64,000 nt of DNA from Vulcanimicrobium alpinum. GTDB lineage: Bacteria; Vulcanimicrobiota; Vulcanimicrobiia; Vulcanimicrobiales; Vulcanimicrobiaceae. Below the pieces are notes generated by a model. It saw only the letters and a program-made list of their open reading frames with translations, searched no databases and was not told where the DNA came from. Position numbers and translations under genes: made by a program. Positions 1 through 64,000 of this stretch are shown piece by piece (the stretch's first letter is position 1; the number at the start of each line of letters is the position of its first letter). The stretch covers positions 3,414,484 to 3,478,483 of the forward strand of contig NZ_AP025523.1 in NCBI RefSeq assembly GCF_027923555.1, read 5' to 3'.

Positions 1-742
1 TCGCCAGCACCGCGCATGCGCGCTCCGCGAGCGCGCCGAAGACGCCGAGCGTCGTCGCGCCCGCGATCGAGACGACGCCGCGGCCCGCGCGTTCGGCGAT
101 CGTCTCCGCGATCGCGGCGTCGTCGGCCGCGCCGGTGACGAGGATCGGCACGCCGTCCCGCTCGGCGAGGCGCCGCGCGAGGGCGACGAAGCCGTCGACC
201 GGCCAGCGCGAACGCTGTGCCGAGAGTCCGCGCGTCGGATGCAAGAGGATGAAATCGCCCGCGATGTCGTGCACGCGCAGCAGCGCTGCGGCGTCGCGCT
301 CGTCGGCCCGTACCGCGAATTCCGGGAGCGCCGCCGGATCGTCGCAGCCGATCGCACGCGCGTAGTCGAGCAGGATCTGCGTCCAGTGCGTGGTGCGGTC
401 GCCGAGTTCACTGCGCACGACGACGCGATGCGTGAACAGCGCCGAGTAGAGGCGGCGCGCCTGCCCGACGCGGATCGGGATCCCGGCGCGGAATGGGAGC
501 AGCGCGGTCGTCATCGTCGCCCAGGTGACGACCGCCGCGGCGTAGTGTCCGAGAACGCGTCCGCCGAGCGGGATCACCCGATCGAGCGCGGGGATGTGCG
601 CGGCGAGATCGGCGTGCGCGGGGAGGACGACCGCGTCGACGGCCGCGTAGCGGCCGCGCAGCGCACGCGCGACGACGCCGGCCAGCAGCGTGTCGCCGAT
701 CCCTCCGCCCGCCGCGATCAGCAGCGCCCGATCAGCCCCCAT
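1..742 (-). CDS. Glycosyltransferase family 9 (heptosyltransferase-like), partial
   Basis: Open frame read on the minus strand from an ATG at 742; it runs off the left edge, so about 247 residues are visible and the C-terminus is missing. The N-terminus shows the GT9 glycine-rich start (LLIAAGGGIGDTLLAG). A central stretch with HPTRGLSAQRSRWP resembles the family's nucleotide-sugar region. GT9 enzymes transfer ADP-heptose to LPS core on the cytoplasmic face of the inner membrane. It overlaps the stop of the upstream GT9 gene by 11 bases, so the two are probably translationally coupled at the end of the heptose/LPS cluster. Acceptor specificity cannot be told. Confidence 0.8.
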   Translation of the reverse strand, partial: MGADRALLIAAGGGIGDTLLAGVVARALRGRYAAVDAVVLPAHADLAAHIPALDRVIPLGGRVLGHYAAAVVTWATMTTALLPFRAGIPIRVGQARRLYSALFTHRVVVRSELGDRTTHWTQILLDYARAIGCDDPAALPEFAVRADERDAAALLRVHDIAGDFILLHPTRGLSAQRSRWPVDGFVALARRLAERDGVPILVTGAADDAAIAETIAERAGRGVVSIAGATTLGVFGALAERACAVLA

Positions 743-1673
743 CGGCGAGTGCTTCGCTGGCCCGGGCCACGCCACCGCCGGACGCCTCGGACGCGCGCAG
801 CGCGGCGAAGCGCGACGCCCACGGCCGCCAGCGTCGCACCTGGGCCGCGAACCCGGCGTCGGGGAAGACGTCGATGACGGGAACACCCAGCATCCCCGCG
901 ACATGGGCGGCGCCCGTGTCGACGGTGACCACCTGCGCCGCGGCATCGATCGCCGCGACCCATTCGCGCAGGTTCGCGAAGGTCTCCGGCGCGACGCCGA
1001 GCGCGGCCTCGACGGCGGCCGCATCGCCCGGACTCGCAACGAGCCGCACCCCGCGCGGCGCGAGCGCTGCCAGCGCGGCGCGCAGCGGCGCGGCGTCGAC
1101 CCCGATCGCGCCCCACTTCGGGCCGGCCTGGAAGAGGATGCCGGATCGCGGCGGGACCGGCGTAACCGCGAGCATGCGGCGCAGCGCCGCCGCAGCCGCC
1201 GGCGGTTGGGGCGCGGCGACCATCCCGGTGCCGAGCCGGTACAGCACCTCGACTTCGTGCAGTGTCGCCGCGCCCGGCTGCTGCGCGCGCGCGATCGCGC
1301 GCGTGACCCGCGCACGCACCCACAGCGTTTTCAGCGGCCGCGTCCAACCCGTCGAGAAGCCGATGCGCAGCGGGATGCCGGCGGCGAGCGCGTACGCCTC
1401 CGGCTCTTCGCTCGCGATCAGGGCCGCGTCGTAGCGCGCGGCGGCGATCTCGGCGCGCGCTCGCGCCGTCGTCTCCGGCGTCGAGCCGTGCGCCGGCCAC
1501 GGGATCCGTTCGAGGACGTGCTGCGCGACGATCGCGTCGGGCGCGAAAAGGTCCGCATTGCGCGTCGTCAGCGCAACGCCGATCTCGTGACCGGCCGCGC
1601 GCAGTGAGGCGAGTAGCGGGATGCAGACGGCGGCGTCGCCGATCCCGTCGAGCCGCACGAGCAGGATGCGCAC
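732..1673 (-). CDS. Glycosyltransferase family 9 (heptosyltransferase-like)
   Basis: About 313 residues, close to the usual 320-350 for ADP-heptose:LPS heptosyltransferases. It starts with VRILLVRLDGIGDAAV, the GT9 N-terminal signature. The late motif VDTGAAHVAGMLGVPVIDVF matches the family's conserved D-T/S-G-x-x-H-x-A box that binds the nucleotide sugar. The GTG start at 1673 is chosen because it lies 4 bases after the stop of the upstream GT2 gene and places the signature at residue 1. The frame is open much further upstream, but that is GC-rich shadow. Likely role: adding heptose to lipid A-core; exact linkage unknown. Confidence 0.85.
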   Translation of the reverse strand: MRILLVRLDGIGDAAVCIPLLASLRAAGHEIGVALTTRNADLFAPDAIVAQHVLERIPWPAHGSTPETTARARAEIAAARYDAALIASEEPEAYALAAGIPLRIGFSTGWTRPLKTLWVRARVTRAIARAQQPGAATLHEVEVLYRLGTGMVAAPQPPAAAAALRRMLAVTPVPPRSGILFQAGPKWGAIGVDAAPLRAALAALAPRGVRLVASPGDAAAVEAALGVAPETFANLREWVAAIDAAAQVVTVDTGAAHVAGMLGVPVIDVFPDAGFAAQVRRWRPWASRFAALRASEASGGGVARASEALADGG

Positions 1674-1677
1674 GCGC

Positions 1678-2541
1678 TCAGCGCCCGCGCAGCTGCCGGC
1701 CCAGCTCTTCGGTGTAGACGCTGTCGAGCAGGACGCCGCGCGCGAGCGACGCCAGCGCCGCCGGGACGCGTGTGCTCGTCGCGACGCCGGCGACGAGCGG
1801 CTGCAGCAGCGGGGGCGCGAGGACGCGCGCGCGCAGCAGGTTCGCGCTGTAGGCGCCGGTCGCGAGCTTGATGCGCGAGGTCGGCATCTTGCGCACGAAC
1901 TGCGCCGCCATCCGCGCCTTCTCAATCGCTTTGCCGAGCGCGTCTTCGAGCGACTCGGTCGTCGGCGGCTTGATGTGCCAAAGATACGCGTCCCACGCGA
2001 ACGCGCGCCGCACGCCGTGCGCGCGCAGCCGCGCGCCGAGTTCGGTGTCTTCCCAGCCGTAGAGGTCGAACGCCTCGTCGAAACCGCCGACGGCGCGCAG
2101 CGACGCGCGGCGCACCGAGACGTTGCACGTCACAAAGAACGCGCGCGAATAGTTGGCCGCACTCGGCGCGGGCCGATGCTCGGGCGATGGGACGTTGACG
2201 ATCGGGCCCGAGACCGCGAGGGGAAAGATCTCGGCCGCGTGCGCGCGCGCGTGCGCGGCGAGAAAGTGCGGCGGCGTGAGGACGTCGTCGTCGCAGAACA
2301 CGACGAGGTCGCCGGTCGCTTTCGCGATCCCGGCGTTGCGCGCCGCACCGCGATTGGACTCGCGGACGAACGCGTAGGCGGCGCCGTGCGCGCGCGCGAC
2401 CTCCGGCGTCGCATCGCGCGACCCGTTGTCGACGACGACGAGCTCGAACGGCGGCGCGTGTTGCTGCGCGCGCAGCGACGCGAGCGCCGCGTCGAGGAGC
2501 GCCGCGCGGTCTTTCGTCGCGATCACCACGGAAAGATTCAC
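1678..2541 (-). CDS. Glycosyltransferase family 2
   Basis: About 287 residues from a GTG at 2541 that overlaps the stop of the upstream LpxB-like gene. The N-terminus LSVVIATKDRAALLDAALAS is the GT2 (GT-A fold) nucleotide-binding start. VVFCDDDVLTPPHF contains the D-x-D metal and sugar-nucleotide motif at about residues 85-90. GGFDEAFDLYGWEDTELGAR is the typical acceptor-side ED box. It lacks transmembrane segments, so it is a cytosolic or peripheral inner-membrane enzyme. Position inside the heptose/lipid-A cluster suggests an LPS-core or glycan sugar transfer; donor and acceptor are unknown. Confidence 0.85.
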   Translation of the reverse strand: MNLSVVIATKDRAALLDAALASLRAQQHAPPFELVVVDNGSRDATPEVARAHGAAYAFVRESNRGAARNAGIAKATGDLVVFCDDDVLTPPHFLAAHARAHAAEIFPLAVSGPIVNVPSPEHRPAPSAANYSRAFFVTCNVSVRRASLRAVGGFDEAFDLYGWEDTELGARLRAHGVRRAFAWDAYLWHIKPPTTESLEDALGKAIEKARMAAQFVRKMPTSRIKLATGAYSANLLRARVLAPPLLQPLVAGVATSTRVPAALASLARGVLLDSVYTEELGRQLRGR

Positions 2542-3749
2542 GGACGCGGGCTTTCGAGGAGAAACGCCGCCATCCGCTCCGCCGCGCCGGCATGGTGCGC
2601 GTACCGCGCGCGCAGCTCGGCGCCGGTCGCGCGGCACCACGCCGCGTCGGCCCAGCGTTCGGCGGCGACATGCGCCACCTGCGAGGGAAGGAGCGTCCCG
2701 GCGATCTCCGGGTCGAGTTCGCGATCGGCGTCGATGTTCGGCTGCGCGAAGAAGCGGAAGCGGCTCGCGACCGCGAGCACCGCGGCGCGCTTGACCAGTG
2801 GCCCGATCGCGGGGAGTTTCCCGACATACTGCATCGGGCCGCCGATCACGACCAATTCCGGCGCGTTGAACGGCGTGCACACGACCGTCGGGACGCCGAG
2901 CGCCGCGAGTTCGATCACCTTCGTGCCGGGGATCGCGATCGCCAGGCGCGCGCGCGACGCCGCGCCCATCGCGGCCCGGACGAGCGGAAACCGCGCGCCG
3001 TCCGCGACGATTTCACCGCCGTCGAACTGCGCCGCAGCACCGTAGGCGAGCGGGTTGTCGCCGCCGCGCGCGAGCGCATCGCGCAATTCGCCGTCGTCGA
3101 CGAACGGCGAGCCCGCGAACGCGATCGGCACGCCGGGGAGCATCCGCCGCAGGTTGAGCGCGACGCGCACGAACATCGGCAGAAGGTTCGCGATCTCGTG
3201 ACGCCGCGAGCCCGGGAACAGCACGATCCCGTCGCGCGCCGCGTCGCTCGGCGCGTCGCCGTACGCGCCCGATGCTTCGCCGAGAGCACCGTCGATCGCG
3301 AGGTTGCCGATCACGCGGATCCGCTCGGGCGGCGTCTTCCACGCTTCGAGCTGCGCGCGGTTCGCCTCGTCGACCGCGAACGCGCGCGCAAACGTCGCGG
3401 CGTAGGCCTTGCGCGAGAACTTGTAGGTCGTCGCTTCGCCGCCGAGCCGCGCGTGCACGCGCACCGCGTGCGCGAGATCGCCGCCCAGATACTGCACGCG
3501 ATCGACGCGCGCCGGCAAACCCTCAACCGGACGCCCCAGCGCCAGCCGCAGATACGCCGAGGGCGGATACGCGTGCACGCCCGGAACGGTGCGCTCGATG
3601 TACGCCGCCTCGCCGCCGGTGGCGAAGTCGTCGGGGACGCACAGCACGTGGATCTCGGCCGACGGGTCGCGCGCGCGCAGCGCGGCGGTCAGCGGCCGCA
3701 CCCAGCCCGCGAACTCGCCGGGGCCATTGGCGGTGATTGCGATGCGCAC
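2538..3749 (-). CDS. Lipid-A-disaccharide synthase (LpxB)-like glycosyltransferase
   Basis: About 403 residues from a GTG at 3749 that overlaps the TAG of rfaE2. The middle motif VLFPGSRRHEIANLLPMF matches the LpxB LPGSRxxEI box, and IAIPGTKVIELAALGVPTVV matches the nucleotide-binding C-terminal part of GT19/LpxB. The N-terminal glycine motif reads ITANGPGEFAGW rather than the AGEASGD of classical LpxB, so this is an LpxB relative, not clearly LpxB itself. LpxB condenses UDP-diacylglucosamine with lipid X to form the lipid A disaccharide on the cytosolic face. Location between rfaE2 and the glycosyltransferases fits a lipid-A or core role. Confidence 0.75.
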   Translation of the reverse strand: MRIAITANGPGEFAGWVRPLTAALRARDPSAEIHVLCVPDDFATGGEAAYIERTVPGVHAYPPSAYLRLALGRPVEGLPARVDRVQYLGGDLAHAVRVHARLGGEATTYKFSRKAYAATFARAFAVDEANRAQLEAWKTPPERIRVIGNLAIDGALGEASGAYGDAPSDAARDGIVLFPGSRRHEIANLLPMFVRVALNLRRMLPGVPIAFAGSPFVDDGELRDALARGGDNPLAYGAAAQFDGGEIVADGARFPLVRAAMGAASRARLAIAIPGTKVIELAALGVPTVVCTPFNAPELVVIGGPMQYVGKLPAIGPLVKRAAVLAVASRFRFFAQPNIDADRELDPEIAGTLLPSQVAHVAAERWADAAWCRATGAELRARYAHHAGAAERMAAFLLESPRP

Positions 3750-4234
3750 TAGCGACGGATGGCGGCGACGAGATCGGTCGTGCTGCGGCCCGGCTGGTGC
3801 GGCGCGAGAACGATGCGGCCGCCGTGCCGTTCGACGACGGCGCGCTCGGGGAGCTGATCGAGCCGGTACTGCGCGCTCTTCACGTGGATGTCCGGGCGCA
3901 GCGCGTCGAGCGCGACCTCCGGCGTGCGTTCGGCGAAGCCGGCGACGACGTCGACGCTGCGCAGTGCCGCGACGACGCGCGCCCGGTCGTCGAACGCGAC
4001 GATCGGACGTTCCGGTCCCTTGAGCGCGCGGACAGTCTCGTCGCGGTTGAGCAGCAGCACCAGCGCGTCGCCCTGCGCGCGCGCCCAGGCGAGGTACGCG
4101 ACGTGGCCGGCGTGCAGCAAGTCGAAGACGCCGTTGGTCGAGACGACGATCCGCCCGGCGGCGCGTTGCGACTCGCGCCACGCGACCGCTTCCGCGAGCT
4201 CGAGGATCAGACCGAAGCAGGGGTCAGCGTTCAA
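3749..4234 (-). CDS. rfaE2: D-glycero-beta-D-manno-heptose 1-phosphate adenylyltransferase (HldE C-terminal domain type)
   Basis: 161 residues, a free-standing version of the second domain of E. coli HldE. VVSTNGVFDLLHAGHVAYL carries the nucleotidyltransferase HxGH-like motif (HAGH) at about residues 42-45. VKSAQYRLDQLPERAVVERHGG is the usual C-terminal substrate region. It transfers AMP from ATP to heptose 1-phosphate, giving ADP-heptose after the phosphatase step. The ATG at 4234 overlaps the stop of the gmhB-hldE1 gene by 11 bases, so the enzymes that surround it in the pathway are translated together with it. Confidence 0.9.
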   Translation of the reverse strand: MNADPCFGLILELAEAVAWRESQRAAGRIVVSTNGVFDLLHAGHVAYLAWARAQGDALVLLLNRDETVRALKGPERPIVAFDDRARVVAALRSVDVVAGFAERTPEVALDALRPDIHVKSAQYRLDQLPERAVVERHGGRIVLAPHQPGRSTTDLVAAIRR

Positions 4235-5852
4235 CGGTCTCGTCCATCAGCGCGACGATCTCGGCCGGCGTCGCGGTCGCGGTGCCGAGTTTCTCGACCA
4301 CGGCACCCGCGGCGAAGTTCGCCAGCTGCGTCGCGACGTCGGCCGGGATCCCGGCGGCGAGCGCGAGCGTGAGCACCGCGACGACGGTGTCGCCGGCGCC
4401 CGAGACGTCGTACACCGTCCGCGCGACGGCCGGGATGTCGAAGCGCTCGCTCTGCGCCCCGAACAGCGACATTCCGTGCTCCCCGCGCGTGATCAGCACC
4501 CAGCGGCAGTCGAGCATCCGCAGCAGCGTGCGCGCGGCGCGCTCGAGCGACGCGTCGTCGGTGATCGCAACGCCGCTCGCGCGCGCCGCCTCGCCGACGT
4601 TAGGACCGATGCACGTGACGCCCGCGAAGATCGCGACGTTCTGCGGCTTGGGATCGGCGACCACGACGGGCGCCGCGAGCGCGGCCTCGACCAGATCGCG
4701 GTGCAGCATTCCCTTGGCGTAGTCGCTGAGCACGACCGCGTCGGCGTCGCGCGCCGCGCGCCGCACGGCGTCGGCGAAGCGCGCGCGGTCGGCGTCGCCG
4801 AACGGCGCGGTCGATTCCCAATCGGCGCGCACGACCTGCTGATTGTGCGCGACGACGCGCGTCTTGCGGGTCGTCGGCCGATCGCCGAGCGTGAGCACGC
4901 CGCCCGCATCGACGTCGATCGCGGCGAGCATCTCGCGCAGGCGCGCGCCCTCCGCGTCGTCGCCGACGCCGCCGACGAACGCCACGTGCGCGCCGAGCGC
5001 GCGCAGGTTGTTGGCCACGTTCCCCGCACCGCCGAGCGTGAACGTGTGCTCGCGCACCGCGACGACCGGCACCGGCGCTTCCGGCGAGATGCGCGACACA
5101 TCGCCCCAGATCCACTCGTCGATCATTACGTCGCCGACGACGACGATCTTGCGCCCCGCCATCCGCCCCAGCAGCGCCGTCGCACGCGGCACCGCAATCA
5201 CCTCACCCACCCCCGTCTCGAAGGGCAGCCCCATTGCGCCCTCCTGCGTTCGAGATGCAGGCGGCGCTTCGCCACGCTCAGCGTGAAGCGACACATCGAC
5301 ACGCTCAGCGTGACGCGATGCGTCGCGTGCGAGGATATACGTCGCCGCTTCGAGGAGCGTGGCGGCGCGAAAGTCCGGCTCCGGGCCGACGTACTCGTAC
5401 GGTCCGGGGACGAGCACGCCCGCGATTCCGACACGGTGCCCGAGTTCCACGTCGTTGCCGCGGTCGCCGACGACACCGCCGCGCCCGCTCGCGAGATCCA
5501 ATTCTAATTCGCGCGCCGCGCGATGCACCAGCCCCGGTTCCGGCTTGCGGCAGTCGCATCCGACGCCGTAGTGCGAACACCAATACCAGCCGTCGACCGT
5601 GACGCCGTGCGCCGCGAGCTGCCGTGCGATCTCGCCGTTCACGGCGCGCACCTGCGCCTCGTCGAGAAACCCGCGCGCGATCCCGGACTGATTCGACACC
5701 ACCACGATCGCGTAGCGCTCCGCACGCCATAAGCGCAGCGCATCGACGACCGTCGGCAGCAATTCGACGCCCGCAGGATCTCCGAGGAAGCCCTTGTCGT
5801 CGATCAGCGTTCCGTCGCGGTCGAGAAATGCGGCCGGCCGCGCGCGCGTCAC
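4224..5852 (-). CDS. Fusion of heptose-1,7-bisphosphate phosphatase (GmhB) and heptose-7-phosphate kinase (HldE1)
   Basis: 542 residues in one frame. Residues 1-175 are a GmhB HAD phosphatase: FLDRDGTLI nucleophile motif, then the zinc-binding WCSHYGVGCDCRKPEPG. Residues about 207-542 are a PfkB-type kinase (VVVGDVMIDEWIWG, FTLGGAGNVANNL, DVSGAGDTVVAVLT catalytic motif). Residues 178-200 between them (SRHAERVDVSLHAERGE) translate a REP-like palindrome. An ATG at 5234 with a strong AGGAGG five bases upstream can start the kinase on its own, so a fusion and a free kinase may both be made. In most bacteria the kinase is joined to the adenylyltransferase, not to GmhB. The ATG at 5852 overlaps gmhA. 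Confidence 0.85.
   Translation of the reverse strand: MTRARPAAFLDRDGTLIDDKGFLGDPAGVELLPTVVDALRLWRAERYAIVVVSNQSGIARGFLDEAQVRAVNGEIARQLAAHGVTVDGWYWCSHYGVGCDCRKPEPGLVHRAARELELDLASGRGGVVGDRGNDVELGHRVGIAGVLVPGPYEYVGPEPDFRAATLLEAATYILARDASRHAERVDVSLHAERGEAPPASRTQEGAMGLPFETGVGEVIAVPRATALLGRMAGRKIVVVGDVMIDEWIWGDVSRISPEAPVPVVAVREHTFTLGGAGNVANNLRALGAHVAFVGGVGDDAEGARLREMLAAIDVDAGGVLTLGDRPTTRKTRVVAHNQQVVRADWESTAPFGDADRARFADAVRRAARDADAVVLSDYAKGMLHRDLVEAALAAPVVVADPKPQNVAIFAGVTCIGPNVGEAARASGVAITDDASLERAARTLLRMLDCRWVLITRGEHGMSLFGAQSERFDIPAVARTVYDVSGAGDTVVAVLTLALAAGIPADVATQLANFAAGAVVEKLGTATATPAEIVALMDETVER
5267..5316. repeat. REP-like palindromic repeat inside the gmhB-hldE1 gene
   Basis: Two near copies of a 16-18 base unit (CACGCTCAGCGTGA core, preceded by TTCG or ATCG) lie 27 bases apart. 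Each core is itself palindromic. The same family of sequence (CTTCGACAAGCTCAGCGTGAC type) is widespread as REP elements in many genomes and recurs here inside purH and beside the parS-like sites. It sits exactly in the inter-domain linker and encodes 23 residues with no domain. Confidence 0.75.
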
Positions 5853-6430
5853 CGGAAGATCAGTTCCTGTTCCACGAGATCGCAGATGATGTGGCCCATC
5901 ACGATGTGCACCTCTTGCACGATCGCGCTGTAGCCGTGCGGTCCGAGCAGCACGAGGTCGGCGATCTCCGCGACCTTCCCGCCGCCGTTGCCGGTGAACG
6001 CAACGGTGGTCGCACCGATCCGCTTCGCCGCCTCCAGCCCGCGAACGACGTTCTTCGATGTCCCGCTCGTCGTGATCCCGACGACGGTGTCGCCGCGTCT
6101 TGCGAGCGCCTCCACCATCCGTTCGAAGAGGTGCTCGTAGCCGAAGTCGTTCGCAATCGCGGTGACCGCCGACGTGTTTACCGTCAGCGCTTCGGATGCG
6201 AGCCCGCGCCGCTCGCGCAGAAACCGGCCGCTGAATTCCGCTGCCAGATGCTGCGCATCGGCGGCGCTTCCGCCGTTCCCGAACCAGAGTACCTTGCCGT
6301 CCGCGCGGAACGTCGCCACCATCGCGGCGACGATCGCCGCGACTTGCTCGGCGTAGCGCGGTTCGTCGAGATGGCCGCGCCGGTCGGCGAGCAGTTCCGC
6401 GAAGGTGCGGACGCCGGAGTACTCGGGCAC
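5849..6430 (-). CDS. gmhA: Phosphoheptose isomerase, SIS domain
   Basis: 193 residues, the usual length for GmhA. It converts sedoheptulose 7-phosphate to D-glycero-D-manno-heptose 7-phosphate, the first step of ADP-heptose synthesis in the cytosol. FGNGGSAADAQHLAAEFSGR is the SIS-domain substrate loop, and ITTSGTSKNVVRGLEAA is the second phosphosugar-binding loop. The C-terminal VQEVHIVMGHIICDLVE carries the catalytic and metal-site His and Glu typical of GmhA. Its stop overlaps the start of the gmhB fusion by 4 bases, so GmhA, GmhB, HldE1 and HldE2 form a complete ADP-heptose pathway in one operon. Confidence 0.93.
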   Translation of the reverse strand: MPEYSGVRTFAELLADRRGHLDEPRYAEQVAAIVAAMVATFRADGKVLWFGNGGSAADAQHLAAEFSGRFLRERRGLASEALTVNTSAVTAIANDFGYEHLFERMVEALARRGDTVVGITTSGTSKNVVRGLEAAKRIGATTVAFTGNGGGKVAEIADLVLLGPHGYSAIVQEVHIVMGHIICDLVEQELIFR

Positions 6431-6432
6431 GC

Positions 6433-6909
6433 TCAGACCTCGATCCAGACGAGTTCTTGCCCGAGCGTCACCAGCTCGCCGTTTTCGGGCAGCACCCGCA
6501 GGACCGTCCCCGCGAACTCGGAGTTGATCTCATTCATCAGCTTCATCGCTTCGAGGATGCACAGGGTGTCGCCGACGGAGACCCGCGACCCGACCTCGAC
6601 GAACGGCTCGGCGCCCGGCGACGCGGCGCGGTAGAAGACGCCGACCACCGGCGCGGTCACCGCACGCGCCCCCCTCGGCAGCGTCGTTGCGGCGGCGGCG
6701 TCGGGCGCCGTTGCAGGCGCGGGCGCGGCCGCCCGGGGGGCGGCGGCACCGGCCGGCGGCGCGGCGTACATCACCGGCTGTGCGGCGGCCGGATCGCGGC
6801 GGACGATCTCGATCTCGCTGTCGCCGGTACGCACCCGGATCGCGTCCAGATCGAACTCCGCCGCGATCTCGCCGAGAGCACGAATGCGCGACGTCTCGTC
6901 TTCCATCAT
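6433..6909 (-). CDS. accB: Acetyl-CoA carboxylase biotin carboxyl carrier protein (BCCP)
   Basis: 158 residues. The N-terminal 40 residues are the BCCP dimerisation part. A Pro-Ala-rich flexible linker follows (about 45-75), then a biotinyl domain with LEAMKLMNEI at about residues 119-128, whose Lys123 accepts biotin. The protein carries the carboxyl group between biotin carboxylase and carboxyltransferase for malonyl-CoA synthesis. Two consecutive ATG codons (6909 and 6906) overlap the hisS stop. No accC follows, which is unusual because accB and accC are commonly adjacent; here gmhA follows three bases later. Confidence 0.93.
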   Translation of the reverse strand: MMEDETSRIRALGEIAAEFDLDAIRVRTGDSEIEIVRRDPAAAQPVMYAAPPAGAAAPRAAAPAPATAPDAAAATTLPRGARAVTAPVVGVFYRAASPGAEPFVEVGSRVSVGDTLCILEAMKLMNEINSEFAGTVLRVLPENGELVTLGQELVWIEV

Positions 6910-8180
6910 CGGGTCGCTTCGACAAGCATCTTCGCGACCTCCGCCGCCGAGAAGGCGAGCGGCAGGCGGCGATCTTCCCGGCTCTTGAGATCGCGCACCA
7001 CGATCTCGCCTCGCGTGAGCTCGTCGTCGCCCAAGATTACCGCCCAGCGGGCGTTGTTGCGGTCCGCTGTCTTGAAGTGCGCGGTGAGCTTGCGGTCCTG
7101 CCAGTCGGCGAAGGCCGGCTCCGCGGCGTGCGCGCGGTACTCGCCGACGACCGGAAACAGCCGCGCGCGCGCCGCGTCGCCGAGCGCGATCGCCTGCAGG
7201 CCGCGCCGCGCCGGCACCTGCTCGCCGGCGTGCGCCTTCACCACCATGAGGAAGCGTTCGAGTCCGAGACCGAAGCCGACGCCGGGCGTCGGCGGACCGC
7301 CGAGCTGCTGTACGAGCCCGTCGTAGCGGCCGCCGCCGCAGACCGTGCTCTGCGCCCCGAGCGCCGAGGAGACGTATTCGAACACGGTCCGCGTGTAGTA
7401 GTCCAAGCCGCGCACGATCCGCGGGTTGACGACGTACGGGATCTCGAGCGCGTCGAGGTAGCGCCGCAGCATCGCGAAGTGCGCGGCGCACTCGCCGCAG
7501 AGCAGGTCGAGCATTGTCGGCGCGGTCTCGACGAACGGACGGTCCTTCGGATCTTTCGAGTCGAGGATGCGCAGCGGGTTGCGTTCGAGACGCCGCTGCG
7601 AATCGGCGCTGAGCTCGGCGAGGTGCGGACGAAAGTGGGCGAGCAGCGCTTCGCGGTAGGCAGGACGGCAGTTCGCGTCGCCGACGCTGTTGACGTTCAG
7701 CACGGCGTCGGTGAGACCGTAGTGCGCGATCAGCGTCGCGGCGAGCTGGATCACCTCGACGTCGGCTTCCGCGCCGGCGACGCCGAAGCACTCGACGCTA
7801 AGCTGGTGGGCCTGCCGGTAACGCCCGGCCTGCGGCCGTTCGTAGCGGAAGAAGGGCCCGATCGCGTAGAGCCGCTGCGGCCCCTGCGCGAAGAGCTTAT
7901 GCTCGAGCAGCGCGCGCACGATCCCCGCCGTCAGCTCGGGGCGCAGCGTCATGCTGCGGCCGCCCTTGTCAACGAAGGTGTACATCTCTTTCTCGACGAT
8001 GTCGGTCGTTTCGCCGACCCCGCGCGCGAAGAGCTCGGTCGCCTCGAAGATCGGCGTGCGGATCTCACCGTAGCCGAAGCGGTGCGCGATCTCGCGCGCC
8101 GCTGTTTCGAGGCGGTTCCACTCCGCGGATTCGGGCGGATAGACGTCGTTGGTGCCGCGGGGGGCGCTGATCGGATTCAC
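6906..8180 (-). CDS. hisS: Histidyl-tRNA synthetase
   Basis: 424 residues, the standard class II HisRS size. APRGTNDVYPPESAEWNRLE is the usual N-terminus. LRPELTAGIVRALL is around motif 1/2. FFRYERPQAGRYRQAHQLSVE is the HisRS motif 2 loop. VRGLDYYTRTVFEYVS is the histidine-binding signature, and GVGFGLGLERFLMVV is motif 3. The anticodon-binding domain occupies the C-terminal 100 residues. It charges tRNA-His in the cytosol. It is the first gene of the minus-strand accB/heptose run and has about 50 bases of non-coding sequence before the VOC gene upstream. Confidence 0.95.
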   Translation of the reverse strand: MNPISAPRGTNDVYPPESAEWNRLETAAREIAHRFGYGEIRTPIFEATELFARGVGETTDIVEKEMYTFVDKGGRSMTLRPELTAGIVRALLEHKLFAQGPQRLYAIGPFFRYERPQAGRYRQAHQLSVECFGVAGAEADVEVIQLAATLIAHYGLTDAVLNVNSVGDANCRPAYREALLAHFRPHLAELSADSQRRLERNPLRILDSKDPKDRPFVETAPTMLDLLCGECAAHFAMLRRYLDALEIPYVVNPRIVRGLDYYTRTVFEYVSSALGAQSTVCGGGRYDGLVQQLGGPPTPGVGFGLGLERFLMVVKAHAGEQVPARRGLQAIALGDAARARLFPVVGEYRAHAAEPAFADWQDRKLTAHFKTADRNNARWAVILGDDELTRGEIVVRDLKSREDRRLPLAFSAAEVAKMLVEATR

Positions 8181-8230
8181 GGTCGACCCCCGGCGTTCGC
8201 CGCCGGGAGCCCCTTTTCCGCGACTCCGCG

Positions 8231-8629
8231 CTACGTGACGGGCCCTTCGCGCGGCTCCAGCAGTTCGACCGGGATGCCGTTGGGGTCTTCGACGAACGCG
8301 ATCGCGCGCGTCCCGCCGGGCGATTTCTTCGGTTCCTTGACGATCTTCACGCCCTGCGCGCGGAGCTTCTCGATCACGCCCGGGAGATCGCCGTCGACTT
8401 CGAGCGCGAGGTGCTCGTAGCGGTTGCCGATCTCGTACGGCGCATGCTCTTCGAGATCGTAGACAAGTTCGATGTACGCATCCCAGCTCGAGCCGACGAA
8501 CGCCATGTCCGCGTTGCCGGGATAGTGGTGCGGGCCGCCGAGCAGCTTCAGACCGAGCTTATTTGTATAGAAGTCGATCGAGGAATCCATGTCGTTGACG
8601 AAGATGGACGTATGCAGATAGCGCGGCAT
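8231..8629 (-). CDS. VOC-family (glyoxalase I-like) protein
   Basis: 132 residues with the paired beta-alpha-beta-beta-beta modules of the vicinal oxygen chelate fold. The first is LHTSIFVNDMDSSIDFYTNKLGLKLL, the second EHLALEVDGDLPGVIEKLRAQ followed by AIAFVEDPNGIPVELLE. Possible metal ligands include His6, Glu55, His73 and the Glu of VELLE, the pattern of lactoylglutathione lyase GloA. Many VOC proteins have other substrates, so methylglyoxal detoxification is only the most likely role. It faces a divergent small gene at 8689. Confidence 0.8.
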   Translation of the reverse strand: MPRYLHTSIFVNDMDSSIDFYTNKLGLKLLGGPHHYPGNADMAFVGSSWDAYIELVYDLEEHAPYEIGNRYEHLALEVDGDLPGVIEKLRAQGVKIVKEPKKSPGGTRAIAFVEDPNGIPVELLEPREGPVT

Positions 8630-8688
8630 GCGGATCGCTACGCGGAAACCTCCGCGGCTTCCCGCGGTCCCAGGGACGGGAGCGCTCC

Positions 8689-8895
8689 ATGAACGATCGC
8701 GACGCCGAAACCGAACTCTGGAGCCGGATCGCGGACGCCGCCCAGCCCGATGAGAAGAAGCGTCGCGGCTTGCGCGCGGCGCTGGAGCGATACTACCAGG
8801 CCGTCGGGCTGCTCCGCGAGAGCCGGCGCAACGGCCCCGGCGACGAGCCGGCCGGCCGTGTCGAGCCGGTCGATCCGTCGCGGCGCATCATCTAG
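8689..8895 (+). CDS. Small hypothetical protein
   Basis: 68 residues, charged and probably alpha-helical in the first 45 (many Arg, Glu, Asp). No signal peptide, membrane segment or known motif. The ATG at 8689 is preceded by a purine-rich GGGACGGGAG about 7 bases away, a plausible ribosome-binding site. It is divergent from the VOC gene and convergent with the cytochrome c locus. I do not recognise it; its reality rests on the ribosome-binding site and an uncluttered frame. Confidence 0.5.
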   Translation: MNDRDAETELWSRIADAAQPDEKKRRGLRAALERYYQAVGLLRESRRNGPGDEPAGRVEPVDPSRRII

Positions 8896-8907
8896 CGCAG
8901 GCCCGCT

Positions 8908-9358
8908 TCACTTCAGCTGCGTGAGCACATAGACCACGACGTCGTGCAGGTCGCGCTCCGACATCCGCCAGCGGGGCATCACGCGGTTCAGCGGGTGGCC
9001 GGTGTTGTCGACGCCGTGCGCGATCGCGCGTTCGAGCAGCGCGACGGTGTAGGGCGGCTTCTGCTCGGTGACCAGCGCGTGATGCCGCAGATCGGCGCTC
9101 ACCGCGCCGCCGGGAAGATGTACGCCGCCGCGCCCGTCGAGCTGATGACAGGCTGCGCAATTCGGCCGCAGCGCCGGCGGCTGGGCTGCGACCGCGACGC
9201 CCTGCAGGTCGCGGCCGGTCCGGAAGATCGCCTTCCCGTTCGCGGGCGGGGTCCGCCGCGGCGCCGGCAGGCCGATGCAGCGGCACGCTGCCGGCAGCGA
9301 CGAGGAGGAGCACCGCGGTCGGCGCGGCCAGGCGACGGAGTACGAATGATGCGTTCAC
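8908..9358 (-). pseudogene. Exported c-type cytochrome, apparent frameshift
   Basis: The first 34 residues from the ATG at 9358 are a good Sec signal peptide (MNASFVLRRLAAPTAVLLLV, cut after GAA). After about ADPARER the frame must shift by one base, near 9240-9260 in a C/G-rich run, to enter a second frame. That frame reads NGKAIFRTGRDLQG, then NCAACHQLDGRGGVHLPGG with a CxxCH haem c site at about 9148-9159, and ends MSERDLHDVVVYVLTQLK. The second frame is a normal mono-haem cytochrome c ending with a distal Met candidate (PRWRM). Either the gene is broken or the base run contains a sequencing error. A periplasmic electron carrier is expected if intact. Confidence 0.75.
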
Positions 9359-9418
9359 GCGATGAACCTCGCGGGAGGGCCCTTCGTCTTGTCGCCGCAG
9401 AGACCGCTCGCAAACGCG

Positions 9419-10345
9419 CTACGCGGCACGGCGTTCCGTCGCCGTCAGCCACGGGATCGGAGCGAACGTCGCGGCGAGCGCGCAGCAGAAAATCGCGCCC
9501 GCGACGACGGTGAGCGGCGTCCAGCGTTCGTGCGCACCCAGCGACGCGATCACGCCGACCGCAAGCGCGGTGTACTCCGCACCGATCGTCGCGGTCGCGA
9601 CGCCCATCCGCCGGATCGCCGCGGCGAACGCCGTCTGCCCGACGATCATCGAGCCGAGCACGACTTCGCCGAAGAACCACCACGCGACCGGCGCGCTGTC
9701 GGCGACGTGCGCGATCGCGCCGCCCGCGCCGGCAAGCGCGCCGGCGATCAGCAGCGATCCCATCGCGACGACGCCCATCATCGACATCAGCAGCCGCGTC
9801 GAGACGCGCGCGCCGACGTAGCGCAGCGCGCAGGCATAGGCGGCGAAGCACGCAAGCCACGCGACCATCAGCGCGTCGCCGAAGATCCCGGCGCGGTCGT
9901 TCGCATGCGTCAGCGCAAGCAGCGCGACGCCCACGATCCCGAGCACCAGCGCCGTCCACTCGCGGCGTCCAAGTGCGATGCGGAAGACGACCGCAGCGGC
10001 CGCGGTGTTCGTCACCGGCGACATCCCGACCAGAAACGAGATGTGCGCGACCGACGTATGCGCGGAGGCGACCGAGAACAGCGTCGTGATCAGCAGGCCG
10101 AAGATCAGCCCCGCCGCGATCACGGCGGCCCAGCGGCCCGCGTCGAGCCGCGGCGGATCGAGCCGCCACGTCACGGAGAGCGCGAGCAGATAGATGGGCA
10201 GCGCCCACGCCGCGCGCGCCACCGCGAGGCTGAGTCCGTCGAAGCCCGGCGACGCGAAGAGCACCTTGCTCGCGGGCGCCAGCAGACCCCAACCCACGCC
10301 GACCACCACCACGAGGACGAGTCCCGTGACCGCACGCGACGGCAC
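9419..10345 (-). CDS. EamA/DMT-superfamily transporter
   Basis: 308 residues with about ten hydrophobic segments arranged as two EamA repeats of five. It begins VTGLVLVVVVGVGWGLLAPAS and ends in LTVVAGAIFCCALAATF. Typical EamA features include the N-terminal GxxW-like start and the repeated short helices. It sits in the inner membrane and probably exports a small metabolite, but DMT substrates cannot be predicted from sequence. Its start lies 1 base after the stop of the small membrane protein upstream. Confidence 0.85.
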   Translation of the reverse strand: MPSRAVTGLVLVVVVGVGWGLLAPASKVLFASPGFDGLSLAVARAAWALPIYLLALSVTWRLDPPRLDAGRWAAVIAAGLIFGLLITTLFSVASAHTSVAHISFLVGMSPVTNTAAAAVVFRIALGRREWTALVLGIVGVALLALTHANDRAGIFGDALMVAWLACFAAYACALRYVGARVSTRLLMSMMGVVAMGSLLIAGALAGAGGAIAHVADSAPVAWWFFGEVVLGSMIVGQTAFAAAIRRMGVATATIGAEYTALAVGVIASLGAHERWTPLTVVAGAIFCCALAATFAPIPWLTATERRAA

Positions 10346-10346
10346 G

Positions 10347-10628
10347 TTATGCGCCGGCAGTGACGAGGCGCGCGAGCACGATCGGCGCGGTGATCGCGGC
10401 GGCGGCGAGGAAGCACGCGGCGAACACGCACAGCGAGCGCAGCACGCCGACGCCGAGCAGCGCGAGGACGAGCGGCGCGATCGCGAGCGTGAGAAATCCC
10501 GTGTCGTGCAGCGGCTGGAGCGCGGCGACCGTGTCGAGGCCGTTGCTCGTCCAGAGCGTCTGCGCGACGCGCGCCGAGAGCCCGAGCAGCAGCGCGTAGA
10601 GCACCAGGCGGACGAGGAAGTTCAGCAT
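10347..10628 (-). CDS. Small inner-membrane protein
   Basis: 93 residues from an ATG at 10628, with three predicted hydrophobic helices at about residues 3-22, 43-63 and 66-90. No catalytic motif is visible. The start is placed at MLNFLVRLVLYALL because further-upstream frame is shadow of purH. It lies between purH (13 bases upstream) and the EamA transporter (1 base downstream), so it is probably co-transcribed with both. Function unknown. Confidence 0.6.
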   Translation of the reverse strand: MLNFLVRLVLYALLLGLSARVAQTLWTSNGLDTVAALQPLHDTGFLTLAIAPLVLALLGVGVLRSLCVFAACFLAAAAITAPIVLARLVTAGA

Positions 10629-10641
10629 CGCGCGCGCCGGC

Positions 10642-12264
10642 TTAGTGCAGAAACCAGCGGTACGTCGAGAACACCAGCGCGATTCCGCGCGCGTCGGCAG
10701 CCGCGACGACCTCCGCGTCACGAATCGAACCCTGCGGCGCGATGACGGCGGTGCAGCCGGCATCGGCGGCGGCGTTCAGACCGTCGGCGAAGGGGAAGAA
10801 TCCGTCGCTCGCGCAGGCGGCGCCGCGGCCGTGGTCGTGCGCGCGGTGCGCCGCGATTTGGACGGCGCTCACGCGGTTCGTCTGGCCGGCGCAGATCCCG
10901 CGCGAGACGCCGTCGCGCGCGAGCACGACGCCGTTGGACTTCACGTGGCGCACGACGTCCCAGGCGAACGCGAGGTCGCGCCACTCCGCATCGGTCGGCG
11001 GGCGTTTCGAGACGACGGTCCAGCGTTCGGGCGCGGCTTGCGGATCGTCGTCTTCGGCGAGGATGCCGCCGAGCGCGCTGCGGACGCGCAGTTCGGCGGC
11101 GATCTTCTCCGGCGCGCCGGATCGGTAGCGCATGATGCGCAGGTTCTTCTTTTTGCGCAGACGTTCGAGCGCATCGTCGTCGAAGTCGGGTGCGGCGACG
11201 ATCTCGAGGAAGAAGCCGGCGAGCTGCTCGGCGGCAGCGAGATCGAGGGCGCGATCCACCGCGATGATCCCGCCGTAGGCGGAGACCGGATCGGCGGCGA
11301 GCGCTTCGCGAATCGCGTCGGCGGCACCGGGGCGTTCGGCCACGCCGCAGGGGACCGTGTGTTTCACGATCGCGGCGCGGACGAGGGTCTTCGGCGGGCT
11401 TGCGGGGACGCTTGCGGGCGGCGCTTCGACAAGCTCGGCGTGACGGGGTCCGGCGACGTCAATGCGTTCCGGGGGGCGGGCGCGGACGAGGAGGCGGAGC
11501 GTTGCGTCGAGGTCGAGGAGGTTGTTGTAGGAGAGGGCTTTGCCGCCGAGCTGTTCGGGGAGCTGCGCTTCGCGGGCGAGATAGAAGGCGGCGCGGTCCT
11601 GCGGGTTCTCGCCGTAACGCAGCGGCTGTTCGATCGGGATGGTGAGCGCGAGCGAGCCGGGGAGTTCCGTCGCGACGAGCCCGGATTCGAGGTAGCGCGC
11701 GATCGCGCTGTCGTACTCCGCGGTGCGTTCGAACGCCATCGTCGCGTAGCGGCGGCGCGTCCCGGGATCGAGGCCGCCGCGATCGAGCGCGGCGACGAAC
11801 GTGTCGTACTGCGCCGGATCGCTCAGCACGCTGACGTGATCGAAGTTCTTCGCCGCGGCGCGCAGCAGCGAGACGCCGCCGATGTCGATCTGCTCGATCG
11901 CTTCCTGCAGCGTCGCGCCCTCGTCGGCGACCGTCGACTCGAACGGATAGAGGTTCGCGACGACGGTCGAGATCGTCGGGATATGATGCGCTTCGGCCTC
12001 GGCGACGTGCGCCGGGTTCGCGCGATCTTTGAGAATCCCGCCGAAGACGTTGGGGTGCAGCGTTTTGACGCGGCCGTCGAAGAGCGCCGGATAGCCGGTG
12101 AGTTCGCCGACGTCGTGCGCGTCGACGCCGTGCTCGCGCAAGTGCGCGCGCGTCCCGCCGGTCGCGTAGAGCGGAACGCCGCGCTCGGCGAGCGCGCGCG
12201 CGAGCGCGACGATGCCGGTGCGATCGTAGACCGAGATCAGCGCGGCGCCGCCGGACTGTGGCAC
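10642..12264 (-). CDS. purH: Bifunctional IMP cyclohydrolase / AICAR formyltransferase
   Basis: About 540 residues, somewhat longer than the usual 510-525. The N-terminal MGS-like domain starts ISVYDRTGIVALARALAERG (cyclohydrolase). The C-terminal transformylase has KALSYNNLLDLDATLRL, a KHTVPCGVA box and SDGFFPFADGLNAA. It catalyses the last two steps of IMP synthesis. The GTG at 12264 is two bases past the smc stop. The extra length is partly a segment reading GPRHAELVEAPPASVPAS, which translates a REP-like element at 11423-11446 lying between the DLDATL and KHTVPCG motifs. Whether that loop is tolerated is untested, but the frame stays open. Confidence 0.9.
   Translation of the reverse strand: MPQSGGAALISVYDRTGIVALARALAERGVPLYATGGTRAHLREHGVDAHDVGELTGYPALFDGRVKTLHPNVFGGILKDRANPAHVAEAEAHHIPTISTVVANLYPFESTVADEGATLQEAIEQIDIGGVSLLRAAAKNFDHVSVLSDPAQYDTFVAALDRGGLDPGTRRRYATMAFERTAEYDSAIARYLESGLVATELPGSLALTIPIEQPLRYGENPQDRAAFYLAREAQLPEQLGGKALSYNNLLDLDATLRLLVRARPPERIDVAGPRHAELVEAPPASVPASPPKTLVRAAIVKHTVPCGVAERPGAADAIREALAADPVSAYGGIIAVDRALDLAAAEQLAGFFLEIVAAPDFDDDALERLRKKKNLRIMRYRSGAPEKIAAELRVRSALGGILAEDDDPQAAPERWTVVSKRPPTDAEWRDLAFAWDVVRHVKSNGVVLARDGVSRGICAGQTNRVSAVQIAAHRAHDHGRGAACASDGFFPFADGLNAAADAGCTAVIAPQGSIRDAEVVAAADARGIALVFSTYRWFLH
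11423..11446. repeat. REP-like element within purH
   Basis: GCTTCGACAAGCTCGGCGTG matches the common TTCGACAAGCTCAGCGTGA type of REP sequence. It is read in frame on the minus strand as RHAELVEA, the tell-tale peptide of such insertions. Flanking residues (PPASVPASPP) are low complexity, so the insertion lies in a surface loop. Confidence 0.7.
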
Positions 12265-12266
12265 GA

Positions 12267-15200
12267 TCAGACCGCGGCCGGTTCGAGGATCGCGTCGCTG
12301 GGCGGAGTGACGGGACGTTCGTCGAGCGTCGCGCTGATGATCGAGCTGACGCCCGGCTCCTGCATCGTCACGCCGTACATGCGCTGCGCGAGCTCCATAG
12401 TTTTCTTGTTGTGGGTGACGATGAGCATCTGCGCGGTGTGCGAGACGTCGCGGATCTTCGTCGAGAGGCGTTCGACGTTGGCGTCGTCGAGCGCCGCATC
12501 GACCTCGTCGAGCAGGTAGAACGGCGACGGCTTCACCGCGATCAGCGCGAAGATCAGCGCCGACGCGGTCATCGCGCGCTCGCCGCCGGAGAGCGCCGCC
12601 AGGTTGGTGAGTTTCTTGCCCGGCGGCTGGACCGCGATCTCGATCCCGGTCTCGCTGAGGTTGTCGGGGTTCGTCTGCCACATCTCGGCGCGGCCGCCGG
12701 GGAAGAGCTGGGCGAACACCTCGCTGAAGCGCGCCTTCACCGCGTCGAACGTCTCGTTGAACTGCACCTGGCACGACATCTCGATCTCCGCGATCGTCGC
12801 CAGCAGCGTCTCGCGTGCTTGATGGAGATCGGCCATCTGCTCGCGCAGAAACCGCTCGCGCTCGGTCAGCTCGTCGCGATCGGCCTCGGCGTTGAGGTTG
12901 ACGTTGGCCTGCAGGCGCACGAGCTCTTCGCGCAGGCGCGGAAGTTCCTCGACGACTTCGGCCGGCTCGCCGGCGTAGCGCGCGAGCACGTCCTGCTGCT
13001 CGTCCTCGGAGGCGGGGTTCTGCGCGAACGACTGCTGCAGCATCCCGAGTTCCGCATCGATCTCGGCGAGGCGGCGGCGGCCGGACTCGCCCGCGGCGGT
13101 CGCTTCGCGGTCTTCCGCTTGCGCGATCCGCTCGTCGGCCTCGCGCTGGTTCGCCTGATCGGCGGTCGACTCGCGCTCCTTGCGCGCCGTCTCGACGGCA
13201 CGGTCGGCGGTCGCGACGCGCTCGCGCGACGCGGCGAGCATCCCTTCGAGCGCGGCGGTCTGACCGCGCAGCGACTCGAGTTCGTGCAGCATCGTCTCGC
13301 GCGCCGCGCCGGCGCGTTCGGCATCGGCGTCGAGCAGGCCCAGCCGGGTCACGGCGCCTTCGCGCTCGGCGGAGAGGCCGGCGATCTGCTCGCGCAGCGC
13401 GCTGGCCGCCGCGACGACCTCGCTCTGCTCCGCTTCCACCGCCGCGATGCGCTCGCGCGCCGCGGCAAGCTGCGTTTCGAGCGCGGTGCGCTGTTCGCGC
13501 AGGTCGACGTGATCGTCGGCGACGCGCTCGAGCGCGTGGAGGCGCGAGAGGACGTCGTCGCGCGTCGCGCCGAGCGTCGCGCGATGCGCTGCGGCCGCGG
13601 CGACGGCGGCATCGAGGCGTTCGATCTCGACGGTGAGCCCCTGCAGCTGCGTGCGCACGTCGCGCAGGGCGACCTCGGCGTGGCTCGCGAGCTTCGTCGC
13701 CTCGTCGCGTTCGGCGGCGGCGGCGTCGAGTTCGGCCTTCGCCGCGAGCCCGTCGCGTTCGATCTGCTCCATCCGCGCGCGCAGCTCCGGCACGTGTTCG
13801 CGCAGGCGCTCGGCTTGGGCGCGCCGTGCCAGGATCGAGCGCTCTTTGCGGAAGCGGCCGCCGGTGATCGCGCCGCCGCCCATGATCTGATCGCCCTCGA
13901 GGGTGACGATCGAGTCGCGGAAGCCCTCGCCGCGCGTCAGCGCGATGCCCGTGCGCAGTTCGTCGACGACCAGGATCCGGCCGACCAGGAACGCGACGAT
14001 CCCGCGATAGCGCGGCTCGGCGCGCACGAGCGTGTGCGCGTAGCCGATCACGCCCGGGCGGCCGCGCAGTGAACCGAGCTCGCGGCCTTCGCGCTGCGCG
14101 AGCGTGTCGAGCGGGAGGAACGTCGCGCGGCCGAGTTCGCGTTCGCGCAGGTACGCAACGGCCGCCTCGGCATCTTCCGACGTCTCGGCGATGATGTTCG
14201 AAAGTCCGCCGCCGAACGCGACGTCGAGCGCGCGCGCGTACTGCTCGTCGGTGGAGATCAGGTTCGAAACGACGCCGTGCAGTCCGAGCAGGTGGCCGCG
14301 CTGCGAGGCTTCGACGACCGCGCGCGTCCCGTGCGCGTGCCCTTCCAGCGCGGCTTCGAGTTCTTCGATCGTGTGCAGGCGCGATTCGGCGCCGGCGAGT
14401 TCGGAGGTTAGGTCACGGTGCGCGCGCTGGAGTTCGGCGACACGCGCCGCGGCCTGCTCGCCGCGTTCGCGTGTGACGCGCGCGCGCTCGTGCTGGGCCG
14501 CGACTTCGGCTTCGTACTTCTCGACCAGCGCTTCGCGCTCGCCGAAGCCGCCGCGCGCGCTCTGCGCGGCGTGCGCGTGCGCGTCGCGATCGGCGATCGC
14601 GGCGCTGTGCTCGCGCTCGAGCCGCTCGATCTCGGCGCGCGCGCTGTGAATCTGCGCGCGGCGTTCCGCTTCGCTCGCCGCCTGCTCCGCGGCGAGCGCT
14701 TCGACGGCGCGCAGCTCCTGGTAGACCGCATCGAGCGCGCCGCGCGCGTCGGCGACGGCGGCCGAGGCGGCGAGTTCGCGCTCCCGCGAGCCGTCGGTCT
14801 GCGCGGTGAGCGGCGCGAGCCGTTCGTCGAGCGTGACGACCTGCTGGCGCAGGGTGACGCGTTCGGCCTCGACACGTTCGCGATCGGCGACGACCGCCGA
14901 CGACTGCCGTTCGAGCCCGTCGCGCCGCGCGACCGCGGCGGCGAGATCGGCTTCGATCCGCGACAGCTCGGCGCGCGCCGCTTGCGCGTCGGCGCGGTGC
15001 TTGTCGAGGTCGAGTTCGAGCGTATACAGCGTCTCGCGCAGCGCGGCGAGCTGCGCGCCGAGCTGGGCCGCGCGCGCGGCTGCGGCGGCGCGCCGGTTTT
15101 CGTGCGCGTCGAGTTCGGCGGCGACGCGTTCGCGCTCGTCTCGGCGCGTCGCCGAGGCGCGCAGGAACGAGAGGATCTCGAGATCGCGCACGCGCGCCGT

Positions 15201-15854
15201 CACCTTGCGGTAGCGCTTCGCGCGGCGCACCTGCGCGTCGAGCTCCGGGACGCGGCGTTCGAGTTCGGCGATGAGATCGTTGACGCGGATCGCGTTCTGC
15301 TCGGTCGCATCGAGCCGGCGCAGCGCTTCGTTCTTGCGCGCGAGGAACTTGCCGATCCCGGCGGTCTCTTCGAAGAGCGCGCGGCGTTCGGTCGGCTTCG
15401 ACGAGAGGATCGCGTCGATCTGGCCTTGCGAGACGATCGCATAGGATCCGGGACCCAGACCCGTCCCCATCAAGAGCTCGTGCACGTCGCGAAGGCGCAC
15501 CTGCTCGCGGTTGATGTAGAACTCCGACTCGCCGGCGCGGTAGGCGCGGCGCGTGATCTGCAGTTCGTTGTAGTCCAGGTGCAGCTGGTGGTCGTGATTG
15601 TCGAACGTCAGCGAGACTTCGGCCATCCCCAGCGGCTTGCGGTGCTGGTTGCCGGCGAAGATGACGTCTTCCATCTTCTGCGAGCGCAGGCTGCGCGATG
15701 ACTGCTCGCCCAGCACCCAGCGGATCGCGTCGACGAGGTTCGACTTTCCCGAGCCGTTCGGGCCGACGACGGCGGTCGTGCCGTCGTGGAACTCGAGCGT
15801 GGTCGCTTCCGCGAACGTCTTGAAGCCGAAAACTTTGAGCGATTTGAGGCGCAC
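12267..15854 (-). CDS. smc: Chromosome segregation ATPase SMC
   Basis: 1195 residues, full length for bacterial SMC. The head half-domain has VVGPNGSGKSNLVDAIRWVLG (Walker A) at about residues 31-51. A long Ala/Arg/Glu-rich coiled coil follows, with a hinge at about 515-650 (GVVSNLISTDEQYARALDVA, ending EGDQIMGGGAITGG), then a second coiled coil. The C-terminal half-head carries LSGGERAMTASAL (signature) and FYLLDEVDAALDDAN (Walker B). SMC with ScpA/B condenses and resolves origins loaded at parS by ParB; parA/parB lie 20 kb away. It sits between rnc (3 bases) and purH (2 bases), a tight operon. Confidence 0.97.
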   Translation of the reverse strand: MRLKSLKVFGFKTFAEATTLEFHDGTTAVVGPNGSGKSNLVDAIRWVLGEQSSRSLRSQKMEDVIFAGNQHRKPLGMAEVSLTFDNHDHQLHLDYNELQITRRAYRAGESEFYINREQVRLRDVHELLMGTGLGPGSYAIVSQGQIDAILSSKPTERRALFEETAGIGKFLARKNEALRRLDATEQNAIRVNDLIAELERRVPELDAQVRRAKRYRKVTARVRDLEILSFLRASATRRDERERVAAELDAHENRRAAAAARAAQLGAQLAALRETLYTLELDLDKHRADAQAARAELSRIEADLAAAVARRDGLERQSSAVVADRERVEAERVTLRQQVVTLDERLAPLTAQTDGSRERELAASAAVADARGALDAVYQELRAVEALAAEQAASEAERRAQIHSARAEIERLEREHSAAIADRDAHAHAAQSARGGFGEREALVEKYEAEVAAQHERARVTRERGEQAAARVAELQRAHRDLTSELAGAESRLHTIEELEAALEGHAHGTRAVVEASQRGHLLGLHGVVSNLISTDEQYARALDVAFGGGLSNIIAETSEDAEAAVAYLRERELGRATFLPLDTLAQREGRELGSLRGRPGVIGYAHTLVRAEPRYRGIVAFLVGRILVVDELRTGIALTRGEGFRDSIVTLEGDQIMGGGAITGGRFRKERSILARRAQAERLREHVPELRARMEQIERDGLAAKAELDAAAAERDEATKLASHAEVALRDVRTQLQGLTVEIERLDAAVAAAAAHRATLGATRDDVLSRLHALERVADDHVDLREQRTALETQLAAARERIAAVEAEQSEVVAAASALREQIAGLSAEREGAVTRLGLLDADAERAGAARETMLHELESLRGQTAALEGMLAASRERVATADRAVETARKERESTADQANQREADERIAQAEDREATAAGESGRRRLAEIDAELGMLQQSFAQNPASEDEQQDVLARYAGEPAEVVEELPRLREELVRLQANVNLNAEADRDELTERERFLREQMADLHQARETLLATIAEIEMSCQVQFNETFDAVKARFSEVFAQLFPGGRAEMWQTNPDNLSETGIEIAVQPPGKKLTNLAALSGGERAMTASALIFALIAVKPSPFYLLDEVDAALDDANVERLSTKIRDVSHTAQMLIVTHNKKTMELAQRMYGVTMQEPGVSSIISATLDERPVTPPSDAILEPAAV

Positions 15855-15857
15855 GAC

Positions 15858-16664
15858 TTAGGTGGGAGCTCCGGGCTCGGGCGTACGGGGACGGCGCGGG
15901 CGGCGGCTGCGGTTGATCGAGATGACGCGCCCGTCGTCGTTCGACGCGCTCGCCGCCGCGCTCCCCGCAGGATGGCGAGCGCGCAGCGTCGAGAGCGCCA
16001 TCGCCGCGGCACTCTGCTGCGCCGCCTTCTTCGAGCCGCCGATCCCCTCGCCGAGGATCTCGTCGCCGATGCGCACCTGCGAGGTGTAGCGCCGGTCGTT
16101 GGGCGGTCCCTCCGCGCGCTCGAAATACAGCGGCGTCACGCGCAGCACCGCTTGCGCGAACTCCTGCAGATCGGTCTTCGGATCGCGGTCGCCCGCGTCG
16201 CGCTTGTCGACCGCCGCGAAGTGCTCTTTTTCGAGAAACGCGAGCACGCGATCGAGATCGCTGGCCGCGTAGAGCGCCGCCAGAAACGCTTCGAACGCGT
16301 CGGCGAGGATGCTCTCGTTCCCCTGCGCGCCGGCGCGATCCATCCCCATCCCGAGCACGACCAGATCGGGAAAACCCAGCCGGCGCGCCGTCACGGCGCA
16401 CGACGTGCCGCTGACGAGGTTCGCTTTGCGCCGCGTCAGCAGCCCTTCGGACGCATCGGGATATTTCGTCATCAGCCAGCGCGATGCGGCGAAGCCGAGG
16501 ATCGCGTCGCCGAAAAACTCGAGCCGCTCGTTCGAGGTGAGCGACTGTTCCTTGCCCGCGCTCGCATGGACGAACGCGCTCTCGATCGCCGCCGGATCGA
16601 GGGTGGGAACGCCCGCGGTTTTCAGCAGCGCCCGCAGCCGGGCACGCCGCCTCTCGCCGGCCAT
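15858..16664 (-). CDS. rnc: Ribonuclease III
   Basis: About 268 residues. NERLEFFGDAILGFAAS is the RNase III signature (usually NERLEFLGDAV), carrying catalytic Glu and Asp. ILADAFEAFLAALY supplies the second acidic pair. A dsRNA-binding domain follows from about residue 160 (DPKTDLQEFAQ to GGSKKAAQQSAAAMAL). The C-terminal tail is Arg/Pro-rich. It processes rRNA precursors and degrades double-stranded RNA. The ATG at 16664 is preferred over the upstream in-frame ATG at 16688 because it starts after the fabF stop at 16669. rnc next to smc is a common arrangement. Confidence 0.95.
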   Translation of the reverse strand: MAGERRRARLRALLKTAGVPTLDPAAIESAFVHASAGKEQSLTSNERLEFFGDAILGFAASRWLMTKYPDASEGLLTRRKANLVSGTSCAVTARRLGFPDLVVLGMGMDRAGAQGNESILADAFEAFLAALYAASDLDRVLAFLEKEHFAAVDKRDAGDRDPKTDLQEFAQAVLRVTPLYFERAEGPPNDRRYTSQVRIGDEILGEGIGGSKKAAQQSAAAMALSTLRARHPAGSAAASASNDDGRVISINRSRRPRRPRTPEPGAPT

Positions 16665-16668
16665 CGCG

Positions 16669-17922
16669 CTACGGCTCGTGCTTCGCAAACACGACCGACG
16701 TGTTGTGGCCGCCGAAACCGAAGCCGTTGCTCATCGCGATGCGCAGCTCGGGCGCTTTGCGCGCGACGTTGGGGACGTAATCGAGCGTGCACCCGGGATC
16801 GGGGACTTCGTAGTTGGTGGTCGGCGGGATGATCCCGTCCTGCAGCGCGAGGACGCACGCGATCCCTTCGATCGCGCCGGCGGCGCCGAGCAGGTGGCCG
16901 TGCATCGACTTCGTCGAGGAGACCGCCAGACCGGCGTGCGCGTGCGCGCCGAAGACGCGTTCGATCGCCTGCGACTCCGCCAGGTCGCCGAGCGGCGTCG
17001 AGGTGCCGTGCGCGTTGATGTAGCCGACCGATTCGGGGGCAACCCCGGTACGCTCGAGCGCGCGGCGCATCGCCAGGATCACGCCGCGCGATTCCGGATC
17101 GGGCTGCGCGATGTGGTACGCGTCGGCCGATTGACCGTAGCCCAGGAGTTCGGCGTAGATCGTCGCGCCGCGCTGCAGCGCGAACTTGCGCTCCTCGAGC
17201 ACGAGGATCCCCGCGCCTTCGCCGAGCACGAACCCGTCGCGCTCTTTGTCGAACGGACGCGACGCGTGCGCGTAGTCGTCGTTGCGCGTCGACATCGCTT
17301 TCATCGAGCAGAACCCGCCCATCGCGGTCGGAATGACGGTCGCTTCGCTGCCGCCCGTCACCACCGCGATCGCGTCGCCGAGCACGATCTTGTCGTACGC
17401 GGTCGCGAACGCGTCGTTCGCCGACGCGCAGGCGCTCGACACCGCGAAGATCGGCCCTTTGAGCCCGTAGGTCATCGAGACCTGCGCCGACGCCGCGTTC
17501 GCCATCAGCATCGGGACGAAGAACGGCGAGATGCGATCCCACTTCTGACCCGGCCCGACTTCGAACGTCGTGTTCTCGACGGTGATGATCCCGCCGATCC
17601 CGGTGCCGACGATCGCGCCGACCTGCTCGCGCACGTCCGGATCCTCGGGCAAGTTCGCATCGGCCATCGCTTCGCGCGCGGCCGCGAGCGCAAATTGCGC
17701 GTAGCGGTCCATGCGGCGCGCGTCGCGGCGCCCGAACAGCGCGTCGGGGTCGAAGCCCTTCACTTCGGCTGCGATCTTGGTGGTCAGTTTTCCGGGCTCG
17801 AAGGCGGTGATCGGTCCGACTCCGCTGCGCCCGGCCTGCAGCGCTTCCCAAAAGGCGGCGCGGGAATTGCCGAGCGGGGTGATGGCCCCCATGCCCGTGA
17901 TGACGACGCGGCGTTTCTCCAA
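16669..17922 (-). CDS. fabF: 3-oxoacyl-ACP synthase II
   Basis: About 417 residues. SSACASANDAFATAYD holds the active-site Cys. NAHGTSTPLGDLAESQAI and STKSMHGHLLGAAGAIEG hold the two catalytic His residues of the C-H-H triad. SNGFGFGGHNTSVVF is the usual C-terminus. It elongates acyl-ACP in fatty acid synthesis. A TTG start at 17922 (LEKRRVVITGMG) is chosen because it matches the family N-terminus; no ATG or GTG is suitably placed, and the much longer open frame upstream has no homology. No acpP lies between fabF and rnc. It is divergent from the P450 gene, with an 80-base shared promoter space. Confidence 0.93.
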   Translation of the reverse strand: MEKRRVVITGMGAITPLGNSRAAFWEALQAGRSGVGPITAFEPGKLTTKIAAEVKGFDPDALFGRRDARRMDRYAQFALAAAREAMADANLPEDPDVREQVGAIVGTGIGGIITVENTTFEVGPGQKWDRISPFFVPMLMANAASAQVSMTYGLKGPIFAVSSACASANDAFATAYDKIVLGDAIAVVTGGSEATVIPTAMGGFCSMKAMSTRNDDYAHASRPFDKERDGFVLGEGAGILVLEERKFALQRGATIYAELLGYGQSADAYHIAQPDPESRGVILAMRRALERTGVAPESVGYINAHGTSTPLGDLAESQAIERVFGAHAHAGLAVSSTKSMHGHLLGAAGAIEGIACVLALQDGIIPPTTNYEVPDPGCTLDYVPNVARKAPELRIAMSNGFGFGGHNTSVVFAKHEP

Positions 17923-17966
17923 AACGCAATCCGGTTCGGAACCCGCACAGGCGACCCTCCCGCCCG

Positions 17967-17996
17967 TGGAACAGGCGCAAGCCGGCGCGGTAGAGT
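17967..17996 (+). promoter_or_regulatory. Possible sigma-70 promoter of the P450 gene
   Basis: TGGAAC and TAGAGT are separated by 18 bases. The -10 ends six bases before the ATG at 18003, so transcription would begin at or next to the start codon (leaderless mRNA), as at rpmA. The -35 match is weak, so this is tentative. Confidence 0.35.
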
Positions 17997-18002
17997 GAAC
18001 GC

Positions 18003-19367
18003 ATGACGCCGCGCGCCTACCCGCCCGGACCCTCCACGCTGGAAGCGATCCGCGGGATGGCGGCCGGCGGCGACCTCTCGCGGATCCCGGGCTTCCTCGA
18101 CGCGACCGCGCAGCGCTTCGGCCCGATCGCGAGCTGGCGGATGCCGCGCGGCCGATTCTGGTTTCTCGACGACGCCGCATCGATCGAAGAGCTGCTCACG
18201 GCGAGCGGCTTCGACGTGGTGAAAGGCCGCGGTCTGCGCCGCATGCGCCGCCTTCTCGGCGTGGGTCTGCTCACCAGCGACGAGCCGCTCCATCTGCGCC
18301 AGCGGCGGCTGGTCCAGCCGGCGTTTCACCGCGAGCGGATCGCCGGTTATGCCGCGACGATGATCGATCTGAGCCGTCAGGCCGCGGAGTCGGTGCGGCC
18401 AGGCGAGACCGTCGACGTCGCGGCGCTGATGAACCGGCTCGCGCTGCGGATCGCGGCGGCGACGCTGTTCTCGGCCGACGTCGATGACGACGCCGACGCG
18501 ATCGGCGCCGCGGTCACCGAAGCGATGGACGTCTTCCCGGCCTCGCTCTCGGCGTTCGGCGAGCTCCTCGATCACCTGCCGTTCCATCCGGCGACGCGGC
18601 GCTTCACCGCCGCGCGCGCCCAACTCGACGCCGTGATCTTCCGGCTGGTGCGCGAGCGGCGCGCCGACGGGATCGACCGCGGCGACCTGCTCTCGATCCT
18701 GCTCTCTTCGACCGACGAGGAGGGCGCCGCGATGCCGGACGACCTCGTCCGCGACGAAGCGCTCACGCTGCTCCTGGCCGGCCACGAGACGACCGCGAAC
18801 GCGCTGGCGTGGGCCTGGGACTTCCTCTCCCGCGACGCGGAGGTCGCGGCGCGGCTCGGCGCCGAGCTCGACGCGGTGCTCGGCGACCGCGACCCCGTCG
18901 CCGCAGACTATCAGAACCTGCGCTACGCCCGCGACGTGATCGCGGAGACGATGCGCCTGCGGCCGCCGGCCTGGATCCTCGGACGCCGGGTGATCCGGCC
19001 GTTCCGGCTCGGCGCCTGGACCCTCCCGCCGGGATCGGTCGTGCTGGCCTCCCAGCTCGTCACCCACCGCAACCCGCGCTATTGGAAGGAACCCGACGCG
19101 TTCCGGCCCGAGCGCTGGTCGACCGGCGAGACCGAGACGCTCCCGCGCTACGCGTACTTCCCGTTCGGCGGCGGGAACCGGATCTGCATCGGCGAGAGCT
19201 TCGCCTGGACCGAGGCGGTGCTGGTGCTGGCGACGCTCGCGCGGAGGCTCCGCTTCGAGGCGATCGACCGTTCCCCGGTCCCGCTCGATCCGCTGGTCAC
19301 CCTGAGGCCCGGGCGCCCGCTGCGGATGCGGGCGGTCCCGGTGCGGCCGGTTCCGGCTCCGGCCTAG
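18003..19367 (+). CDS. Cytochrome P450
   Basis: 454 residues. The I-helix motif LLLAGHETTANALAWAW (oxygen-binding AGxxTT) is at about 256-272. ETMRLRPPAW is the ExxR of the K-helix. FPFGGGNRICIGESFAWTE is the haem-binding loop with the axial Cys at about residue 395. No N-terminal membrane anchor, so it is a soluble bacterial monooxygenase of CYP-unknown family. No ferredoxin or reductase partner is adjacent and the substrate cannot be guessed. It is a single-gene unit between fabF (divergent) and rpmA, which has its own promoter. Confidence 0.93.
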   Translation: MTPRAYPPGPSTLEAIRGMAAGGDLSRIPGFLDATAQRFGPIASWRMPRGRFWFLDDAASIEELLTASGFDVVKGRGLRRMRRLLGVGLLTSDEPLHLRQRRLVQPAFHRERIAGYAATMIDLSRQAAESVRPGETVDVAALMNRLALRIAAATLFSADVDDDADAIGAAVTEAMDVFPASLSAFGELLDHLPFHPATRRFTAARAQLDAVIFRLVRERRADGIDRGDLLSILLSSTDEEGAAMPDDLVRDEALTLLLAGHETTANALAWAWDFLSRDAEVAARLGAELDAVLGDRDPVAADYQNLRYARDVIAETMRLRPPAWILGRRVIRPFRLGAWTLPPGSVVLASQLVTHRNPRYWKEPDAFRPERWSTGETETLPRYAYFPFGGGNRICIGESFAWTEAVLVLATLARRLRFEAIDRSPVPLDPLVTLRPGRPLRMRAVPVRPVPAPA

Positions 19368-19371
19368 GCGC

Positions 19372-19400
19372 TTGAACTCGCTGGGGGTATCGGGTATACT
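19372..19400 (+). promoter_or_regulatory. Strong sigma-70 promoter of rpmA
   Basis: TTGAAC and TATACT are 17 bases apart, a near-consensus pair. The -10 ends 9 bases before the ATG at 19410, giving a predicted start at about 19406-19408. The message would have two to four untranslated bases and no Shine-Dalgarno sequence (upstream bases are CCACCGGCT). Confidence 0.8.
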
Positions 19401-19409
19401 CCACCGGCT

Positions 19410-19691
19410 ATGTTCCGGTTCGACCTCCAGCTTTTCGCGTCCAAGAAGGGCGCGGGCTCCACGCGCAACGGGCGCGATTCGAACGCCCAGCGCCTGGGCG
19501 TGAAGCGCTACGGCGGCGAGCACGTGATCCCCGGCAACATCATCGTGCGCCAGCGCGGGACGCACTTCCACCCCGGCCAGGGCGTGATGATCGGGAAGGA
19601 CCACACGATCTTCGCCGTCGTCGCGGGTCAGGTCACCTTCACCGCGTCGAAGAACCGCAAGCACGTCAACGTCGTGCCGGCGGCGGTCTGA
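19410..19691 (+). CDS. rpmA: 50S ribosomal protein L27 with cleavable N-terminal extension
   Basis: 93 residues. After residue 9 comes [15 protein letters not shown], the invariant start of mature L27, whose N-terminal tail reaches the peptidyl transferase centre. Before it is MFRFDLQLF, matching the MLxLxLQFF extension that the protease Prp removes in Firmicutes, cutting between Phe9 and Ala10. L27 normally lies in an rplU-(prp)-rpmA operon; here neither rplU nor prp is present within the window, and rpmA has its own promoter and terminator. The rest ([19 protein letters not shown]) is canonical. Confidence 0.97.
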
Positions 19692-19721
19692 TCGCGCGCG
19701 CCGTTCCGTCCGCCAGCGAAG

Positions 19722-19750
19722 AGAGCCGCCGCGCGGCTCTTTTTTGTTTT
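19722..19750 (+). terminator. Rho-independent terminator after rpmA
   Basis: An 8-bp perfect stem AGAGCCGC/GCGGCTCT with a CGC loop is followed by TTTTTGTTTT. It lies 30 bases after the rpmA stop and ends 6 bases before the obgE ATG at 19757. obgE must therefore rely on read-through or on a promoter inside this hairpin region. Confidence 0.9.
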
Positions 19751-19756
19751 CCGTAG

Positions 19757-21034
19757 ATGCAGTTCATCGACGAGGCGACGATCGGCGTCGCCGCGGGGAA
19801 GGGCGGCGACGGCATCGTCGCGTGGCGCCGCGAGAAATACGTCCCGAAAGGCGGGCCGGCCGGCGGTGACGGCGGCCGCGGCGGCGACGTCGTGCTGCTC
19901 GCCGATCCTGAACTCGGAACGCTCGTCGACTTCCGCTTCAAGAAACAGTTCGCCGCCGATTCCGGCAAAGCGGGCTCGACCTCGAACAAGTCCGGCAAAG
20001 CGGGCGACGATCTGATCGTGCGCGTCCCCGTCGGGACGCTCGTCACGCGCACCGAGATCGACGGCGAGGGCAACCGCGGCCATTCGCGGCTATTCGCCGA
20101 CATGAGCACGCCCAACGAGCGCGTGCGCGTCGCGAAAGGCGGACGCGGAGGCCTCGGCAACCAGCACTTCGCGACGGCCGCGCGGCAGGCGCCGCGCTTC
20201 GCGTACAACGGCGAACCCGGCGAACGCTGCGAGCTCAAACTCGAGTTGAAGCTGCTCGCCGACGCCGGGATCCTCGGGCTGCCGAACGCCGGGAAGTCGA
20301 CGCTCCTCTCGGTGGTGAGCGCGGCTCGGCCGAAGATCGCCGACTATCCGTTCACCACGCTCGACCCGCAGCTCGGCGTCGTGCGCGTCGCGGAGTTCGA
20401 GTCGTTCGTGATGGTCGACGTCCCGGGCCTGATCGAAGGCGCGCACGAAGGCGCGGGTCTGGGCGATCGTTTTCTACGGCACGTCGAGCGCACGCGCGTG
20501 CTGGTGCATCTCATTGCGGGCGACAAATCCGTCGACGAGGTGCTGGCCGACAAAGCGACGATCGAGAACGAACTGCGCGCGTGGAACGCTGCGCTGCTCG
20601 ACCGGCCGACGATCGTCGTCATCACCAAGCTCGATCTCCCCGACGCGCGCGCGACCTACGAAGCGCTGCGCGAGACGATCCCCGGTGTGCGCGGGATCTC
20701 CGCGGCGACCGGCGAGGGCGTGCAAGAATTGATCTACGCGACATGGGAGACGATCCGCGCGACGCCGCTCCCCGCTGTCGCGCAGCCGGAGCCGGCGCAG
20801 ATCCAGCTGAGCGCAGACGAGCCGTTCGAGATCCGCAAAGAAGAGGGGATCTTCGTCGTCAGCGGCGAGCGCGTCGAACGGCTCGCGAACATGACCGACT
20901 TCGATTCCGACGAAGCGCTGGCGCGCTTCGAGCAAATCCTCGCGAAGATGGGCGTCGACAGGAAGCTGCGCGAGCTCGGCGTGCAGGAAGGCGATACGGT
21001 CCGCATCGCCGGCGTCGAGTTCGACTACAGCTGA
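19757..21034 (+). CDS. obgE: Obg-family GTPase
   Basis: 425 residues. The glycine-rich Obg fold (VAAGKGGDGIVAWRREKY...GGDGGRGGDVVL) spans about 1-158. The G domain follows, with LGLPNAGKSTLLSVVS (G1), DVPGLIEGAHEGAGLG (G3) and ITKLDLPDA (G4). The C-terminal OCT domain runs from about 355 to 425. It is a ribosome-associated GTPase acting in 50S assembly and the stringent response. The usual rplU-rpmA-obgE neighbourhood is partly kept. The ATG is very close to the rpmA terminator and lacks an obvious Shine-Dalgarno, since the T tract precedes it. nadD follows 5 bases later. Confidence 0.95.
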   Translation: MQFIDEATIGVAAGKGGDGIVAWRREKYVPKGGPAGGDGGRGGDVVLLADPELGTLVDFRFKKQFAADSGKAGSTSNKSGKAGDDLIVRVPVGTLVTRTEIDGEGNRGHSRLFADMSTPNERVRVAKGGRGGLGNQHFATAARQAPRFAYNGEPGERCELKLELKLLADAGILGLPNAGKSTLLSVVSAARPKIADYPFTTLDPQLGVVRVAEFESFVMVDVPGLIEGAHEGAGLGDRFLRHVERTRVLVHLIAGDKSVDEVLADKATIENELRAWNAALLDRPTIVVITKLDLPDARATYEALRETIPGVRGISAATGEGVQELIYATWETIRATPLPAVAQPEPAQIQLSADEPFEIRKEEGIFVVSGERVERLANMTDFDSDEALARFEQILAKMGVDRKLRELGVQEGDTVRIAGVEFDYS

Positions 21035-21039
21035 GCGGG

Positions 21040-21645
21040 ATGCGCATCGGCGTCTTCGGCGGGTCGTTCGATCCCGTGCACAACGGTCATCTGTTCGTCG
21101 CGGAGGCGGTGCGCGAGGCATCGGGACTCGACCGCGTGCTCTTCGTGCCGACGCGCGAGGGGAAGCACTACCGCGACGGTGCGATGAGCGCGACGCCCGA
21201 CGATCGCGCACAGATGATTCGCCTCGCAATCGCAGCCAACGTCGCGTTTGCACTCGACGAGAGCGATCTCGGCCCCGAGGCGACCGGTTATACCGCCGAC
21301 TTGCTGCCGCGTCTGCAGGCGCGCTACCCCGATGCGACGCTGACCTTCATCGTCGGCGCCGACTCGCTCGTGCGTTCGCGCTGGCAGCGGCTCGACGAGG
21401 TGCTCGACCTCGTCGACGAGTTCGTCGTCGCGCCGCGCGGTGAGGTGACGCACGCCGACATCGACGCGTCGCTCGACGACGTCTCCGCGTCGCGGCGCGC
21501 GAAGGTGCGCGAGCTCGACCTGCCGCTCGTTGCCGAGTCGGCGACGCTGATCCGCGAACGGCTCGCGGGCGGCCGCAGCGTGCGCTATCTGATCCCCGAA
21601 TCCGTCTACCGTTACATCGAAGAGCGAGGATTGTACCGACGATGA
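21040..21645 (+). CDS. nadD: Nicotinate-mononucleotide adenylyltransferase
   Basis: 201 residues. MRIGVFGGSFDPVHNGHL has the HxGH nucleotidyltransferase motif (HNGH) at residues 14-17. SATLIRERLAGG is the C-terminal ISSTxIR-type motif. It converts NaMN and ATP to deamido-NAD in the cytosol. The ATG at 21040 is 5 bases after obgE, and its stop overlaps the lysA ATG (ATGA). The obgE-nadD pair is a common order; rsfS, often next, is absent. Confidence 0.93.
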   Translation: MRIGVFGGSFDPVHNGHLFVAEAVREASGLDRVLFVPTREGKHYRDGAMSATPDDRAQMIRLAIAANVAFALDESDLGPEATGYTADLLPRLQARYPDATLTFIVGADSLVRSRWQRLDEVLDLVDEFVVAPRGEVTHADIDASLDDVSASRRAKVRELDLPLVAESATLIRERLAGGRSVRYLIPESVYRYIEERGLYRR

Positions 21646-22883
21646 CGACGACCAGCTTTGCGGTCGATGCGGCGCTGGGCGGCGTCCCCGCGCGCGAACT
21701 CGCCGCGACGTACGGCACGCCGCTGTTCGTGATCGACCTCGACGTCTTCGACCTCGAAGTCGACCGCGTCGTGCGGTCGTGCGCGCCGCACGGCATCACG
21801 GTCGGTTACGCGGCGAAAGCATTTCTGTGCGCCGCCCTCGCCGAACACCTCGCGGCGACGCCCTTACGCCTGGACGTCTGTTCGCTCGGGGAGCTGGTGA
21901 CCGCCGAGCGCGGCGGCTTCCCCGCCGAACGCATGTATTTTCACGGCTGCGGGAAGACCGCGGAGGAGCTGCAGGCGATCGTCGATCGTCGCGTCGCGTT
22001 CGACGTGATCGACAACGACGAAGAACTCGCTCGGCTCGCGGCGATCACGTCGCCCGCCGACCCGGTCGACGTCATGCTGCGGATCAACACCGGGATCGAA
22101 GCGCACACCCACGCCTTTATCCGCACCGGCGGCGAGAACACGAAATTCGGTTTTGCGCTGGCGGCTGCGCCGGCGGCGTTCGCGCGGATCGCCGCCCTCC
22201 CGCAACTGCGGCTGATCGGCCTGCACGGCCACATCGGCTCGCAAATCGCCGAGACCGCGCCGTTCGTCGCCAATCTCGACGAACTGCTCGGCCTCGCGCG
22301 GATCGCGCGCGCGAGCGGCCACCCGGTCGCTGAGATCATCTGCGGGGGCGGGATCGGCGTCGAGGAAGGCCCCGACGATCCGCGTCCGGTCGACATCGAC
22401 GAACTGACCGCGGCGCTCGAGGGTCGCGCGCGAGGGACCGGCCTGCGGCTCGCGGTGGAGCCCGGCCGGGCCGTGATCGCGCGCGCGGGCTCGTCGCTGT
22501 ACCGCGTCATGGCCGTGAAAACGCAGGGGCGGCGGCGCTTCGTCATCGTCGACGGCGGGATGGCCGACAACCCGCGCCCGCTCCTCTACGGCGCGCGGCA
22601 TCTCCCCGAGGTCGTCGCGGCGCGCGCAGCAGGCCCCGACGAACCGGCGACGCTGGCCGGTCGGTCGTGCGAAAACGACGAGATGGGAGACTACGTGCTG
22701 CCGCGCGATCTCGCCGCCGGCGACCTCATCGCGCTGCGCATCACCGGCGCCTATACGTACAGCATGGCGAGCAACTACAACCGCTTCGGCCGGCCCGCCG
22801 TCGTGTTCGTGCGCGACGGTCATCATCGCCGCGTGATCCGTGCCGAGACCGCCGACGACGTGATGCGGCTGGACGTCGTGTGA
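21642..22883 (+). CDS. lysA: Diaminopimelate decarboxylase family, PLP-dependent
   Basis: 413 residues of fold-type III decarboxylase. VGYAAKAFLCAALAEH carries the PLP-Lys (about residue 51). LIGLHGHIGSQIAETAPF is the substrate/PLP loop, and CGGGIGVEEG the phosphate-binding Gly loop. VEPGRAVIARAGS and GRSCENDEMGDYVLP (CxxxD active-site motif from the partner subunit) are typical of LysA. It makes L-lysine from meso-diaminopimelate. The cluster context is not lysine-specific, so a related ornithine- or carboxynorspermidine-type decarboxylase is a minor alternative. Confidence 0.88.
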   Translation: MTTTSFAVDAALGGVPARELAATYGTPLFVIDLDVFDLEVDRVVRSCAPHGITVGYAAKAFLCAALAEHLAATPLRLDVCSLGELVTAERGGFPAERMYFHGCGKTAEELQAIVDRRVAFDVIDNDEELARLAAITSPADPVDVMLRINTGIEAHTHAFIRTGGENTKFGFALAAAPAAFARIAALPQLRLIGLHGHIGSQIAETAPFVANLDELLGLARIARASGHPVAEIICGGGIGVEEGPDDPRPVDIDELTAALEGRARGTGLRLAVEPGRAVIARAGSSLYRVMAVKTQGRRRFVIVDGGMADNPRPLLYGARHLPEVVAARAAGPDEPATLAGRSCENDEMGDYVLPRDLAAGDLIALRITGAYTYSMASNYNRFGRPAVVFVRDGHHRRVIRAETADDVMRLDVV

Positions 22884-22929
22884 CCCGGACCGCCGTTTCG
22901 CACGGATTTTTGCGAGAAACGTTGTCATC

Positions 22930-23568
22930 GTGCGCGCCGATCCGTACACTCATTGCATCGCACACCTCGAACGGCTCGAACACGCAGCACTGGCAAGCGC
23001 ATCACCACGGCGACGCGAGCTACTCGCGTCGCTTGGTTTGCGCGTGTCGGTCATCGCAAGCGAGTACGTCGAAACGCCGCTCCCCGGCCGCACCCCCGCC
23101 GAACTTGCAGCCGAACACGCGTACGGGAAGGCGATGGGGGCGCATGCCGACGGTCTGATCGTCGCCGCCGACACGGTCGTCGATCGCGACGGCGTCGCGC
23201 TGGGCAAGCCCGCCGGGATCGACGAGGCGCGCGCGATGCTGCGCAGCCTCGCCGGCCGCTGGCACGAGGTCCACACGGCGTTCGTCCTGCGCGATGACCG
23301 ACACGGCGCACATGTTGCGCAAACGGTTACGACGCGGGTCCGTTTTGCCGAATTGGATGAGGTGACGATCGACGCTTACGCCGCGTCGGGCGACGGCCTC
23401 GACAAAGCGGGCGCTTACGGGATCCAGGGGTTTGCCGCGACGCTGGTCGAGCGGATCGACGGCGATTATTTCACCGTGGTGGGCTTCCCGCTCGCCGCCT
23501 TCGCCCGGGCCCTGCCGCGCCTGGGGTATTCGCTGGCGCCGCGGGCGCGCGCCGAGGTAGCCGCATGA
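22930..23568 (+). CDS. maf: Maf-like nucleotide pyrophosphatase
   Basis: 212 residues from a GTG at 22930. LASASPRRRELLASLGL (SxSPRR motif) and VAADTVVDRDGVALGKP (catalytic Asp region) define the Maf/YhdE family. GDGLDKAGAYGIQGFAA is the conserved C-terminal box. Maf hydrolyses dTTP, UTP or modified nucleotides. Its place immediately before mreB (4-base ATGA overlap) is the widespread maf-mre cell-shape arrangement. The first 17 residues before LEHAAL are poorly conserved, so the true start could be later. Confidence 0.9.
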   Translation: MRADPYTHCIAHLERLEHAALASASPRRRELLASLGLRVSVIASEYVETPLPGRTPAELAAEHAYGKAMGAHADGLIVAADTVVDRDGVALGKPAGIDEARAMLRSLAGRWHEVHTAFVLRDDRHGAHVAQTVTTRVRFAELDEVTIDAYAASGDGLDKAGAYGIQGFAATLVERIDGDYFTVVGFPLAAFARALPRLGYSLAPRARAEVAA

Positions 23569-24653
23569 GCTTGGCGGGATCGGTCCGAGCAACGTTCAGC
23601 CCCGATATCGGGATCGATCTGGGCACCGCCAACACCGTAGTGTACTCGCACGACGAAGGCGTTCTCATCAGCGAGCCCTCGGTCGTCGCCTATCGCACCA
23701 GCGACGACGCGGTCGTCGCAATCGGTCAGGCGGCGAAGGAACTCGACGGCCGCGCGCCCGGCCGGATCCGGGTGGTGCACCCGCTGCGCGGCGGAACGAT
23801 CTCCGATTTCCGCGGGGCGCACGCGCTCGTCAAAACCGTCGTCGACCGCGCGCTCGCCTCGCGCACGCGCATCGCTCCACGCGTCATCGCGTGCGTCCCG
23901 GGCTGCGCGACCGATATCGAATGCAAGGCGGTCGAGGAAGCGATTCGCGCCGCAGGCCCGCGCATCACGACGTTCGTGCCGCAGGCGGTCGCCGCCGCGG
24001 TCGGGGCGGGGCTCGACATCATGGGTACCACGCCGCGTATGGTGATCGATATCGGCGGCGGGACGACCGAGATCGCCGTGCTGGTCCTCGGCGGCGTCGT
24101 CGCGATGCACTCGATCAAGATCGGCGGCGACACGTTCGATGAAGCGATCGTCGCGCGGCTGCGCCGCGAATATTTCGGAATCGGACCGCTCACCGCCGAG
24201 CGGCTGAAGATCGAACGCGGCTACGCCGGCCGAGCGCCGGGCCGCGAACCGTATTCGGTGAGCGGGACGAACATGGCGGCGCTGCGGCCCGGAAAGCGGT
24301 TCGTCGACGAGACGCTGGTCGGCGAGGCGATGGCCGACGGGATCGACAAGATCGCGCGCGCCGCCTGGTCGATTCTCGAAGCGACACCGCCCGATCTCGC
24401 CGGCGAACTGCTCGAAGCGGGGATCGTCCTCACCGGCGGCGGCGCACTTATCCCGGGATTCGCAGGCGAGATCGGTGCACGCACGAACGTCCCGACAACG
24501 GTCGCGGACGATCCGCTCGGCTGCGTCGCCCGCGGCGCCGGCGAGATTCTGGCGTCGCCCGGTCTGCTCGAACGGTTGCGGCCGCATGCGGACCGGCTGA
24601 CGAGGTGGTACCAATCTTTACGTATCGGGATGAGAGAAAGCTATTCGCGGTAG
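23565..24653 (+). CDS. mreB: Rod-shape-determining actin homologue MreB
   Basis: 362 residues, slightly longer than the usual 340. IGIDLGTANTVVYSHDEG is the phosphate 1 loop, MVIDIGGGTTEIAVLVLGG phosphate 2, and VLTGGGALIPGFAGEI the adenosine motif. Actin-fold ATPase that polymerises under the inner membrane and directs sidewall peptidoglycan synthesis with MreC, MreD and PBP2, all of which follow. The C-terminal about 16 residues (YQSLRIGMRESYSR) overlap the mreC N-terminal frame by 49 bases. Confidence 0.95.
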   Translation: MSLAGSVRATFSPDIGIDLGTANTVVYSHDEGVLISEPSVVAYRTSDDAVVAIGQAAKELDGRAPGRIRVVHPLRGGTISDFRGAHALVKTVVDRALASRTRIAPRVIACVPGCATDIECKAVEEAIRAAGPRITTFVPQAVAAAVGAGLDIMGTTPRMVIDIGGGTTEIAVLVLGGVVAMHSIKIGGDTFDEAIVARLRREYFGIGPLTAERLKIERGYAGRAPGREPYSVSGTNMAALRPGKRFVDETLVGEAMADGIDKIARAAWSILEATPPDLAGELLEAGIVLTGGGALIPGFAGEIGARTNVPTTVADDPLGCVARGAGEILASPGLLERLRPHADRLTRWYQSLRIGMRESYSR

Positions 24654-25426
24654 TCGGCGCCGTCATCGTCGCCGCACTGCTCGCGCTTCTCCAACTCGAC
24701 TACGCCCGTAACGGCCGCACCTCGCCGATCACGGTCATCGTTACCTCGGTGACCGCGTTCGTGCAGACCGCGATCGCGTGGGTGACCGGCGGCGTGCGCG
24801 GAGGCGTCGACACCGTCGTGCGCACGCCGGGACTCGCGAGCGAGAACGCACGCCTGCGCGCGGAGAACACGCTGCTGCGCACCCGCAACGACGAGCTGCT
24901 CGAACGTCTCGCGCGCGTCCCCGCGGCCGCGGACCTTGCCGATGCGAAATTCGCGCACCCCGACGGGATCGAAGCGACCGTGATCGGTTACGATCCCGAA
25001 GCGGCGACGCACGTGCTCACGATCGATCGCGGTGCGAAGGACGGCGTGCGCCGCGATGCCGGCGTCGTCACCGGTGCGGGCGTCGTCGGACGCATCGTCG
25101 AGGTCGCGCCGCTTTCGTCGAAGGTGCTGGTCGTGACCGACGCGACCTCGAAACTTCCCGCCGTGGTCCAGCGCGGACGCTGGTGGGCGATCGGCGTCGG
25201 CACGTCGACGCGCGTCAAACTGCAGTACGTCTCGCAGGACGCGAAGCTGCGTCCGGGCGACCGCATCGTCACCGGCGAAGGCCGCTCGTTTCATGCCGGC
25301 GTGCTGATCGGCCGCATCGTGCAGGTGGAACCCGTCAACGCCGGCGCGCTCGACCAGAGCGCGATCGTGCAGCCCGCCGTCGATCTCTCGGCCCTCTCGC
25401 GTGTCCTCGTTCTCCCGCAGAAGTAG
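24605..25426 (+). CDS. mreC: Cell shape protein MreC
   Basis: 273 residues. One N-terminal transmembrane segment (about 14-32, LFAVVGAVIVAALLALLQLD) is followed by a coiled coil (about 65-105, NARLRAENTLLRTRNDELLERL). Two six-stranded beta domains follow (AKDGVRRDAGVVTGAGVVGRIVEV and YVSQDAKLRPGDRIVTG). MreC links MreB to periplasmic PBP2. The start is GTG at 24605, 49 bases inside mreB; an ATG at 24629 would give a shorter N-terminus still ahead of the membrane helix. mreD begins before its stop. Confidence 0.92.
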   Translation: MVPIFTYRDERKLFAVVGAVIVAALLALLQLDYARNGRTSPITVIVTSVTAFVQTAIAWVTGGVRGGVDTVVRTPGLASENARLRAENTLLRTRNDELLERLARVPAAADLADAKFAHPDGIEATVIGYDPEAATHVLTIDRGAKDGVRRDAGVVTGAGVVGRIVEVAPLSSKVLVVTDATSKLPAVVQRGRWWAIGVGTSTRVKLQYVSQDAKLRPGDRIVTGEGRSFHAGVLIGRIVQVEPVNAGALDQSAIVQPAVDLSALSRVLVLPQK

Positions 25427-25952
25427 GTATCGCAGCGTCGAGCTGACGGTCGGGCCGGCATATGGGCCCGTGCTCGGCTGGACCGCGCTGCTCGCGCTGG
25501 CGCAGACGACGCTCGTGCCGCTCGTCGCGTTTCGCGGCGCGGTGCCGTCGCTCGTCACGATCGCCGTCGTGTTGTACGCGGTGCGCACCGGCGCGCGCCG
25601 GGGCGCGATGCTCGCGATCCCGGCCGGCTTGCTCGAAGACATCTTCGCCGGGACGGGCGGCGCGTGGACGCTCGGGACGACGATCGTCGCCCTGCTCGCC
25701 GGCGGCATCTCGCGCCGCATGTTCGCGGACGGCTGGTTCGCGCCGGCGGTGCTGTGCGGGCTCGCGGTGCTCTTGCGCGATCTGCTGTTCTGGACCGTGA
25801 TGCGGATGGAAGGCTTCCCAGCCGGCTTCGCCGTCGCGCACCTGCACACGTCGCTGTGGCGCGCGCTGTTCACGTCGCTCGTCGCGTTCGTATGGCTGAT
25901 CGTGCGCGGCCGGCTCGTCGTCGACAAGACGACCGTGGAGCGCTGGGGATGA
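25401..25952 (+). CDS. mreD: Cell shape inner-membrane protein MreD
   Basis: 183 residues with five or six hydrophobic segments (LGWTALLALAQTTLVPLVAF, LVTIAVVLYAVRTG, AMLAIPAGLLEDIFAG, LAGGISRRMF, LVAFVWLIVRGRLVV). The GLLEDIFAG segment matches the MreD GlxxDllxg box. It completes the MreBCD complex. GTG start at 25401 overlaps mreC by 26 bases; its stop overlaps the PBP2 ATG (ATGA). Confidence 0.88.
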   Translation: MSSFSRRSRYRSVELTVGPAYGPVLGWTALLALAQTTLVPLVAFRGAVPSLVTIAVVLYAVRTGARRGAMLAIPAGLLEDIFAGTGGAWTLGTTIVALLAGGISRRMFADGWFAPAVLCGLAVLLRDLLFWTVMRMEGFPAGFAVAHLHTSLWRALFTSLVAFVWLIVRGRLVVDKTTVERWG

Positions 25953-27811
25953 GCGCCGCCGGAGCTCCCGTCGAGCGTCCGCTCCCGCGGATCGCCGGCT
26001 TTCTCGGCGTGCTGCTGATCGCGCTGATCGCGATCGTCGCGCGGCTGGCGCAGGTCCAGCTCGTGCAGGGCGGCGAGTTCGCGGCCGCGGCGCGCGCCAA
26101 CCAAATCGAGGTGATCCCGATCGCCGCGCCGCGCGGACTCATCGTCGACCGTCACGGCACCGTTATGGTGCGGTCGCGGCCGTCGTTCGTCTGCGCGCTG
26201 ATCCCGTCCGAAATCACCGACATCGACAAGACGCTCGCGATGCTCGCCGACGTGCTGCGCGTTCCGGCCGCGACGCTGCAGCACCGTCTGCTCCATCACC
26301 ACAACATCAACTACAAGAACTTCGACGAGGTGCGCACGTACGAACCGTACGGGCCGGTGATCCTCGCCAGCGATCTCACCGCGGTGCAGATGGCGCGGCT
26401 CGCCGAGGCGCAGAGCGATCTTCCCGGCGTCGACATGGAAGAGCAGCCGGTGCGCAACTACCCCTACGGCAAAGAGGGCGCGCACATCTTCGGTTATGTC
26501 GGCGTGATCGACGAAGACGAGTACGCGAAACGCAAACGGCTGGGCTACTCGCCCAACGACGTCGTCGGCAAGGACGGGCTCGAGAACGCCTACGACCGCT
26601 GGCTGCACGGCCGCGCGGGCGGCGAGCAGGTCGAGGTGAACGCCTCCGGTGCGCTCGTGCGGCGGCTCAAACCGCTCGACTCGATCCCCGGCGACACGCT
26701 GGTGACGACGATCGACTGGAAGCTTCAGCGCAGCGTCGAGAAACACTTGGGGAAGATGCTCGCCAAGTGGGGGAAAGCGCGCGGCCAGCGGCTCTCGGGC
26801 GCGGTCGTGGTACTCGATCCGTACAACGGCAGCGTCCTTGCGCTCGCATCGATGCCGGCCTTCGATCCCAACGCGTTCGCGACGCCGATCGACACGAAAC
26901 GCTACAACGCGCTGCTCGGCGACAAGCTCAACCCGCTCTACGACCGCGCGATCGGCGCGGCGTCGCCGAGCGGTTCGACGTTCAAGATGGTGACCGGGTC
27001 GGCCGCGATCTCGAGCGGGGTGATCGCGCCGCATCAGGTGCTCTATGATTCCGGTGCGTGGTCGTGCTATGGGACCACGTTCGTCGACATCGCCGCCGGC
27101 GGGATCGGCTCGACCGGGTTCGAGCACGCGCTCGCGGCATCGTCGGACGGGTATTTCTATCAGCTCGGCTGGCGGCTGAAAAACGAGCGGCTGCGCTATT
27201 ACGCGACGCAGTATGGGCTCGGATCGAAACTCGGGATCGATCTCCCCGGCGAGTATCCGGGCAACTGGCCGACCGAGGAGTGGGTGCAGGCGACGTTCGG
27301 CAAGGGCTACCACCTCGAGCCGAGCGACGCATGTCAGCTTGCGATCGGACAAGGATCGATGCAGGCGACGCCGCTGCAGATCGCCAGCGTCGCTGCGACG
27401 GTGATCAACGGCGGGACGCTCTACCGCCCGCATCTCGTCTCCGAGATCCGCTCGCCGCGCGGCACGGTGCTCAAACGCTTCGATCACGAAGTGATCCGTC
27501 ACGTCAACGTCTCGCAGGAAGCGCTGCGCGAAGTGCGTGAGGGGATGGCGCAGGTCACCAAGCCCTGGGGAACGGCGTCCGGGCTGGAGATTCCGGGCCT
27601 CACGTTCTCCGGCAAAACCGGAACCGCGGAGACCGAAGGCGGGAACGGGCCGAACACGACGTGGTTCGTCGCGTGGGCGCCGAGCAGCCATCCGAAGTTT
27701 GCGATGGCCGTCTACATGGAGAAATCCGGCGGCTACGGCGCATCGGTCGCCGCACCGGTCGCGCAGCACGTGATCGCCGACTACTTCGGGAAGAAGATCG
27801 AGCCGCTCTGA
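25949..27811 (+). CDS. mrdA: Penicillin-binding protein 2 (peptidoglycan transpeptidase, elongasome)
   Basis: 620 residues. N-terminal anchor at about 17-35. PBP dimerisation domain with RGLIVDRHGTVMVRS. The transpeptidase domain has SGSTFKMVTG (S-x-x-K with nucleophile Ser), SSDGYFYQLG (S-x-N/D) and SGKTGTAET (K-T/S-G). It cross-links sidewall peptidoglycan as part of the rod complex. The ATG at 25949 overlaps mreD. No rodA is present after it, which is unusual for mreBCD-mrdA-rodA; the operon ends here. Confidence 0.95.
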   Translation: MSAAGAPVERPLPRIAGFLGVLLIALIAIVARLAQVQLVQGGEFAAAARANQIEVIPIAAPRGLIVDRHGTVMVRSRPSFVCALIPSEITDIDKTLAMLADVLRVPAATLQHRLLHHHNINYKNFDEVRTYEPYGPVILASDLTAVQMARLAEAQSDLPGVDMEEQPVRNYPYGKEGAHIFGYVGVIDEDEYAKRKRLGYSPNDVVGKDGLENAYDRWLHGRAGGEQVEVNASGALVRRLKPLDSIPGDTLVTTIDWKLQRSVEKHLGKMLAKWGKARGQRLSGAVVVLDPYNGSVLALASMPAFDPNAFATPIDTKRYNALLGDKLNPLYDRAIGAASPSGSTFKMVTGSAAISSGVIAPHQVLYDSGAWSCYGTTFVDIAAGGIGSTGFEHALAASSDGYFYQLGWRLKNERLRYYATQYGLGSKLGIDLPGEYPGNWPTEEWVQATFGKGYHLEPSDACQLAIGQGSMQATPLQIASVAATVINGGTLYRPHLVSEIRSPRGTVLKRFDHEVIRHVNVSQEALREVREGMAQVTKPWGTASGLEIPGLTFSGKTGTAETEGGNGPNTTWFVAWAPSSHPKFAMAVYMEKSGGYGASVAAPVAQHVIADYFGKKIEPL

Positions 27812-27901
27812 GGCGCTAGTCGAGCGCACCGTCGTTCCAGGTTCGACCGAACGGTCGCGAGAAACGACGAGCGTTCGTAACCCTCGCCCTCGCAGGTGTT
27901 C

Positions 27902-29110
27902 ATGCCGACCGTCGCTCATCACGCAGACTACTTGTGCCAGGCCGTTGCGCGTCTCGGAAGCGAGAGCGCGTTCGAGGTGCTGGCCCGCGCCAAGGCGCTC
28001 GAAGCGCAGGGGCGGCGCGTGGTGCACATGGAGATCGGCGAACCCGACTTCGATACGCCCGAACACATCAAGCGCGCCGGCATCCGCGCGATCGAAGACA
28101 ATTACAGTCACTACACGCCCTCGGCCGGGATCCCCGAGCTGCGCGACGCGATCGCCGACTACGCCTCACGCTTTCGCGGGCTCACGCCGGCGTACGCGCG
28201 GGAGAACGTCGTGGTCGGCGCCGGCGCGAAGCCGATCATCTGGAACCTGCTCTCCGCGATCCTCGATCCCGGCGACGAGCTCGTGTACGCCGATCCCGCC
28301 TACCCCGCATACGCATCCGCCGCGAGCTACCTGCAGGCGAAGCCGATCCCGGTCGCGCTGCTGGAGTCGCGCAACTGGCGCCTCGATCTCGACGAGCTCG
28401 CCGCGAAAGTCGGGCCGAAGACCAAAGCGATCGTCATCACCTCGCCGCACAACCCCACCGGCGGAGTACTGACGCGCGACGACCTCGAGCGGATCGCCGA
28501 GCTCGCGCAGCGGCACGGCGCGCTCGTCGTCTCCGACGAGATCTACTCGCGCAACATCTACGGGCCGACCTTCAACTCGATCGCGCAGCTCGACGGGATG
28601 CGCGAACGCACGATCATCGTCGACGGCTTCTCCAAAGCGTACGCAATGACGGGCTGGCGGCTGGGCTACTGCGTCGCACCCGAAGCGATCGCCAAGACGG
28701 TGACGCTGTTCAACAACAACACGTTCTCGTGCGTTGCGACGTTCGTCCAGCACGCCGGTATCGCCGCGCTCACCGGCGACGACGCGCCGATCCGGCGCAT
28801 GAACGCGATCTTCCGCGAACGGCGCGATGCGATCGTCGCCGGCCTCAACGACGTGCCTGGCGTGAGCTGCACGCTCCCCGACGGCGCGTTCTATGCATTT
28901 CCCAACGTCTCACAGGTGACGCACGACGACCGCCATCTCGCGCAATGGCTACTGCAGGAATGCGGCGTCGCGTGCCTGGGCGGATCGAGCTTCGGAGCAG
29001 CGGGCGCCGGCTATCTGCGCTTCTCGTACGCCGCCTCGATCGACGACATCCGCTGGGCGGTCGCCCAAGTGCGCGAACACCTGCCCCGCTACGAGTCCCC
29101 CGCGCGCTGA
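27902..29110 (+). CDS. PLP-dependent class I aminotransferase
   Basis: About 402 residues from the ATG at 27902 (a GTG two codons earlier is also possible). Fold-type I: IGEPDFDTPEHIKRAGI near the N-terminus, ITSPHNPTGGVLTRDDL, DEIYSRNIYG (PLP Asp and Tyr), GFSKAYAMTGWRLGY with the Schiff-base Lys at about residue 245, and RFSYAASIDDI with the substrate-carboxylate Arg. Closest general type is the aspartate/aromatic aminotransferase AspC-AspB group. No amino-acid biosynthesis neighbour identifies the substrate. Upstream 90 bases hold no gene. Confidence 0.88.
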   Translation: MPTVAHHADYLCQAVARLGSESAFEVLARAKALEAQGRRVVHMEIGEPDFDTPEHIKRAGIRAIEDNYSHYTPSAGIPELRDAIADYASRFRGLTPAYARENVVVGAGAKPIIWNLLSAILDPGDELVYADPAYPAYASAASYLQAKPIPVALLESRNWRLDLDELAAKVGPKTKAIVITSPHNPTGGVLTRDDLERIAELAQRHGALVVSDEIYSRNIYGPTFNSIAQLDGMRERTIIVDGFSKAYAMTGWRLGYCVAPEAIAKTVTLFNNNTFSCVATFVQHAGIAALTGDDAPIRRMNAIFRERRDAIVAGLNDVPGVSCTLPDGAFYAFPNVSQVTHDDRHLAQWLLQECGVACLGGSSFGAAGAGYLRFSYAASIDDIRWAVAQVREHLPRYESPAR

Positions 29111-29120
29111 GCGACGTGCT

Positions 29121-29597
29121 TCAGGGCGCGGGTTCGGTTTTCGCGAACGTCAGGTTGTAGGTGAAGAACACCGTCTCGCGACGGTAGCCCATCGCTTCGT
29201 AGAGGCGCTGCGCGCGCAGGTTGTCGACGGCCGTCGAGAGCGTCAGGCCGACCGCACCGCTCTCGCGCGCGAGCCGCTCCGCGCGCTCCAGCAGCGCCCG
29301 GCCCACGCCGTTGCGGCGCCGCTCCTCGACGACGTAGAGATCGTTGAGCAGCCACAGCGGGCCGGGCGCCGCATCCGTCGACGAGAACGCCGGATAGAGC
29401 TGGACGAAGCCCACCGCCTCGCCGTCCGGATCCTCGGCGACGAACAGCGCCGACTCGCCGCGCCGCAGCCGGTCGCCGACGAACGCCGCGGCGAGCCCCG
29501 GATCGGAACGCTGCTTGTAGAATACGCGGTAGGCGTCGAAAAGCGGAGCGACGATGTCGACATCTTCGACGCCGGCACGACGCACGACGAAGTCCAC
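29121..29597 (-). CDS. GNAT-family N-acetyltransferase
   Basis: 158 residues from a GTG at 29597. LFVAEDPDGEAVGFVQLYPAF is the central GNAT beta strands. WLLNDLYVVEERRRNGVGRA holds the acetyl-CoA pyrophosphate loop (R-R-x-G-x-G/A). AVGLTLSTAVDNLRAQRLYEAMGY is the standard C-terminal segment. Acceptor unknown. Convergent with the aminotransferase (10 bases apart) and divergent from trpS, with a 95-base promoter space. Confidence 0.88.
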   Translation of the reverse strand: MDFVVRRAGVEDVDIVAPLFDAYRVFYKQRSDPGLAAAFVGDRLRRGESALFVAEDPDGEAVGFVQLYPAFSSTDAAPGPLWLLNDLYVVEERRRNGVGRALLERAERLARESGAVGLTLSTAVDNLRAQRLYEAMGYRRETVFFTYNLTFAKTEPAP

Positions 29598-29692
29598 TGG
29601 CGCAGATCCGTTTCGGTCTCGCGCGCGCCTTCCTTCATCGTCCCGGCGCGGCGAAGGTCGCCGCGTTTCCCGAAATCGAACGAGCGAGAGCT

Positions 29693-30685
29693 ATGGCCCG
29701 TCCCGTCGTCTTCTCCGGCATCCAGCCCACCGGTTCGATTCACATCGGCAACTACTTCGGCGCGATCAAACAGTGGGTGACCGGACAGGACGATGCGGAG
29801 AACATCTTCTGTCTGGTCGACATGCACGCGCTCACCGTCCCGCAGGACCCCGCCGCGCTGCGCGCTCAGATTCTCGAGACCGCGACGGTCCTGCTGGCGG
29901 CGGGGATCGATCCCGCGAAATCGCGGCTGTTCGTGCAAAGCGACGTGCGCGAGCACGGCGAGCTGACGTGGTATCTGTCGTGCGTCGCAGCGATGGGACA
30001 GCTCGGCCGCATGACGCAGTACAAGGAAAAATCCGAAGCGCAGCGCGGCGAAGTGCGCGTCGGCCTGTTCGCCTATCCGCTGCTGATGGCGGCCGACATC
30101 CTGCTGTATCGCACCACGCACGTCCCCGTCGGCGAAGACCAGAAGCAGCACATCGAGCTGACGCGCGATCTCGCGCAGCGCTTCAACGCGGCTTACGGCG
30201 GGGTGTTCGTCCTGCCCGAACCGGCGATCCCGGCGGCCGGAGCGCGGATCATGGGCCTCGACGATCCGACCAAGAAGATGTCGAAGAGCGTCGCCGGCTC
30301 GTATCACGCAATCCGCGTCCTCGATCCGCCCGAACAGATCCGCAAAGCGGTGATGTCCGCGCAGACCGACAGCGGCCGCGAGATTCGCATCGACCCCGCG
30401 CGTCCCGGCGTGACGAACCTGCTCGCGATCTACATGGCGGCGTCGGGCACGAGTGCCGCCGAGGCCGAGGCGCACTTCGCCGGCGCGCGCGGCTACGGCG
30501 ACGTGAAAAAGGAACTCGTCGATCTGCTCGTCGAGACGCTGCGGCCGCTGCGCGAACGGTACGCCGAACTCGCGGCCGATCCGGCGACGGTGCACGAACT
30601 GCTGTGCGCCGGCGCCGACGCGGTGCGGCCGATCGCTCGCGCCACCGCCGATGCGGCGAAGCGCGCGATGGGCGTCGGAAGCTAG
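29693..30685 (+). CDS. trpS: Tryptophanyl-tRNA synthetase
   Basis: 330 residues, the typical bacterial TrpRS length. FSGIQPTGSIHIGNYFGAI has the class I HIGH-type motif (HIGN); PTKKMSKSVAGSY has the KMSKS loop. GEDQKQHIELTRDLAQRFN is the conserved dimer/active-site region. Cytosolic charging of tRNA-Trp. ATG at 29693 with GAGAG a few bases before. No T-box or attenuator is visible in its short leader. Confidence 0.95.
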   Translation: MARPVVFSGIQPTGSIHIGNYFGAIKQWVTGQDDAENIFCLVDMHALTVPQDPAALRAQILETATVLLAAGIDPAKSRLFVQSDVREHGELTWYLSCVAAMGQLGRMTQYKEKSEAQRGEVRVGLFAYPLLMAADILLYRTTHVPVGEDQKQHIELTRDLAQRFNAAYGGVFVLPEPAIPAAGARIMGLDDPTKKMSKSVAGSYHAIRVLDPPEQIRKAVMSAQTDSGREIRIDPARPGVTNLLAIYMAASGTSAAEAEAHFAGARGYGDVKKELVDLLVETLRPLRERYAELAADPATVHELLCAGADAVRPIARATADAAKRAMGVGS

Positions 30686-30743
30686 CGGACGAAGGCCTTC
30701 CGACGCGGTTTTCCGAGCGTACAGAGCGGGTCGCGTGCTGTTC

Positions 30744-30772
30744 TTGCACGCCCGGGTGGCGCGTGATAGTAT
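30744..30772 (+). promoter_or_regulatory. Sigma-70 promoter of the zinc-ribbon gene
   Basis: TTGCAC and TAGTAT are separated by exactly 17 bases. Predicted start near 30779 gives a 5' untranslated leader of about 107 bases before the TTG at 30886. I see no strong structure in the leader apart from AGGAG at 30872-30876, nine bases before the start codon. Confidence 0.65.
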
Positions 30773-30885
30773 CCACGCATAAAATCGACCGGTCTCGATC
30801 CCCGCGCGGTCCCGTCATCCGTGGCATCACCACACTCAGGTACTCGGCGAGTCGAAACCAGGCCAACCCGTAGGAGTCCACTCGC

Positions 30886-31233
30886 TTGTATACCGATGAA
30901 CGGCTGACTTGCACCGATTGCGGTGCGGAGTTTGTTTTCAGCGCCGGCGAACAGCAATTCTTCGCGACGAAGGGTTTTCAGAACAAACCCAACCGCTGCC
31001 CGGACTGCCGCGCCGTGCGCAAGAGTGCGCGCGCGAACAGCGGCGGAATCTCCGGCGGATACGGCGGCGGCGGCGGGATGCGCGGCAGCGATCGCGCGTA
31101 CGGCGGCGCGCGCGAGATGTACAGCGTGACCTGCAGCAGCTGCGGACAGCAGGCGGAAGTGCCGTTCCAGCCGCGCGGCGACAAGCCGGTATACTGCCGC
31201 GACTGCTTCCAGTCGCAGCGCTCGTACCGTTGA
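30886..31233 (+). CDS. Small double zinc-ribbon protein
   Basis: 115 residues from a TTG at 30886; AGGAG nine bases before it supports this start. Two zinc ribbons are visible. The first is LTCTDCGAEFVFSAGEQQF...NRCPDCRAVRK (residues about 9-45); the second is VTCSSCGQQAEVPFQPRG...VYCRDCFQSQ (about 82-112). A Gly-rich linker of about 35 residues separates them. This resembles the small 'CxxC zinc-ribbon' family found in many phyla with unknown function, possibly RNA- or ribosome-associated. Monocistronic; convergent with thiD. Confidence 0.85.
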   Translation: MYTDERLTCTDCGAEFVFSAGEQQFFATKGFQNKPNRCPDCRAVRKSARANSGGISGGYGGGGGMRGSDRAYGGAREMYSVTCSSCGQQAEVPFQPRGDKPVYCRDCFQSQRSYR

Positions 31234-31240
31234 ACTCGGC

Positions 31241-32005
31241 TTAGCGCGTCTCCGGCGCGACGCGCGTGCCCGCGAACAGCACGCCGTGCGCAATCGCGTC
31301 GGCGACGCGCGTGTGCGCGTGCACGATCGCATCGTCGAGCGTCGCGCCGGATGCCAGCGATGCTGCGATCGTCGCCGCGAGCAAATCGCCGGTGCCGCGC
31401 AGCACGTTCGCGATGCGCGGCGTGCGAAACGTGCGCACGCCCGCGTCGTCGGAAACGACGTCGATCGCGTCGCCGGCGAGATGTCCGCCTTTCACCAGCA
31501 CCGCGCGCGCGCCGCGCGCGCGCAGCGCCGGCGCTGCATCGCGCATCGCGTCGAGATCGCGCACGCTGCGCTCCAGCAGCGCACCGGCTTCGTCGAGGTT
31601 CGGCGTCAGCAGCGTTGCGCACGGAAGGAGCACGTCGCGCAGCGCGGCCACCGTCGCGTCATCGGCGAGCGGATCGCCGCCCGTCGCGGCAAGCACCGGA
31701 TCGACCACGACCGGCACCCCCGCAAACGCCGCGAGCCCCGCGGCGACCGCGCGCACCGCGTCCGTGGAGAGGAGCGCGCCGACGTGAAAAGCGCCGACGC
31801 CCGCCTCGCGCAGCGCGTCGAATTGCGCCGCGATCGTCGCCGCGTCAAGCGGCGTGCGGCGCAGGACGCTGCGCGCATCCTGCGCGCTCACGCCGGCGAT
31901 GACGCAGACGGGGCGCACGCCTTCGCGCGCGAGCACCTGCATCGCGAAGGTGACGCCCGCGAACGCGAGCGGATGGGTCGTGCCGACGGCGGCGACGACC
32001 GGCAC
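31241..32005 (-). CDS. thiD: Hydroxymethylpyrimidine/phosphomethylpyrimidine kinase
   Basis: About 254 residues. VRPVCVIAGVSAQDARSV is the N-terminal region; VVVDPVLAATGGDPLADDATV holds the substrate loop. TLLTPNLDEAGALL, AVLVKGGHLAGDAIDV and LRGTGDLLAATIAASLA (catalytic GTGD anion hole) are ThiD/PfkB motifs. It makes HMP-PP for thiamine synthesis. GTG at 32005 lies 2 bases after the thiE stop, so the two enzymes that supply and join the halves of thiamine are co-translated. Confidence 0.9.
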   Translation of the reverse strand: MPVVAAVGTTHPLAFAGVTFAMQVLAREGVRPVCVIAGVSAQDARSVLRRTPLDAATIAAQFDALREAGVGAFHVGALLSTDAVRAVAAGLAAFAGVPVVVDPVLAATGGDPLADDATVAALRDVLLPCATLLTPNLDEAGALLERSVRDLDAMRDAAPALRARGARAVLVKGGHLAGDAIDVVSDDAGVRTFRTPRIANVLRGTGDLLAATIAASLASGATLDDAIVHAHTRVADAIAHGVLFAGTRVAPETR

Positions 32006-32007
32006 GT

Positions 32008-32598
32008 TCAGCCCCAGCGTTCGACGAGCTCGCGCGCCGCGCGCTCCGGATCGTCGCAGACGAGCGCCGAGATCACCGCCGCCATCGGCACGGCGGTCTC
32101 GCGCACCCGTCCGATCGTCGCGGAATCGATCCCGCCGATCGCCGCGCAGGGCACCGGCGACGCCTCGACGACGGCGCGCACGCCGTTGATCCCGATCGGC
32201 CGACCGGCGTCCGGCTTCGAACCCGTGGCGAAGACCGGCCCCACGCCGACGTAGTCGATCAGCGCCGGATCGACCGCTCGCGCTTCGGCCGGCGTCCCGC
32301 ACGAGAGGCCGATGATCTTGCCCGGGAGCCCGCGCCGCAGTGCGGTGAGGTCGAGCCCTGCGGCGTCTTCTTGCCCGAGATGCACGCCGTCGGCGAGCCG
32401 CGCCAAGCCGACGTCGTCGTTGAGGAGCGCGATCCCGCCCGCGGCGCGCACCCGGCCGACGAGCGCGATCAGCGTCGTGCTGTCGATCCCGTCCTTCGCC
32501 CGGATCTGGACGAGCCGGATCCCGCCGCGCAGCACCGCCTCGGTGAACGCGATCGGCTCGACCCGCGCGGGGTCGACGATCGCGTAGATCCCCCGCAA
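32008..32598 (-). CDS. thiE: Thiamine-phosphate synthase
   Basis: About 196 residues from a TTG at 32598. GIYAIVDPARVEPI is the N-terminus, LVQIRAKDGIDSTTL matches the ThiE QlR.K box, GVHLGQEDA the DGxHxGQED motif, and IDYVGVGPVFATGSKPDA the GPvfxTxtK phosphate site. It couples HMP-PP to thiazole phosphate. The start is uncertain: the frame is open further upstream but only TTG gives a normal length. I looked for a TPP riboswitch between 32598 and 32652 and saw none. Confidence 0.85.
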   Translation of the reverse strand: MRGIYAIVDPARVEPIAFTEAVLRGGIRLVQIRAKDGIDSTTLIALVGRVRAAGGIALLNDDVGLARLADGVHLGQEDAAGLDLTALRRGLPGKIIGLSCGTPAEARAVDPALIDYVGVGPVFATGSKPDAGRPIGINGVRAVVEASPVPCAAIGGIDSATIGRVRETAVPMAAVISALVCDDPERAARELVERWG

Positions 32599-32651
32599 AC
32601 GCGAACGAGGAGCGTCGCCGCTCCCCGTTTCCGAGCCGTTCGGAATTGCGT

Positions 32652-33215
32652 TCAGTTCAGCGGGGCCGCCGGGTTGACGACCGCGACGGTGATCGAACCG
32701 GTCGCACCGCTCCCGGTCGCGCTCACGACGACGCAGTAGGGATAGGTCGGTGTGACGGTCGCCGCCGGACTCACCGCGAGGATCGCCGCGGGGACCGGGA
32801 TGATCGCCGGCGGGGTGAAGACGATGTTGGCCGAGTTGGTGGGATCGACCGTGATGTACTGCGAGAAATCGGTGACCAGCGGCCCGGTGGTCCCCTGGGA
32901 CGTGACGGTTACGGCGTTGCACGCCTTGGTGACGCCGCTCGAGTTGGTCGGGTAGGTGCCGCTCGAGACGAGCGCAGCGCTCCATTTGAACGTGTTGTTC
33001 GAAAGGGTGCCGTTCGTCGAGCCGCGCACGGCGACCGCACTGAGGTCGATCGGCGAACCCGGGATCACGCGAGCGACGTTGGTGCTGCCGAGGGTCGTTA
33101 CGATGACGCGGTCGGCATTGTTGCTGTTATTGAAGCTGAGGACGGACCCCCCGCCGCTGCACGCGCTCAACGCGACGGCGGCCATGACTGCAAGGGGCAG
33201 GGCGAAGCGACGCAT
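32652..33215 (-). CDS. Predicted lipoprotein, hypothetical
   Basis: 187 residues from an ATG at 33215, preceded by GGGAG. Lipobox LSAC at residues 16-19 after a hydrophobic n-region (MRRFALPLAVMAAVA), so a signal peptidase II substrate attached by Cys19. The rest is Ser/Thr/Val-rich with repeated beta-like segments (FKWSAALVSSGTYPT, VVVSATGSGATGSITVAVV), resembling a small Ig-like or bacterial-surface beta domain. Two Cys (about residues 99 and 161) could form a disulphide. No family recognised. Its location before thiE looks coincidental. Confidence 0.7.
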   Translation of the reverse strand: MRRFALPLAVMAAVALSACSGGGSVLSFNNSNNADRVIVTTLGSTNVARVIPGSPIDLSAVAVRGSTNGTLSNNTFKWSAALVSSGTYPTNSSGVTKACNAVTVTSQGTTGPLVTDFSQYITVDPTNSANIVFTPPAIIPVPAAILAVSPAATVTPTYPYCVVVSATGSGATGSITVAVVNPAAPLN

Positions 33216-33328
33216 GGATACGACTCCCGTAAGCACGGAAAAACCCCAGAGGCCATTCTCGAAGTCGCCGCCGGGCGTGTCGGCCGTTCCGTGGCTTGGA
33301 AGTCGGTTCCTTCGTTCTGCCGCTTCGA

Positions 33329-34150
33329 CTAGCGCGGTGCGACGGCGACCGTGACGTCGAACGGCGCGTCCGCGCCGTCGGCGAGCGCCGGGGCGACCGT
33401 CAGCGACCACGTGCGCGAGAGCGGGTCGAGCCGGCCCGCGGTGAACGTCAGCGAGCCGGTGTACTGCGCGTTGGGCGCGAGCGGCACGCCCTCGTAGAGG
33501 TGCTTGTCGGTCACCGCCCAGTTCTTCAGCGCGAGAATCCGGTAGACGCCGCCCTTGTCGTCGCGCAGAACGCTCTTCCCGTACGGCAGGACGGTAATGA
33601 AGCGATCCCCGAGGTTCGCGAACGTCACCACCATCGCGATCCGGTCTTCGAAGAACTCCATCTTTTTGACGGTGACGCGCAGCCCCGAGGCGCCGGCGGT
33701 CGACGTCGAGGCGAATGCGCGGTAGGGTTTCCCGGGGTCCTTGATATGCAGACCGCCGGCGGCCGGGAGCACGCCGATCGGCACCGTGACGTCCGCCCGG
33801 CGCCGCGCGTCGCGCGCGTGGTCGACGAAGCCGACCTGCTCGCGCACGAAGTACACGCGCCCGCGCTCGTCGCCGCGCGCGCCGACGATGCGCGCTGCAG
33901 CGATCGTGAAGCCATCCGCGTCGAAGACGCTGCGATACGCGGCGGCGCTGCCGAAGTACGCGCGCTCGTCGTCGCTGAGCATCGCGAAGGCGGCGTCGTA
34001 TTGTCCCGTGCGAAGCGCGTCGACGTAGCGCTTGACGAACGCCGTCTGCGGTCCCGCCGGAACGGGGCCGTAGCTCGGCGCCGCCGGCGGCGCTGCGCCG
34101 AGCAGCGCGAGGGCGCACGACGCGAGCGCGGTGCGCGCGAACGAGTTCAC
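33329..34150 (-). CDS. Secreted hypothetical protein
   Basis: 273 residues. Signal peptide about 1-24 (MNSFARTALASCALALLGA). After a Pro-rich linker there is a helical segment (FVKRYVDALRTGQYDAAFAMLSDDERAYFG) like the NTF2-like or DUF4878-type 'YxxalxxgdyeaA' module. A beta-rich C-terminal half follows (VVTFANLGDRFITVLPYGKSVLRDD), like an extracellular DUF4352/telomeric-repeat-type Ig domain. Its ATG overlaps the parB stop, so it is transcribed with parAB, though no partition role is implied. The following 113 bases to the lipoprotein hold no gene. Confidence 0.7.
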   Translation of the reverse strand: MNSFARTALASCALALLGAAPPAAPSYGPVPAGPQTAFVKRYVDALRTGQYDAAFAMLSDDERAYFGSAAAYRSVFDADGFTIAAARIVGARGDERGRVYFVREQVGFVDHARDARRRADVTVPIGVLPAAGGLHIKDPGKPYRAFASTSTAGASGLRVTVKKMEFFEDRIAMVVTFANLGDRFITVLPYGKSVLRDDKGGVYRILALKNWAVTDKHLYEGVPLAPNAQYTGSLTFTAGRLDPLSRTWSLTVAPALADGADAPFDVTVAVAPR

Positions 34151-35025
34151 GACGATTCTTCTCCCAGCAGCAAGTCGACGATGCGCGTCAGATCGTTGGC
34201 ATCGGCGTAACGCAGCTCGATCGCGCCGCCGCGTTCGTGCGCGACCAATTTCACCTGCGTTCCGTATTTGTAGCGCAGCCGCGCGACGAACGCCTCGTCG
34301 TCGTGCTGCACGCGCGCCGAGGTCACGCGCGCGGCGCGGGGGCGCGCGCGCCCGCTCTCCTGCACGAGCGCTTCGAGCGCGCGCACCGTGAGTTCTTCGT
34401 CGGCGGCGCGGCGCGCGATCGCTTCGCGCCGTTCGGGCGGAAGCGCGAGCAGCGCGCGCGCGTGACGCGCGGTCAGCCGCCCCTCGCGCACCAAGGCTTT
34501 GATCGCATCGGAGAGCCCGAGCAGACGCAGCGCGTTCGCGATCGCCGGACGGCTGCGGCCCATCCGCTCGGCGACCTGTTCCTGCGTGAAGCCGTAGGCC
34601 TCGATCAAATGTGCGAAGCCCATCGCCTCTTCGAGCGGATCGAGGTTTTCGCGCTGCAGGTTCTCGATGATCGCGACCTCGAGCGACTCGCGATCGTCGG
34701 CGGTGCGGACGATCGCGGGGATCGTCTCGAGCCCCGCGGCGCGCGCCGCGCGCAGGCGACGTTCGCCCGCGATCAGTTCGAAGCCGTCGGCGCGTTCGCG
34801 CACGATCACCGGAACGAGCACGCCGAATGAGGCGATCGACGCGCGCAGTTCGTCGAGCGCATGCGGTGCGAACGTTCGTCGCGGCTGCTGCGGATTGGGA
34901 CGGATGCGCGCCAGCGGCAGCACTTGCAGATCGCGCTTCGGCGGTGCGGCGGTGACGTCGGCGGTGCCGCCCTCGCCGAGCAGTGCGCCCAGCCCGCGTC
35001 CGAGCCCGCGCTTCGGCGCGCTCAT
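34147..35025 (-). CDS. parB: Chromosome partitioning protein ParB
   Basis: 292 residues. GLGRGLGALLGEGG is the N-terminal ParA-interacting tail. LARIRPNPQQPRRTF and LIAGERRLRAARAAGL form the ParB/Srx CTPase domain (GERRxRA). Then comes a helix-turn-helix (TQEQVAERMGRSRPAIANALRLLGL) for parS, and a C-terminal dimerisation domain. ParB loads on parS as a CTP-dependent clamp and recruits SMC, whose gene is also in the window. It overlaps parA by 4 bases. Two candidate parS sites lie 2.3 kb away at 37325 and 37399. Confidence 0.95.
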   Translation of the reverse strand: MSAPKRGLGRGLGALLGEGGTADVTAAPPKRDLQVLPLARIRPNPQQPRRTFAPHALDELRASIASFGVLVPVIVRERADGFELIAGERRLRAARAAGLETIPAIVRTADDRESLEVAIIENLQRENLDPLEEAMGFAHLIEAYGFTQEQVAERMGRSRPAIANALRLLGLSDAIKALVREGRLTARHARALLALPPERREAIARRAADEELTVRALEALVQESGRARPRAARVTSARVQHDDEAFVARLRYKYGTQVKLVAHERGGAIELRYADANDLTRIVDLLLGEESS

Positions 35026-35822
35026 TCGAGGTGCTCGCCGGCGGCAGCCGGAGCGCCGACGAGTTCGCGCGCGAGCGAGAGATACGCTTGCGCGCCGCGG
35101 CTCTTCACGTCGAACAAGATCGCGGGCTTCCCGTACGACGGCGCTTCGGAGAGGCGGATGTTGCGCGGGATCTGCGTGTGAAAGACGCGATCGGGAAAGA
35201 ACTTGTGCACTTCCTCGAGCACTTCGGTCGCGAGCTTGGTGCGGCCGTCGAACATCGTGATGAGCACGCCGCCGATCGTCAAGTCGGGGTTGAGACCTTC
35301 TTTGATGCGGCGGACGATCGCGATGAGCTGGCTCAGCCCTTCGAGCGCGTAATACTCGGCCTGCACCGGGATGATCACTTCGTCGGCGGCGGTGAGCGCG
35401 TTGATCGTCAGCAGGCCGAGCGACGGCGGGCAGTCGATCAGCACCTCGTCGTAGCGGTCGCGCACCGCGGCGAGCGCGGTCTTCAGCCTGTTCTCGCGCT
35501 GCAAGGCGGAGACGAGTTCGACTTCCGCGCCGGCGAGGCTCAGCGTCGCCGGAACGACCGCGAGCTGCTCGATCTCGGTCGGCAGGGTCACGTCGGCGAT
35601 CGCGGCGTGCTGCAGCAGCACGCTGTACATGTCGCGGTCGACGGTACGCTTGTCGACGCCGACTCCCGTCGTGGTATTCCCCTGAGGGTCGACGTCGACG
35701 ACCAGAACTCGTCGGCCCAGGAGCGCGAGGGATGCGCCGAGATTAACCGCGGTCGTCGACTTGCCGACGCCGCCTTTCTGATTGACGATCGCGATGACGC
35801 GTGCCGACGTACCGGAAACCAC
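35022..35822 (-). CDS. parA: Chromosome partitioning ATPase ParA/Soj
   Basis: 266 residues. VIAIVNQKGGVGKSTTAVNLGASLA is the deviant Walker A (KGGVGKST), VLVVDVDPQGNTTTGVGVD Walker A', and VLIDCPPSLGLLTINALTAAD Walker B. MinD/ParA-type ATPase that binds DNA non-specifically and moves ParB-parS complexes. Stop overlaps parB's ATG. In most genomes it follows rsmG directly; here a cca gene and a 320-base parS-bearing spacer intervene. Confidence 0.95.
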   Translation of the reverse strand: MVSGTSARVIAIVNQKGGVGKSTTAVNLGASLALLGRRVLVVDVDPQGNTTTGVGVDKRTVDRDMYSVLLQHAAIADVTLPTEIEQLAVVPATLSLAGAEVELVSALQRENRLKTALAAVRDRYDEVLIDCPPSLGLLTINALTAADEVIIPVQAEYYALEGLSQLIAIVRRIKEGLNPDLTIGGVLITMFDGRTKLATEVLEEVHKFFPDRVFHTQIPRNIRLSEAPSYGKPAILFDVKSRGAQAYLSLARELVGAPAAAGEHLE

Positions 35823-35831
35823 GAAGAGCGC

Positions 35832-37238
35832 CTATTCTGCCGGGGACACGGGGAAATGCTCGTCGATGTAGCGTTCCGCGCGCTCTGCGAGCAAGGCCGC
35901 GTCGTTCCGAGACGGATCGTCGGTGACCTCCTCGAAGAGGGCCCGGAGCACGTGGCCGACGCGGGCGTCGCCGCGAAAGCCGGGTTTGGCCAGCCCCCGC
36001 CGTTCGAACAGCGCGAGGATGTCGATCCCGCGGATCGCAAGGTCGCGGACGCCGAGCGCCGGACCTTCGGCCATCACCGCGGCGATCCGCGCCTCGAAAC
36101 GCTCGTTCGAGTCGTCGCGCTTGGGCAATCCCGAGCCGTCGATGTCGGCGTGCCGGAGGGCGAAGAGCCGGTCGAGATGCTCGGGACCGATCCTGCGGAT
36201 GAAGCGGCGCAGCGTCTTGTCCTGCAGCTCCGGATCGGCGGCGTACATGTGGTGGCGGACGAGGTGCGCGACCGTCTCTACCGTTTCGTTCGGCAGGCGC
36301 AGGCGCGCCAGCATCGGCGCGACGAGGGCTGCGCCGACGTGCTCGTGTTGATAAAACGTGTTTCCGCGGCCTTCGGGGCGAGGCGCGGCCGTGCGCGGCT
36401 TCCCGATATCGTGGAGCAGGGCCGCGAGCCGCAACGTGACGTCGCCGGTGGGCGCCGCATCGAGCGTCGCGAGGTTGTGGCGGTAGACGTCGTAGGCGTG
36501 CCAGTCGTTCTGGTCGACGCCGAGCCCTTCGAGCAGCTCCGGCCAGAGATGAACCAGCACGCCGGTGCTGCGGAGGATCTCGATCCCGACCGACGGCGCG
36601 GCCGCGGTGAAGAGCTTCGCGAACTCATCGCCGATCCGTTCCGCCGAGACGGTCGCAAGCAACGGCGCCGCGCTCGCGATCGCCGCGGACGTCCGGGCGG
36701 TCGGTTTGTACGCGAAGCGTGCCGCGAACTGCGCGGCGCGGAGCATGCGGAGCGGATCCTCGACGAAGGTCGCCTCATCGACGATGTCGATCCGCGCCGC
36801 CCGGATATCGGCGACGCCACCGTAGGGATCGACGACGGCGTCGTCCGCGATCCGCCGCGCGATCATGTTCATTCGGAAGTCGCGCCGGCGCAGGTCGTCC
36901 TCGAGCGGGATCTCGGGCCCGGACTCGACCGCAAACGCGCGATGCCCGGTTCCGGTCGAGCGCTCGCGCCGCGGAAGCGCGATATCGGCCTCGCCGGCCG
37001 GATGCCGGAACTTGAGCACCGAGAACGACGCGCCGACGACGTCGACGCGGCCCGCCGATCGGAGTGCTTCGAGCAGCACGTCGAACGCGATACCGGTGAC
37101 GACGTAGTCGAGGTCTTTCGGCGGTCGCGCCACCCCGTCGAGTCGGGATCGGAACTCGTCGCGCACCCGTCCGCCGACGGCATAGAGCGACGCGCCCGGC
37201 AAGAGCTGGACCAGAACGTCATCGAGGGAGTGTCGCAC
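35832..37238 (-). CDS. cca: CCA-adding / poly(A) polymerase-type tRNA nucleotidyltransferase with HD domain
   Basis: 468 residues. SLYAVGGRVRDEF (the GG-R-D core) and KDLDYVVTGI (DxD metal site) are class II nucleotidyltransferase motifs. RRDFRMNMIARR and RMLRAAQFAARFAYKP are the conserved head/neck motifs. VTLRLAALLHDIGKPRTAA is an HD phosphohydrolase, and a C-terminal helical arm follows. It could be CCA-adding enzyme or poly(A) polymerase; the two cannot be separated safely by eye. GTG start at 37238. Its position between parA and rsmG is unusual. Confidence 0.85.
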   Translation of the reverse strand: MRHSLDDVLVQLLPGASLYAVGGRVRDEFRSRLDGVARPPKDLDYVVTGIAFDVLLEALRSAGRVDVVGASFSVLKFRHPAGEADIALPRRERSTGTGHRAFAVESGPEIPLEDDLRRRDFRMNMIARRIADDAVVDPYGGVADIRAARIDIVDEATFVEDPLRMLRAAQFAARFAYKPTARTSAAIASAAPLLATVSAERIGDEFAKLFTAAAPSVGIEILRSTGVLVHLWPELLEGLGVDQNDWHAYDVYRHNLATLDAAPTGDVTLRLAALLHDIGKPRTAAPRPEGRGNTFYQHEHVGAALVAPMLARLRLPNETVETVAHLVRHHMYAADPELQDKTLRRFIRRIGPEHLDRLFALRHADIDGSGLPKRDDSNERFEARIAAVMAEGPALGVRDLAIRGIDILALFERRGLAKPGFRGDARVGHVLRALFEEVTDDPSRNDAALLAERAERYIDEHFPVSPAE

Positions 37239-37324
37239 GCGCCCGCTATTGTACCGCGCCGCGCTACCCCGCAGCGCTGAGCCGCTCGCAGGTCACGATC
37301 CGCGGCAGCGCCCTGCCAAACAGA

Positions 37325-37342
37325 GCGTTTCCCGGGAAACGC
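37325..37342. promoter_or_regulatory. parS: Candidate parS site 1 (non-canonical)
   Basis: GCGTTTCCCGGGAAACGC is a perfect 18-base palindrome. Its 14-base core GTTTCCCGGGAAAC differs from the canonical parS core GTTTCACGTGAAAC only at the two symmetric central positions (A to C, T to G). It lies in the intergenic space between rsmG and cca, 1.5 kb from parA. Confidence 0.75.
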
Positions 37343-37398
37343 CCTCACGACTCGGGCGGATCGTTGCCTTCCGACGAGCCCGGATTCACGATCGCGCC

Positions 37399-37412
37399 GT
37401 TTCCCGGGAAAC
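37399..37412. promoter_or_regulatory. parS: Candidate parS site 2 (non-canonical)
   Basis: Second perfect copy of GTTTCCCGGGAAAC, 72 bases after the first, with unrelated flanks. Duplication of exactly the same 14-base core inside an intergenic space next to parAB makes chance unlikely. Confidence 0.72.
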
Positions 37413-37451
37413 TCCCGGTCGCGCAGAGCTAGCCAAAGCGGAACCACCCCG

Positions 37452-37554
37452 GGTCACGCTGAGCCTGTGGCGCCACGATCGCGCCCGACGGGGTGTGGTC
37501 GCCCAGCCCGCAGCGCGCGATTGGGGGCGCCGCTTCGACGGCTCAACGTGACCC
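37452..37554. repeat. Inverted REP pair (REPIN-like) in the parS intergenic space
   Basis: GGGTCACGCTGAGCC at one end and GGCTCAACGTGACC at the other are inverted relative to each other, separated by about 75 GC-rich bases, and belong to the same REP family as the units in gmhB-hldE1 and purH. A pair in this arrangement can fold into one long hairpin. No REP-associated transposase (RAYT) is visible in the window. The rest of 37239-37560 holds the parS-like sites and no gene. Confidence 0.6.
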
Positions 37555-37560
37555 CGCGCC

Positions 37561-38256
37561 CTACGAGAGACAGAGCGGTCGTTTCGTCGGGATGCCGTCT
37601 CGGCGGGGGAAGCGTGGGCCCGTCGGCGTCCGCTTCTCCAAGATGAGGAGCCGGCGTTCGCCGTCGATCGCTCGCTCCCCGACCAATTCGGCGCCGAGCA
37701 CCAGCGCGGCGTCGTGCACGGCGTTGCGCTCGCTTTCCGCCAGCGATCCCCGCTGCAGCAGCGCACGGCCGCCGAGCGCCAGAAACGGCACGGTCAACTC
37801 GGCAACCGCCGGCGACGAACCGACCGCGCGCGCCGTCGCAGTCGCAAACGCCTCGCGCAATCCCGGCTCCCGCCCGGCCTCCTCGGCACGCCGGGAGATG
37901 ACCTCCCCGTCCAGCCCAAGCACGGCGAGCGCTTCCTCCAGGAACCCCGCCCGCTTCTTGATCGGCTCCAGCAATACGACCCGCACCGCGCCCGCGATCG
38001 CGAGGGGGATCCCCGGCAGGCCGTTTCCGGACCCGACGTCGATCAGCGGGCTCCGGACGTCCCCGCGGAGGGTCAGCGCGTCCAGGATGTGGGCGGCGAA
38101 CGCGGCACCGTCTTTCGCCCCGGTGAGGTTGATCCGCCGGTTCGCCGCAAGCACCAGCGCGGCGTAGATCGCAAGCCGCTCGGCGAGCCCCTCGCCGACG
38201 CCGGCCTCCACAAGCGCGGCGCGGGCGGCGGGATCCGGCAGGGGGACCGGTTTCAC
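37561..38256 (-). CDS. rsmG: 16S rRNA (guanine-N7) methyltransferase
   Basis: 231 residues. NRRINLTGAKDGAAFAAHILDAL is the RsmG N-terminal box (N-L-T), and LIDVGSGNGLPGIPLAIAG the SAM-binding motif I. VVLLEPIKKRAGFLEEAL and ARAVGSSPAVAELTVPFL follow as in GidB. It methylates G527 of 16S rRNA. Its ATG overlaps the mnmG stop. The C-terminal about 20 residues (GIPTKRPLCLS) extend past the usual end. Confidence 0.93.
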   Translation of the reverse strand: MKPVPLPDPAARAALVEAGVGEGLAERLAIYAALVLAANRRINLTGAKDGAAFAAHILDALTLRGDVRSPLIDVGSGNGLPGIPLAIAGAVRVVLLEPIKKRAGFLEEALAVLGLDGEVISRRAEEAGREPGLREAFATATARAVGSSPAVAELTVPFLALGGRALLQRGSLAESERNAVHDAALVLGAELVGERAIDGERRLLILEKRTPTGPRFPRRDGIPTKRPLCLS

Positions 38257-40112
38257 GCCGGCGCGGCGGTGAGCCGGTGGACGTGCACCCCGAGGAGCGC
38301 GATGTCGGTCGGGGTGATCCCGGGGATGCGCGTCGCAGCGCCCAGCGTGCGGGGCCGCGTCCGGTCGAGCTTCTCTTTCGCCTCCCGCGACAACGCCCGG
38401 ATCGACGCATAGTCGAGATCGGCCGGCAGGACGACTGCTTCATCGCGCGCGGCGCGCTCGATCGCCGCCTGCGTCCGACGCACGTAGCCGTCCATCTTCA
38501 GCTCGATCTCAACGCGAGCGCCCGTCCCGGCGTCGATCTCCGGCGGCAGGAACGGCGCCACGTCGGCGATCCCGAGCTCAGGCCGCCGCAGCGCGTCGGC
38601 CAGGGTCGAGCCCGGCGCGAGGTCGCTGGAGGCGATCCGCGCCGGCGCCCGGGAGCGTTCGGCGGCACGCCGCGCCGCGTCGAGCGCATCCCGGCGCCGC
38701 GCGAACGCCTCCCACGCCTCGTCGTCGACCAGCCCGATCTTGCGGCCGACCGGGGTGAGGCGCAGGTCGGCGTTGTCGTGCCGCAGGACGACCCGGTGCT
38801 CCGCACGCGACGTCAGCATCCGGTACGGCTCGTCGACGCCGCGGGTCACGAGGTCGTCGAGCAGGACCCCGATGTACGACGTTTCGCGGCCGAGCCGCAA
38901 CGGCTCGCGGCCGGCGGCGCGTCGCGCTGCGTTGATCCCGGCGATCAGCCCCTGCGCCGCCGCCTCTTCGTATCCGCTCGTTCCGTTGAGCTGACCGGCG
39001 TGAAAGAGCCCGGCGACCCGCCGCGTCTCGAGGCTGACGTCCAGTTCTGTCGGCTGCACGAAGTCGTATTCCACCGCATAGCCGGGGCGGAGCACGAGCA
39101 CGTCCGCGAAGCCTGGGAGGGTCCTTAGCATCGCGAGCTGGATGTCGGCAGGGAGGGACGTCGAGAAGCCGCCGACGTAGAACGTCGGCTCGTCCCAGCC
39201 TTCGGGCTCGACGAAGATCTGGTGCGTCGCGTTGTGTGCGAATTTGACGACTTTGTCTTCGATCGACGGACAGTAGCGCGGCCCGATCCCGCGGATGAGG
39301 TCGAGGCCGTAGAGCGGCGAGCGGTGCAGGTTGGCGCGCACCAGCGCGTGCGTCGCCTCGCTGGTCTCGACGATCCAGCACGGCAGCTGCGGGCCCGCGA
39401 ACGCGGCCGGGCTCCGGTAGGAGAACGGGAGCGGCACCGCACTCGGCATTTGTGGTGACATGGCATCCAGCGCAAGGGACGTACGATCGACCCGCGGCGG
39501 CGTCCCGGTCTTCAGCCGCGCTAGGGGAAAGCCCAAGCGCGCCAGCGCGCTGGAGAGCCCGACCGCGGGCGCCTCGCCGAAGCGGCCCTCGGCGCGCACC
39601 TCATCGCCACGGAAGGTCTTCCCGCCCAGGAACGTTCCGGTGGCAAGGACGACGCTCGGCGCGCGCAGCGTCCGGCCGTCGGCGAGCACCACGCCCCGAA
39701 CAGCCCCCGCCTCGACGACGAGGTCGTCGGCCATCCCGGCGACGACGGTGACCCGCGGCTCCGCGCCGAGTTCCGCCCGTGCGGCGCGGACGTACCCCGG
39801 CTTGTCGGCGAGGGCGCGCAGCGCGCGGACGGACGGGCCCTTCGACTCGTTCAGGAAGCGCGCGTGGAGGGAGACGCGGTCGGTGACCCGCGCCATCGCG
39901 CCGCCGATCGCGTCGATCTCGCGCACGAGCTGGCCTTTGGCGCTCCCGCCGATCGACGGATTGCAGGCCAAGGTGCAGATCCGTTCCGGATCGCCGGTGA
40001 CGAGCAGCGTGTGCGCGCCCAGCCGCGCCGCGGCAAGGGCGGCTTCGAATCCGGCGTGGCCGGCGCCGACGACGATGACCGCGGCATCGTCGCCGCGCGA
40101 GACGGTGCGCAT
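38253..40112 (-). CDS. mnmG: tRNA uridine-5-carboxymethylaminomethyl modification enzyme MnmG (GidA)
   Basis: 619 residues. VVGAGHAGFEAALAAARLG is the FAD-binding Rossmann motif, and CNPSIGGSAKGQLVREIDAI the GidA signature. GPRYCPSIEDKVVKFA and GLFHAGQLNGTSGYEEAAAQG are further conserved blocks, with the helical C-terminal domain for MnmE binding. It modifies wobble U34 with MnmE. The ATG at 40112 is chosen over an earlier in-frame ATG at 40154 because the Rossmann motif then begins near residue 12. Divergent from the ferredoxin gene. Confidence 0.95.
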   Translation of the reverse strand: MRTVSRGDDAAVIVVGAGHAGFEAALAAARLGAHTLLVTGDPERICTLACNPSIGGSAKGQLVREIDAIGGAMARVTDRVSLHARFLNESKGPSVRALRALADKPGYVRAARAELGAEPRVTVVAGMADDLVVEAGAVRGVVLADGRTLRAPSVVLATGTFLGGKTFRGDEVRAEGRFGEAPAVGLSSALARLGFPLARLKTGTPPRVDRTSLALDAMSPQMPSAVPLPFSYRSPAAFAGPQLPCWIVETSEATHALVRANLHRSPLYGLDLIRGIGPRYCPSIEDKVVKFAHNATHQIFVEPEGWDEPTFYVGGFSTSLPADIQLAMLRTLPGFADVLVLRPGYAVEYDFVQPTELDVSLETRRVAGLFHAGQLNGTSGYEEAAAQGLIAGINAARRAAGREPLRLGRETSYIGVLLDDLVTRGVDEPYRMLTSRAEHRVVLRHDNADLRLTPVGRKIGLVDDEAWEAFARRRDALDAARRAAERSRAPARIASSDLAPGSTLADALRRPELGIADVAPFLPPEIDAGTGARVEIELKMDGYVRRTQAAIERAARDEAVVLPADLDYASIRALSREAKEKLDRTRPRTLGAATRIPGITPTDIALLGVHVHRLTAAPA

Positions 40113-40153
40113 GGAACGCCCGCCATCGTAGCACGGTTGTACGGATCGCACCA

Positions 40154-40694
40154 ATGGCCGATCCCGCGCGCCGCTTGCGCACCAACACCGACGGACCGTT
40201 CTTCGTCGACGCGTCGTGCATCGATTGCGATGCCTGCCGCAGCTTCGCGCCGCTCACGTTCGCCGCGCGGGGCGCGCATTCGGCGGTCGTCGCGCAGCCC
40301 GCGGAGCCCGCCGACGTCGCGGCGGCGCAGCGCGCGCTGACGGCGTGCCCGGTCGGCGCGATCGGCGACACGGCGCATCGTCAGGTGCGCGACGCGATCG
40401 CTTCGTTTCCGCTCTTCGTCGACGGACCCGTCTCCGAGCTGGGATTCAAGCGCGCGCGTCGTACGGCGCGACCGCGTATCTGGTCGCGCACGCCGATGGC
40501 AACTGGATGATCGACGCGCCGCGGTGGAATACGTCGCTCGCGCATGCACTCGAAGCGCGCGGCGACGTGCGGTACGTCTTCTGACGCATCGTGAGGACGT
40601 CGCCGATGCGGCGCGTCACGCCGCGCTTTTCTGGGCGCGGCGGATCATCCACGCGCGCGACCGCGGCGCGATGCGTCCGACGCGGAGATCGTGA
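40154..40694 (+). pseudogene. Ferredoxin-MBL-fold fusion gene, frameshifted and cut by an IS
   Basis: The first about 100 residues are a 4Fe-4S ferredoxin module (DASCIDCDACRSFAP and TACPVGAIGD, with paired Cys). The homologous MBL-fold part continues in a second frame (SYGATAYLVAHADGNWMIDA, 40459-40580). After a TGA at 40582 it goes on in a third frame (LTHREDVADAARHAALFWAR, to about 40680). Such ferredoxin-MBL hydrolases exist in many bacteria. IS-A copy 1 is inserted at 40695, and a short continuation (EIVIEVPLLSISEHG) follows the IS at 42060-42105. So the gene has at least two frameshifts plus an insertion. Confidence 0.75.
40687..40694. repeat. Target site duplication of IS-A copy 1, left
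   Basis: GATCGTGA flanks the IS here and again at 42060-42067. Eight bases is the usual duplication for IS256-family elements and fixes the element ends exactly. Confidence 0.85.
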
Positions 40695-42059
40695 AGTCAA
40701 GTCCCAAATCTGCTGTAATTCCGGTTCGTCGATCGCGTAAGTTAGGCTGCTCGTCTGTCTCGTTTTACGGCGGCCGGCTTGGCCACCGTCGTTGCTTTCC
40801 ATTCGAAGTATTCGGTCATGTCGAAGTAGGCTCGGCTTAACCATTCGTCGTTTTGCTCGGAGAGTAACGCGCCGACCATGCGAATCGCTGCGGCGTCGTT
40901 TGGGAAAATGCGAATGACTTTCTCCCGGCGACGAATCTCTTCATTGAGCCGCTCTTGCATGTTGCTCGTGCGCAGTCGCCGACGATATTTCTCCGGCAGC
41001 GGCAAGATCGCAAACATGTCTTCGAACGCTCCTTCCAAGCACACGCACGACTTCGGCGCTGTTTCTGCGAAGCGGGCCATGAATTCCGCATATCGACGCT
41101 CAGCCTCTTTGCGATCAGTTGCGAGAAAGATCAGCCGAGCTGCAGCGGTTACGTTTTCGCGTTCTTTCTTGGGCGCGTGATCGAGCAAGTTCTTCATCAC
41201 GTGGAACTGGCAGCGCTGCCATGTCGCGCCGACGAATTGCTTGGCGATCGCCTCGCGTAAGCCCGAGTGATTGTCGGAGACGGCAACGTCGACGCCGTGC
41301 AAGCCGCGTGCTTTGAGGCCGCGAAAGAACTCGTTCCACGTCGCAAAGCTCTCCGAATCGCCGATCGAAAGACCAAGGATTTCTCGGTATCCGTCAGCGC
41401 GAATGCCGCTCGCGATGAGGAGCGCTTTGCTGACGACGCTCTTGTCGGTGCGCACCTTCGTAAAGAGCGCGTCAACGATGATGAACGGGTACGCCGCATC
41501 AAGCCGACGATTCAAGAATCCCGCGACCGGCTCGTCAAGGGCCTTCGCGAGGCGACTGACCGTCGACTTCGAAAACGACGTCCCACACAGACCTTCGGTT
41601 ATCCGCGTGACCTTCCGCGTCGAGACGCCGTTGACGACCATCTCCATCAGGCCCACGACAAAGGCTTGTTCGCTGCGGCGATAACGCTCAAAGATGTCGG
41701 TTGAGAAGCTGCCGTCGCGCGTTTGCGGCACGCGCAGGACCAGCGATCCGACGCGGGTCGAGAGCTGTCGATCGCGATACCCATTTCGATAGCCCTCCCG
41801 TTCTTGACAGCGTTCGTACCGCTCGGCGCCCAGATGATCGCGCATCTGCGCCTCGAGCACTTGGTTCAAAATCGTTTCGACGAGCTTCCCGAGCGCCGCA
41901 GGTTGATCGAGCAACGCTGGAATCGCGTCGCGGGATAGGGTAAGATCGTAATCGGCCACCGTTCCGGTCCTTTCGATTGAAGTGTTGTCAACGTCAATCT
42001 TCGAACCGGAGCGGTGGCTACCCGCCCGCTGAATTTACATCAATTATAGGGACTCTGCC
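40695..42059 (-). mobile_element. IS-A copy 1 (IS256 family), complete, 1365 bp
   Basis: Ends are AGTCAAGTCCC at the transposase 3' side and GGCAGAGTCCC (read inward) at the 5' side, sharing a degenerate inverted repeat with the core AGTCCC...TGTAA. Both ends are bounded by the 8-base duplication GATCGTGA. It interrupts the ferredoxin-MBL gene. It is the only IS in the window with an intact duplication, and so represents a simple recent transposition. Confidence 0.92.
40742..41959 (-). CDS. IS256-family transposase (IS-A copy 1)
   Basis: 405 residues from a GTG at 41959. Mutator-type DDE enzyme: IVDALFTKVRTDK (first Asp), VAVSDNHSGLREAI (second Asp), then WQRCQFHVMKNLLDHAP (the family C/D-x2-H block) and RTSNMQERLNEEIRRR (Glu region). 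It catalyses cut-and-copy movement of its own element through the end repeats. Identical, apart from rare changes, to the copies at 51938, 56907 and 63774, indicating recent spread. Confidence 0.93.
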   Translation of the reverse strand: MADYDLTLSRDAIPALLDQPAALGKLVETILNQVLEAQMRDHLGAERYERCQEREGYRNGYRDRQLSTRVGSLVLRVPQTRDGSFSTDIFERYRRSEQAFVVGLMEMVVNGVSTRKVTRITEGLCGTSFSKSTVSRLAKALDEPVAGFLNRRLDAAYPFIIVDALFTKVRTDKSVVSKALLIASGIRADGYREILGLSIGDSESFATWNEFFRGLKARGLHGVDVAVSDNHSGLREAIAKQFVGATWQRCQFHVMKNLLDHAPKKERENVTAAARLIFLATDRKEAERRYAEFMARFAETAPKSCVCLEGAFEDMFAILPLPEKYRRRLRTSNMQERLNEEIRRREKVIRIFPNDAAAIRMVGALLSEQNDEWLSRAYFDMTEYFEWKATTVAKPAAVKRDRRAA

Positions 42060-42067
42060 GATCGTGA
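42060..42067. repeat. Target site duplication of IS-A copy 1, right
   Basis: GATCGTGA, matching 40687-40694. It is followed by about 40 bases that continue the interrupted MBL gene. Confidence 0.85.
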
Positions 42068-42129
42068 TCGAAGTGCCGCTGCTCTCGATTAGCGAGCATG
42101 GATGAATCAGTGTGATCCGGGGAGGCAGC

Positions 42130-42310
42130 ATGGACGATCTTGGCATCGATGTCGGCAAAGCGACGCTGTATGCGAGTTGCTTCAGGGTGAGCGGTCTACT
42201 CTTAAGACCGTGCCGAACAACATCAAGGGCTTCGATCAGCTATCGAAGTGGCTGATGAATTGTAAGGCCGTTGATGTGCACGCCCGCATGGAAGCAACGG
42301 GAACCTATGG
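42130..42310 (+). pseudogene. IS110-family transposase N-terminal remnant
   Basis: MDDLGIDVGKATLYAS from the ATG at 42130 is the start of an IS110-type DEDD transposase (first acidic residue in GIDVGK). The homology then continues in another frame (ELLQGERSTLKTVPNNIKGF...MEATGTYGVE), so there is at least one frameshift. GGGGAGG upstream is a good ribosome-binding site. It is cut at 42311 by IS-B copy 1; no C-terminal half is found in the window. Confidence 0.75.
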
Positions 42311-43475
42311 TGTAGAAGTCAGGATTTGATCTGACGGTTGTCGAATACCGGTGGTGAATCCTCCTGAGGAGCCATCCATGAACAGCGACCGAAAAGTCAT
42401 CAAGGCGAAAGTGGGCCTACTCCAGCTCGGCAAGCAGCTCGGAAATGTGACTGAAGCCTGCCGCGTGATGGGTTACAGCCGTGATAGCTTCTACCGTTTC
42501 AAAGAGCTCTACGAGACGGGCGGCGATCTAGCCTTGGCCGAGATCACCAAGCGAAAGCCGAACCTCAAGAACCGCATTGCTCCCGAAGTCGAGGATGCGA
42601 TTGTCGATCTTGCGATCGAGTTCCCTGCGTACGGTCAAGTGCGCGCAGCGAACGAGCTCGCCAAGCGTGGGATGCGTATGTCGCCGGCGGGACTTCGCGG
42701 GGTGTGGCTGCGACACGATCTTGAGACGATGAAGAAACGGCTCAAAGCGCTGGAAGCAAAGAGCGCCCAAGATGGGCTCGTCCTGACTGAGGCGCAAGTC
42801 GTCGCGCTGGAGCGTGCCAAGCTCGAGAAAGAAGCGCACGGCGAGTTCGAGAGTGAGTGCCCCGGCTACTGCGGCGCGCAGGACACCTTCTTCGTTGGGA
42901 CGATGAAGGGCGTCGGCCGCATCTACCAGCAGACCTTCATCGACACCTATGCGAAGGTGGGCGTCGCGAAGCTCTATTTGGACAAGACACCAATCACTGC
43001 GGCCGACCTGCTCAACGATCGCGTGTTACCGCTATACGAAGAGTACGGGATTACGTTGCAACGGATCCTGACCGACCGCGGCACGGAGTTTTGCGGGCGT
43101 GAGGGACATCCGTACGAGCTCTACCTGGCGATCGAAGACATCGACCACACCCGAACGAAGGCACGCCATCCGCAGACCAACGGCATCGTCGAGCGTTTTC
43201 ACAAAACGATGCTTGATGAGTTTTATCGGATCGCGTTTCGCAAGACGATCTACACGTCGCTCGAGCAACTGCAGCGGGACCTCGATGCGTGGACCGAGGA
43301 GTACAACACGCAGCGTCCGCATCAAGGACGCTGGTGCTACGGCAAGACGCCGATGCAGACATTCGTCGACAGTGTCTCCCTTGCGAAAGAGAAACAGATC
43401 GCTTAGACTGAAACCCAACCTATCTGACACTACCGCAAGATCGTACGACTGTCAGATCACATAGTAGCTACTACA
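42311..43475 (+). mobile_element. IS-B copy 1 (IS481 family), complete, 1165 bp
   Basis: Begins TGTAGAAGTCAGGATTTGAT and ends CATAGTAGCTACTACA. The ends share TGTA and GATCTGAC in inverted orientation. Copy 2 (53212-54376) has the same length and ends, which defines the borders. Left flank is the IS110 remnant and right flank an ilvE fragment, with no clear duplication, so this copy probably sits at a deletion junction. Confidence 0.9.
42378..43406 (+). CDS. IS481-family transposase (IS-B copy 1)
   Basis: 342 residues from an ATG at 42378 with GAGGAG 8-12 bases upstream. An N-terminal helix-turn-helix ([20 protein letters not shown]) is followed by a DDE integrase core: [20 protein letters not shown] (first Asp), [12 protein letters not shown] (second Asp), [20 protein letters not shown] (Glu). 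The C-terminal [17 protein letters not shown] is typical of rve-type transposases. Copies at 53279 (full) and 58227 (3' half). Confidence 0.92.
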
Positions 43476-43716
43476 GGTCGTGGAACGTGCGATCGATCGC
43501 AGCGAAATCTTTTGCGCGGACGAGATGTTCTTGAGCGGCAGCGCGGCGGGCGTGCAATGGATCGAATCCGTCGATCATCGGAGCATCGGCAATGGCACGC
43601 AAGGCCCGGTCGCGAAAGCCCTGATCGATCTCTACGGCAAAGTCACCCGCGCCGAGCTGCCCAAGTATTCCGACTGGCTGCTCAAGACGTACGCCTCCCG
43701 AACGGTGCGTGCATGA
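43476..43716 (+). pseudogene. 3' fragment of branched-chain aminotransferase (ilvE)
   Basis: The frame entering from IS-B reads VERAIDRSEIFCADEMFLSG then SAAGVQWIESVDHRSIGNGT and GPVAKALIDLYGKVTRAELP. This is the C-terminal about 75 residues of a class IV PLP branched-chain amino-acid aminotransferase (DEmFlsGTAAgv... signature). The N-terminal three quarters are missing, removed at the IS-B border. It cannot be functional. The next 84 bases to the riboswitch hold no gene, and I see no convincing promoter there. Confidence 0.8.
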
Positions 43717-43800
43717 GCGACCGTTCGGCTACCCTTTCGTCTACCGTTTCGGGAAAACAGGTATCGTGGACCTGATAAAGCGTACAGAACCCATTACCTA

Positions 43801-43883
43801 GGCGGTGGGGTCCGCCTCACGAGATCGTGGAACCGCCGCTCGTCGGCCAATGACTCCTGTGCCGCTGCATGTGTGCTTAGGAG
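43801..43883 (+). ncRNA. Fluoride (crcB) riboswitch 1, translational type
   Basis: Aptamer 43801-43862. GGCGGTGGGGTCCGCC forms the first stem-loop. An extra hairpin CACGA/CGTG follows, then GAACCGCC and GGCCAATGACTCCT. The long-range pairing GGGGTC (loop 1) with GACTCC (43852-43857) matches the crcB motif. Downstream, CTCCT (43854-43858) is complementary to the Shine-Dalgarno AGGAG (43879-43883), which lies 8 bases before the ATG of the hyfC-like gene. No T tract follows. Inference: without fluoride CTCCT masks the Shine-Dalgarno; with fluoride the aptamer captures it and frees translation. Confidence 0.88.
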
Positions 43884-43891
43884 CTCCCGCG

Positions 43892-44854
43892 ATGACAGCT
43901 ACCCTTCCGGCGCCGCTCGTCCAAATTTTTCAAGTCGCAGCGGCGCTTTTTCTCTCGCCGCTTCTGACCGGAGTCATCGCGCGTTGGGAAGCATTGGTCG
44001 CCGGTAAGCGCGGGCCCTCGGTTCTCCAAACGTACCGCGACATCGTCAAATTCTTGCGCAAGGCCTCGATTCGGCCCGATGTTGCGTCGCCAGTTTTTCG
44101 CTATGCGCCGTACGTGGTCTGCGGGAGTTACGCGACGATCGCGACGCTCATCCCCGTGCTTACAACTTATCCGCTCCCGGGCGCTACCTACGGTGATATT
44201 CTCGCTGGCGCGTTTCTCTTTGCCCTAGGATCATTCGCAACGTCCCTTGCCGCTCTCGATTCGGGATCGCAATATGCGAATATCGGTGCGAGCCGGGCAA
44301 CGATGGTCGGGATATTCGTCGAACCGACACTCATTTTCGTCTTTTTTTCCGTCGCATTCATTAGCGGAACGGACTTGCCGTACGCGATGAATGCGCAATT
44401 GCGCGATTCATTGGCAAACGTTTTGAGACCGGCGCATGTTCTGGCGACTGCAGCATTCTTTCTCATGCTGCTCGTGGATACCGGCCGTATTCCGATCGAG
44501 AGTTCATCGGCAACGACAGAGTTCGGGATGATCGACGATGCGCGGCTGTTTGAGCATACCGGTCCGGAGATGGCGCTATTCAAATGGGCCGGATCGATCA
44601 AACAATTTCTTCTCTACACTATTTTTATCAACGTTCTGCTCATTCCTCAAGGATTATCAACAGACGGCTCGGTAACGAGCGTAGCCTTCGCCCTGGTCAC
44701 GCTCTTTCTAAAAATGTTGCTCGTCGGCGCGCTCGTAACGATCATCGACACGACTTTTGCGAAATTGCGGCTGTACCGCGTCGTCGAATTTATCGCGACG
44801 GGCTTGCTCGTCGCGCTTCTCGCGGTCGTCGCATACGTGGCCGGATTCGGATAA
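43892..44854 (+). CDS. HyfC/HycD/NuoH-like membrane subunit of a complex-I-related complex
   Basis: 320 residues with about eight hydrophobic segments. KRGPSVLQTYRDIVKFLRKASI is the loop 1 motif of NuoH/HycD, and DTGRIPIESSSATTEFGMID the family's acidic loop (usually D-x-x-R-x-P-x-E). NuoH-type subunits join the peripheral arm to the proton-translocating arm in the inner membrane. First gene of the hyf-like operon and the direct target of riboswitch 1. The ATG at 43892 is chosen because the AGGAG that the riboswitch controls lies 8 bases upstream. The base composition is less GC-rich than the genes before 40 kb. Confidence 0.88.
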   Translation: MTATLPAPLVQIFQVAAALFLSPLLTGVIARWEALVAGKRGPSVLQTYRDIVKFLRKASIRPDVASPVFRYAPYVVCGSYATIATLIPVLTTYPLPGATYGDILAGAFLFALGSFATSLAALDSGSQYANIGASRATMVGIFVEPTLIFVFFSVAFISGTDLPYAMNAQLRDSLANVLRPAHVLATAAFFLMLLVDTGRIPIESSSATTEFGMIDDARLFEHTGPEMALFKWAGSIKQFLLYTIFINVLLIPQGLSTDGSVTSVAFALVTLFLKMLLVGALVTIIDTTFAKLRLYRVVEFIATGLLVALLAVVAYVAGFG

Positions 44855-44855
44855 G

Positions 44856-45521
44856 ATGCATACCTTATCTGTCCCCCAGGCTCTTGCCGGAAGCGTCGCT
44901 GTGGTTTTGCTGCTCGTGCAGCTCGCAATGCTTCGTTCGCTCGTTCTCGTTGAGTTGATCGCGCTGTACGCGTTACAATCGTTGCTCGTGGCGATTGTCT
45001 GTGCGACGGTCGGCGTTGTCGATGGCGCTTGGGATCTCATCTTTCTTGCGATCATAACGGTCGTGGTAAAAGCGTTTGCTCTGCCGCTGTACATGCGAGT
45101 CCTCTCGCACCGAGTATCGTCACGCGTCGAAATTCCGGCGCGTATCAATGTCACGGCTTCCTTGCTCATTGCCGCTGCGCTGATCGCACTCGCGATGACG
45201 ACTGCCTCTCGGCTTCCTTTGCACGCGGGCGCCTTTCTGCCGTCGGCAAATCTTGCGACGACCCTCTCCATCGTTTTCGTCGGGTTTCTGATTGCCATTC
45301 TGCGGCCCAATGCGCTCGCGCAAGTCATAGCATTTCTGACGCTCGAAAATGGCCTTTTTTTCGGCACCGTAACCCTCGCGCCGGGGCTTCCGCTCGTTGT
45401 CGGAGTTTTGCTGCTCATCGATGTCGTCATCGCTGTCGTCGTCTTCGCCGTGCTCGTTCGCGTCATCGTCAACGAACGCGGTTCGATTGCGACGAGCTCG
45501 CTCGAAAGTTTACGCGGATGA
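44856..45521 (+). CDS. HyfE-like (NuoK-related) membrane subunit
   Basis: 221 residues, about seven hydrophobic segments, matching the size of HyfE (about 216) rather than the 100-residue NuoK. Conserved glutamates in membrane segments (VELIALYALQSLLVAI and AFLTLENGLFFGTVTLA) correspond to NuoK/HyfE proton-path residues. Starts 1 base after the hyfC-like stop; its own stop overlaps the next ATG by 4 bases. HyfE rather than MrpC is indicated because the neighbours are HyfF/HyfG-like. Function inferred: part of the ion-conducting arm. Confidence 0.82.
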   Translation: MHTLSVPQALAGSVAVVLLLVQLAMLRSLVLVELIALYALQSLLVAIVCATVGVVDGAWDLIFLAIITVVVKAFALPLYMRVLSHRVSSRVEIPARINVTASLLIAAALIALAMTTASRLPLHAGAFLPSANLATTLSIVFVGFLIAILRPNALAQVIAFLTLENGLFFGTVTLAPGLPLVVGVLLLIDVVIAVVVFAVLVRVIVNERGSIATSSLESLRG

Positions 45522-46960
45522 ATCCGATTGTTGCCGCGATCGTTGCCATCCCCGGGATGCTCGCGATCGTGTGCCTTCTTTTGCCGTATACCGTGGGCCG
45601 TGCGTTGACGGCGGTCGGCGCCGTCGTTACAGCGATGCTCATCGCCATTGTTGCGGTGATGGTTTCGCAGCACCGAGGAACCATCGATGCGCAGTCCACA
45701 TTGTTTCTTCTCCCGCTCGGTATCGTGTATGCATGCGTGGGCATCTACACCGTCTGGTACGTCGAAGCGGAAGCGCATGGTTCCGATCGCGAGCGCTTCC
45801 GACGGGAGTTTCTGGCCCTAACGAATGCATTTGCGTTCGTCGAAGTCATCGTTCCGCTCGTGACAAATATGGCTGGCCTATGGGTTGCGATGGAGGCGAC
45901 GACGATCGTCGCTGCCTTGCTCGTTCGGTTGCAGGGCACGCCGGCTGCGCTCGAAGCTGCGTGGAAGTATATCCTCATTGCATCGTGCGGCCTCGGACTC
46001 GCGCTGGTCGCCGTCATCGTGCTCTATGCGGGTGGTACGGAGGCGCTCGGAACGCGGTACTCGCCTGATTGGGCCGCGTATGTTTCGGCTGCGCGCCGAC
46101 TGAATCCCGACGCCGTGCGCCTTGCGTTCCTGTTCGCACTTGTCGGCTTCGGAACGAAAATGGGACTTGCGCCCATGCATACCTGGCTTCCGGACGCTCA
46201 TGGTGCCGGTCCAACGCCGACGAGCGCGATGCTTTCGGGCGTCGTCCTCAGCGACGCGCTCTACGCAATCTTACGGTTTGCCGCAATCACGAATGCGGCA
46301 CTCGGACCGTCATACGCGCGTCACCTTTTTGCCGTGCTCGGTTTGCTCTCGCTCTTCCTCGCCGCATTCTTTCTCCTTCAGCAGCGCGATCTCAAGCGTA
46401 TGTTTGCCTATTCAAGTATCGAGCACATGGGGATCGTCGCGACCGCGCTTTCGTTTTCGGCTCCGATCGCCGTCGCAGGAGCGATGCTTCATGTCGTTAA
46501 TCACGCGGCCACGAAGTCGCTAGCATTTCTTGCAGCCGGTCGCATCGCGGAACGGTACGAGACGCGTGAAATCGCGGGCATCCGCGGCGCGCTGGTAACA
46601 CTCCCCGTCAGCAGCGCCTTTCTCGCGATTGCGGGCCTCGCACTTGCGGGCATGCCACCATTTGGAATGTTCCGGAGCGAACTCATGATTCTCGTCGGCG
46701 GTTTTTCCAGCGCGCCTCTCAGAGCCGGAGCACTTCTCGTGCTGCTGGTCATTGCGTTTGCAGGCATCGTGCGCTGGATCGCGGCAGTCACGGGAGGAGC
46801 GCCGCCTGAGAGCATCGTTCGCGGAGAACGAGCAATATTTCCCATCATCGGAATGGCGCTGGGCGTGGTCATCGTGGTTGGCCTCGGCGTATACGTGCCG
46901 AACGTTCTTAAAGTGCTGATCTTTGGGGTCCAACATATCCTCGCGGGAAACGTCTCATGA
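45518..46960 (+). CDS. HyfF-like (NuoN/MrpD antiporter-type) membrane subunit
   Basis: 480 residues, about 14 hydrophobic segments, Proton_antipo_M domain. The proton-channel residues are present: Glu126 in LWVAMEATTIVAAL, Lys214 in GFGTKMGLAPMHTWLPDAHG, and Lys333 in NHAATKSLAFL. LPDAHGAGPTPTSAMLSGVV is the family hallmark. It moves protons or Na+ across the inner membrane in complex I and group 4 hydrogenases. ATGA overlaps on both sides show tight translational coupling in the operon. Confidence 0.9.
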   Translation: MNPIVAAIVAIPGMLAIVCLLLPYTVGRALTAVGAVVTAMLIAIVAVMVSQHRGTIDAQSTLFLLPLGIVYACVGIYTVWYVEAEAHGSDRERFRREFLALTNAFAFVEVIVPLVTNMAGLWVAMEATTIVAALLVRLQGTPAALEAAWKYILIASCGLGLALVAVIVLYAGGTEALGTRYSPDWAAYVSAARRLNPDAVRLAFLFALVGFGTKMGLAPMHTWLPDAHGAGPTPTSAMLSGVVLSDALYAILRFAAITNAALGPSYARHLFAVLGLLSLFLAAFFLLQQRDLKRMFAYSSIEHMGIVATALSFSAPIAVAGAMLHVVNHAATKSLAFLAAGRIAERYETREIAGIRGALVTLPVSSAFLAIAGLALAGMPPFGMFRSELMILVGGFSSAPLRAGALLVLLVIAFAGIVRWIAAVTGGAPPESIVRGERAIFPIIGMALGVVIVVGLGVYVPNVLKVLIFGVQHILAGNVS

Positions 46961-48339
46961 ACGTCCTCTCACTCAGTGAAGCGCAGAATCTGATACGGGC
47001 GCGTCTGCGTTCCGGCTCGCGGTTCGTCAGTGCGTTTCTCGATGACACCCGCGAAGGTCGGATCGTTCGTTACGTCTTAGCGAACGAGCGGCACCTCGAA
47101 CCGTATGCCGCCATGCTGGAAGAACCGCTTCCAACGCTCACCGACATCACGCCCGCTGCGGCTTGGTACGAGCGTGAACTCCGCGACATCGACGGAATTT
47201 CCGTGTGCGGCGAGCTCGACGGTCGGTCCCTCGATCCGACCGTTTCGGAACCCGTTCGCCGCTCGGCATCTTCCGAAGTCTCAACCGTTCTGTATGGCCC
47301 CGTGCGCTCGGGCATTTCCGAATCGGCGCGCTGGCTTATCGAAACCGCCGGTGAGGATTTCCTGGGCGTTCAGGCGACGATGTTTTACAAGCGTCGCCGA
47401 ATTGAAGCCCGATTCATTGGAGTGGCGCTCGATCTCGCGCCGTTTATCGCCGAACACGTTTCGGGCGCGACCGCAGCCAGCCATGCGAGTGCGTTTTCCC
47501 GAGCGTGTGAGGTCGCACTCGAGATCACCATACCAAATCGAGCGCGCGCTGCGCGGGGCGTCCTCGTTGAGTTCGAACGGATTCACCAGCATCTCGACGT
47601 GCTAGCGAAACTCGCTGACGATGCGTCGCTCGCCGTTGGGGCTGCGCAAACGTTCGCGCTCAAGGAACGCGTGCATCGTTTTCTTGCAGCAGCGACTGGA
47701 AATCGTTTTGCGCGGGGGTGCGTTGCGATTGGCGGGGTTCGCGACGATCTAATCCCTGCGCTGCGGCGCGAAGCTGCGCGGTCGCTTGACGACCTCGAAC
47801 GCGATATCCTTGCGGTCGTTGCGACGCTGTTCGAAACCCCATCGCTGACCGATCGACTGATCGGAACCGGACATCTTTCCGCAGAAACCGTCGTACGCTT
47901 TGGCGGTGTTGGGCCGGTTGCCCGAGGAAGCGGCGTCTCATGCGATGCACGCACGCGGGACGGTTGGCTCTCAACCCCGCTCGAAGGTGATGAGGCACTC
48001 GAACGTGCGGGAGATGCCTTTGCCCGCGCGAGCGTCCGACGGCGCGAAATTCGTCGGGCATTCCGACTGATTCGAAATGCACTCGACGGGGCAAGTGAAG
48101 GGCCTCATCGGGTCGAGACGCCGCTGCGCAGCGGTATGGGCTACGCGCGCGTCGAGTCACCGCAGGGTGAACTTGTATATTTCGTTCGCATCGACGACGG
48201 TCTCCAGCGCGTTGCGATTCGATCCGCGACCTTTGCGAACTGGCCGCTCTTTGCGCTGTCCCTTCCCGGAAATATTTTCACGGATTTCTCGTTTGTCGAG
48301 CACTCGTTCGGAGCAATCCAGGCAGAGAGCGATCGATGA
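46957..48339 (+). CDS. HyfG-like (NiFe-hydrogenase large subunit / NuoCD-type), NiFe ligands absent
   Basis: 460 residues. An N-terminal NuoC-like part (about 1-110) precedes a NuoD/hydrogenase large-subunit part. Where hydrogenases have R-x-C-G-x-C near the start of this part, this protein reads EHVSGATAASHASAFSRA (residues 166-183), with Ser and Ala in place of the Cys pair. At the C-terminus, where the D-P-C-x-x-C pair belongs, it reads FVEHSFGAIQ (446-455). All four NiFe-ligand Cys are therefore missing. The remaining conserved pieces (GVLVEFERIHQHLDVL) keep the fold. The protein resembles energy-converting-hydrogenase-related (Ehr) complexes, so no H2 chemistry is expected. Confidence 0.85.
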   Translation: MNVLSLSEAQNLIRARLRSGSRFVSAFLDDTREGRIVRYVLANERHLEPYAAMLEEPLPTLTDITPAAAWYERELRDIDGISVCGELDGRSLDPTVSEPVRRSASSEVSTVLYGPVRSGISESARWLIETAGEDFLGVQATMFYKRRRIEARFIGVALDLAPFIAEHVSGATAASHASAFSRACEVALEITIPNRARAARGVLVEFERIHQHLDVLAKLADDASLAVGAAQTFALKERVHRFLAAATGNRFARGCVAIGGVRDDLIPALRREAARSLDDLERDILAVVATLFETPSLTDRLIGTGHLSAETVVRFGGVGPVARGSGVSCDARTRDGWLSTPLEGDEALERAGDAFARASVRRREIRRAFRLIRNALDGASEGPHRVETPLRSGMGYARVESPQGELVYFVRIDDGLQRVAIRSATFANWPLFALSLPGNIFTDFSFVEHSFGAIQAESDR

Positions 48340-49076
48340 ACCGATGGTTCTTGCGCGGCTTGCGCACGGGAATTGTAACGACCCGTTTTCCAAGCGGAAT
48401 CGATGCGATGCCAGCCGGATGGCGCGGTCGCGCGGTATGCCAAGAAGGCGCTGATGCGCAATCGATTGCGCGCGCCGCCGCCGTCTGTCTGAGTGGTGCG
48501 ATCGAGGAACGAAGCGGTGCGGTTGATGTCGATCGCTGTTTCCAGTGCGGTGAGTGCGCCCGCATCACGCCGCGAGCTTTCGCGATGTCAGCAGAGTTCA
48601 ATCTCGCTCATTTCTCCGCCGACCCGACGGAGGAGCGAGCGCGCTTACGCGAGCGCGTGCGCTCGCTTGGAAAATCGATCATGATTCGGCACATCGATGT
48701 CGGGAGCGACTGCTCGGAGGATCAGGAAATGCAGGCGCTCTTCAACCCGTACTATGACGTGACACGGCTCGGCATCTTTCTTACCGCATCGCCCAGGCAC
48801 GCCGATCTCCTCGCTGTCACCGGTGCGGTGACCGGAGCGATGGCGGAACCGCTGCGGCGCACGTATGATGCAATGCCGGAACCGAAGGTCGTCGTCGCCG
48901 TTGGTACGAGTGCGGCGTCGGGCGGAATCTTCGCCGGAAGCCCGGGAATAATCGGCGCGGTCGAGCGGGTGATTCCGGTCGACATCGCAATCCCGGGTTC
49001 GCCTCCGCCGCCGCTCGCCATCATCGCGGGCTTATGGCTCGCACTCGGGCGCATCCCGCCGGTTGCATGCAGATGA
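48336..49076 (+). CDS. Fused degenerate ferredoxin (HyfH/NuoI-like) and HyfI/NuoB-like subunit, most FeS ligands lost
   Basis: 246 residues. Residues about 1-90 resemble the HycF/HyfH ferredoxin: RFPSGIDAMPAGWRGR, then DRCFQCGECARITPRAF (three of four Cys). Residues 100-246 resemble HycG/HyfI/NuoB: YDVTRLGIFLTASPRHADLL, VTGAVTGAMAEPLRRTYDAM, RVIPVDIAIPGSPP. At the proximal-cluster positions, SDCSEDQ (124-130) stands for C-x-x-C, GTSA (190-193) for G-x-C-A, and PGSPP (220-224) for PGCPP. At least three of four cluster ligands are gone. The small subunit is therefore probably electron-inactive. Fusion of HyfH and HyfI in one chain is unusual. ATGA overlaps on both sides. Confidence 0.8.
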   Translation: MNRWFLRGLRTGIVTTRFPSGIDAMPAGWRGRAVCQEGADAQSIARAAAVCLSGAIEERSGAVDVDRCFQCGECARITPRAFAMSAEFNLAHFSADPTEERARLRERVRSLGKSIMIRHIDVGSDCSEDQEMQALFNPYYDVTRLGIFLTASPRHADLLAVTGAVTGAMAEPLRRTYDAMPEPKVVVAVGTSAASGGIFAGSPGIIGAVERVIPVDIAIPGSPPPPLAIIAGLWLALGRIPPVACR

Positions 49077-51073
49077 CGGCGCCGTTCTCAGCGCTCATCG
49101 CTGCCGGGCTTGCGTGTCTCGCGGGTGCCGCGATCTCGGCCTTCGTTCGCGTGAAGTTTGCGCGATCGGTAGCGTTCGCGCTCCTGACCCTCGCGGGTTC
49201 TGCGGCATGCGTAGCAGCGGTCCTGGCTCTGCGGAGTGCTGCTCATGCGATATCATTCGGCAATCATATTGCGTTGCGGCTTGATGGGCTCGCGGGATTT
49301 TTCGTGCTCGTACTCGGCCTTGTCGCGACGCTGACCGCGCTGTTCGCGTGCGGTCGCCGACGCCGCAATGAACGCGGGCTCGGTTTGCATGCCTCGGGCA
49401 GCGCATGCACGATCCTCTTCGCATCATTGCTCGCCTGCAGTGCCGATGATGTGTGGCTCTTTCTCTTCGGCTGGGAACTCTTGGCGCTTGGTTTTGGTTG
49501 GGCGATTGCGTTTGCGGGTGAACGCGAGAACGCCGATCGTGCGGCGTATTTCACGCTTGTAATCACCCATGCGGCGGGTGCAGCGCTGCTGGGAGCGCTA
49601 CTTATTCTCACCGTCCATTCTGGTTCGCGCGTCAGCGATGTGGCCGTCGGGTGGGCGCACCTCTCGCCGCAGATGGCGGGACTCGTGTTCGTCGGGTTGC
49701 TGGCAGGTTTTGGAGCGAAGATCGGCATCTTTCCCCTACAGGGGTGGATGCCGTACGGATACCCGGCGGCACCCGGGCCCCTTGCCGCCCTCATGGCGGG
49801 CGGTGCGCTGAACGTTGGCTTTTACGGACTCGAGCGCTTCGTCGTTTCAGCGCCCGTCGCGGTACCGACGTGGTGGTCCGTCCTGGTGCTTGCTCTAGGC
49901 GCGTTCGGTGCCATCCTGGGAGTCATGTGGGCGCTCGCGCAGCGCGATATGCGGATGCTCGCTGCGTTTTCGAGCGTTGAGAACGCTGGCATCATCCTCG
50001 TGGGCATCGGTGTCGCGCTGGCGGGGCGCGCCGTTTCGCAACCGTTTCTGGTGGGCTTTGGGTTAGCGGCGGCGGCCGTTCAAATTCTTGCTCACGCGAT
50101 CGCGAAATCGACGCTCTTTCTTGTCATCGGAGATGTCGATGACGCGACTGGGTCGACATCTTTCGATCTACTCGGCGGACTATGGCGACGGCTTCCGGTG
50201 AGTACGACTGCGGCAACCGCTGCTGCCCTCTCGCTTGCCGCACTGCCGCCATTCGGGGGCTTTGCCGGCGAGTGGCTCTCTCTTGAGGCCACGATGCAGG
50301 CCTTTCGAACGGCGTCATTGCCGCTCGAAATCGCTCTCGCTGTCGCCGGGGCAGCAATTGGACTCGCGGCGGGTGCGGCGGTCGTCGCATTCGTGAAAAC
50401 CGTCGGCATCGGATTTCTCGGCGCGGCACGCTCACCAGGTGCCGAACATGCATCGGGCTCGAAAAGTATGCTCACCGGTCTCGCGTACGCGGGTCTCGTG
50501 ATCGCCTCGGTCATCGTTGGCAGCTGGACCCCGACCGTGCTCAACCTCATCGCGCCAGCGATCGATTCCATCGCACGCGTGGCGACGGTCGCGGCGATGA
50601 TTCACGATGCGCCCCTCGTTCAGCCGCCGTTCCCAGGTTTTTCGTCAGTCTCGGGAATGGGTCTCGTCGGAACTGCACTCGCCTTCGCCCTTGGCTTCCG
50701 CATCCTGGTCGCTTTGATTCGGCGACCAGTCTCGCGCAGCGAAGCGCCTTGGACGTCAGGAAACCGCTATTATGCTTGGACGCAATATTCCGGCACGGGA
50801 TTTGCAAATGCGAGTCGCGTTGTGCTCGATATTGTCACGCGGGTCGTGCGCGAAACGAGCGGGGATGTCGCGGGAGACGGCAATTTACGCTACGAGAGTC
50901 GGGCTCGTCCATTCGCGGATCTGCCGCTAGCGATCGCGCTCGCTTCCGGATTCCTCCGTCTCTCAACGCTCGTTCGAAAGACGCAGTCCGGATTCATTGC
51001 TGTATACCTCTCGTACATCTTAGCCTTTATCATCGCACTGCTTTTCATATACCCCTTGCTCCGCCTCTGGTAG
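49073..51073 (+). CDS. HyfB-like (NuoL/MrpA antiporter-type) membrane subunit
   Basis: 666 residues, about 16 hydrophobic segments. Proton-antiporter core with Glu135 (LFGWELLALGFGWA), Lys216 (AGFGAKIGIFPLQGWMP) and Lys345 (LAHAIAKSTLFLVIGD). PPFGGFAGEWLSLEA is the usual mid-protein motif. HyfB/HycC pumps H+ or Na+ in formate hydrogenlyase-type complexes. The ATG at 49073 is preferred to one at 49067 because it gives the ATGA overlap seen throughout this operon. In E. coli hyf, hyfB is first; here it is last, so the gene order is rearranged (C-E-F-G-HI-B). Confidence 0.88.
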   Translation: MTAPFSALIAAGLACLAGAAISAFVRVKFARSVAFALLTLAGSAACVAAVLALRSAAHAISFGNHIALRLDGLAGFFVLVLGLVATLTALFACGRRRRNERGLGLHASGSACTILFASLLACSADDVWLFLFGWELLALGFGWAIAFAGERENADRAAYFTLVITHAAGAALLGALLILTVHSGSRVSDVAVGWAHLSPQMAGLVFVGLLAGFGAKIGIFPLQGWMPYGYPAAPGPLAALMAGGALNVGFYGLERFVVSAPVAVPTWWSVLVLALGAFGAILGVMWALAQRDMRMLAAFSSVENAGIILVGIGVALAGRAVSQPFLVGFGLAAAAVQILAHAIAKSTLFLVIGDVDDATGSTSFDLLGGLWRRLPVSTTAATAAALSLAALPPFGGFAGEWLSLEATMQAFRTASLPLEIALAVAGAAIGLAAGAAVVAFVKTVGIGFLGAARSPGAEHASGSKSMLTGLAYAGLVIASVIVGSWTPTVLNLIAPAIDSIARVATVAAMIHDAPLVQPPFPGFSSVSGMGLVGTALAFALGFRILVALIRRPVSRSEAPWTSGNRYYAWTQYSGTGFANASRVVLDIVTRVVRETSGDVAGDGNLRYESRARPFADLPLAIALASGFLRLSTLVRKTQSGFIAVYLSYILAFIIALLFIYPLLRLW

Positions 51074-51083
51074 AAGAGATCGC

Positions 51084-51476
51084 ATGTTTTCTCACATCGT
51101 GCTCGCCTGGGATGAATCGAATGCTGCGCGACATGCTGCAGATTACGCCTTCGTGCTTGCGGAAAAATTCGGTTCGCGCATCGACATTGTCAGCGTGCCT
51201 GCGCTTGAAGAAAATGCTGCGTTGGCTCTGACACTAGAGGCATTGCGAATCGAAGCCGAGCGCCGTGGACTGCAGACGACGCGTGTCGTCGTTATGCCAG
51301 CCGATGTGAAGCCAGAGAGCGCGATCGTGAAACACGCCTATGATTCCGGAGCCGATGTGATAGTGATCGGTCATCGCCCGCTCGATCCGCTCGAACGTTT
51401 CATCGTAGGAAGCGTTTCGGAACGGGTTGTGCGGGCGGCGCCGTGTGCGGTCCTTTCGGTCGCTGGCTCCGAGTGA
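51084..51476 (+). CDS. Universal stress protein (UspA family)
   Basis: 130 residues, one Usp domain. It starts MFSHIVLAWDESNAARHAADYA; the C-terminal ATP-site motif reads GHRPLDPLERFIVGSVSERVVRAAPCAVL, matching G-x2-G-x9-G-S/T with the first Gly replaced or shifted. Ten bases after the hyfB-like stop, so almost certainly part of the riboswitch-1 operon. UspA genes are recalled among genes linked to fluoride riboswitches in earlier surveys. It could be a stress chaperone or ATP/nucleotide sensor; target unknown. Confidence 0.88.
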   Translation: MFSHIVLAWDESNAARHAADYAFVLAEKFGSRIDIVSVPALEENAALALTLEALRIEAERRGLQTTRVVVMPADVKPESAIVKHAYDSGADVIVIGHRPLDPLERFIVGSVSERVVRAAPCAVLSVAGSE

Positions 51477-51513
51477 CCGTGCGACGTGCGTCCGCTTTCC
51501 CGAATGTTTCGTT

Positions 51514-51542
51514 TTGTAGGGAATTCCGCATGCTCGTGTAAG
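51514..51542 (+). promoter_or_regulatory. Possible promoter upstream of riboswitch 2
   Basis: TTGTAG and TGTAAG are separated by 17 bases (51520-51536). A start near 51549 would place the fluoride aptamer at the very 5' end of the message. The -10 match is 4 of 6, so moderate support only. Confidence 0.5.
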
Positions 51543-51554
51543 AAACGAAGTGAC

Positions 51555-51619
51555 GGCGATGGAGTTCGCCATAACCGCTGTCCACAGCTGATAACCCCTT
51601 ACTTTCGTGAGGGGTTTTT
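51555..51619 (+). ncRNA. Fluoride (crcB) riboswitch 2 with terminator
   Basis: GGCGATGGAGTTCGCC ATAACCGCT, loop GTCCAC, AGCTGATAACCCC: this is the crcB architecture. The terminator hairpin CCCCTTAC-TTTC-GTGAGGGG (51595-51614) is followed by TTTTT. The long-range partner reads AACCCC against GGAGTT, with one A-C mismatch where the other copies pair fully, so this aptamer may be weak. It precedes a NUDIX gene that is cut by IS-A copy 2. Confidence 0.85.
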
Positions 51620-51668
51620 CTATGATCAAGCGTGGTATCCACGGGACATTTCCGAAAGAATCCGCAGC

Positions 51669-51837
51669 ATGAGCATGGAGCGGTCGAACGTCACGTTTGC
51701 ACTCCGGGTTGCTGCCATCATTCGCGACGAGCGCGACCGGATATTGGTGGTCCGGGAGCATATCATCGGGATCGAGCAATGGACCTTACCCGGCGGGGCG
51801 CTACTGCTTGGCGAGTCGCTCGTTCTTGCGCTCGAAC
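51669..51837 (+). pseudogene. NUDIX hydrolase, N-terminal fragment
   Basis: About 56 residues from the ATG at 51669: VTFALRVAAIIRDERDRILV, then EQWTLPGGALLLGESLVLAL, the start of the Nudix box (G-x5-E). IS-A copy 2 begins at 51838 just before the REx2EE part. NUDIX hydrolases clean up oxidised nucleotides, ADP-ribose or similar. Being preceded by a fluoride riboswitch suggests a link with fluoride stress, but no activity remains. The other half of the gene is not found in the window. Confidence 0.8.
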
Positions 51838-53202
51838 GGCAGAGTCCCTATAATTGATGTAAATTCAGCGGGCGGGTAGCCACCGCTCCGGTTCGAAGAT
51901 TGACGTTGACAACACTTCAATCGAAAGGACCGGAACGGTGGCCGATTACGATCTTACCCTATCCCGCGACGCGATTCCAGCGTTGCTCGATCAACCTGCG
52001 GCGCTCGGGAAGCTCGTCGAAACGATTTTGAACCAAGTGCTCGAGGCGCAGATGCGCGATCATCTGGGCGCCGAGCGGTACGAACGCTGTCAAGAACGGG
52101 AGGGCTATCGGAATGGGTATCGCGATCGACAGCTCTCGACCCGCGTCGGATCGCTGGTCCTGCGCGTGCCGCAGACGCGCGACGGCAGCTTCTCAACCGA
52201 CATCTTCGAGCGTTATCGCCGCAGCGAACAAGCCTTTGTCGTGGGCCTGATGGAGATGGTCGTCAACGGCGTCTCGACGCGGAAGGTCACGCGGATAACC
52301 GAAGGTCTGTGTGGGACGTCGTTTTCGAAGTCGACGGTCAGTCGCCTCGCGAAGGCCCTTGACGAGCCGGTCGCGGGATTCTTGAATCGTCGGCTCGATG
52401 CGGCGTACCCGTTCATCATCGTTGACGCGCTCTTTACGAAGGTGCGCACCGACAAGAGCGTCGTCAGCAAAGCGCTGCTCATCGCGAGCGGCATTCGCGC
52501 TGACGGATACCGAGAAATCCTTGGTCTTTCGATCGGCGATTCGGAGAGCTTTGCGACGTGGAACGAGTTCTTTCGCGGCCTCAAAGCACGCGGCTTGCAC
52601 GGCGTCGACGTTGCCGTCTCCGACAATCACTCGGGCTTACGCGAGGCGATCGCCAAGCAATTCGTCGGCGCGACATGGCAGCGTTGCCAGTTCCACGTGA
52701 TGAAGAACTTGCTCGATCACGCGCCCAAGAAAGAACGCGAAAACGTAACCGCTGCAGCTCGGCTGATCTTCCTCGCAACTGATCGCAAAGAGGCCGAGCG
52801 TCGATATGCGGAATTCATGGCCCGCTTCGCAGAAACGGCGCCCAAGTCGTGCGTGTGCTTGGAAGGAGCGTTCGAAGACATGTTTGCGATCTTGCCGCTG
52901 CCGGAGAAATATCGTCGGCGACTGCGCACGAGCAACATGCAAGAGCGGCTCAATGAAGAGATTCGTCGCCGGGAGAAAGTCATTCGCATTTTCCCAAACG
53001 ACGCCGCAGCGATTCGCATGGTCGGCGCGTTACTCTCCGAGCAAAACGACGAATGGTTAAGCCGAGCCTACTTCGACATGACCGAATACTTCGAATGGAA
53101 AGCAACGACGGTGGCCAAGCCGGCCGCCGTAAAACGAGACAGACGAGCAGCCTAACTTACGCGATCGACGAACCGGAATTACAGCAGATTTGGGACTTGA
53201 CT
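51838..53202 (+). mobile_element. IS-A copy 2 (IS256 family), complete, 1365 bp
   Basis: Same ends (GGCAGAGTCCC and GGGACTTGACT) and length as copy 1, opposite orientation. Its flanks differ: GCTCGAAC on the left (NUDIX) and GACCTATTC on the right, only 9 bases before IS-B copy 2. No target duplication, so the element lies at a recombination or deletion junction that removed the rest of the NUDIX gene. Confidence 0.9.
51938..53155 (+). CDS. IS256-family transposase (IS-A copy 2)
   Basis: 405 residues, the same sequence as the copy at 40742-41959. GTG start at 51938, 100 bases inside the element. All DDE and C/D-x2-H blocks are present, so it should be active. Confidence 0.93.
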   Translation: MADYDLTLSRDAIPALLDQPAALGKLVETILNQVLEAQMRDHLGAERYERCQEREGYRNGYRDRQLSTRVGSLVLRVPQTRDGSFSTDIFERYRRSEQAFVVGLMEMVVNGVSTRKVTRITEGLCGTSFSKSTVSRLAKALDEPVAGFLNRRLDAAYPFIIVDALFTKVRTDKSVVSKALLIASGIRADGYREILGLSIGDSESFATWNEFFRGLKARGLHGVDVAVSDNHSGLREAIAKQFVGATWQRCQFHVMKNLLDHAPKKERENVTAAARLIFLATDRKEAERRYAEFMARFAETAPKSCVCLEGAFEDMFAILPLPEKYRRRLRTSNMQERLNEEIRRREKVIRIFPNDAAAIRMVGALLSEQNDEWLSRAYFDMTEYFEWKATTVAKPAAVKRDRRAA

Positions 53203-53211
53203 GACCTATTC

Positions 53212-54376
53212 TGTAGAAGTCAGGATTTGATCTGACGGTTATCGAATACCGGTGGTGAATCCTCCTGAGGAGCCATCCATGAACAGCGACCGAAAAGTCA
53301 TCAAGGCGAAAGTGGGCCTACTCCAGCTCGGCAAGCAGCTCGGAAATGTGACTGAAGCCTGCCGCGTGATGGGTTACAGCCGTGATAGCTTCTACCGTTT
53401 CAAAGAGCTCTACGAGACGGGCGGCGATCTGGCCTTGGCCGAGATCACCAAGCGAAAGCCGAACCTCAAGAACCGCATTGCTCCCGAAGTCGAGGATGCG
53501 ATTGTCGATCTTGCGATCGAGTTCCCTGCGTACGGTCAAGTGCGCGCAGCGAACGAGCTCGCCAAGCGTGGGATGCGTATGTCGCCGGCGGGACTTCGCG
53601 GGGTGTGGCTGCGACACGATCTTGAGACGATGAAGAAACGGCTCAAAGCGCTGGAAGCAAAGAGCGCCCAAGATGGGCTCGTCCTGACTGAGGCGCAAGT
53701 CGTCGCGCTGGAGCGTGCCAAGCTCGAGAAAGAAGCGCACGGCGAGTTCGAGAGTGAGTGCCCCGGCTACTGCGGCGCGCAGGACACCTTCTTCGTTGGG
53801 ACGATGAAGGGCGTCGGCCGCATCTACCAGCAGACCTTCATCGACACCTATGCGAAGGTGGGCGTCGCGAAGCTCTATTTGGACAAGACACCAATCACTG
53901 CGGCCGACCTGCTCAACGATCGCGTGTTACCGCTATACGAAGAGTACGGGATTACGTTGCAACGGATCCTGACCGACCGCGGCACGGAGTTTTGCGGGCG
54001 TGAGGGACATCCGTACGAGCTCTACCTGGCGATCGAAGACATCGACCACACCCGAACGAAGGCACGCCATCCGCAGACCAACGGCATCGTCGAGCGTTTT
54101 CACAAAACGATGCTTGATGAGTTTTATCGGATCGCGTTTCGCAAGACGATCTACACGTCGCTCGAGCAACTGCAGCGGGACCTCGATGCGTGGACCGAGG
54201 AGTACAACACGCAGCGTCCGCATCAAGGACGCTGGTGCTACGGCAAGACGCCGATGCAGACATTCGTCGACAGTGTCTCCCTTGCGAAAGAGAAACAGAT
54301 CGCTTAGACTGAAACCCAACCTATCTGACACTACCGCAAGATCGTACGACTGTCAGATCACATAGTAGCTAGTACA
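53212..54376 (+). mobile_element. IS-B copy 2 (IS481 family), complete, 1165 bp
   Basis: TGTAGAAGTC start and ...CTAGTACA end; same length as copy 1, with a few base differences (GTTATCG against GTTGTCG near the left end). It directly follows IS-A copy 2 (nine bases between) and is followed by the DUF190 gene. No clear target duplication is visible. Confidence 0.9.
53279..54307 (+). CDS. IS481-family transposase (IS-B copy 2)
   Basis: 342 residues, identical in sequence to the product at 42378 as read here. HTH plus DDE core complete. Probably functional. Confidence 0.92.
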
Positions 54377-54452
54377 TCTGATTCGAACGTCGAATCGCAA
54401 CGGAGAGGTGCAGTTTTCGATCGGACTGCCCACTGGAGAATCGAGGAATCGC

Positions 54453-54797
54453 ATGAAGATCGAGCACAACGGAATGCTCGTACGTATCTACTTTTCGGAG
54501 AGCGCCCACCACGAGCACTCCGATACCTTGGGCCTCATTATTGCCGCACTTTCAAAAGCTGGTTTCGTTGGGGCATCGGTTTTTAAGGGCATCGAGGGCT
54601 ACGGCTCCCATCGTTATATCTCTAGCGCAAGCATCATTGATGCCTACGTCGATCTGCCGATTTTGATCGAAGTCGTTGACGACGAAGAAAAGGTTCGTTC
54701 GTTCATTCCCACCCTCGAAACGATCCTCGAGGATGGTTTGGTCACCCTCGAGCGCGTGCAAACGCTCTTCTATCGCGGAACTCCGGTCTGCGGGTAA
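54453..54797 (+). CDS. DUF190 protein (copy 1)
   Basis: 114 residues from an ATG at 54453 with GAGG about 8 bases upstream. MLVRIYFSESAHHEHSDTLG, then KAGFVGASVFKGIEGYGSHR and SASIIDAYVDLPILIEVVDD match the DUF190 family (PF02641), a ferredoxin-like/PII-like fold often found beside crcB. About 35% like the second copy at 60403 by eye (IEGYG and S-A-S-I-x-D shared). Any original promoter or riboswitch lies beyond the IS-B border at 54376. A perfect 7-base inverted repeat (GATTCGA ACG TCGAATC) is in the short leader. Role unknown, probably regulatory or channel-associated. Confidence 0.85.
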   Translation: MKIEHNGMLVRIYFSESAHHEHSDTLGLIIAALSKAGFVGASVFKGIEGYGSHRYISSASIIDAYVDLPILIEVVDDEEKVRSFIPTLETILEDGLVTLERVQTLFYRGTPVCG

Positions 54798-54830
54798 AGC
54801 TCCCAGGCTTCTGCGGCGCGAAGTCCATGT

Positions 54831-54877
54831 AAAAGGATTATGGGCTCGCGCTTAAAAAGGATTATGGGCTCGCGCTT
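54831..54877. repeat. Tandem duplication of a 24-base unit
   Basis: AAAAGGATTATGGGCTCGCG-CTT occurs twice in a row (54831-54853 and 54855-54877) in the short gap between DUF190 copy 1 and the truncated riboswitch. Its AT-rich parts may be promoter-like, but no clear -35/-10 pair is formed. Confidence 0.8.
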
Positions 54878-54893
54878 AAAAAAAGAAATCTAT

Positions 54894-54928
54894 GGCGATG
54901 GAGTTCGCCAAAACCGCCTGTCCTGGGC
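54894..54928 (+). ncRNA. Fluoride (crcB) riboswitch 3, truncated by an IS
   Basis: GGCGATGGAGTTCGCCAAAA followed by CCGCCTGTCCTGGGC matches the first two stems of the aptamer, almost identical to the copy at 51555. At 54929 the sequence changes to the right end of IS-A (AGTCAAGTCCC). The 3' half of the aptamer, the expression platform and the gene it controlled are lost. Confidence 0.8.
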
Positions 54929-54988
54929 AGTCAAGTCCCAAATCTGCTGTAATTCCGGTTCGTCGATCGCGTAAGTTAGGCTGCTCGT
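54929..54988 (-). mobile_element. IS-A copy 3, right-end fragment
   Basis: 60 bases of the IS-A 3' end (AGTCAAGTCCC to GCTGCTCGT). The element continues at 56357 after the IS-C insertion, and is cut again at 56859. It therefore marks a copy inserted into riboswitch 3. Confidence 0.85.
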
Positions 54989-56356
54989 GATCGTGTCCCC
55001 AGCCGTGGTGTACGAGCGGTGGCTCGGCGAGGGTAGCGCTCAGCCGTTAATCACGGCGGAGAGCTTGGCGGGCTGATTATCGCTGACGGCACTGAGTCCT
55101 TCGAGTTGCATGTAGCGCCGCTGCAGTTGCCATTCGTCGTTCTGTTCCAGTAGGAGCGCACCGACGAGGCGTACGATGGCAGCATCGTTCGGGAAGATAC
55201 CGACGACATCGGTGCGCCGCTTGATCTCCGCGTTGACCCGTTCGAGCGGATTGGTTGAGGCGATCTGCTTGCGGTGCGCCTTGGGAAAGTCCATGTACGC
55301 GAGCACGTCGTTCTCGGCGTCGTCCATCATCGCCGCGAGCTTCGGGAACTTCTGCCGAAGCTGCTCGGAGACGATACGCCATTGCTCGTGCGCAGCTTCC
55401 GCTGTCTCTTGCGCGAATACCGTGTTGATCAACGCGAGGACCATCTGCCGTTGCCCTTTACCCGCATGTGCGAGCGCGTTTCGCATAAAATGCACGCGGC
55501 AGCGCTGCCACGTTGCTTTGAATACTTTCGCGATGGCCGCTTTCAGGCCGACATGCGAGTCGGAAATGACGAGCTTGACACCGCGCAATCCGCGGCGGCT
55601 CAAGCTGCGAAGAAAGTCGATCCAGAACGGCTCTGCTTCGCTCGGACCAACCGCGAGGCCCAACAATTCCCGTGTCCCATCGGTGTTTACGCCGACGGCC
55701 AGTATCACGGCGACCGAGACGATGCGTCCGCCGGAGCGCGTCTTCACGTACGTCGCGTCGATCCAAAGATAGGGCCAGTCGCCTTCGATCGGCCGGGTAA
55801 GAAATGCGTTCACGCGTTCGTCGATCTCTTCGCACAGCCGTGAGACCTGACTCTTGGAGATGCCTGTCATCCCCATCGCCTTGACGAGCTCGTCGACCGA
55901 GCGCGTGGAGATGCCCTGGATGTAGGCCTCTTGGATGACGGCGGTGAGCGCCTTCTCCGCCGTGCGGCGCGGCTCGAGGAACGCGGGGAAGTAGCTACCT
56001 TTGCGCAACTTGGGGATGCGCAGTCCGATCGTGCCGGAACGCGTCTCCCATTGGCGCTCGCGGAAGCCGTTGCGGGCGTTCTGTCGGCCGGGGCCGCGCT
56101 CGCCGTAGGGCAAGCCGCAGAGTTCCTCAACATCGATCTCCATGATCCGCTGCGCGGCGTACTGGAGCATCTCGCGAACGAAGTCGACGTCGCCGCCCTT
56201 TTCGACGAGCTCGGAAAGTGCGATACTGGGTTTGGCCATCGTGGATCCCTTTCGGTCGGTTATTTGTTGCAAAAACAACCTTCGCCGAAAGCCACGATGG
56301 CCGCTCTCTATGCTACAAGGGCGACCCTCTCATACACCACGGGCCGGGACACGATC
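54989..56356 (-). mobile_element. IS-C copy 1 (IS256 family), complete, 1368 bp
   Basis: Terminal inverted repeats GATCGTGTCCC(C/G)... CCGTGGTGTA(C/T)GAG agree at about 20 of 26 positions. It interrupts IS-A copy 3: CTGCTCGT lies on the left and CTGCTCCGT on the right, an 8-9 base duplication with one base difference. Confidence 0.88.
55040..56239 (-). CDS. IS256-family transposase (IS-C copy 1)
   Basis: 399 residues from an ATG at 56239 ([16 protein letters not shown]). [13 protein letters not shown] (first Asp), [13 protein letters not shown] (second Asp), [16 protein letters not shown] (C-x2-H block), [15 protein letters not shown] (Glu). It belongs to the same family as the IS-A enzyme but is clearly a different element, with its own end repeats. 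A second, truncated copy is at 62591. Confidence 0.92.
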
Positions 56357-56859
56357 CTGCTCCGTCTGTCTCGTTTTACGGCGGCCGGCTTGGCCACCGT
56401 CGTTGCTTTCCATTCGAAGTATTCGGTCATGTCGAAGTAGGCTCGGCTTAAACATTCGTCGTTTTGCTCGGAGAGTAACGCGCCGACCATGCGAATCGCT
56501 GCGGCGTCGTTTGGGAAAATGCGAATGACTTTCTCCCGGCGACGAATCTCTTCATTGAGCCGCTCTTGCATGTTGCTCGTGCGCAGTCGCCGACGATATT
56601 TCTCCGGCAGCGGCAAGATCGCAAGCATGTCTTCGAACGCTCCTTCCAAGCACACGCACGACTTGGGCGCTGTTTCTGCGAAGCGGGCCATGAATTCCGC
56701 ATATCGACGCTCGGCCTCTTTGCGATCAGTTGCGAGGAAGATCAGCCGAGCTGCAGCGGTTACGTTTTCCCGTTCTTTCTTGGGCGCGTGATCGAGCAAG
56801 TTCTTCATCACGTGGAACTGGCAACGCTGCCACGTCGCGCCGACGAATTGCTTGGCGAT
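56357..56859 (-). mobile_element. IS-A copy 3, internal fragment (transposase C-terminus)
   Basis: Continuation of the fragment at 54929 on the far side of IS-C. It covers the transposase from the C-terminus back to IAKQFVGATWQRCQFHV, with small changes (CLSRAYF, DMLAILP). It is cut at 56860 by the right end of IS-A copy 4; the N-terminal half is not present. Confidence 0.85.
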
Positions 56860-58225
56860 AGTCAAGTCCCAAATCTGCTGTAATTCCGGTTCGTCGATCG
56901 CGTAAGTTAGGCTGCTCGTCTGTCTCGTTTTACGGCGGCCGGCTTGGCCACCGTCGTTGCTTTCCATTCGAAGTATTCGGTCATGTCGAAGTAGGCTCGG
57001 CCTAACCATTCGTCGTTTTGCTCGGAGAGTAACGCGCCGACCATGCGAATCGCCGCGGCGTCGTTTGGGAAGATGCGAATGACTTTCTCCCGGCGACGAA
57101 TCTCTTCATTGAGCCGCTCTTGCATGTTGCTCGTGCGCAGTCGCCGACGATATTTCTCCGGCAGCGGCAAGATCGCAAACATGTCTTCGAACGCTCCTTC
57201 CAAGCACACGCACGACTTGGGCGCTGTTTCTGCGAAGCGGGCCATGAATTCCGCATATCGACGCTCAGCCTCTTTGCGATCAGTTGCGAGAAAGATCAGC
57301 CGAGCTGCAGCGGTTACGTTTTCGCGTTCTTTCTTGGGCGCGTGATCGAGCAAGTTCTTCATCACGTGGAACTGGCAGCGCTGCCATGTCGCGCCGACGA
57401 ATTGCTTGGCGATCGCCTCGCGTAAGCCCGAGTGATTGTCGGAGACGGCAACGTCGACGCCGTGCAAGCCGCGTGCTTTGAGGCCGCGAAAGAACTCGTT
57501 CCACGTCGCAAAGCTCTCCGAATCGCCGATCGAAAGACCAAGGATTTCTCGGTATCCGTCAGCGCGAATGCCGCTCGCGATGAGGAGCGCTTTGCTGACG
57601 ACGCTCTTGTCGGTGCGCACCTTCGTAAAGAGCGCGTCAACGATGATGAACGGGTACGCCGCATCAAGCCGACGATTCAAGAATCCCGCGACCGGCTCGT
57701 CAAGGGCCTTCGCGAGGCGACTGACCGTCGATTTCGAAAACGACGTCCCACACAGACCTTCGGTTATCCGCGTGACCTTCCGCGTCGAGACGCCGTTGAC
57801 GACCATCTCCATCAGGCCCACGACAAAGGCTTGTTCGCTGCGGCGATAACGCTCGAAGATGTCGGTTGAGAAGCTGCCGTCGCGCGTCTGCGGCACGCGC
57901 AGGACCAGCGATCCGACGCGGGTCGAGAGCTGTCGATCGCGATACCCATTTCGATAGCCCTCCCGTTCTTCGCAGCGCTGGTAACGCTCGGCACCCAGAT
58001 GATCGCGCATCTGTGCCTCGAGCACTTGGTTGAGAATCACTTCGACGAGTTTGCCGAGCGCTGCCGGCTGATCGAGCAAAGCTGGAATCGCGTCGCGGGA
58101 TAGGGTAAGATCGTAATCGGCCACCGTTCCGGTCCTTTCGATTGAGGTGTTGAACAACGTCAATCTTCGAACCGGAGCGGTGGCTACCCGCCCGCTCAAT
58201 TTACATCAATTATAGGGACTCGGCC
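56860..58225 (-). mobile_element. IS-A copy 4 (IS256 family), complete, 1366 bp
   Basis: Right end AGTCAAGTCCC at 56860 and left end ...GGGACTCGGCC at 58225 (one mismatch from copy 1). Left neighbour is the IS-A copy 3 fragment, right neighbour a cut IS-B copy. No target duplication, which points to homologous recombination or a deletion between IS copies. One extra base relative to copy 1 lies in the 5' leader (GTTGAACAACGTC against GTTGTCAACGTC). Confidence 0.88.
56907..58124 (-). CDS. IS256-family transposase (IS-A copy 4)
   Basis: 405 residues; GTG start at 58124 by analogy with the other copies, although the frame is open to 58199. It differs by a few residues (ERYQRCEEREG, LVEVILNQVL), so it is the most divergent full copy in the window. 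All catalytic blocks intact. Confidence 0.9.
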   Translation of the reverse strand: MADYDLTLSRDAIPALLDQPAALGKLVEVILNQVLEAQMRDHLGAERYQRCEEREGYRNGYRDRQLSTRVGSLVLRVPQTRDGSFSTDIFERYRRSEQAFVVGLMEMVVNGVSTRKVTRITEGLCGTSFSKSTVSRLAKALDEPVAGFLNRRLDAAYPFIIVDALFTKVRTDKSVVSKALLIASGIRADGYREILGLSIGDSESFATWNEFFRGLKARGLHGVDVAVSDNHSGLREAIAKQFVGATWQRCQFHVMKNLLDHAPKKERENVTAAARLIFLATDRKEAERRYAEFMARFAETAPKSCVCLEGAFEDMFAILPLPEKYRRRLRTSNMQERLNEEIRRREKVIRIFPNDAAAIRMVGALLSEQNDEWLGRAYFDMTEYFEWKATTVAKPAAVKRDRRAA

Positions 58226-58778
58226 CTACCAGCAGACCTTCATCGACACCTATGCGAAGGTGGGCGTCGCGAAGCTCTATTTGGACAAGACACCAATCAC
58301 TGCGGCCGACCTGCTCAACGATCGCGTGTTACCGCTATACGAAGAGTACGGGATTACGTTGCAACGGATCCTGACCGACCGCGGCACGGAGTTTTGCGGG
58401 CGTGAGGGACATCCGTACGAGCTCTACCTGGCGATCGAAGACATCGACCACACCCGAACGAAGGCACGCCATCCGCAGACCAACGGCATCGTCGAGCGTT
58501 TTCACAAAACGATGCTTGATGAGTTTTATCGGATCGCGTTTCGCAAGACGATCTACACGTCGCTCGAGCAACTGCAGCGGGACCTCGATGCGTGGACCGA
58601 GGAGTACAACACGCAGCGTCCGCATCAAGGACGCTGGTGCTACGGCAAGACGCCGATGCAGACATTCGTCGACAGTGTCTCCCTTGCGAAAGAGAAACAG
58701 ATCGCTTAGACTGAAACCCAACCTATCTGACACTACCGCAAGATCGTACGACTGTCAGATCACATAGTAGCTAGTACA
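58226..58778 (+). mobile_element. IS-B copy 3, 3' fragment
   Basis: The sequence joins IS-B abruptly at CTACCAGCAGACC and runs to the normal right end ...CTAGTACA at 58778. The 5' half is missing. The right end abuts the 3' end of the cfa gene and supplies its stop codon. Confidence 0.9.
58227..58709 (+). pseudogene. IS481-family transposase, C-terminal fragment (IS-B copy 3)
   Basis: About 160 residues from [20 protein letters not shown] to the stop, including the second Asp (LTDRGTEF) and the Glu ([12 protein letters not shown]). The N-terminal HTH and first Asp are gone, so it is inactive. Confidence 0.88.
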
Positions 58779-59870
58779 GCGCCAGAAATTGCGCGCACTG
58801 CCAGCCATATAGATCTTCCAGATACGATACGTGCGCTCGTCGGTCGCAGCAATAACATTGTCGCAGCTCGCTTCGAGATTTTTGTGCCAGGCGCGTAGAG
58901 TTCGAGCGTAGTGTTCGCGGAGATTCTCGACGTCGCGGACCTCGAATCCAACCCTCCCTGCAGCACGGAGTATCGTCTCAATGCTCACGAGGTCCCCGTC
59001 CGGAAAGACGTATCGGTCCATGAAGCCGCTCGCGCGACAGCCTCTGCCATCGCGACTCTGCTGAGCGATCCCGTGGTTGAGAAAAAGTCCGCCTTTGCGA
59101 AGTGCATCGAATGCGGTGTGGAAATATACTTGCAGCCGCTCTCGGCCGACATGTTCGATCATTCCAACGCTGACGATCTTGTGAAAGGTCTCGCCGCGCA
59201 AATCACGATAGTCGCGTAATTCAACGCGAACCCGATCTCCGACGCCCGCCTGGGCGATGCGTCGCTGAGCTTCTTCATACTGCAGGCGACTCAACGTTAC
59301 GCCAAGGGCCTCAGCACCGAATTGCTGCGCGGCACGCAGAACGAGGGCTCCCCAACCGCAGCCGATATCAAGTAGACGTTCCCCCGGACGTACCCGAAGT
59401 TTTCGTAATGTGTGATCGATCTTTGCGACCTGTGCATCGTCGAGTGTTTGCACGCCCTCGTCCCAGTAGCCGCATGAATAAACCATTCGCGAGTCAAGAA
59501 AGCTACGGTAGAATTCGATCGGCTGATCGTAGTGAAATCCGATCGCCGCCGCATCACGCTGTTTTGAGTGCCGCTTTCCGTGGAGTTGCGCTTCGTGCCG
59601 CGACGCTCGCGGTACGTTCGGCAGACGCATGAGCTGCGCGATCAGACGAGGCAGTGTGAGGCGAGGTAAGATCTCGAGCGCATTTTCAATCGCGTCGATC
59701 ACCAACTCGATATCGCCGTCGATGTCGATCCATTTCTCGACGAACGCCCGCCCAGGGCTCAAGTCCAGCGGCGGAGCAAATGCTGCTCGCAGGGCGAACG
59801 GTTCATTGATGAACAGCGTGAAGTGTGCGTTCTCGGTTGCTGGCACGCGCGTGCCATCCCAAAGTTCCAC
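58779..59870 (-). pseudogene. Cyclopropane-fatty-acyl-phospholipid synthase (CFA synthase)-like, 3' end cut by IS-B
   Basis: About 364 residues. FHYDQPIEFYRSFLDSRMVY is the CFA synthase box, LLDIGCGWGALVLRAAQQFG the SAM site, and SVGMIEHVGRERLQVYFHTA a later motif. WKIYMAGSARNFWR then runs into IS-B sequence (CTSYYVI, stop at 58755), so roughly 10-15 C-terminal residues are replaced. It uses SAM to methylenate phospholipid double bonds in the inner membrane. GTG at 59870 is the only standard start, but conserved-looking residues continue upstream to about 59984 (ATT). It is preceded by fluoride riboswitch 4. Loss of activity is likely but not certain. Confidence 0.8.
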
Positions 59871-59982
59871 CGCAAAAGTGCGCGCGAAATCTCGACCAAA
59901 TAATGTTCGCAGAATCGCGACGGAGCGATCTGCGGCGCTTCTTTTTCCAGCCGCTATTAGAAATCGCTGTTGGAGGGGTAAA

Positions 59983-60053
59983 ATAGAAACGCTCCCGCTA
60001 TAACGCAGGAGCTATCAGCCCAAAACGGGCGGTTAATGGCGAGCCCCATCGCC
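59983..60053 (-). ncRNA. Fluoride (crcB) riboswitch 4, minus strand
   Basis: Read on the minus strand: GGCGATGGGGCTCGCC ATTAACCGCCCG TTTT GGGC TGATAGCTCCTGCG. The long-range pair is GGGGCT with AGCTCC. The terminator is GCTCCTGC / GCGGGAGC around TTAT, followed by GTTTCTATTTT. The sequence GGCGATGG...CGCCATTAA is very close to the published Pseudomonas-type crcB motif. It lies between a good promoter (60068-60096) and the cfa gene. Confidence 0.88.
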
Positions 60054-60067
60054 AAATTTTTTTTTCG

Positions 60068-60096
60068 ATCATAGCACACGTTTTGATAAACGACAA
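60068..60096 (-). promoter_or_regulatory. Sigma-70 promoter of riboswitch 4 / cfa
   Basis: On the minus strand TTGTCG (60096-60091) and TATGAT (60073-60068) are separated by 17 bases. Start is predicted near 60061, about 8 bases before the aptamer. The -10 has five of six consensus bases. Confidence 0.75.
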
Positions 60097-60285
60097 TCGA
60101 GTGCTCGTTAATGGTGAAGGGCGGTGGGCTGGCACTGCCCGCCTCCTCACTGAATCTATCGTGCGCTCGAGGGGATCGAGAGGCATCTCGAAGACCGGCA
60201 TTCGTGAGTTGGACTGCTCGTGAGTTTTGGCTGAAGGGATGCGGACAGCTTCTGAAAGAATCGTCGCCTGAGGACCTGGTTTGAA

Positions 60286-60366
60286 GGTGGTGGAGTCCGC
60301 CTGCAGCGATCGTCTGCGAACTGCCGATTTCGGCCAATGACTCCTGGCGCGTGCTAGGAGTTTTTT
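60286..60366 (+). ncRNA. Fluoride (crcB) riboswitch 5, transcriptional type
   Basis: GGTGGTGGAGTCCGCC, extra hairpin GCAG/CTGC, GAACTGCC GATTTC GGCCAATGACTCCT. Long-range pair GGAGTC with GACTCC. Overlapping terminator ACTCCTGGC-GCGT-GCTAGGAGT (60340-60361, one G-T pair) followed by TTTTTT. With fluoride the ACTCC strand is held by the aptamer and the terminator cannot form, as in the Bacillus cereus crcB RNA. The target genes are DUF190-crcB-MFS. The 190 bases between this and the promoter of riboswitch 4 hold no gene and no convincing plus-strand promoter. Confidence 0.92.
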
Positions 60367-60402
60367 GTTTTCCGGCACACTTTTTTCGCGAGACATCAAT
60401 CT

Positions 60403-60765
60403 ATGAACGATGAAACGGCCAAGGCGTATCCGTACCGTCCTGCTTTGCGAGTGAGTATCTATATCGGCGAGCGCGACCACCACGCCGGACAGCCGTTATA
60501 TACGGCAATTGTCGAGCTAGCACGCAAGCTTGGAATCGCCGGAGCGACGGTTCTTCGCGGAATCGAAGGCTACGGTGCTGATGCGGTGGTGCATTCCGCG
60601 AGCATCGTCGACCTTTCATCGAATCTTCCGTTGATCGTGGTCGTCATTGATGAACTTCCGAGGATACAAACGTTCATCTCGACGGTCGCCGACATGCTGG
60701 TCGATGGAATGATGACCACGGAAGAGCTTGAGATCGTCGATCATAAGCACGGAAAGATTTTGTGA
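60403..60765 (+). CDS. DUF190 protein (copy 2)
   Basis: 120 residues. RVSIYIGERDHHAGQPLYTA, then LARKLGIAGATVLRGIEGYG and SASIVDLSSNLPLIVVVIDE match DUF190. First gene after riboswitch 5. Its stop overlaps the start of crcB by 1-4 bases. The DUF190-crcB pairing is common in fluoride-tolerance loci, and a PII-like fold suggests a regulatory or sensing partner of the channel, but the function is not established. Confidence 0.88.
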   Translation: MNDETAKAYPYRPALRVSIYIGERDHHAGQPLYTAIVELARKLGIAGATVLRGIEGYGADAVVHSASIVDLSSNLPLIVVVIDELPRIQTFISTVADMLVDGMMTTEELEIVDHKHGKIL

Positions 60766-61154
60766 TGGATCCACGCGCGATGCTTGCTGTGGGAGCGGGC
60801 GCCGCAATTGGGGGTGTCGGTCGACTCCTGGTGACGGAGGCGGTCGTTGCACGGGTAGGAGCCGGATTTGGGCATTATGCCACGTTTTTCATCAATGTTT
60901 CCGGTGCATTCCTCATCGGTGTCGTGCTCGCTCTCGCGCAATCCCGCACGGAATTTAATCCGCTCTTGCGATTGTTTTTAGCGACGGGAATTCTTGGCGG
61001 CTACACGACCTTCTCAACATTCTCATTCGAGGTGTTCAATCTGGCAACCGGCGGATTCGTGCTTACCTCGATTGTATATGCTGTAGGGAGTGTCGCGCTG
61101 GGCGTTATCGCCGCGTTTCTCGGCGTGACGCTCGTGCGCGCGATCGGTGTATAA
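60765..61154 (+). CDS. crcB: Fluoride channel CrcB/Fluc
   Basis: 129 residues with four membrane helices. GAAIGGVGRLL (Gly-x-x-x-R near the N-terminus), FFINVSGAFLIGVVLAL (the conserved Asn in helix 2) and GILGGYTTFSTFSFEVFNLA (GxxGxxTTFSTF, with the central Na+/phenylalanine-box region) are Fluc hallmarks. It forms an antiparallel dual-topology dimer that lets fluoride out of the cell. ATG at 60765 (a GTG at 60762 overlaps the DUF190 stop). Intact, so this is the active core of the island. Confidence 0.95.
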   Translation: MDPRAMLAVGAGAAIGGVGRLLVTEAVVARVGAGFGHYATFFINVSGAFLIGVVLALAQSRTEFNPLLRLFLATGILGGYTTFSTFSFEVFNLATGGFVLTSIVYAVGSVALGVIAAFLGVTLVRAIGV

Positions 61155-61184
61155 AGATCGCGGCCCGACGGAGGCACCCGGTTG

Positions 61185-62387
61185 ATGAAGGTCTCGCCAT
61201 TCGTATGGCTATGCGGAGTTGGGTTCCTCGGCCGCTTGAGCTACGAGATGATTCGTACGCCGATCGTTTCGCTTTTTGCCGTCAGGCTCGGCGCACCCAC
61301 GCAGATCATCGGTCTTTTAGTTGCGGCCGTCACGCTGACGGGAATCGTCGTGAAATATCCGTCCGGGGCGCTCGCCGACATTTTTGGGTTTCGCCGGATC
61401 ATGTCGTATGGACTGATCGTGAAAGCGACGGCACCGTTCTTGTATATGCTGGTATCGACGTGGCCGCAGCTGCTCGTTTTGCGGCTGTACCACGGATTGT
61501 CAACGGCGCTGTACGCGCCCGTTGCCTCGGCATTCGTTGCGAAAGAATATCCCGAACAACGTGCGAGTCGCCTCGGCATGTACGGAGCATTCGAAAATGG
61601 CGGTGTCGTCTTGGGGCCGGTCTTCGGCGCCTATCTTTTGTCGGTTTCGTCATTCACCGTGGCCTTTCTCAGCTCCGGGATCATCGGAATCATGGCCTTT
61701 AGGGGAATTTTCGAAATCCCGCGTGACGCTCGCCGCACTCCGGAGGCTGCGCGGCTCCGACCGGCAGATATCGCGCGGCAGATGCTCGCAGGCGCGAAAG
61801 AAATCGCCAGTGACGGCGCCATCCGCATCGTAAGCTTTGTTGAAGGCACGATGTACATGGGCGTGGGTACGCTGCAAGCGTTTCTGCCGCTCTATGCATT
61901 GAGCGTGCATATTTCGGTGGCGGAGGTGGGCGTGTTGTTCGGTATACAGGGTGCGGCTTCCATCATCGGTCGCCCGCTCTGGGGCAAGGCCTCGGATACG
62001 ACCGGTCGTCGGCCGCTCGTTGTCGCTGGAATAGTGCTCTGCGCGGCAACACTCGTGACCATGCCGTTAACGGAGAATTTCTTGATGCTCTGCGGCTTGA
62101 ACTTGCTGTTCGGGCTCGGCACTGGAATGGTTACGCCATCGACGACCGCATTGATCGGCGATTTGGTCAAGCGCAATGCCTTCGGTGCGGCGATGGGTGT
62201 CTTCGGCAGTTTGTGGGATATCGGTCATGCGAGCGGTCCCATCATCGCGGGCTTCTTGATTGCCTGGATTGGCTATCGGTATGCGTTCTCGATCATCGCC
62301 GTGCCGATGCTTCTCGCGCTCGTCTTCTTCGTCAGCAGCAACGGCGTCCGTCGCGTGGCAGACCGGCTCGCCTCAAAACTTCCGTAA
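61185..62387 (+). CDS. Major facilitator superfamily transporter
   Basis: 400 residues, 12 hydrophobic segments. KYPSGALADIFGFRRIMSYG (loop 2-3 motif G-x-x-x-D-x-x-G-x-R), LGMYGAFENGGVVLGPVFGA (helix 5) and GKASDTTGRRPLVV (loop 8-9 repeat) identify MFS, drug-export-like type. ATG at 61185 with GGAGG 10 bases before. Thirty bases after crcB and plausibly in the same riboswitch-5 operon, so expression would respond to fluoride. Substrate unknown. Confidence 0.87.
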   Translation: MKVSPFVWLCGVGFLGRLSYEMIRTPIVSLFAVRLGAPTQIIGLLVAAVTLTGIVVKYPSGALADIFGFRRIMSYGLIVKATAPFLYMLVSTWPQLLVLRLYHGLSTALYAPVASAFVAKEYPEQRASRLGMYGAFENGGVVLGPVFGAYLLSVSSFTVAFLSSGIIGIMAFRGIFEIPRDARRTPEAARLRPADIARQMLAGAKEIASDGAIRIVSFVEGTMYMGVGTLQAFLPLYALSVHISVAEVGVLFGIQGAASIIGRPLWGKASDTTGRRPLVVAGIVLCAATLVTMPLTENFLMLCGLNLLFGLGTGMVTPSTTALIGDLVKRNAFGAAMGVFGSLWDIGHASGPIIAGFLIAWIGYRYAFSIIAVPMLLALVFFVSSNGVRRVADRLASKLP

Positions 62388-62414
62388 GTAGCGTTCAAGG
62401 AGATGCTCGAATTT

Positions 62415-62473
62415 ATGCGGCTGATTGCTCGTTTGTGGATTTTGATCTTCGTTCTTGCGGCGACCCCGTCCGT
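62415..62473 (+). pseudogene. Truncated small membrane-protein gene
   Basis: AAGGAG at 62396-62401, then ATG at 62403 or 62415 (spacing favours 62415), reading MRLIARLWILIFVLAATPSV before IS-C copy 2 begins at 62474. The hydrophobic start looks like a signal peptide or membrane anchor. The rest is cut off; identity unknown. Confidence 0.5.
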
Positions 62474-63673
62474 GATCGTGTCCCGGCCCGTGGTGTATGA
62501 GAGGGTCGCCCTTGTAGCATAGAGAGCGGCCATCGTGGCTTTCGGCGAAGGTTGTTTTTGCAACAAATAACCGACCGAAAGGGATCCACGATGGCCAAAC
62601 CCAGTATCGCACTTTCCGAGCTCGTCGAAAAGGGCGGCGACGTCGACTTCGTTCGCGAGATGCTCCAGTACGCCGGGCAGCGGATCATGGAGATCGATGT
62701 TGAGGAACTCTGCGGCTTGCCCTACGGCGAGCGCGGCCCCGGCCGACAGAACGCCCGCAACGGCTTCCGCGAGCGCCAATGGGAGACGCGTTCCGGCACG
62801 ATCGGACTGCGCATCCCCAAGTTGCGCAAAGGTAGCTACTTCCCCGCGTTCCTCGAGCCGCGCCGCACGGCGGAGAAGGCGCTCACCGCCGTCATCCAAG
62901 AGGCCTACATCCAGGGCATCTCCACGCGCTCGGTCGACGAGCTCGTCAAGGCGATGGGGATGACAGGCATCTCCAAGAGTCAGGTCTCACGGCTGTGCGA
63001 AGAGATCGACGAACGCGTGAACGCATTTCTTACCCGGCCGATCGAAGGCGACTGGCCCTATCTTTGGATCGACGCGACGTACGTGAAGACGCGCTCCGGC
63101 GGACGCATCGTCTCGGTCGCCGTGATACTGGCCGTCGGCGTAAACACCGATGGGACACGGGAATTGTTGGGCCTCGCGGTTGGTCCGAGCGAAGCAGAGC
63201 CGTTCTGGATCGACTTTCTTCGCAGCTTGAGCCGCCGCGGATTGCGCGGTGTCAAGCTCGTCATTTCCGACTCGCATGTCGGCCTGAAAGCGGCCATCGC
63301 GAAAGTATTCAAAGCAACGTGGCAGCGCTGCCGCGTGCATTTTATGCGAAACGCGCTCGCACATGCGGGTAAAGGGCAACGGCAGATGGTCCTCGCGTTG
63401 ATCAACACGGTATTCGCGCAAGAGACAGCGGAAGCTGCGCACGAGCAATGGCGTATCGTCTCCGAGCAGCTTCGGCAGAAGTTCCCGAAGCTCGCGGCGA
63501 TGATGGACGACGCCGAGAACGACGTGCTCGCGTACATGGACTTTCCCAAGGCGCACCGCAAGCAGATCGCCTCAACCAATCCGCTCGAACGGGTCAACGC
63601 GGAGATCAAGCGGCGCACCGATGTCGTCGGTATCTTCCCGAACGATGCTGCCATCGTACGCCTCGTCGGTGCG
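62474..63673 (+). mobile_element. IS-C copy 2 (IS256 family), 3' end removed by IS-A
   Basis: Left end GATCGTGTCCCGGCCCGTGG at 62474; sequence then identical to copy 1 up to ...CTCGTCGGTGCG at 63673, where IS-A copy 5 starts. The remaining part of IS-C probably lies past the window end. Confidence 0.88.
62591..63673 (+). pseudogene. IS256-family transposase (IS-C copy 2), interrupted
   Basis: 361 residues of the IS-C transposase, ATG at 62591, all three catalytic residues present, but missing the last about 38 residues. The frame runs on 13 codons into IS-A ([13 protein letters not shown]) before a stop at 63713. Probably inactive. Confidence 0.88.
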
Positions 63674-64000
63674 GGCAGAGTCCCTATAATTGATGTAAAT
63701 TCAGCGGGCGGGTAGCCACCGCTCCGGTTCGAAGATTGACGTTGACAACACTTCAATCGAAAGGACCGGAACGGTGGCCGATTACGATCTTACCCTATCC
63801 CGCGACGCGATTCCAGCGTTGCTCGATCAACCTGCGGCGCTCGGGAAGCTCGTCGAAACGATTTTGAACCAAGTGCTCGAGGCGCAGATGCGCGATCATC
63901 TGGGCGCCGAGCGGTACGAACGCTGTCAAGAACGGGAGGGCTATCGGAATGGGTATCGCGATCGACAGCTCTCGACCCGCGTCGGATCGCTGGTCCTGCG
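63674..64000 (+). mobile_element. IS-A copy 5 (IS256 family), truncated by the window end
   Basis: Starts with GGCAGAGTCCC at 63674, identical to copies 1 and 2, inserted inside IS-C copy 2. The right end and any target duplication are outside the window; the expected left duplicate is TCGGTGCG (63666-63673). Confidence 0.88.
63774..64000 (+). CDS. IS256-family transposase (IS-A copy 5), partial
   Basis: First 75 residues from the GTG at 63774, identical to the copy at 51938. The rest lies beyond the window. Confidence 0.88.
   Translation, partial: MADYDLTLSRDAIPALLDQPAALGKLVETILNQVLEAQMRDHLGAERYERCQEREGYRNGYRDRQLSTRVGSLVL

What the first reader, a model, noticed from the sequence alone, without database searches (positions are those of the whole stretch)
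43801..51476. Riboswitch-controlled, hydrogenase-4-like membrane complex plus UspA
The first riboswitch sits directly before hyfC-like-hyfE-hyfF-hyfG-hyfHI-hyfB and uspA, joined by ATGA overlaps. Its platform covers the Shine-Dalgarno of hyfC. I recall that early surveys of the crcB motif listed formate-hydrogenlyase-like and uspA genes among its neighbours, so the association may be partly known; the composition here (rearranged order, fused HyfHI, uspA at the end) and its function are not described as far as I know. A fluoride-induced proton or sodium pump or antiporter would counter acidification by HF or drive fluoride removal.
Basis: partly seen in the sequence, partly recalled or inferred. 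Interest (0 to 1): 0.88.

Follow-up and report, generated by a model that had tools for sequence, protein, structure and literature searches.

The report
Fluoride-switched, redox-silent complex-I relative
A fluoride-sensing RNA switch controls genes for a membrane machine related to respiratory complex I and formate hydrogenlyase that has lost almost all of its electron-carrying parts but kept its ion-moving parts, and the same switch-plus-machine pairing recurs in bacteria of several phyla and on plasmids.

Summary
A fluoride riboswitch (43792-43866) precedes hyfC-E-F-G-HI-B-uspA and, unliganded, is predicted to trap the hyfC Shine-Dalgarno. It is not unique: 76 of 80 hyfC relatives from several phyla carry the switch directly upstream, with operon order C-E-F-G-HI-B. 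Sixteen hyf/Ehr comparators of other gene order have none detected. The link was reported in 2010 as "formate hydrogen lyase" genes behind the crcB motif. The complex is not a formate hydrogenlyase. The large subunit lacks every NiFe ligand, and its near-universal GPxH motif is GPxR. In 68 of 72 HyfI subunits the N2 cluster ligands are gone (0-1 of 4 Cys left), mostly replaced by Asp/Glu/Asp/Ser. The ferredoxin domain keeps one 4Fe-4S site (57 of 57) and has lost the other (54 of 57). Ion-path residues in HyfC, HyfF and HyfB are kept. Best reading: a fluoride-induced, redox-silent ion transporter, probably proton/cation, within a fluoride-resistance island, not an electron-driven pump. Translational control and loss of the electron wire are well supported by sequence; the transported ion, its direction and any direct fluoride handling are inference.

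The parts
43792..43866 (+). fluoride riboswitch aptamer (variant: G6-C38 in place of A6-U38, extra hairpin 43818-43829 between P1 and P3)
   Evidence: RF01734 35.4 bits; A/T or G/C always together at these two positions in 76 related switches
43854..43883 (+). expression platform: CUCCU 43854-43858 pairs with SD AGGAG 43879-43883 when the pseudoknot is open
   Evidence: pair probability above 0.99; own-pair scores above all 500 permutations over 76 operons
43892..44854 (+). hyfC (NuoH-like membrane subunit, E-channel acids kept)
   Evidence: PF00146 1.5e-30; residue comparison with NuoH
44856..45521 (+). hyfE (hydrogenase-4 membrane subunit)
   Evidence: NF008556 7.9e-19, below its curated cut-off
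45518..46960 (+). hyfF (antiporter-like subunit; TM5 Glu, TM7 Lys, TM12 Lys kept)
   Evidence: PF00361, NF005044; residues
46957..48339 (+). hyfG-like large subunit, no NiFe cysteines, GPxH changed to GPVR (R117)
   Evidence: PF00346 3e-33; alignments
48336..49076 (+). hyfHI fusion: one 4Fe-4S site kept (C51, C68, C71, C74), second ferredoxin site and N2 ligands lost (D125, E128, S192, S222)
   Evidence: PF01058, PF13370; model pLDDT 86, TM-score 0.86 on MbhJ
49073..51073 (+). hyfB (large antiporter-like subunit)
   Evidence: NF005086 5e-107; residues
51084..51476 (+). uspA (universal stress protein)
   Evidence: PF00582 1.9e-21
51546..51607 (+). second fluoride riboswitch, before a NUDIX fragment
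   Evidence: RF01734 44.2 bits
51651..51857 (+). N-terminal part of a NUDIX gene, truncated next to a Mutator-family transposase gene
   Evidence: PF00293 6.8e-6; transposase PF00872 at 51938-53155
54408..54797 (+). DUF190 gene of the fluoride island
   Evidence: PF02641
58755..59870 (-). cyclopropane fatty acid synthase-like gene behind the third riboswitch
   Evidence: PF02353 6.7e-90
59999..60062 (-). third fluoride riboswitch
   Evidence: RF01734 59.0 bits
60403..61154 (+). DUF190 (60403-60765) and CrcB/Fluc fluoride channel (60762-61154), behind a sub-threshold riboswitch match at 60277-60353
   Evidence: PF02641, PF02537; riboswitch 29.9 bits
61182..62387 (+). MFS transporter of the island
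   Evidence: PF07690

Best explanation
The operon encodes a fluoride-induced relative of the Ehr / group 4 hydrogenase complexes that no longer carries electrons to the old active site. Shown by sequence and folding: when no fluoride is bound, the 3' strand of the riboswitch pseudoknot pairs with the hyfC Shine-Dalgarno; fluoride binding would form the pseudoknot and free it (translational ON). The NiFe site, the N2 site and one of the two ferredoxin sites lack ligands, while one isolated 4Fe-4S site and key residues of the ion path (HyfC acids; Glu/Lys of HyfF and HyfB) are kept. Inferred: the complex is a secondary, proton-coupled ion transporter (H+/cation exchange or H+ movement) made during fluoride stress to correct the pH, charge or cation imbalance caused by HF entry and F- exit through CrcB/Fluc. 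It acts beside fluoride-resistant spare enzymes and stress proteins in a mobile fluoride-resistance island. The acidic residues at the former N2 site and the Arg at the former GPxH site may form the new coupling or gating site.
For: Riboswitch and SD pairing. Recurrence: 12 relatives in the window's own family, plasmids of Mycobacterium, Burkholderia and Caballeronia, and 80 named contigs with 76 direct upstream switches (calibrated). Comparators without the switch. Loss of redox ligands. Retained ion path. Intact NuoB fold of HyfI. Tree: fluoride-linked systems fall on one side of a branch (97/90), with N2-intact forms outside the main N2-less group. Island context with CrcB, CLC-type channel, enolase, pyrophosphatase, MutS, DUF190. 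UspA in a fluoride operon whose knock-outs affected fluoride resistance: PMC5533749.
Against: No experiment shows expression, assembly, transport or fluoride phenotype. One 4Fe-4S site is kept without exception, so some redox or sensing role is possible. Burkholderia-type relatives keep N2 and both ferredoxin sites yet are also fluoride-linked, so the fluoride role did not at first require loss of redox. Without redox input there is no obvious energy source except existing ion gradients, so it cannot by itself pay for proton extrusion.
Confidence: 0.5

Rival explanations
1. A working electron-driven ion pump (Ehr-like) with a different cofactor: electrons enter at the remaining 4Fe-4S site and reach a metal held by the acidic residues at the former N2 site.
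For: One 4Fe-4S site kept in 57 of 57; conserved Asp/Glu/Asp at the N2 positions could hold a metal; N2-intact relatives exist.
Against: One ferredoxin site and N2 lost, GPxH lost, NiFe ligands lost; no electron-donor gene was seen in the operon.
Confidence: 0.17
2. The complex itself binds and expels fluoride or HF, using ion gradients through the antiporter subunits; the Arg at GPVR and the acidic site form the fluoride or metal-fluoride site.
For: Arg replaces the near-universal His in most fluoride-linked large subunits and in none of the comparators aligned; consistent fluoride regulation.
Against: Islands already hold CrcB or CLC-type exporters; divergent G008-type large subunits have Tyr or other residues there; no structural evidence of a halide site.
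Confidence: 0.13
3. An ordinary formate hydrogenlyase / hydrogenase 4 or a spare complex I induced by fluoride.
For: Subunit homology; literature wording 'formate hydrogen lyase'.
Against: NiFe ligands absent, N2 absent, no formate dehydrogenase or hydrogenase-maturation gene in the operon.
Confidence: 0.03
4. A decaying remnant of a hydrogenase operon kept only by hitch-hiking in an island.
For: Loss of many ligands; IS elements all around the window island.
Against: Open frames, order, one cluster and ion residues are conserved across several phyla, and the replacement residues are themselves conserved (67 of 68 Asp at the first N2 ligand position).
Confidence: 0.02

Closest known systems
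Ehr (energy-converting hydrogenase-related) complexes
   Same: group 4 hydrogenase-like subunits without NiFe ligands, with antiporter-like subunits (definition as in PMC6349859)
   Different: Ehr are suspected to couple redox reactions to ion transport; here N2 and one ferredoxin cluster are also lost, gene order is C-E-F-G-HI-B, and a fluoride riboswitch is in front
E. coli hydrogenase 4 / formate hydrogenlyase (hyf, hyc)
   Same: homologous HyfB, C, E, F, G, H and I
   Different: no HyfA, HyfD or HyfJ, no NiFe or N2 ligands, HyfH-HyfI fused, different order
Respiratory complex I (NuoH, NuoD, NuoB, NuoL/M/N)
   Same: NuoB fold of HyfI; HyfC keeps the acids at NuoH E157, D213, E220, E228
   Different: no NADH module, no N2, no GPxH
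Fluoride-resistance operons and islands (E. [quoted passage not shown]
   Same: fluoride riboswitch, uspA, spare fluoride-sensitive enzymes, CrcB, mobile island (PMC5533749)
   Different: no complex-I-like operon is described in that island
Mrp antiporters
   Same: antiporter-like NuoL/M/N-type subunits
   Different: the operon holds NuoH-, NuoD- and NuoB-like subunits and no MrpA-G set

Membership tests
[NiFe] group 4 hydrogenase (Hyf / FHL) | two CxxC pairs in the large subunit that bind NiFe | tested here: not met
   both pairs absent in the window and in the fluoride-linked HyfG aligned
[NiFe] group 4 hydrogenase (Hyf / FHL) | N2-type proximal cluster in HyfI | tested here: not met
   0-1 of 4 ligands in 68 of 72, none in the window
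Ehr complex | group 4-like large subunit lacking NiFe ligands plus antiporter-like subunits | tested here: met
Ehr complex | coupling of a redox reaction to ion transport (suspected function of Ehr) | tested here: inconclusive
   electron path broken by sequence, one 4Fe-4S site kept; activity not testable here
Fluoride riboswitch RF01734 | match above gathering score with intact P1, P3 and pseudoknot | tested here: met
   35.4 bits against 34; P1 and pseudoknot pairs
Fluoride riboswitch RF01734 | binds fluoride and changes expression | not testable with these tools
   needs in-line probing or a reporter
Complex I-type ion translocator | conserved TM5 Glu, TM7 Lys, TM12 Lys in antiporter-like subunits and acidic channel in the NuoH-like subunit | tested here: met
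   the TM8 Lys of E. coli HyfB and HycC is Asn in HyfB here
Mrp antiporter | MrpA-G gene set | tested here: not met
   operon holds NuoH, NuoD and NuoB homologues instead

The most novel reading that the evidence does not exclude
The former N2 site (Asp/Glu/Asp/Ser) and the GPVR site together form a fluoride, HF or metal-fluoride binding site, so that a complex-I-like machine senses or expels fluoride directly without redox chemistry.
Probability: 0.12. Interest if true: 0.95.

Novelty: new variant of a known kind. Interest (0 to 1): 0.72.

Why it matters
It shows a large lineage in which the complex-I/hydrogenase architecture seems to have been stripped of electron transfer and kept for ion movement under fluoride control. 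That gives a natural test of how much of complex I works without redox, and it turns the unexplained 'formate hydrogenlyase' genes of the fluoride regulon into a defined, testable resistance component. It also shows that the Rfam fluoride model misses many switches of this operon (for example none found in the Conexibacter genome).

Tried and rejected
Formate hydrogenlyase or hydrogenase 4 function: rejected on missing ligands. Unique local arrangement: rejected. Decaying pseudo-operon: rejected by conservation. Folding the short segment 43845-43900 alone gave no SD pairing; the full leader does. My covariance model R1 was built by RNAalifold from pseudoknot plus P3 pairs, not P1, and missed many insert-bearing switches (for example L162 and L163), so upstream regions were anchored by a scripted search. 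That search was calibrated afterwards: score 9 or more in 75 of 79 hyfC upstream regions against 2.1% of random windows of the same loci; 10 or more in 69 of 79 against 0.6%. Because it chooses the best arrangement, the P1 pair count is supportive, not independent. Marker genes in the 57 long flanks: only 22 hold CrcB, CLC, DUF190, Eno or Ppa by single-sequence phmmer, so island context is clear in some loci, not shown for all. Literature searches in the held library found no paper on loss of N2 in fluoride-linked complexes; the papers of Baker 2012 and one on Ehr evolution were not held.

Full report
What is there. The window lies in a closed 3.51 Mb genome; relatives of the same family include MAGs deposited as Candidatus Eremiobacterota. 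The genome itself is not named to me. RF01734 hits the window three times; the whole genome has six matches, three of them below the gathering score, all within 25.6 kb. The first stands before hyfC-E-F-G-HI-B-uspA. Pfam and NCBIfam give NuoH, HyfE, HyfF, 49 kDa/30 kDa, 20 kDa plus ferredoxin, HyfB and Usp (two earlier submissions failed on a coordinate slip). The operon has 60% G+C against 70% in the first 40 kb and sits among IS elements, which fits lateral gain.

Switch. With the whole leader folded, SD AGGAG pairs with CUCCU, the 3' strand of the pseudoknot, with probability above 0.99. Over 76 operons this strand and the SD region match each other better than re-dealt partners (mean 7.82 against 6.13, highest of 500 permutations 6.53; relatedness is not removed by this test). 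Among 76 switches the bases at positions 6 and 38 (T. petrophila numbering, from my own knowledge of the structure) are A/T in 68 and G/C in 8, never mixed, with the G/C form also in one actinobacterial locus.

Recurrence. Thirteen genomes of the window's phylum, its own included, form a high-scoring HyfG group, 480 bits or more, against 172 or less for the next. With a lower threshold a switch is found near the operon in these genomes; in G084 the operon is broken over two contigs and the switch match is on the other one. Plasmid islands of Mycobacterium branderi, Burkholderia and Caballeronia have the same order with riboswitches; an Alicyclobacillus plasmid has a riboswitch before a lone HyfG-like gene. 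The one scan of genome contigs found 412 relatives of HyfC and kept the best 80. The order C-E-F-G-HI-B appears wherever the contig is long enough. Switches lie directly upstream in 76 of 80, about 340-900 bases upstream in three (L071, L080, L085), and L118 is doubtful; the scripted search behind part of this count finds 2.1% in random windows. In an Actinomycetota sample of 396 genomes, 32 had a HyfC match. Twenty of these places were read: four of intermediate score had the same order with switches in the locus; twelve of low score had other orders and no switch found; four of high score had the order and the switch.

Redox state. Comparators are E. coli hyf, hyc and nuo and the genome's own second hyf. 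NiFe ligands are gone from fluoride-linked HyfG. Of 72 HyfI sequences, 64 have no N2 ligand, 4 have one, 1 has two and 3 have all four. Of the 68 with at most one, Asp stands at ligand 1 in 67. All 57 whose ferredoxin part aligned without gaps keep the last Cys of motif 1 and the first three of motif 2, which make one 4Fe-4S site (the N6b-like one, by the complex I assignment known to me); 54 have none of the other four. The 31-row alignment makes C51, C68, C71, C74 and D125 invariant. The predicted HyfHI has mean pLDDT 86 and matches MbhJ with TM-score 0.86 by the target's length, so the fold survives.

Ion path. TM5 Glu, TM7 Lys and TM12 Lys are kept in HyfF and HyfB of the fluoride-linked systems aligned, with one Leu-Gly variant region in the Burkholderia HyfB still holding Lys, and HyfC keeps the NuoH acids. 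HyfG changes GPxH to GPxR in most fluoride-linked forms.

History. In a 57-row HyfG tree the fluoride-linked systems lie on one side of a branch (97/90); G008 and Burkholderia forms with N2 are outside the main N2-less group, so fluoride control probably came before N2 loss. Controls are only six rows and three end branches are long, so this is provisional.

Meaning. The simplest reading is an ion transporter without an electron motor, made when fluoride rises. What it moves and how it is driven are not shown. The association with 'formate hydrogen lyase' was reported in 2010 (PMC2864571); a 2022 paper repeats it (PMC8752731). I found no report in the held library that the redox centres are missing.

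Noticed in passing
L153:5885-6343 and L154:5946-6443: A second NuoB lineage with N2 ligands largely replaced (STNAC, GDD, PGDPP), order I-B-C-E-F-G, no fluoride riboswitch found in 18 kb; L154 also holds kdpA.
   Followed up: partly
window 43792-43866; L064, L066-L070, L141: Fluoride riboswitch variant with G6-C38 instead of A6-U38 and an extra hairpin between P1 and P3.
   Followed up: partly
L084, L077, L142, L096, L087, L112: In Solirubrobacterales-type loci hyfC and hyfE appear as one long open frame.
   Followed up: no
window 58755-60062 (-): A cyclopropane fatty acid synthase-like gene stands behind a strong fluoride riboswitch; similar genes lie in three other loci.
   Followed up: partly
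L040:6543-8245: Alicyclobacillus plasmid from acid mine drainage: riboswitch before a HyfG-like gene with no other hyf gene found in the 15 kb read.
   Followed up: no
L144:1-33446: Conjugative Burkholderia cenocepacia plasmid with a fluoride island: eno, ppa and mutS twice each, crcB, a CLC-type channel, DUF190 and the hyf operon.
   Followed up: partly
window 51651-51857: NUDIX gene behind the second riboswitch is truncated beside a Mutator-family transposase gene.
   Followed up: no
G000:C1:2570684-2572332: The genome has two photosynthetic reaction-centre (PF00124) genes.
   Followed up: no
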